A DNA stretch of 18,077 nucleotides, from assembly GCA_003551265.1 (NCBI GenBank), contig PUMG01000298.1, forward strand, positions 1-18,077. The letters are read 5' to 3'. Source of the DNA: Halovenus sp. Lineage in GTDB: Archaea; Halobacteriota; Halobacteria; Halobacteriales; Haloarculaceae. Position numbers and translations under genes: made by a program. Each line of letters starts with the position of its first letter. The stretch's first letter is position 1. Under the pieces are notes generated by a model, which did no database searches, was not told the DNA's origin, and was given only the letters and a program-made list of their open reading frames with translations. This document shows positions 1-18,077 of the stretch, piece by piece.

Positions 1-473
1 CGCCGACGACGACCGACACCGACCGAGCGGTCGCTGACCGGCTCGCCGAACTCGCCGGCGTCGACTACGAGGATTACGGCAGAGAGCTACTCCAGCAAAA
101 GAGCAAACTCGGGGAGAAAACACCACGCGAGATGGTGCTCGGTGATTTCAAGGAGTTCGAGTTCGGCTCCCGGTTCGTCGGCATTGGACAGGTCGAGACG
201 GTCGAACCCGACGCGGTGCTCGACCAGCGCGACGCCGTCCTCGACGCGATGGACGACATCGTCGCAGAGCGCGAGTACGACCTCCTGTTGTTGATCGTCA
301 CGGACCTCCTCGAAGAGGAATCGACCGCCCTCGTCGCTGGTGAGTGCGACGAACAGGCCGCAGAGGCGCTCGACGCCACGTTCACCGACCGAGAGGCGTT
401 CCTTCCTGGCGTCATGTCCCGAAAGAAACAGGTAGTTCCACCGGTCGAAGACGTTCTCACTCGTGAGTCGTAA
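1..473 (+). CDS. ppaC: Manganese-dependent inorganic pyrophosphatase, C-terminal part (5' end outside window)
   Basis: The reading frame is open from position 3 and stops at TAA 471-473; the start lies before the window. The visible ~156 residues match the C-terminal DHHA2 domain of family II (Mn-dependent) inorganic pyrophosphatases, which hydrolyse cytosolic pyrophosphate and so drive biosynthetic reactions forward. Recognisable blocks are [20 protein letters not shown], the [15 protein letters not shown] strand region, and the near-terminal [13 protein letters not shown] block; the Arg-Lys-Lys-Gln part of that last block belongs to the substrate-binding site of the family. The N-terminal DHH domain with the metal ligands is not in the window. 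The gene is convergent with aroA and their 3' ends overlap by 17 nt. Identification of the family is secure; only the missing half cannot be assessed. Confidence 0.9.
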
Positions 474-1752
474 CCGCCACACCGAGTGAGGAAAGGTCCT
501 CGAAGAACCCGGGAAACGAGACGTCGACGTGTTCTGCGCCGGTGATAGTCGTCTCGCCAGACGCGACGAGTGCCGCGAGTGTGAGCGCCATCACGATTCG
601 GTGGTCTCCTCGTCCGTCGACCGTCTCGCCGTGGAGTCTGCTCGCGTCGCCGTCTACGATGAGTGTCTCCTCACGTTCGTCGACGCTCGCACCCATCTTC
701 GACAGCGACTCGGCCATCGCCGCGACCCGGTCGGTTTCTTTGTACCGGACGTGCTCACAGTCGGTGATAGTCGTGGTCCCGGAAGCCCCCGCGCCGAGAA
801 CGGCAATCGTCGGGAGCAGGTCGGGTGTGTCGGCGACGCTCACTTCGGTTCCCGTGAGGCTACTCCCTTCGACCGAGAGCACGCCGTCTTCACGGTTCCA
901 GTCGACTGTTGCGCCCATCGAATCGAGGATGTCGACGATGGCTTCGTCCCCCTGTGCGCTCGGTGTTGCACCTCGAATCTGAACCTCGTCTTCGCCCACG
1001 AGCGCACCAGCAGCCAGCAGATACGAGATCGAAGAGAAGTCGCCGGGGACAGTGTACTCGCCATCCCGGAGTCGGTAGGACTGCCGTCCCGCGACCGAGA
1101 AGCCACGGCTGGTCCGGCGTGCGGAGACCCCGAAGTCGTCGAGCAGGTCGATGGTGATGTCGACGTACGGTGCTGATTTCAGCCGGGTCTGGAGCGAGAT
1201 GTTCACGCCTGCGTCGGTGCTGGCGCCGGCGAACAACAGCGCCGAGATGAACTGCGAGGAGACGTCGCCGGGGAGTCCAACACTTCCACCCATGAGTGGC
1301 CCGCCGACGACGAGCGGGGCCTGACCGTTGGCACGCGTGCTCTCGCCGCGTCCAGCTAGCTGTTCGAGTGCCCGAAGCAGGGGTCCCTGGGGTCGACTTC
1401 GAAGGGAACTGTCCCCCGTGAGGACTGTCAACCCGTCTGCGAGGGCTGCGGTTGCAGTGACGAGTCGCATCGTCGTCCCGCTGTTCGCGCAGTCGATGAC
1501 GTCTTCGGGAACTGCTGGCGTGCCATCGAACCCCGTGATGTGGAGGCGCTCGTTCGATTCGTCTGCTTCGACGGTTCCACCGAACGCTTCGACTGCACGA
1601 ATCGTCGCGCGAGTGTCAGCACTCATCAGTGGGTTATGAACCGTCGCGCTGTCAGCGTAACCTGCCGCCAGAATCGCCCGGTGTGTGTAGCTCTTCGAGG
1701 GTGGTGCCCGCGCTGTCCCCGACACCGTCGACGGCGAAACTGTCACGTCCAT
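457..1752 (-). CDS. aroA: 3-phosphoshikimate 1-carboxyvinyltransferase (EPSP synthase)
   Basis: This cytosolic shikimate-pathway enzyme transfers the enolpyruvyl group of phosphoenolpyruvate to shikimate-3-phosphate on the way to chorismate and aromatic amino acids. At 431 residues it has normal family length. Conserved blocks are all present: PPSKSYTHR (residues 17-25, Lys20 and Ser21), NSGTTMR (90-96), [10 protein letters not shown] (116-125), SSQF (165-168), the catalytic Asp in PDLLPT (Asp311), YKETDR (337-342, Glu339) and GDHR (382-385). The start is ATG at 1750-1752; the next upstream codons show no Shine-Dalgarno match (CCTCCTGT precedes the ATG), so a leaderless or very short leader is likely, though the TATA-like sequence near 1776 is weak. 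The gene converges on ppaC. No aromatic-pathway neighbours are visible on the upstream side, so it looks like a single-gene unit here. Confidence 0.95.
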
Positions 1753-1842
1753 ACAGGAGGTGTGGAGTCGGTTGCGTATGAGCGTACCGACAACTGCTGG
1801 ACGAAAACCATGTGATTTTGCCCGCCAATTTCACCAGAACAA

Positions 1843-1850
1843 TAATTGAT
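1843..1850 (+). promoter_or_regulatory. TATA-like box for the membrane protein gene at 1873
   Basis: An A/T-rich stretch (AATAATTGATATTG around 1841-1854) stands out from GC-rich DNA. It is centred about 27 nt before the ATG at 1873, the spacing expected if transcription begins at the start codon. This is the main reason to prefer the ATG at 1873 over the TTG at 1846. Confidence 0.45.
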
Positions 1851-1872
1851 ATTGCATGTCTCCTGTGGATAT

Positions 1873-2355
1873 ATGCCACTCAAGCGTGACAGCCTCTTCA
1901 TGAGGAACGAGCGCACAGGACTCGCGGGTGTGCTGTTGCCGGCCAATCTCTCGGTTTCACTCCGGCTCGTCGTGTTCGCACTCGCGCTCGCAGCACTGGC
2001 ATTTCTCGTCCAGGCACTCATCTGGTTCTCGGAGGTCACACTGGAGACCAGTCCGCCACCAATCGAGTCGGTGTACGTGCTGTGTGGAGTAGCGATCGTC
2101 GGTGCCGCTGTCAACGGCTACGCCAACGACGACATCGTCGTGAGTGTCTGTCTCGCTGTCGGCCCACTGGTCGGATTTGGCCTGTTTTCCGGAGCAATTT
2201 TTGTGCTCGATATGTCGCCAGTGGTCTCGGAGACAGGTGAGGTAGCGATCAGTCTCGGGCGACAGACTGCTGTCGCTGGTTCGCTACTCGGACTCGTCGG
2301 GTTCGGTGTGAGACGACTCCTCGACCGTCTCCGTGCCTTTCCATCCTCGGAGTAG
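1873..2355 (+). CDS. Small integral membrane protein, function unknown
   Basis: This 160-residue hypothetical protein starts MPLKRDSLFMRNERTGLAG and ends FPSSE. Hydrophobic segments suggest about four membrane passes: roughly residues 29-50 (LVVFALALAALAFLVQAL), 66-84 (VYVLCGVAIVGAAVNGY), 89-112 and 132-150. The N-terminus is basic and the C-terminus carries RRLLDRLR, which by the positive-inside rule places both ends in the cytoplasm. It has no recognisable catalytic motif. The frame extends upstream to a TTG at 1846, but the ATG at 1873 fits the TATA spacing; ATG 1900 is a further alternative. It is divergent from aroA and followed by a separate promoter for the S9 peptidase, so it is probably transcribed alone. 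I do not recognise the family. Confidence 0.7.
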   Translation: MPLKRDSLFMRNERTGLAGVLLPANLSVSLRLVVFALALAALAFLVQALIWFSEVTLETSPPPIESVYVLCGVAIVGAAVNGYANDDIVVSVCLAVGPLVGFGLFSGAIFVLDMSPVVSETGEVAISLGRQTAVAGSLLGLVGFGVRRLLDRLRAFPSSE

Positions 2356-2380
2356 CCCGTCCGGGAATCGGTATCAGAAA

Positions 2381-2389
2381 ATTTTAATT
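2381..2389 (+). promoter_or_regulatory. TATA box of the S9 peptidase gene
   Basis: ATTTTAATT at 2381-2389 lies in a short gap and is centred 28 nt before the ATG at 2413. This supports a leaderless mRNA starting at or very near that ATG. Confidence 0.6.
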
Positions 2390-2412
2390 CGAAACGCTCT
2401 CGCCACTCTCGT

Positions 2413-4512
2413 ATGTCGGAGCCGATTCCGTATGAAGCGTTGTACGACCTGACAGTCCCACCCCTGATGTGGGGTGTCCAGCTTTCTCCCGATGGTGAGT
2501 ACGCTGCGTTCGTCGCCGCAGAGTTCGACCCAGCGGAAGAAAAACGTCTATCGTCGGTGTTTGTCGTCCCGACAGACGGGAGTCGCGAACCACACCGCCT
2601 GACGCGCGCCTCGACTGCGTCTGCACCGCAGTGGAGTCCCGACGGGTCGTCTCTCGCGGTACTCGCTGCTCGTGAAGCCGACGTCGAGCGGCGTATCGGC
2701 CGAGACGACGACTCCAGTGCCAGCGAGGACGACGAAGAGACCGAAGAAGAACCGGAAACCGGGCCGCCGGGAGACGAACCGATGGCTCAGGTCTGGATGT
2801 ACGACCTCGAACTGGGCGGAGACGCACGGCAGGTGACCGATTTCGACGAGGGTGTCCGGGAGTTCGACTGGAGTCCCGACGGCGAGCGACTCGTCGTCGC
2901 AGCCCGTGATCCCACCGAGGAGCAAGCGGAGTATCTTGCACGACGACGACAGGAGAACGGCCCGATAGAGACCGAGCGTCTGCAGCACAAAGCCGACGGC
3001 GTCGGCTGGCTCGACGACGTCACGACGTACCTGTTCGTCGTCGACGCCGAGACGGGCGAAACTGACCGCCTCGACGACGCCTATGGGGCCGGGTCACGCG
3101 AGGCGATGGCCGGTCTCCAGCCGAACTGGAGTCCCGACGGCACACGGATAGCGTTCGTTTCGAACCGGACAGAACGCCCGGACAACTCCAACGTGATGGA
3201 CGTCTACACTATCTCTCCCGACGGGGAGAGCCTGAAGAAAGTAACCGACAGCGACGTTATGACGTTAGGTATGGAGTGGAGTCCCGAGGGGAGCCAGCTC
3301 GCGTTCGTCTCGTGGGGACCGGAGAACTTCTACACTCCTGCCGAGTTACAGGTCGTGGATATGGAGACAGACGAGCGCCGGTCGCTCTCGGCAGGTCTCG
3401 ACCGGACGGTCTCGACGATGCACGGTGTTCGCTGGCTCGACGACGAACAGCTCGTCGCGTGTATCGGCGACGAGGGATTGAGTCGACCAGTCGTGTTTAG
3501 CGCGGCCGGTGACGACCAGATGCGAGCGTTCCCGACACAGGGACGGGACCGCGAACTCGCGGCGTTCGACATCCGCAACGGAACGTTCGTAACGATGTTG
3601 AGCCACCCGACCGACGGGGCTGACCTGTACGTCACATCAACGGACGGGCTGTTCGAGGAGACAGAGCTTACCCGGCTGACGGCACTCAACGACGAGTTCA
3701 TCGAGTCACACCACACGCCCCGCGCTGAACGGATAACCGTCGACAACGGTGAAGGGGACACAGTCGAGGCAATTGTCTACCTGCCCGAGGAGTTCGACCC
3801 CGACGACCCCGAAGCACACGCGGCAATCATGTCGATTCACGGTGGGCCGATGAGTTACGATGCCCCCCAGTTCGGTTTCGAGACGGCGTGCTGGACGAGT
3901 CGAGGCTATCTGGTGGTGAAACCGAACTACCGGGGTTCGACTTCGTACGGCCGGGAGTTCTGTGAGACGCTTCGCGGTCGATGGGGGACTGACGAGGTCG
4001 TCGACCAGCGCGCCTGTGCGGAGGCGCTCGTCGAGCGGGGGTGGATAGACTCCGAACGACTGTTCGCCACCGGCTTCTCTTATGGCGGCATCTCGACAGC
4101 GTATCTCGTCACGCAGACGGACCTGTTCACGGCTGCAGCGCCCGAGCACGGCATCTACGACCTCCGGTCTGTGTTCTCGACCGGTGACTTCCATACCTGG
4201 TTCGAGTCCGACTTCGGACTCCCCTGGGAGGACGAGGGGACCTACGCAGAGCATTCGAGCATCACTGACGTCGACAGCATCACGACGCCGCTTCTGATTA
4301 CTGCAGGTGGACAGGACTGGCGGACGCCACCGACGCAAGCCGAACAGCTGTACGTGAGCGTCAAAAAGCAGGGCGTTCCGGCCAAACTTGTCGTCTATCC
4401 TGACGAACACCACAACCTGCAAGAGCCCGACCGGCGACTCCACCGAATCGAAGAACTCACCTCGTGGTTCGAGCGGTTCGACCCGGGAGTCGAAACCGAG
4501 GACGAGAATTGA
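2413..4512 (+). CDS. S9-family serine peptidase (acylaminoacyl-peptidase / dipeptidyl-peptidase type)
   Basis: The 699-residue protein has the two-domain plan of the prolyl oligopeptidase family. The first ~420 residues form a TolB/WD40-like beta-propeller with repeated WSPDG/WSPEG blades. A C-terminal alpha/beta-hydrolase follows. The catalytic triad is visible: Ser556 in GFSYGG, Asp635 in AGGQDWRTP, and His667 in DEHHNLQEP. HGGPMSY near residue 476 contains the HGG oxyanion-loop motif. There is no signal peptide, so it is a cytosolic peptidase that likely trims short peptides from their N-terminus. An Asp/Glu-rich insertion around residues 98-123 lies between propeller blades and is probably a surface loop, typical of salt-adapted proteins. 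It has its own promoter and is convergent with the 4531-5589 gene (18 nt between stops). Exact substrate preference cannot be read from the sequence. Confidence 0.92.
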   Translation: MSEPIPYEALYDLTVPPLMWGVQLSPDGEYAAFVAAEFDPAEEKRLSSVFVVPTDGSREPHRLTRASTASAPQWSPDGSSLAVLAAREADVERRIGRDDDSSASEDDEETEEEPETGPPGDEPMAQVWMYDLELGGDARQVTDFDEGVREFDWSPDGERLVVAARDPTEEQAEYLARRRQENGPIETERLQHKADGVGWLDDVTTYLFVVDAETGETDRLDDAYGAGSREAMAGLQPNWSPDGTRIAFVSNRTERPDNSNVMDVYTISPDGESLKKVTDSDVMTLGMEWSPEGSQLAFVSWGPENFYTPAELQVVDMETDERRSLSAGLDRTVSTMHGVRWLDDEQLVACIGDEGLSRPVVFSAAGDDQMRAFPTQGRDRELAAFDIRNGTFVTMLSHPTDGADLYVTSTDGLFEETELTRLTALNDEFIESHHTPRAERITVDNGEGDTVEAIVYLPEEFDPDDPEAHAAIMSIHGGPMSYDAPQFGFETACWTSRGYLVVKPNYRGSTSYGREFCETLRGRWGTDEVVDQRACAEALVERGWIDSERLFATGFSYGGISTAYLVTQTDLFTAAAPEHGIYDLRSVFSTGDFHTWFESDFGLPWEDEGTYAEHSSITDVDSITTPLLITAGGQDWRTPPTQAEQLYVSVKKQGVPAKLVVYPDEHHNLQEPDRRLHRIEELTSWFERFDPGVETEDEN

Positions 4513-4530
4513 ACGAGTCTCACGCCACCG

Positions 4531-5589
4531 TCAACCAGGAAGAACGTCCGGGTTTCCATCTCGGATGATGTACTCGGTCGCGATACCGGTCAGCGTCGAA
4601 TCGGCCGCTGTCGCCTGTCGTTTCGCTCGACCGAGGTACTGGTCGCTAATCTCGATGACGCGTTCGCGTGCCTCACGTTCGTTCTCAGCGAGGAGGTATT
4701 CCGCGGTTACGGGTGTCAACTGTCCGTCGCGCAGGTCGTCGTGGTAGTCGTCAACGTCGTCCAGCCAGACCTGTGCGCCGATTATCGCCAGCACAATCGA
4801 GCGCTGAAAGTCATCGTCGATTGGAAGGTTGCTCCGCCGATACATCTGGAGCATCGCGTCGTAGATGATGCCGACACGGTCGTACTGGGTCTTGAAGTAG
4901 GGATAGGTCAGTTCTTCCTCGCTGAACAACACCGGCTCGTCGTCGAACTCGGCAAACTTGTAGTCTCGACGAATCGAGTCGAGGGCGTCTTCGCCACCGC
5001 GTTCGGCTCTCTCCATCAACTCTCTGAAGTACGGGTCCTGTTCCTGATGGGCTTCGGAGATGTTGACTGCCCAGTCGTACACCTCGCGTACCGAGGTTGG
5101 ATGGTGAGTGAACCCCTCTTCGACGCGTGCCTGTAGAACTTCCTGTGCAATTTCGGCGACGAGGCGGCGGCCGTGCTCGTCGGTTTCGAAGTCGACCTCG
5201 AAGTCCTCGAACTCCTCGTCGTTGAGGGCGTCGCGCATATCGCCGTCGAGCAGTGCCTCGACAGCGAGACGAGTCACCTCTTCGGCGCGGTGGAAGTCTT
5301 TGGAGTCAGTGTGTCGGTACAGATACCCGAGTGTCAACTGTGCTGGAAGGAGCAACTTCGTGTCGTACTCGAAGGAGACGTAGCCGTATCCGAACTCCTC
5401 GGCGATCGCTTCCTCGACGTCGCTGAAGGCGGTGCGGACGACGCCATCGACGTGGCTGTCGACACGGCGTTTGAGCCTCAGACTCTCGATATCGAAGACA
5501 CCCGAGTGGGCGTAGTAGCCGAAGACGGCACGTGCTGATGTCGGAAGCGGTTCTCGTCGAGCCAGCCAGTCCGCGCTCCGTCGAAACAT
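4531..5589 (-). CDS. Conserved helical protein of unknown function with a DD-rich motif
   Basis: The 352-residue protein starts MFRRSADWLARRE (ATG 5587-5589). The frame runs open further upstream, but that extension crosses the divergent promoter region and is basic and low-complexity, unlike the acidic body, so I reject it. The protein looks almost entirely alpha-helical. Near the C-terminus, WLDDVDDYHDDLRDG (Asp277, 278, 280, 281, 284, 285) loosely resembles the Asp-rich Mg-diphosphate motifs of isoprenoid synthases or prenyltransferases. No clear first DDxxD motif is present, so this is only a resemblance. It is divergently transcribed from a geranylgeranyl-reductase-family gene, sharing a 136-bp spacer, which fits but does not prove a role in isoprenoid or lipid metabolism. 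I cannot name the family; a structural role is equally possible. Confidence 0.75.
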   Translation of the reverse strand: MFRRSADWLARREPLPTSARAVFGYYAHSGVFDIESLRLKRRVDSHVDGVVRTAFSDVEEAIAEEFGYGYVSFEYDTKLLLPAQLTLGYLYRHTDSKDFHRAEEVTRLAVEALLDGDMRDALNDEEFEDFEVDFETDEHGRRLVAEIAQEVLQARVEEGFTHHPTSVREVYDWAVNISEAHQEQDPYFRELMERAERGGEDALDSIRRDYKFAEFDDEPVLFSEEELTYPYFKTQYDRVGIIYDAMLQMYRRSNLPIDDDFQRSIVLAIIGAQVWLDDVDDYHDDLRDGQLTPVTAEYLLAENEREARERVIEISDQYLGRAKRQATAADSTLTGIATEYIIRDGNPDVLPG

Positions 5590-5725
5590 CTGCTCTCTGG
5601 TCGAACTGTGAGAGCGGCCCTGTTTATCCTGTCGGTTTTCGAATCCGAGTAACGATGCCTTTGTGGGTAGCATAGTCCGCCAACATATGAGGTTTTTTAA
5701 TACACCCCGTCGAATAGACTGGTCG
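5590..5725. promoter_or_regulatory. Divergent promoter region between the DD-motif protein and the geranylgeranyl reductase-like gene
   Basis: The rightward promoter has a strong T-rich TATA box, TTTTTTAATA at 5693-5702, about 28 nt before the ATG at 5726. This indicates a leaderless mRNA and argues against the upstream in-frame GTG-like start. The leftward candidate is GGATAAA (minus strand, 5623-5629), about 37 nt before the ATG at 5589, which would leave a leader of roughly 10 nt. The two boxes are about 70 bp apart, so expression could be coordinated, but no clear operator palindrome was seen. Confidence 0.5.
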
Positions 5726-7105
5726 ATGACAACTGAAACCCGCGATATCGTCGTTGTCGGCGGTGGGACCGCGGGCTGTTTCGCGGCGGCAACGGCAGCA
5801 CAGGAGGGTCTCGACGTCACGCTCCTCGAACGAAAGAGCGAGGACGACGGCGGCCACATCGCCTGTGGTGACGCCATCAAGGGAAAGAGTACGTTCCCCG
5901 ACGTGATCGACCGAGAGTACCTCCGACAGGAGTCGTTCACGAACGAGAACATCCAGCGCGCGCTGTTTATCAACCCCAAAGGGACGAACTACGACATCCC
6001 GTTCAAAGATGGCAGCGGTGCGGTCGTCGACCGAAAGCGCTACGGCGAGGTTCTTCTGGAAGAGACCGAGCGCGTCGGTGCCGAGGTGCAGTACAACACG
6101 GTCATCAAAGATGTGGTTCAGAACGGCACGGTACAGGGTGTCCGGGGCGTCCAGAACGGGACTCACGTCGAGTACGAAGCGGACGTAGTCATCGATGCGG
6201 CTGGGTCACTCTCACTGTTGCAGGATAAGGTGGACTTCGACGGCACGAACTACGATACGAACGTGACGTACCAGCAGTTCTGCTCCGCCTACCGGGAGAT
6301 TATCGAGACGCCCGAACCTGTCGAGTACGACGACGCAATCGTGTTCAAACCCACGGAGGAGTTAGGCTATCTGTGGTACTTCCCGCGGACGAAGACAGAG
6401 ATAAATGCGGGTCTCGGGTTCCAGATGAACAAACCACCGATGGAACTGGTGTCCGTGCTGAAGCGCGACCTCGAGAACCAGCCCGAGCTCGAGGGTGCGA
6501 AAGTCAAGGACAAACTCGGTGCGGCGCTACCGACTCGCCGCCCATACGACTCGGCGGTCGCGCCAGGGTTCATGTCAGTTGGTGATGCTGCAGGTCACGT
6601 CAATCCGACGACCGGTGGAGGGATTCCGGGGGCAGCAAAAGCCGGACACTGGGCAGCAAAGGTCGCAACGGAAGCAATCAGCGACGGCGATGTCGGCGAA
6701 GCCGCGCTGTGGGAGTACAACCACCGTGTGCAGACCGACTTCGGCCAACGTTTCGCCGCGATGGACCTCTACAACATCTTTGGGAGCGCCCACGACGTCG
6801 ACGAACTAACGAATGTCGTTACCGCACTTCCCGGAGAGATGCTCATCGACCTGATGGGCAAGAAAGGGGCCGTCTCGATGTCACTTCCCGAGAAGGTCAA
6901 AGCTGCCGTCGTGACGGCGTTCAGAACGCGTGGTCACTGGGGGACGCTCCGGGAAGCTTACGAGGTCAACAAACTCGCAGCACAGCTCAAAGAGATATAC
7001 GACGAGTATCCGACGACACCCTCGGCGTTCGAGTCCTGGCAGGCTCGTCGTGACGAACTGATGGAGGAAGTGTATGCAGTAACTGGCGCGGATCCGAAGT
7101 ACTGA
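5726..7105 (+). CDS. Geranylgeranyl reductase family FAD-dependent oxidoreductase
   Basis: The 459-residue flavoprotein has an N-terminal Rossmann motif, VVVGGGTAGC (Gly12-x-Gly14-x-x-Gly17), with the ribose-binding acid Glu35 in LLERK. The second FAD motif is GDAAGHVNPTTGGG (residues 286-299). Both are diagnostic of the geranylgeranyl reductase family, which saturates isoprenoid chains of archaeal ether lipids, menaquinone or carotenoid precursors using FAD and reduced ferredoxin or NADPH. A CGDAI motif (about residues 48-52) resembles the conserved Cys-containing loop of this family. Haloarchaea carry several paralogs, so assignment to digeranylgeranylglycerophospholipid reductase specifically is not justified. 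Start ATG 5726 is chosen from TATA spacing; the upstream in-frame extension to 5663 overlaps the promoter. It is followed by a T-run and a new promoter, so it appears monocistronic. Confidence 0.85.
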   Translation: MTTETRDIVVVGGGTAGCFAAATAAQEGLDVTLLERKSEDDGGHIACGDAIKGKSTFPDVIDREYLRQESFTNENIQRALFINPKGTNYDIPFKDGSGAVVDRKRYGEVLLEETERVGAEVQYNTVIKDVVQNGTVQGVRGVQNGTHVEYEADVVIDAAGSLSLLQDKVDFDGTNYDTNVTYQQFCSAYREIIETPEPVEYDDAIVFKPTEELGYLWYFPRTKTEINAGLGFQMNKPPMELVSVLKRDLENQPELEGAKVKDKLGAALPTRRPYDSAVAPGFMSVGDAAGHVNPTTGGGIPGAAKAGHWAAKVATEAISDGDVGEAALWEYNHRVQTDFGQRFAAMDLYNIFGSAHDVDELTNVVTALPGEMLIDLMGKKGAVSMSLPEKVKAAVVTAFRTRGHWGTLREAYEVNKLAAQLKEIYDEYPTTPSAFESWQARRDELMEEVYAVTGADPKY

Positions 7106-7117
7106 TACTGGTGAGGA

Positions 7118-7134
7118 AACCCCGGATTTTTTGT
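7118..7134 (+). terminator. Possible T-run terminator after the geranylgeranyl reductase-like gene
   Basis: A run of six T (7127-7132) follows a GC-rich CCCCGG segment about 20 nt after the stop codon. Archaeal termination depends mainly on U-tracts, so this is a plausible terminator; no strong hairpin is visible. Confidence 0.35.
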
Positions 7135-7160
7135 CCGTCAGTGTTGAGCGATGTCGCCGG

Positions 7161-7169
7161 GTTTAAGAT
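7161..7169 (+). promoter_or_regulatory. TATA-like box for the Vms1-like gene
   Basis: GTTTAAGAT at 7161-7169 is centred about 28 nt before the ATG at 7193. This favours that ATG over the in-frame TTG at 7178 and suggests a leaderless mRNA. Confidence 0.45.
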
Positions 7170-7192
7170 AGCTCGCGTTGGCAACTGAGGTG

Positions 7193-8086
7193 ATGCTCGA
7201 CGACCTGCTGGGTCGAACCGAACTCAAAAACCAGATTGTAGAACTCGAAGCTGAAATCGAGAGTCTGGAGAGCCAGCTCGAATCCACTACCCGCCGACAC
7301 AAAGCGGCGGTCACGGAGAAACAGGAAGCCCAGCGGCGGGCCAACCGTCTCGATGATAGAATTGCACAGCTCGAAGACCAGGTCGAACGGCTCAACGAGG
7401 GTGAGACGACGCTTGCCTTTCGTCGTGAGGAGACGCTTACAGGTGGCAGACTCGACGAGATACTCTCGCGGCTGGAATCGCTCGAAACCGAACCGGAGGG
7501 AGCGCTCTCGGCGTACGTCCCGGACGGTCGCACTCTGCCGCGGGAGGTTCGTGAGGCGTTCGGGGAGCGGGCGGCCCTTGTCTCTCGCAGTGCACCGTGT
7601 CTCGCCTTCGGCGACGATGCCGGTCTCGTCGGGGTGTGTCTGCGCCCGCCAGTCGCGCCGGAGCCGTTCGTCGAGTGGGGCGACTCCTTCCAGTTCGACC
7701 GGAAGTGGCTCCAGCCCCGTGGCCGGTACACACTGGCGCTGGTTCGCTCGGACCTCTTTGCGATGGGTACCTACGAGGGTGACCAGCGAAGCGCCTTTCA
7801 CGGTTTCGACAGCGCCCTCAAGAGCCAGCACTCGAAAGGCGGGTTCTCACAGGCACGGTTCGAACGCTTGCGCAACGAGCAGATCGACGACCACCTCGGT
7901 CGCTGTCGGGAGGCGCTCTCCGAGCGCCAGACTGACCGGCTATTTGTCGTCGGCGAGCGCTCCATTCTTGGCGAGTTCATGGACATCGCCGACGCCACTG
8001 CCAGCGTCGACGCGACGGGCAAACCCGAACGGGCGCTTCGTTCCGCCTGGGAGGACTTCTGGCGCGTCCAGATGCGGGTTCTGTGA
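7193..8086 (+). CDS. Vms1/Ankzf1-like peptidyl-tRNA hydrolase (archaeal VLRF1-type release factor)
   Basis: The protein is 297 residues. Residues ~8-72 form a charged heptad coiled coil (LKNQIVELEAEIESLESQLE onwards). The rest matches the eRF1-like release-factor domain of the Vms1/Ankzf1 family. Its key loop is KGGFSQARFERLR, with Gly217-Phe-Ser-Gln220 forming the GxxQ motif that stands in for the GGQ of class I release factors. In eukaryotes Vms1 and ANKZF1 free stalled nascent chains from peptidyl-tRNA on the 60S subunit during ribosome quality control. The archaeal homologue presumably does the same on split large subunits, but this is inferred. The zinc finger and Cdc48-binding parts of eukaryotic Vms1 are absent; the coiled coil may replace them as a ribosome or tRNA contact. 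The gene has its own promoter and is followed by an unrelated lipoprotein. Confidence 0.72.
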   Translation: MLDDLLGRTELKNQIVELEAEIESLESQLESTTRRHKAAVTEKQEAQRRANRLDDRIAQLEDQVERLNEGETTLAFRREETLTGGRLDEILSRLESLETEPEGALSAYVPDGRTLPREVREAFGERAALVSRSAPCLAFGDDAGLVGVCLRPPVAPEPFVEWGDSFQFDRKWLQPRGRYTLALVRSDLFAMGTYEGDQRSAFHGFDSALKSQHSKGGFSQARFERLRNEQIDDHLGRCREALSERQTDRLFVVGERSILGEFMDIADATASVDATGKPERALRSAWEDFWRVQMRVL

Positions 8087-8184
8087 TCTTGGATTGCGAA
8101 ATTGTGTACGTTTGCGCATCCCCGCACACTCGCCGGATGCACAGACGCGTTGTACTCAAGTGTGGTCGCGTCCAAGCCCGTGTG

Positions 8185-8643
8185 ATGACTGCTGAACGTA
8201 CAGACCGCACTCGCCGTCAGTTCGTTGTCGGCGCCTCGGGTGTGGCTGTGGCTGGCCTCGCTGGCTGTCTCGGTGACTCTGATGACTCCGATGAGACAGA
8301 CCGTCGAGCAGAGATTCCAGCTGACCAGGAGGAGCTAATCGAGACATGGATTGCTGACGTCGACGACGACCTGCAGGTTGAGGGCTGGCGGATGAGTGGT
8401 GAGCAGTTTATTCCAGAGTACGCCTCTGGAAACTCCCCAGAGACAGATATTCCCGTACTCGGCGAGTCGTACGCTCGAATCGTCGACGACGGGTTCGAGT
8501 ACCAGACGATGCCGACAGCAGTCGACGACGACGGGTTGATTCGATACATGGTAATCATCGAACCGGAGTGGGCAGAGGAGTATACAACGGGCGAAATCGA
8601 CGAGGCTGAGTACGTCAACCGGATCGAGGGGACGATTCACTGA
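8185..8643 (+). CDS. Small Tat-exported lipoprotein, function unknown
   Basis: The 152-residue precursor begins with a haloarchaeal twin-arginine signal: Arg10-Arg11 followed by QFVVG, a hydrophobic stretch, and lipobox LAGC with Cys28 as the predicted lipidated residue. The Asp/Ser-rich linker (GDSDDSDETD) after the cysteine is typical of haloarchaeal surface lipoproteins. The mature ~125 residues are acidic (ELIETWIADVDDDLQVEGW, then VIIEPEWAEEYTTG) and match no enzyme I know. Start ATG 8185 places the RR motif at the usual distance from the N-terminus; upstream in-frame starts (8137, 8083) would add a poorly matching extension before the signal. A weak TATA-like sequence lies near 8151-8160. 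It precedes the peptide ABC importer but is separated from it by a T-run and a new promoter. Confidence 0.72.
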   Translation: MTAERTDRTRRQFVVGASGVAVAGLAGCLGDSDDSDETDRRAEIPADQEELIETWIADVDDDLQVEGWRMSGEQFIPEYASGNSPETDIPVLGESYARIVDDGFEYQTMPTAVDDDGLIRYMVIIEPEWAEEYTTGEIDEAEYVNRIEGTIH

Positions 8644-8828
8644 CACCATCGTTGGTCATCGGGATTTTTGCGGTCAAAATTGCCTATGAACCTCTCGATG
8701 AGTTTTTCTAGTGTCCAGATAGGTCACACTTGGTTCCTCGCGTGCACCCACTATTTAGCGGTGTGTGAACGTCTCGACACCGATTTACAAGAGCAAAGTT
8801 TTTATTTACTAGCCTGTACACTGTTGGT
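8644..8828. promoter_or_regulatory. Intergenic region with T-run and the promoter of the peptide ABC operon
   Basis: A T5 run at 8665-8669 (GGGATTTTTGCGG) may end the lipoprotein transcript. At the other end GTTTTTATTTA (about 8799-8809) is the strongest TATA box in the window. It is centred 26 nt before the ATG of the leader ORF at 8829, so the operon mRNA should begin at that ATG. The ~120 bp between holds no recognisable gene and could carry operators; GTGTGTGAACG at 8761-8771 is a candidate but has no clear partner. Confidence 0.55.
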
Positions 8829-8891
8829 ATGTCGAATCCCGACACAGCACTCACGAGTGTGCCAGCGGGAGAAGACGACCTCCAGACATGA
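8829..8891 (+). CDS. 20-codon leader ORF overlapping the binding-protein start
   Basis: ATG at 8829 is followed by 19 sense codons and a TGA at 8889-8891; the product starts MSNPDTALTS and ends EDDLQT. The TGA shares its first two bases with the ATG of the next gene (ATGA at 8888-8891). The TATA box at 8799-8809 would place the transcript start at this ATG, so ribosomes on a leaderless mRNA should translate this ORF first and reach the binding-protein gene by termination-reinitiation. No good Shine-Dalgarno site precedes 8888, which is consistent with coupling. It has no signal peptide or motif, and the peptide may matter only as a translational device. It is too short for coding statistics to decide. 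Confidence 0.5.
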   Translation: MSNPDTALTSVPAGEDDLQT

Positions 8892-10999
8892 CTCCAAAAC
8901 AGACCGACCGAACGGACGCAAGCAAGTTGAACCGCCGCCGCCTCCTGCAGGGGATTGCGGCTACTGGTGCCGTGACGACCGCCGCTGGTTGTCTCGGTGA
9001 CGATGATGACGCTGACGACGAACCAGTTGACGACGGTGACGACGACCCAGACCCAGGCGTGGACGACACGGGCGACGACGACCCAGGGATGGTTGACGAT
9101 GATGATGACGATGAGCCAACGGACACCACCGGCATCGTCGAGGGTGGCCGCCTCGAATTCGCTATCGAGCGGCCGAACATCGACGACTACGACCAGGCCG
9201 AGAGTTCGCTGGCCGACGACTCGATGGTTTTCGGTGTCGTCTACGACGGCCTGCAGGCATCCAACCCAGCAGGTGAGTACTTCAACTGGATGGCCGAAGA
9301 GTACGAAGTCACGGACGCACAGGAAGTTTCTTTCCCGGACGACTACACGGACTACATGGGCGAGTACGAGATTGTCGACGCTTCGGGTGACTTCCCGGCG
9401 TTCGACCTCGAGTGGCCCAACATCCTCCTTCCCGGTGCGTACCACCCAGAGGACATGGCTGCGTACGGTGAAGGTGAACTCGCCGAGGGCGACACCTTCC
9501 GTATTCTGACTCGAGAGGAGGCCGCAGACGCCGTCGAAGACGGCGTCTACGGCGTGAAAGCCGAAGGCCGTCTCCACGAGGGTATCGAGTTCCACAACGG
9601 GGACTCGTGTACTGCAGGCGACATCGTCGGTTCCTACGACCGCCTCGCAGGCAGTGCGAACGAAGGTCAGCAGTTCGACAGCTTCATCCACGCAGAAGCG
9701 CCGAACGGTGACGACGGACTCGAGTTCGCGCTGTACGGTCCGGAGCCGGACGCGATTGCGGAAGTCTCGCTCCCACCGTTCCAGATCTATCCGGAAGTCC
9801 ACCACGACATCCAGCCGGGTGACCTCGAGCCGCGCGATGGTGGCGAGGTGCCCATCGGAACTGGTCCCTACGAGATAGCCGAGTTCGATGCTGGCAGTCA
9901 GTTGCTGCTCCGGCGCACTGACAACTACTGGCTCGAGAACGTTGGACTCGAAAACAAGGAGTGGTGGGACGGCGACGACGACTTCCCGGAGGCTCCCGTC
10001 ATCGATGAGATCAACATCCGGTTCGTACCGGAAGAGGGAACGCGAACTGCGAGTCTGCTGGCAGGGGAAGTTGACCTGTCGTACCAGCTTGGAGCGGGTG
10101 ACCGGACGGCCTTCGACGAAGACCCTGACTACGACGTGGTTGCTGCCATCTCCACTGGATTCAAGTTCATGCAGTTCCCGATGAACTCTGAAGAGGGTGA
10201 CCTCCAGCACGAGGGCGTTCGCAAGGCCGTTGCAAACCTGATTCCGCGGAATACGATTGTCGAAATCGTCGCGGAGGGCTGGGCCGCACCAGCACTCGCG
10301 CCGATTCCGGAGCCTGCAGCTGGTCTCGGAACGAACATGTCCTACGAAGAGTTCGAACAGGCCGACTTCGCCAACCCTGCAGACCCGGACATCGAAGCCG
10401 CAGAGCAGTACATCGAGGAGAGCCCAGTTGAGCCACCGGTTCCGTTCATCATCCGGACGAACGCAGACGACGGTGAGCGTCAGGACAAGATGCAACTGGC
10501 CGTCGACGAACTCAACGCCAGCGGACTGTTCGAAGCCTCGCTGGAAACGCCAGCAGACATCGGTGACTGGACAGGTGACCTCTACGCCCCCGATTCGACG
10601 GACAACTACGCCGCGGACAACGCGGTGGCTGTCATCGGTCTCGCCTCCGGGTTCGACCCGGACGGCTACAACCGGGCGATTAACCACCCCGACAACCACA
10701 ACATCTGCTGTAACTTCTTCCACCCGAGTGGGACGTTCGACTGGATCGACGACTACGACGCAACCCGCTTCGGGACCGAAGTTGCCGAGGACCCACAGCT
10801 CCGGCGTGACCGCTTCGACGATGTCTGGCCACAGATCGCCGACGATGTCGGAAACACGCTCGTCGATTACAGTCTCGAAACGGCTGTTGCTGGCCCTGCC
10901 CTCAACGGCTACGCGGCCTACCCCGACCGCCGTGGGTTCTTGAGCTACAGCCTGTACGCGCCGTACGACGATGTCGTTGCCTGGATAGACCGCGACTAA
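8888..10999 (+). CDS. Peptide-type ABC transporter solute-binding lipoprotein (SBP family 5)
   Basis: The 703-residue protein is the extracytoplasmic receptor of the importer encoded downstream. A Tat signal (Arg16-Arg17-Arg18-Leu-Leu) and lipobox TAAGC (Cys35) anchor it to the outer face of the membrane. Residues ~37-80 are an Asp-dominated flexible linker. The mature part shows the family 5 pattern: GRLEFAI at the start, the EGIEFHNGDSCTAGDIVGSYDRL block, IGTGPYEIAEF, and VDLSYQL. These proteins bind di- and oligopeptides and sometimes nickel, heme or sugars, so the ligand is not fixed. It is about 100 residues longer than typical bacterial DppA/OppA, explained by the linker and an insertion at about residues 150-220. 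It shares an ATGA overlap with a leader ORF. A TATA-like and T-rich stretch follows, separating it from the permease genes. Confidence 0.9.
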   Translation: MTPKQTDRTDASKLNRRRLLQGIAATGAVTTAAGCLGDDDDADDEPVDDGDDDPDPGVDDTGDDDPGMVDDDDDDEPTDTTGIVEGGRLEFAIERPNIDDYDQAESSLADDSMVFGVVYDGLQASNPAGEYFNWMAEEYEVTDAQEVSFPDDYTDYMGEYEIVDASGDFPAFDLEWPNILLPGAYHPEDMAAYGEGELAEGDTFRILTREEAADAVEDGVYGVKAEGRLHEGIEFHNGDSCTAGDIVGSYDRLAGSANEGQQFDSFIHAEAPNGDDGLEFALYGPEPDAIAEVSLPPFQIYPEVHHDIQPGDLEPRDGGEVPIGTGPYEIAEFDAGSQLLLRRTDNYWLENVGLENKEWWDGDDDFPEAPVIDEINIRFVPEEGTRTASLLAGEVDLSYQLGAGDRTAFDEDPDYDVVAAISTGFKFMQFPMNSEEGDLQHEGVRKAVANLIPRNTIVEIVAEGWAAPALAPIPEPAAGLGTNMSYEEFEQADFANPADPDIEAAEQYIEESPVEPPVPFIIRTNADDGERQDKMQLAVDELNASGLFEASLETPADIGDWTGDLYAPDSTDNYAADNAVAVIGLASGFDPDGYNRAINHPDNHNICCNFFHPSGTFDWIDDYDATRFGTEVAEDPQLRRDRFDDVWPQIADDVGNTLVDYSLETAVAGPALNGYAAYPDRRGFLSYSLYAPYDDVVAWIDRD

Positions 11000-11016
11000 G
11001 CCGCACCCAGACCGAT

Positions 11017-11045
11017 AGTTTTAGGTCATTCTATCTGTTTTCTTC
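11017..11045 (+). promoter_or_regulatory. Internal promoter (and possible U-tract terminator) before the permease genes
   Basis: AGTTTTAGG (11017-11025) is centred about 30 nt before the ATG at 11051, giving a leaderless start for the permease gene. The same gap holds T-rich CTGTTTTCTTCG (11035-11046). Partial termination after the binding protein plus a separate weaker promoter would give the usual excess of binding protein over membrane parts. The two readings of the T-rich DNA are not exclusive. Confidence 0.42.
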
Positions 11046-11050
11046 GTTCA

Positions 11051-12007
11051 ATGAGCCTCCGGCGCTACATCATACGCCGAATTCTGGTTTCGATTCCGGT
11101 ACTGTTTGGGGTGTCAGTCATCACGTTCGGGCTGGTGCACCTCACACCCGGTGATATCGTCGACCTGATGATTGGGCAGAACCCCGACTTACAACCGGGT
11201 GAAGCAGAACGTCTCCGTCGGGAGTTCGGTCTCGACCAGCCGGTGTATGTTCAGTACTTCGACTGGATAACAAACGCCTTACAGGGTGACCTCGGTCCGT
11301 CGTTCTCACAGGGTCCCGAGACGAGCACACTGCTCGTGAGCCGCCTGCCAGAGACGATCGCCCTCGGACTGTTCGGCTGGGTGTTCGCGATGGTCATCGC
11401 GATTCCAGGTGGCATCTACGCCGCGATTCGCCGCGGTCGCCTCGGTGACGACGTCAGCCGCTTCGTCGCGCTGGCAGGCATCTCCATTCCGAACTTCTGG
11501 CTCGGTCTGATGCTGATCGCCATCTTCGCTGCTCGCTTCGGCTGGTTCCCGGTACTCGACCCACAGACTGACCTCCTCTCGCGAGAGATGCTCTGGTGGT
11601 TGATACTCCCAGGTATTGCCGTCGGAACGGCGTCGTCGGCGAGTCTGATGCGAATCATGCGAACGACGATGGCCGAGGAGTTGAACAAGGAGTACGTGAC
11701 GGCTGCACGCGCGAAGGGACTCCCAGAGCGGACGATTATTCTCAAACACGTCCTGCGCAACTCGCTCATCTCGGTGGTGACTGTCGCCGCGTTCATCACC
11801 GCAGGCATCGTCTCCGGGTCGGTCGTTATCGAAGTTGTTTTCGGCTGGCCGGGTCTCGGACAGCTGCTCATTGACGTGATACACATGCGAGATGTCAACG
11901 TCATTATGGCAATCACACTGTTCGTCGGAGTCGCTATCGTCATTGCAAACCTGTTCGCCGACATCGTGTACGCACTCCTCGACCCGCGCATCAGAGACGA
12001 TTACTGA
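11051..12007 (+). CDS. Peptide-type ABC transporter permease, DppB/OppB family
   Basis: The 318-residue permease begins MSLRRYIIRRILVSIPVLFG, the characteristic amphipathic start and first membrane helix of DppB/OppB proteins, followed by a long external segment with RREFGLDQPVYVQY (57-70). About five further helices follow (around 103-125, 136-161, 180-200, 240-262, 283-310). The cytoplasmic EAA coupling loop is EYVTAARAKGLPERTI (residues 214-229), which docks on the ATPase subunits. It forms the translocation channel with the permease encoded next. It starts after its own TATA-like box and ends 17 nt before the next start codon. Length and motifs are normal for the family. Confidence 0.92.
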   Translation: MSLRRYIIRRILVSIPVLFGVSVITFGLVHLTPGDIVDLMIGQNPDLQPGEAERLRREFGLDQPVYVQYFDWITNALQGDLGPSFSQGPETSTLLVSRLPETIALGLFGWVFAMVIAIPGGIYAAIRRGRLGDDVSRFVALAGISIPNFWLGLMLIAIFAARFGWFPVLDPQTDLLSREMLWWLILPGIAVGTASSASLMRIMRTTMAEELNKEYVTAARAKGLPERTIILKHVLRNSLISVVTVAAFITAGIVSGSVVIEVVFGWPGLGQLLIDVIHMRDVNVIMAITLFVGVAIVIANLFADIVYALLDPRIRDDY

Positions 12008-12024
12008 ACCATACACTACTAACC

Positions 12025-13047
12025 ATGTCAACAGAACGAGGACAAATTCAGATAAAGGGGTTCCACGCCGAGACCGTTGAGGACCGCGAAGGGCTCTCGG
12101 AGTGGACGGACGAAAAGGACACAGAGATACCGAGCAGGTGGGTGCTCATCGGTCGACAGCTCGTTCGGGACCGTCTCGCACTCATCGGTGCGCTGTTCGT
12201 CGCGTTCATGCTGTTCTGGGCGCTTTTTTCGCGTCCGCTCTCGGTGATGGGGACGACGATTCAGCCGTTCGAGGCCGTGCCGTACGACCCGACACGGACG
12301 GGAGTCGGTGACCGGTACGAATCTCCGTCGCTGGCGCATCCGTTCGGAACGGACCGTCTGGGACGTGACCTGTTCTCCCGGGTCATGTACGGGACGCGTT
12401 TCAGCGTCACCATCGGGATTATCGTGACGGCCATTGCGGCGAGTTTTGGCGTCGTTTACGGCGGTGTCTCGGGTTACTTCGGTGGGCGAATCGACGACGT
12501 CCTCATGCGCATCGTCGACATGGTGTTCGCGTTCCCGGGCCTCGTGCTCGCGCTGGTCATCGTCTCGATGCTCGGCCGCGGTTACTGGCAACTGGTGGCA
12601 GCGTTCACGCTGTTCGGATGGGCAGGATACGCCCGTCTCATACGGGGTGAGATACTGAAGGTCAAACAGAACGAGTACGTACTCGCGGCGAAAGCGCTTG
12701 GAGCACGTGACCGAAAGGTGCTGTTCCGTCACATCGTTCCGAATGCGATTGCGCCGGTTATCGTCCAGGCAACACTCGCCATCGGTGGTGTCGTCATCGG
12801 GGTTGCCGCGCTCGGGTTCCTCGGCGTCGGATTCGCACCAGGGACGCCTGAGTGGGGAACCATTCTCGACGCCGAGAAGGGAACGGTCGTCGCCGCTGGT
12901 GACGAGTGGCGCTGGTGGGCCACAGTGTTCCCTGGACTCATGATATTCATCTTCGTGATGGCGATGAACATGATCGGTGACGCCGTCAACGACGCGCTGG
13001 ACGCACAGAACGAAACCAACGTGGACAACATGGGGCCCCAAGGATGA
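12025..13047 (+). CDS. Peptide-type ABC transporter permease, DppC/OppC family
   Basis: The 340-residue second permease has a hydrophilic cytoplasmic N-terminus of about 40 residues, then the first helix (LALIGALFVAFMLFWALF) and the DppC hallmark HPFGTDRLGRDLFSR (105-119). The EAA loop is EYVLAAKALGARDRKV (217-232). The segment GVGFAPGTPEWGTIL near 268-282 and the long final helix are also typical. It pairs with the upstream permease in the membrane. Its stop codon overlaps the next gene's start (ATGA, 13044-13047), so translation is coupled to the first ATPase. No Shine-Dalgarno match was seen before its own ATG; the 17-nt gap from the upstream stop suggests reinitiation. Confidence 0.92.
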   Translation: MSTERGQIQIKGFHAETVEDREGLSEWTDEKDTEIPSRWVLIGRQLVRDRLALIGALFVAFMLFWALFSRPLSVMGTTIQPFEAVPYDPTRTGVGDRYESPSLAHPFGTDRLGRDLFSRVMYGTRFSVTIGIIVTAIAASFGVVYGGVSGYFGGRIDDVLMRIVDMVFAFPGLVLALVIVSMLGRGYWQLVAAFTLFGWAGYARLIRGEILKVKQNEYVLAAKALGARDRKVLFRHIVPNAIAPVIVQATLAIGGVVIGVAALGFLGVGFAPGTPEWGTILDAEKGTVVAAGDEWRWWATVFPGLMIFIFVMAMNMIGDAVNDALDAQNETNVDNMGPQG

Positions 13048-14105
13048 CGCTACTGGAAGTAAACAACCTGACCGTCCGATTCTACACAGCAGAGGGTGTG
13101 GTGACCGCTGTCGACGACCTGTCGTTCACCATCGACCGTGGTGAGAAGTTCGGCATCGTCGGTGAGAGCGGTGCTGGAAAGAGTGTGAGTGCGCTATCGG
13201 TTCTCCGCCTGATAGAGAATCCCGGTCGAATCGAGAGTGGCGAGATTCTCCTCGACGGTGAGAACCTGCTCGAAATGAGTGATAAGGAGATTCGCAAGGT
13301 CCGTGGAAACCGGGTTTCGATGATCTTCCAGGACGCACAGACTGCCCTCAACCCGGTGTACACCGTCGGTGAGCAGATATCCGAGCCGATTCGTCACCAC
13401 CTCGATTACAGCGAATCGGAGGCGAAAGAGCGAGCGATCGAACTGCTCGACACCGTAGGTATTCCTGACCCACAGACACGGTATTCGGATTATCCACACG
13501 AGTTCTCAGGCGGGATGCAACAGCGTGCTGTCATCGCGATGGCGCTGTCGTGTGACCCAGACTTGCTCATCGCCGACGAACCGACAACTGCGCTGGACGT
13601 GATGACGGAGGCGAAGATTCTCAACGAACTGGACAGGCTTGCAGAGGAGTTCGATACTGCAGTCCAGTTGATCACACACGACCTGGGCGTCATCGCTGAA
13701 GTGTGTGACCACGTGATGGTGATGTATGCTGGCCAGCCTGTCGAGACGGCGTCGGTCGACGATCTGTTCTACGATCCGAAACACCCGTACACGGTCGGTC
13801 TCATGGCGTCGATTCCACGAATCGGCGCTGGTGACACACGCCTCCAGACTATCCCAGGAGTGATGCCTGACCTCATCGACGTGCCCACTGGCTGTACGTT
13901 CCACCCACGGTGTCCCTACGCCGAGGATGTCTGCACACAGAAAGAGCCAGGGCTCGTCGACCCGGCGACTGGCACAGAAGTGGGTGCAGACGCGGACCGG
14001 GGTGCGAGTTGTCTCGCCTACACGGGTGACCTCGCTAACGACCTCACGTTCGACGTGACAGTCGGAGACGCCGGCCAGTCTGTCGGGGGTGAGTCAGATG
14101 ACTGA
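13044..14105 (+). CDS. Peptide-type ABC transporter ATPase, DppD/OppD family
   Basis: The 353-residue cytoplasmic ATPase has Walker A GESGAGKS (40-47, Lys46), Q-loop Gln96, signature FSGGM (154-158), Walker B LLIADE (174-179, catalytic Glu179) and H-loop His212. The C-terminal oligopeptide-transporter extension carries the cysteine cluster [15 protein letters not shown] (Cys284, Cys290, Cys297) with a later Cys323. In related DppD proteins such clusters have been proposed or shown to bind an Fe-S cluster or metal. It forms a heterodimer with the second ATPase. The start overlaps the permease stop, and its 3' end overlaps the next gene by 8 nt if that gene starts at ATG 14098. All residues needed for ATP hydrolysis are present. 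Confidence 0.93.
14085..14092 (+). promoter_or_regulatory. Shine-Dalgarno site deciding the DppF-type start
   Basis: GGGGGTGA matches the archaeal Shine-Dalgarno consensus GGAGGTGA at seven of eight bases and sits 5 nt before ATG 14098. It therefore favours ATG 14098 over the in-frame GTG at 14089, which lies inside the site. Confidence 0.6.
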
Positions 14106-15471
14106 GCGCGACCAGCCGATTCTCGAGGTTCGGAACCTGAGCAAGTACTACGAGATGGGTGGCAGTTTTGTCGACAGCCTGCTGGGACGCAAACAGGAGG
14201 TCAAAGCAGTCGAAAGCGTCGACTTCGAGCTGTACAAGGGCGAGACGCTCGGCGTTGTCGGTGAGAGTGGGTGCGGGAAGACAACGCTCGGGCGCTCGCT
14301 GTTGCGTCTCATCGAACCGACCGACGGCTCCATCATCTACCGTCAGGAGCAAGAGGACGGGACGAGAGAGGAGATTGAACTGACAGACCTTTCGAGTTCT
14401 GCACTCCGTGGGCTTCGCAGAGACCTGCAGTACATCTTCCAGGACCCGTTCGCGAGCCTGAACCCTCGTATGACGGTCGGAGACATCGTCGGTGAACCGC
14501 TCGACATTCACAACCTCGCCTCTGGCGAGGAACGAAACGAACGAGTTCGCGAGCTGCTCGAGATCGTCGGGCTGAGCCCGAGTCACGCCTATCGTTACCC
14601 ACACGAGTTCTCCGGGGGCCAGCGCCAGCGTATCGGGATTGCTCGTGCGCTCGCTGTCGACCCAGAGATAATCGTCTGTGACGAACCCGTGAGCGCACTC
14701 GACGTGAGCGTGCAGGCACAGATTCTGAACCTCTTAGAGGACCTGCAGGACGAGTTCGACCTCTCGTACATCTTCATCGCCCACGACCTGAGCGTCGTCG
14801 AGCACATCTCCGACCGGGTTGCCGTGATGTACCTCGGCGAAATTGCTGAAGCGGCGCCCTCCGAGCGACTGTTCGCCTCGCCGAAACATCCGTACACGGA
14901 GGCCCTGCTGTCGGTGATTCCTGAACCGGACCCGAACTGGGTCGGGAACAAGATTCTGCTCGAAGGGGATGTCCCCTCTGCGCTCACTCCTCCTGACGGC
15001 TGTCGATTCCACACCCGATGTCATCGAATTATTCCGCCTGAAGAGTACGACATAGACCAGGATGCGTGGGAATCGCTCCGGAACCTCAAACTCCGTGTTC
15101 CGGACGCGTCGTCTGTGCCGGACCTCATCACGTTCGGCCGCAAGGGAGAACTCGTCGAGGACGAAGCAATCGAAGAACTCTCTCGTCTCGACGAGATACT
15201 CCGGTCTGCGTTCGAGATTCCCTCTCCGCTCTCTGACCCGACGGCTGAAGACCACTTGAGCGAGGTTGTTGAGTTACTCCACGGCGAGGGGCTGGACGCG
15301 GCGGGAGAGACACTCGATGAGTTGTTCGTCTCACCGTGTGAGACGGTCAGCCCCGAACTCATCGAGACAGAGCGCTTGCATCAGGTGTCCTGTCTCCTGT
15401 ACGACGACGAGTACCGAAGTGGCGGACTTGAAGTGCCACAGACACAGTCAGACGCCGTCGCCGACGACTGA
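14098..15471 (+). CDS. Peptide-type ABC transporter ATPase, DppF/OppF family, with extended C-terminal region
   Basis: The 457-residue ATPase has Walker A GESGCGKT (55-62, Lys61), Q-loop Gln115, signature FSGGQ (171-175), Walker B IIVCDE (191-196, Glu196) and H-loop His229. It partners the upstream ATPase to power the importer. After the usual GCRFHTRC motif (Cys302, Cys308) comes about 100 residues that bacterial DppF lacks: acidic, helical, with SLRNLKLRV and [18 protein letters not shown]. The final cysteines Cys414 and Cys432 follow. The extension splits the normal C-terminal cysteine cluster. Similar long C-termini occur in other haloarchaeal peptide transporters as far as I recall, so this is a lineage trait rather than damage. 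The gene ends the operon; a 26-bp repeat copy lies 12 nt after the stop. Confidence 0.92.
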
Positions 15472-15483
15472 TAGAGATTATTG

Positions 15484-15509
15484 CGATTCGTTTCGTGACC
15501 ACGTCACAC
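15484..15509 (+). repeat. 26-bp direct repeat, copy 1
   Basis: The 26 bases are identical to 16219-16244. They contain GTGAC-CAC-GTCAC, a hyphenated palindrome with 5-bp arms. The copy begins after exactly 12 nt of unrelated sequence following the DppF-type stop codon. No T-run follows, so it is not a simple terminator. Confidence 0.85.
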
Positions 15510-15607
15510 AGACTGGTGTTTCACTGCGTGTCGATAGTTTCTCGGTGCAGCATAGCGGTACAGAGTCGCAATACTCATTATGAGGGCGTCGTTCTGCAAC
15601 ACCCATC

Positions 15608-15624
15608 GCGACAGCGACTGTCGC
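15608..15624. repeat. Inverted repeat upstream of the 15670 gene
   Basis: GCGACAG-CGA-CTGTCGC has perfect 7-bp arms around a 3-bp centre. It ends about 15 bp before the TATA-like CTTTTG at 15639-15644, a position suited to a transcription-factor operator. It could instead act as a small hairpin in DppF readthrough RNA. Confidence 0.5.
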
Positions 15625-15638
15625 AACAGCGAACAACG

Positions 15639-15645
15639 CTTTTGT
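15639..15645 (+). promoter_or_regulatory. Weak TATA-like box for the 15670 gene
   Basis: CTTTTGT is centred 28 nt before the ATG at 15670. The match is poor, but the spacing is right and it supports the ATG 15670 start over the in-frame ATG at 15580. Confidence 0.3.
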
Positions 15646-15669
15646 CCGTCGAATCCCTTTACTCAGACG

Positions 15670-16206
15670 ATGCGCCGTATTTACGAGTCGGATGCGCTTG
15701 AGCGTGATAACGAGGATACGTTCACGCCGAACGAACGCGACCGCGAGCACAAACCACAGCTGTTTCGTTCGCTCAACGCGTCCGCCTGGAGCGACCGGTT
15801 GCTCCATCACGGTGTGCGCTGTCGTGCGGTGTCGGTTCGCATCGAAACCCCTCGAACCGAGTTCGAGCAGGGAGAGGTGATTCCGTTCAGGGTGTGGATG
15901 AAAAACAGCCTCCCGATACCCGTCACGATACGTACTCGCTCGCCAGTTCTGTGGAGCTGGTTTGTCGACGACTACGAGGAAGCGTCGAAGGTATCACTTC
16001 GAGAACCACCGGAGGAGCCAGCCAAAATCCGCTTCGACCGCGGGCAGAGAGTCCGGTTCGAAAAGCGCTGGAACCAGATGTTCCGGATCGACGAAGACGA
16101 GTGGCGCCCCGCACAACCCGGTGAGTACACCCTCCGCGCAGCCATCAACGTCGACAGCAAAAAAGAACGAAATCTCAGTGACGAGACGACTATCAGAATC
16201 GTTTGA
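15670..16206 (+). CDS. Haloarchaeal conserved protein with a predicted Ig-like beta-sandwich
   Basis: The 178-residue protein starts MRRIYESDALERDNED. The polar N-terminal third (NERDREHKPQLFRSLNASAW) leads into a beta-rich region: AVSVRIETPRTEFEQGE, IPFRVWMKNSLPIPVTIRT, PVLWSWFVDD, then FDRGQRVRFEKRW and a closing PGEYTLRAAIN. That strand pattern, with a 'need/ornament' type edge and final PGEYT-like turn, recalls the BsuPI/CARDB class of Ig-like domains found in small binding or adaptor proteins. There is no signal peptide, so it is probably cytosolic. I believe relatives exist across haloarchaea but know no function. The in-frame upstream extension to 15580 is Cys-rich and unlike the body. 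The gene lies between two 26-bp direct repeats; a 6-bp-arm hairpin spans its stop codon. Confidence 0.72.
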   Translation: MRRIYESDALERDNEDTFTPNERDREHKPQLFRSLNASAWSDRLLHHGVRCRAVSVRIETPRTEFEQGEVIPFRVWMKNSLPIPVTIRTRSPVLWSWFVDDYEEASKVSLREPPEEPAKIRFDRGQRVRFEKRWNQMFRIDEDEWRPAQPGEYTLRAAINVDSKKERNLSDETTIRIV

Positions 16207-16210
16207 TTCT
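16195..16210. repeat. Hairpin spanning the stop codon of the 15670 gene
   Basis: AGAATC-GTTT-GATTCT gives a perfect 6-bp stem with a 4-nt loop. The TGA stop (16204-16206) lies in the loop and 3' arm. It may help mark the 3' end of the transcript; no long T-run follows. Confidence 0.45.
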
Positions 16211-16218
16211 CACAGCGA

Positions 16219-16244
16219 CGATTCGTTTCGTGACCACGTCACAC
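16219..16244 (+). repeat. 26-bp direct repeat, copy 2
   Basis: Identical over 26 bases to 15484-15509. It again begins 12 nt after a stop codon (that of the 15670-16206 gene) and directly abuts the stop codon of the convergent gene at 16245. It includes the GTGAC-CAC-GTCAC hyphenated palindrome. Confidence 0.85.
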
Positions 16245-16817
16245 TCAGGCTGTGACCGAGTCTGCGAAGTTCTGGTTTTCGGTGGTGAACTCCATGAACC
16301 GACGCTCACATGCTTCACAGTGTAACGTCAGCACGCGTTTTTCACCGCAACAGGAGACGACCGGCTCGTCACCGTAGACGACCGTGCCATCACAGAACAG
16401 ACAGGCATCCTGGAACGTCCGCAGTGACTGTGCGATTCGGTAGCGCTGTCGTGGCGGCACGTCGTCCCAGTCCTCGCGCCGCTCGCGCAGTATCCGGTCG
16501 ACCGCGATGTCGAACCGGAGGGCCGCCTCGCTCGGCCAGTTTCTGATTGTGTGGATTATCTTGTACGCCGGATACGGCCGCTCCTGTTCTTCGACGTCGT
16601 CGAGATCCACACCGAACAGCGTCGCCAGGTCAGTGTCGTCGACGCCCTCGCCTTCGACCTCCTCGACATAGGCTCGAAGCGCTGCTTCGAACTCGGAGGT
16701 GAGCTGGAGGTCTTCGTCTCCCTCTGTTGGTTCGATAACGTCGCTGTCGAGCAGATACGCCTCGGGGTCGACCGAGTTCTGTCTCCGGTAGCGAATCCGG
16801 TCTTTGATGTTCGTCAT
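16245..16817 (-). CDS. Conserved protein with C-terminal zinc-ribbon-like motif, function unknown
   Basis: The 190-residue protein starts MTNIKDRIRYRRQNSVD and is acidic and helical for its first ~135 residues. The C-terminus has CLFC (Cys139, Cys142), a CC pair (Cys156-157) and HCEAC (Cys167, Cys170), the C-x2-C...C-x2-C spacing of a zinc ribbon. That suggests nucleic-acid or protein binding, perhaps as a regulator, but no helix-turn-helix is obvious. It has no signal peptide or membrane segment. It converges on the 15670 gene and faces away from the truncated zinc-type operon to its right. The upstream TATA-like elements are weak or unusually placed (TTATAA near 16925-16930 would imply an ~80-nt leader). 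I do not recognise the family. Confidence 0.72.
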   Translation of the reverse strand: MTNIKDRIRYRRQNSVDPEAYLLDSDVIEPTEGDEDLQLTSEFEAALRAYVEEVEGEGVDDTDLATLFGVDLDDVEEQERPYPAYKIIHTIRNWPSEAALRFDIAVDRILRERREDWDDVPPRQRYRIAQSLRTFQDACLFCDGTVVYGDEPVVSCCGEKRVLTLHCEACERRFMEFTTENQNFADSVTA

Positions 16818-16924
16818 GCTGGTGTGTGATAACTCGCACTGACGTATGAGCGTTTCGCCATACTCAGCACCTCACTCCGCTCGGTGGTGAGTGGTCGCAC
16901 ACAAACACGTTTCGGAACTGGTGT
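16818..16924. other. Short non-coding gap between the zinc-ribbon gene and the truncated operon end
   Basis: No gene is seen. The segment holds an imperfect inverted repeat (CCTCACTCC...GGTGGTGAGTGG, about 16870-16893). TTATAA at 16925-16930 could serve as a distant leftward TATA box. It probably represents DNA left after loss of the rest of the FAD/NAD(P)-binding gene that begins at 17011. Confidence 0.4.
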
Positions 16925-17011
16925 TTATAACAGAGGGTGTGAAACAAACGTCCCGTGAAGACCCCCACCGACGATGACACACTCGAACGGCCCGGACTCA
17001 CTCTCTGCCAT
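16925..17011 (-). pseudogene. N-terminal remnant of a Rossmann-fold FAD/NAD(P)-binding protein
   Basis: An ATG (17009-17011) opens 28 codons beginning MAESESGPFE, then CVIVGGGLHGTFV, and stops at TAA 16925-16927. The strand-turn-helix CVIVGGGLHGT is the dinucleotide-binding GxGxxG start of flavoproteins of the lysine/ornithine monooxygenase-like FAD/NAD(P)-binding group. A complete one needs hundreds of residues, so this is a fragment. After the GLHGT block the sequence (VSHPLL-stop) no longer looks like the expected helix, and neither downstream frame resumes the family, which points to deletion rather than a single frameshift. It begins only 3 nt after the S14-like stop codon, so the intact gene was the last member of the same minus-strand operon. 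A functional 28-residue peptide is possible but less likely. Confidence 0.55.
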
Positions 17012-17014
17012 CTC

Positions 17015-17167
17015 TCAGTCGTACTTCTTGAAGCCGATGTTACGTGCTTTCTCTCGGAAGGACTGTCGACAGAGCCAGATGTCGTACGTGCCGACCAGAC
17101 CCTGCTTGCGGCCGGTGTCGGGACACTGACGGAGTGTCTCTCCTCGTCTGGATTCGTCCTCGGTCAT
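17015..17167 (-). CDS. Ribosomal protein S14 (uS14) paralog lacking two zinc-ribbon cysteines
   Basis: The 50-residue protein ends with an unmistakable small-type S14 module: [19 protein letters not shown] and then [14 protein letters not shown]14 sits in the head of the small subunit; the zinc form carries CxxC...CxxC. Here those positions read Cys15-Pro-Asp-Thr18 and Cys33-Arg-Gln-Ser36, so the second and fourth ligands are Thr and Ser and normal four-Cys zinc binding is impossible. It is far from any ribosomal protein operon and instead shares an ATGA overlap (17164-17167) with a HEAT-like gene and lies two genes after a COG0523 GTPase. This matches bacterial zinc-independent S14 copies used under zinc shortage. 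Whether the organism's main S14 has four cysteines cannot be seen here; if it also lacks them, this is merely a second copy. Confidence 0.85.
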
Positions 17168-17421
17168 ACGACCTCCTCCGCTCGTCGACGAAGCGACGGG
17201 TCGACCCCGCGGTTCTCAGCCAGTGTTTCGAGCTGTTCGGTCGCACGCAGGGTGACGAGCGCTTCGAGCGCCTGTCGTCGGAACTCCCCGCCGAGACCAC
17301 CCATCTCAACGAGAATCGACAGGTTCGTCCGGTCACCTGTCTCTGCCAGCCGGTCGATTGCCTCCTGGCGCTGTTGGCGCGATACGTTTTTCTTGACTGC
17401 AGTCTGGAATGTTGTTGACAT
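17164..17421 (-). CDS. Small HEAT-like helical repeat protein
   Basis: The 85-residue protein starts [20 protein letters not shown]. Two or so helical pairs follow: [32 protein letters not shown], then [13 protein letters not shown] and LRRRAEEVV. The alternating helix pattern with 'RRQAL.AL' and 'LRRRAEE' resembles HEAT/PBS-lyase-like repeats, usually protein-protein interaction scaffolds. There are no cysteines and only few histidines, so it is not itself an obvious zinc carrier. A strong Shine-Dalgarno site (17428-17434) precedes the ATG at 17419-17421, and its stop overlaps the S14-like start. The context suggests an accessory factor of the GTPase or of the alternative S14, such as an adaptor or assembly chaperone; that is inference only. 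Confidence 0.78.
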
Positions 17422-17427
17422 CTGTTC

Positions 17428-17434
17428 TCACCTC
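17428..17434 (-). promoter_or_regulatory. Strong Shine-Dalgarno site for the HEAT-like gene
   Basis: On the minus strand GAGGTGA lies 6 nt before the ATG at 17421, a perfect seven-base match to the archaeal anti-Shine-Dalgarno. This is unusual in a window where most first genes look leaderless and shows that the gene is an internal cistron of a longer mRNA. Confidence 0.7.
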
Positions 17435-17435
17435 G

Positions 17436-18077
17436 TTAGTCCGCAATGCCGACCTCTTCGGCACCGTCGTCAGCTTCGGTTGGCTCCTGGTCGTCCTCGA
17501 ACTCGAACGTGGGAAACCGGTCCTCGTACGTGTTCCAGTCTTCTTCCATCTCCTCGTCGGTGAGCAGACAGTCTGCGAGTGTCGAGTTGACGGCGTCGTG
17601 GTCCATCTCGCGACCGATGAGAACTAGCTGCGTGCCGCGGTCGCCCCACTGGTCGTCCCACACCTCTTCGAGCTGGGGATAGGCTTCGAACTGGGCCTCG
17701 CGCTCTTCGGGTGACAGTGTTGCAATCCACTGCCCGCCCGGGGCGATGCGAATGGACTGCCCAGCGACGTTGAGCGCCAGTGCCAGCTCTTCTCGACCAG
17801 CCAGCCAGAAGTGACCCTTCGAGCGGAGGACGCTGTCGGGGAACGAATCGAGCGCGTCGGCGAAACGTTCGGGGTGGAACGGTCGCCGGGCTGCAAAGAC
17901 GAACGAAGTGACGCCGTGTTCCTCCTCGGCGGACTGGTGTGGTTCTTTGAGTTCCTGTATCCAGCCTGCGGACTGGCTCGATTCCTCGAAATCGAAGCGC
18001 TCCGTCTCGAGAATGTCGTCCGGGTCGACCTCCCCGTGTTCGGTCCGAATAATCGTCGCTCGCGGCTGGAGACGCTC
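17436..18077 (-). CDS. COG0523/CobW family GTPase (G3E metallochaperone), C-terminal part; 5' end outside window
   Basis: The frame is open from the window edge (18077) to TAA at 17436-17438, giving 213 residues. They match the C-terminal CobW domain and linker of COG0523 GTPases: GVTSFVFAARRPFHPERF, then LRSKGHFWLAGREELAL, GGQW, and GDRGTQLVLIGREMDHDAV followed by LADCLLTDEE. The N-terminal GTP-binding P-loop half and the usual CxCC metal motif lie outside. COG0523 proteins deliver or allocate metals, often zinc, to client enzymes using GTP. The acidic tail (FEFEDDQEPTEADD) is a haloarchaeal adaptation. It is 14 nt upstream of a HEAT-like gene and two genes from a Cys-depleted S14 paralog, which favours a zinc-linked subgroup over cobalamin synthesis. 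Any promoter and regulator site would be beyond the window. Confidence 0.88.
   Translation of the reverse strand, partial: ERLQPRATIIRTEHGEVDPDDILETERFDFEESSQSAGWIQELKEPHQSAEEEHGVTSFVFAARRPFHPERFADALDSFPDSVLRSKGHFWLAGREELALALNVAGQSIRIAPGGQWIATLSPEEREAQFEAYPQLEEVWDDQWGDRGTQLVLIGREMDHDAVNSTLADCLLTDEEMEEDWNTYEDRFPTFEFEDDQEPTEADDGAEEVGIAD

Follow-up and report, generated by a model that had tools for sequence, protein, structure and literature searches.

A conserved haloarchaeal operon of a COG0523 GTPase, a HEAT-like protein and a cysteine-depleted S14 paralogue with a probable role in zinc limitation

Zinc-sparing remodelling of the ribosome is a textbook bacterial response. In bacteria such as Bacillus subtilis, the Zur regulon includes COG0523 proteins (YciC/ZagA, ZigA), a zinc importer and a zinc-free S14 (RpsN2/YhzA). 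Do archaea possess a counterpart of this system? The question is raised by a group of small frames at the end of a contig from a haloarchaeal assembly (G000) of 2.9 Mb in 380 contigs, estimated to be 88% complete. The window, which is the whole stretch of DNA analysed, corresponds to contig C172 with a length of 18,077 bases. A sequence-only reading of this window had proposed an archaeal zinc-limitation operon, consisting of a COG0523 GTPase, a HEAT-like protein, a Cys-depleted S14 likened to the cysteine-free S14 of bacteria and a remnant of a FAD/NAD(P) protein. Here, we examine these assignments, the conservation of the locus in 292 haloarchaeal genomes and its promoter elements.

The last 1.15 kb of the window harbors four frames on the minus strand, and their coordinates agree with the tight packing described before. 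The C-terminal half of the GTPase (213 residues, 17436-18077, running past the contig end) is separated by 14 nt (17422-17435) from the gene of an 85-aa HEAT-like protein (17164-17421). The latter shares an ATGA overlap (17164-17167) with the gene of a uS14 paralogue (17015-17167), termed S14v in the following, and a gap of 3 nt (17012-17014) leads to a frame of 28 codons (16925-17011). The N-terminal half of the GTPase (residues 1-207) was found by a cobW search of the own genome on contig C370 (1-621, minus strand), where the frame runs past base 1. Joined together, the ends of C370 and C172 make up a 20-bp palindrome without mismatch (10 + 10). The two frames abut as ...DEATLSAVEETL + ERLQPRATIIRTEHG... 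with zero residues missing, the relatives reading DEATLTEIEDTLEILQPRAEIIRTTHG. In 12 of the 19 fetched loci holding both parts of the GTPase, the two tblastn matches meet with zero bases between them. Given the palindromic contig ends and the frames that abut as in relatives, the operon appears to run on into C370, and its start very probably lies there, upstream of the window.

The GTPase assignment is borne out by both halves. The C-terminal half matches CobW_C (E 1e-25, above the Pfam cut-off) and the N-terminal half matches cobW (E 2e-47). The N-terminal half contains the P-loop GMLGAGKTT and a CxCC motif within NGCICCELRGD. A P-loop of the type GxxxxGKT and a CxCC metal motif are the marks of COG0523 (G3E) metallochaperone GTPases, and both are present here in addition to the two domains. 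Among the NCBIfam models, ZigA ranks first for both halves, with 218.9 bits for the N-terminal and 181.6 bits for the C-terminal half, each scored apart and below the cut-off of 600 bits of the equivalog NF038288. The CobW model TIGR02475 (cut-off 332 bits) reached 109.2 bits on the N-terminal half, likewise below its cut-off for a half protein, and was absent from the matches of the C-terminal half at E <= 0.01. The N-terminal half, on whose grouping the sequence-only reading had made the zinc link depend, therefore leans to ZigA over CobW (218.9 versus 109.2 bits), with both scores below the equivalog cut-offs and obtained on half a protein. The only solved relative of this half detected by sequence search at E <= 1e-5 was YjiA.

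The S14 paralogue passes the cut-offs of the uS14 family profiles, namely Ribosomal_S14 of Pfam (PF00253, E 1.1e-8, 35.1 bits versus a cut-off of 27) and NF004424 of NCBIfam (69.4 bits versus 54). The two CxxC knuckles of a zinc-binding (C+) uS14 are not intact in S14v and read CPDT and CRQS, i.e. Cys1 and Cys3 are kept and Cys2 and Cys4 are replaced by Thr and Ser. The protein is thus depleted of two of its four zinc cysteines and is not cysteine-free. With two cysteines retained, S14v may still have residual metal binding. A second S14 of the own genome (C174:7009-7191), flanked by L5- and S8/L6-like frames (neighbours named by eye), keeps all four cysteines.

S14v is found in 34 of the 292 genomes, defined by two S14 matches at E <= 1e-10 with a profile of 11 aligned variants; G180, with a weak second S14 match in one search, was left out of this count. 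The changes of Cys2 and Cys4 occur in all 11 rows of alignment A1, in which 26 of 65 columns are invariant among copies from several families. The sequences of 32 copies (the 34 without G000 and G182) were read individually, and all of them carry T or S at the second and S or A at the fourth ligand position. This includes G062 and G260, whose S14v profile scores (94.3 and 87.9 bits) overlap the canonical S14 range and whose second S14 copies were confirmed by reading to carry ligand changes. Cys3 is additionally lost in the copies of G160 and G260. In a search against solved structures, the best match to S14v was the uS14 of PDB 9o17, which keeps all four cysteines. Of the two matches with a listed alignment, the other, uS14 of PDB 9axt, reads C-x2-T and RQSFRE where the zinc ligands would be and is also devoid of Cys3. 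S14v resembles this protein in having Thr and Ser at two ligand positions but, unlike it, keeps Cys3. We take 9axt to be the fission yeast ribosome and its uS14 to be presumably the sole one there. The presence of this uS14 in a solved ribosome shows that Thr and Ser at these positions are compatible with ribosome function.

For the 85-aa protein, the match to HEAT_2 stays below the Pfam cut-off (E 0.0031, 18.2 bits versus 27.7). Its AlphaFold2 model consists of six helices with a mean pLDDT of 92.7. No Foldseek match of this model was found at E <= 0.001, and the top matches were alphaRep proteins (E 0.087), which are designed HEAT-like repeats. On the basis of this model, the protein is a putative HEAT-like alpha solenoid. 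It occurs in 62 of the 292 haloarchaeal genomes at E <= 1e-4, and the carriers among 30 loci belong nearly all to Natrialbaceae-type genera, as judged with a profile of close relatives that was itself built from this group. Many of these carriers presumably originate from soda lakes.

The 28-codon frame at the end of the operon reads MAESESGPFECVIVGGGLHGTFVSHPLL* and resembles the N-termini of the NAD_binding_9 family (best E 3.5e-7, blastp-short against 565 proteins of neighbouring loci). Judged by this similarity, it is what is left of a second FAD/NAD(P) gene, so the remnant recognized in the window was correctly named. An intact copy (NAD_binding_9, E 2e-15) lies on the plus strand of C370, ends at position 1938 and is divergent from the GTPase gene. 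Beyond it, an IS200/605 OrfB transposase-like frame was noted by eye. Against solved structures, the FAD protein gave only weak and partial matches (E 3e-4 to 8.5e-3), to AhpF and to cyclohexanone monooxygenases, and no chemistry is proposed for it.

The adjacency of these genes in other haloarchaea, named as a check by the sequence-only reading, was found. The HEAT-like protein is encoded in 33 of the 34 S14v genomes, G114 being the sole exception, versus 29 of the 258 others (Fisher p 3e-25, kinship ignored). In 24 of the 33 genomes with both, the HEAT gene lies less than 5 kb from S14v according to profile-match coordinates. The GTPase gene adjoins the HEAT gene in 19 of the 20 loci fetched around HEAT matches (exception L056), and a FAD gene is located within the 12-kb stretch in 17 of these 20. 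Seen from S14v, a COG0523 gene is at most 2 kb away in 21 of 32 copies, and a ZnuA or ZnuB gene occurs in the fetched 8-14 kb around 8 of 32. The ZnuC query matches any ABC ATPase and was left out of the tallies. The S14v copies of G033 and G141 lack all tested neighbours, and those of G062, G099, G160 and G272 have only such an unspecific ABC ATPase. Two arrangements recur. In the first, a FAD gene is divergent from a GTPase-(small frame)-HEAT-S14v unit, where the small frame is one we take to be DUF7511; the own locus corresponds to this arrangement without the small frame. In the second, a PyrRedox3-S14v-FeoB-like unit is divergent from GTPase-HEAT, often together with FAD and znuABC genes.

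Upstream of the GTPase gene, an AT-rich block is conserved in relatives. The pattern ATAATAACTNNTATTA was matched exactly at 26 sites, in 25 of the 292 genomes, compared with 3 for the reversed pattern as a control. For 23 of the 26, a COG0523 gene on the same strand starts 21-32 nt downstream. One match (L141) lies upstream of an apparently broken GTPase start; the remaining ones are found beside a divergent COG0523 pair (L137) and without such a gene (L136). In the own genome, the promoters of znuA and znuC carry a block GTTATTAA 22 nt before ATAATAA, in the same layout as at the GTPase. A definition of the element as TAATA-N5-TATTA was rejected as too narrow, since it matches the GTPase promoters and misses znuA, and GTTAWTAA-N14-ATAATAA suits both. 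With the looser pattern RWTAWTAA-N14-ATAATAA and up to one mismatch, three sites were detected in G000, all of them exact (reversed control: 1), and these belong to znuC, znuA and the intergenic region between the divergent GTPase and FAD genes. This count may be low due to the fragmentary assembly. The importer genes were identified by ZnuA (E 8.3e-44) and ABC-3 (E 1.5e-52), and the znu cluster also encodes a 227-aa protein with 29 His adjoining ZnuA. The conserved element suspected upstream of the GTPase is therefore present, and the operon has it in common with the zinc importer, as expected of a zinc-limitation regulon.

Extended to eight genomes, the looser search with up to one mismatch gave 39 matches versus 13 for the reversed pattern, so that sites with a single mismatch are partly due to chance. 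All 19 exact sites were examined. Nine belong to COG0523 genes (one of them truncated), five to znuA, one each to znuC and a FAD gene, one to a lipoprotein gene 0.9 kb before a ZnuA-like gene and one to a small frame, and one has no evident gene. Among the 11 of 20 one-mismatch sites that were fetched are a GTPase, a znuA, the FAD-S14v unit of G052 and GTPase pairs beside NikR in G046 and G254, the others lying at other genes or none. A stricter census with RTTAWTAA-N14-ATAATAAY yielded 117 exact matches in 88 of the 292 genomes and a single match for the reversed pattern. All 117 were examined, and sites were assigned by script to a gene if its start fell between -60 and +260 nt in either direction. 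By this rule, the 116 distinct sites comprise 79 at znuA, 17 at COG0523, 4 at FAD and 2 at znuC genes, with 14 left without assignment. Inspection by eye placed two of the latter between znuA and znuC (L245, L246), two some 0.9 kb upstream of ZnuA-like genes (L188, L267), one in front of a truncated GTPase (L167) and one within the S14v-FeoB-FAD cluster of G247 (L269). Five belong to a recurrent substrate-binding lipoprotein (L198, L199, L200, L225, L230), and the last three lie at a membrane protein or a small frame or have no evident gene (L240, L172, L189). The GTPase/FAD site of the own genome is outside this census, because its first block AATAATAA fits only the looser pattern.

With respect to S14v itself, an element-like block of at least 25 bits was found upstream in 6 of 20 S14v loci (G052, G182, G248, G141, G160, G260), each expected by chance 0.05-0.14 times in 2 kb. 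These include units detached from the GTPase, namely FAD-S14v in G052 and HEAT-S14v in G182 and G248. The other 14 loci stay below 25 bits, with nothing of note upstream in G062, G099, G272 and G104, and in the genomes with the second arrangement (G082, G114, G199, G211, G225, G247, G256) a block is limited to the GTPase promoter and is weaker. The element upstream of detached S14v copies would thus lend partial support to a common regulon. Symmetry was analyzed over 21 sites. The axis of GTTAWTA-N16-TAATAAY has 42% complementary pairs over 21 pairs, where all axes average 30% (s.d. 5.9). Two axes of shorter span are equal or higher, so that an inverted repeat is no more than suggested.

Which protein might act on this element? 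Fur-family proteins (PF01475) over the cut-off were found in none of eight genomes (G000 and seven relatives), while 12 of 14 controls exceeded it. No match at all was obtained in G000 (88% complete), and the best sub-cut-off scores were 22.6 bits in G064 and 21.6 bits in G033. A Fur/Zur regulator was therefore discarded as a candidate, and G000 does not show the Fur-family Zur that defines a bacterial Zur regulon. A metal-responsive regulator gene, which the sequence-only reading had suggested to look for near the GTPase, was not seen beside the operon in the own genome. NikR-like genes are located beside COG0523 pairs at L099, L101, L186, L187 and L052. In the 200 nt upstream of these pairs, the best element matches cover 9 to 12 of 14 positions and may be due to chance. 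NikR-like genes occur in 291 of the 292 genomes and, being near-universal in the class, are uninformative by co-occurrence. NikR is thus no easy answer, its support consisting of adjacency in a few loci and the weak dyad. The geometry of NikR would agree with half-sites of an inverted repeat that are spaced by about two helical turns. We tentatively consider, as a possibility rather than an expectation, a class-wide haloarchaeal zinc regulon under a non-Fur regulator, plausibly a zinc-sensing ribbon-helix-helix protein of the NikR family on GTTAWTA-N16-TAATAAY, which would include the S14v switch and the GTPase-HEAT pair in patchy lineages. If true, this would be the first zinc-dependent ribosome remodelling shown in archaea.

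Taken by itself, the operon is very probably a haloarchaeal zinc-limitation operon, co-controlled with znu, in which S14v would replace uS14 and the GTPase-HEAT pair would deliver zinc. The archaeal zinc response first proposed from the residues and the packing now has the conserved neighbourhood, the ZigA-leaning GTPase and the element at znuA and znuC in its favour. When zinc is scarce, a regulator binding RWTAWTAA-N14-ATAATAA would release znuA, znuCB and the divergent GTPase/FAD unit together. The element is common to these promoters, and its binding and the direction of control are assumed. Zinc import would rise, and the COG0523 GTPase would pass scarce zinc to chosen client proteins. 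The HEAT-like protein is a likely partner of the GTPase, to judge from their repeated adjacency, and might act as an adaptor or in client recognition. From the residue changes and the bacterial and fungal precedents, we infer that newly made ribosomes would contain S14v instead of the canonical zinc-binding uS14, whereby uS14-bound zinc would be spared or recovered. The FAD/NAD(P) protein would be a further member of the regulon, and in the own genome its copy downstream of S14v would have decayed to the relict, with the divergent copy intact. In this scheme the regulator, the metal, the ribosome exchange and the GTPase-HEAT contact are predicted components.

Other explanations differ from this reading at single points. 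The regulon might be zinc-related with S14v being a decaying paralogue or having an extra-ribosomal role, in place of any ribosomal replacement. This would fit the two remaining cysteines and the loss of the third in G160 and G260, the absence of S14v from 29 of the 62 HEAT genomes and the isolated copies of G033 and G141. We regard it as unlikely, because decay would not give the same narrow set of changes at two positions in 32 of 32 copies, and the invariant 26 of 65 columns across several families as well as the ribosomal uS14 of 9axt with Thr and Ser at the same positions also argue against it. Another metal such as manganese, iron or nickel is a very unlikely signal. The ABC-3 and ZnuA families are not metal-specific and include manganese importers, so that the importer here could be one of these. 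In Halobacterium, zurM, zurA and ycdH are described as Mn(II) uptake genes under SirR in the available part of PMC3600143, and NikR-type genes stand beside some COG0523 pairs. However, among these metals only zinc would account for a zinc ribosomal protein that has shed ligand cysteines, the GTPase is nearest to ZigA among the NCBIfam models, and the 29-His protein adjoins ZnuA in the own znu cluster.

The position of the element, some 25-31 nt ahead of the start codons and overlapping the expected TATA region, would also be that of a mere core promoter (TATA/BRE) devoid of common regulation. A core promoter would spread over many genes, whereas 102 of the 116 census sites fall on four gene families, 79 of them at znuA, the reversed pattern matches once against 117 times in 292 genomes, and the three sites of the own genome are all at znuA, znuC and the GTPase/FAD region; we see only a remote chance for this explanation. 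Hardly tenable, finally, is the view of the GTPase as CobW of cobalamin synthesis with S14 adjacent by chance. It draws on the Pfam names cobW and CobW_C, but the ZigA score of the N-terminal half is twice that of CobW, the genes are neighbours in different genera and the element is found at znuA as well. In addition, Natrialba magadii, reported in the accessible part of PMC3403918 to lack de novo cobalamin synthesis, appears to carry the operon (G032, whose identity with this species is presumed).

The operon is an archaeal variant of a known bacterial zinc strategy, conserved and zinc-linked. Together with the znu genes it places, like the bacterial Zur regulon, a COG0523 GTPase, a zinc importer and a Cys-depleted S14 under one element. 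It differs in having another element and no Fur-family protein over the cut-off in G000 and seven relatives, in an S14 that retains two cysteines unlike the bacterial zinc-free S14, and in the additional HEAT-like and FAD/NAD(P) proteins. In archaea, a ZntR regulon has been predicted in Methanosarcina, with COG0523 protein MA4381 co-regulated with znuABC (Haas et al. 2009, PMC2770081). It likewise ties an archaeal COG0523 protein to znuABC, but the regulator is DtxR/MntR-like, the archaeal class is a different one, and the available text of that paper describes no ribosomal paralogue, HEAT or FAD partner. A second haloarchaeal uS14, rps14b (NP_1768A), occurs in about 20% of genomes with an unclear role (PMC8305020), and an S14 paralogue is located on a Natrialba magadii plasmid (PMC3353972). 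Both very likely belong to the S14v family, and no link to zinc is drawn in the accessible parts of either paper. Haloarchaeal zinc import is also controlled post-transcriptionally, as the sRNA s479 of Haloferax volcanii acts on znuABC1, with no link to S14 or COG0523 in the part of the paper at hand (PMC8155600), and znuABC is induced under denitrification according to the available part of PMC11218638. Among the matches listed in a literature search, titles and abstract openings made no connection between a zinc regulon of haloarchaea and S14, COG0523, NikR or a znu operator. The znu element might already be described in the 2015 study of DtxR regulons in Archaea by Leyn and Rodionov. As far as could be checked, neither the operon nor the element nor an interpretation of rps14b in terms of zinc has been described before.

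In summary, the locus provides a concrete archaeal counterpart of bacterial zinc-sparing ribosome remodelling that is open to testing, and it gives a possible reason for the existence of the haloarchaeal S14 paralogue. It defines a widespread control element of the haloarchaeal zinc importer and adds a likely partner, the small HEAT-like protein, to a member of the COG0523 metallochaperones, a family whose clients are mostly unknown. The results suggest that low zinc leads archaea, as it does bacteria, to remodel their ribosomes.

The contig break inside the gene for the COG0523 GTPase coincides with the middle of a perfect 20-bp palindrome within this gene, between window positions 18068-18077 and positions 1-10 of C370, the contig of the same assembly that carries the N-terminal half, and is likely an assembly artefact. 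Directly downstream of the operon, a minus-strand frame of 190 aa (16245-16817) shows three cysteine pairs (CLFC, CC and CEAC) close to its C-terminus and is zinc-ribbon-like; a Pfam search returned no match at E <= 1. Upstream of the region, plus-strand frames (8888-15471) named by eye as a binding protein, two permeases and two ATPases form an apparent peptide ABC transporter operon.

In two haloarchaeal genomes, G160 and G260 (loci L091 and L152), the copy of the cysteine-depleted S14 paralog has lost three zinc cysteines and keeps one out of four. The operon is repeatedly adjoined by a small protein whose cysteine and histidine pairs are C2H2-like (L041:5310-5462 and homologs; 12 of the 42 loci of the clustered set).

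Elsewhere in the Halovenus sp. genome, a protein of 227 aa is encoded on contig C69 immediately before znuA (L164:6535-7218). It contains 29 histidines, including HDHGHDDDHDHGHG stretches, and Pfam gives no family; since a contig end is close by, it may be a piece of a longer protein. Contig C91 of this haloarchaeon harbors frames which by eye resemble the hydrogenase maturation proteins HypE, HypA, HypB and HypF (L002/L161).

The znu element, the promoter element common to znuA, znuC and COG0523 genes, recurs at five sites (L198, L199, L200, L225 and L230, about base 1500-1770) where a lipoprotein gene starts 3-4 nt away. The encoded lipoprotein contains a VAYVPIYPNMQH stretch; it is possibly a further member of the regulon and perhaps binds metal complexes. 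Furthermore, a gene for a FeoB-like protein with FeoB_N and Gate domains (L095:4425-6143; also L063, L070 and L169) lies divergent from or close to the COG0523 gene under the same znu element, and this protein is a candidate for an additional metal importer.
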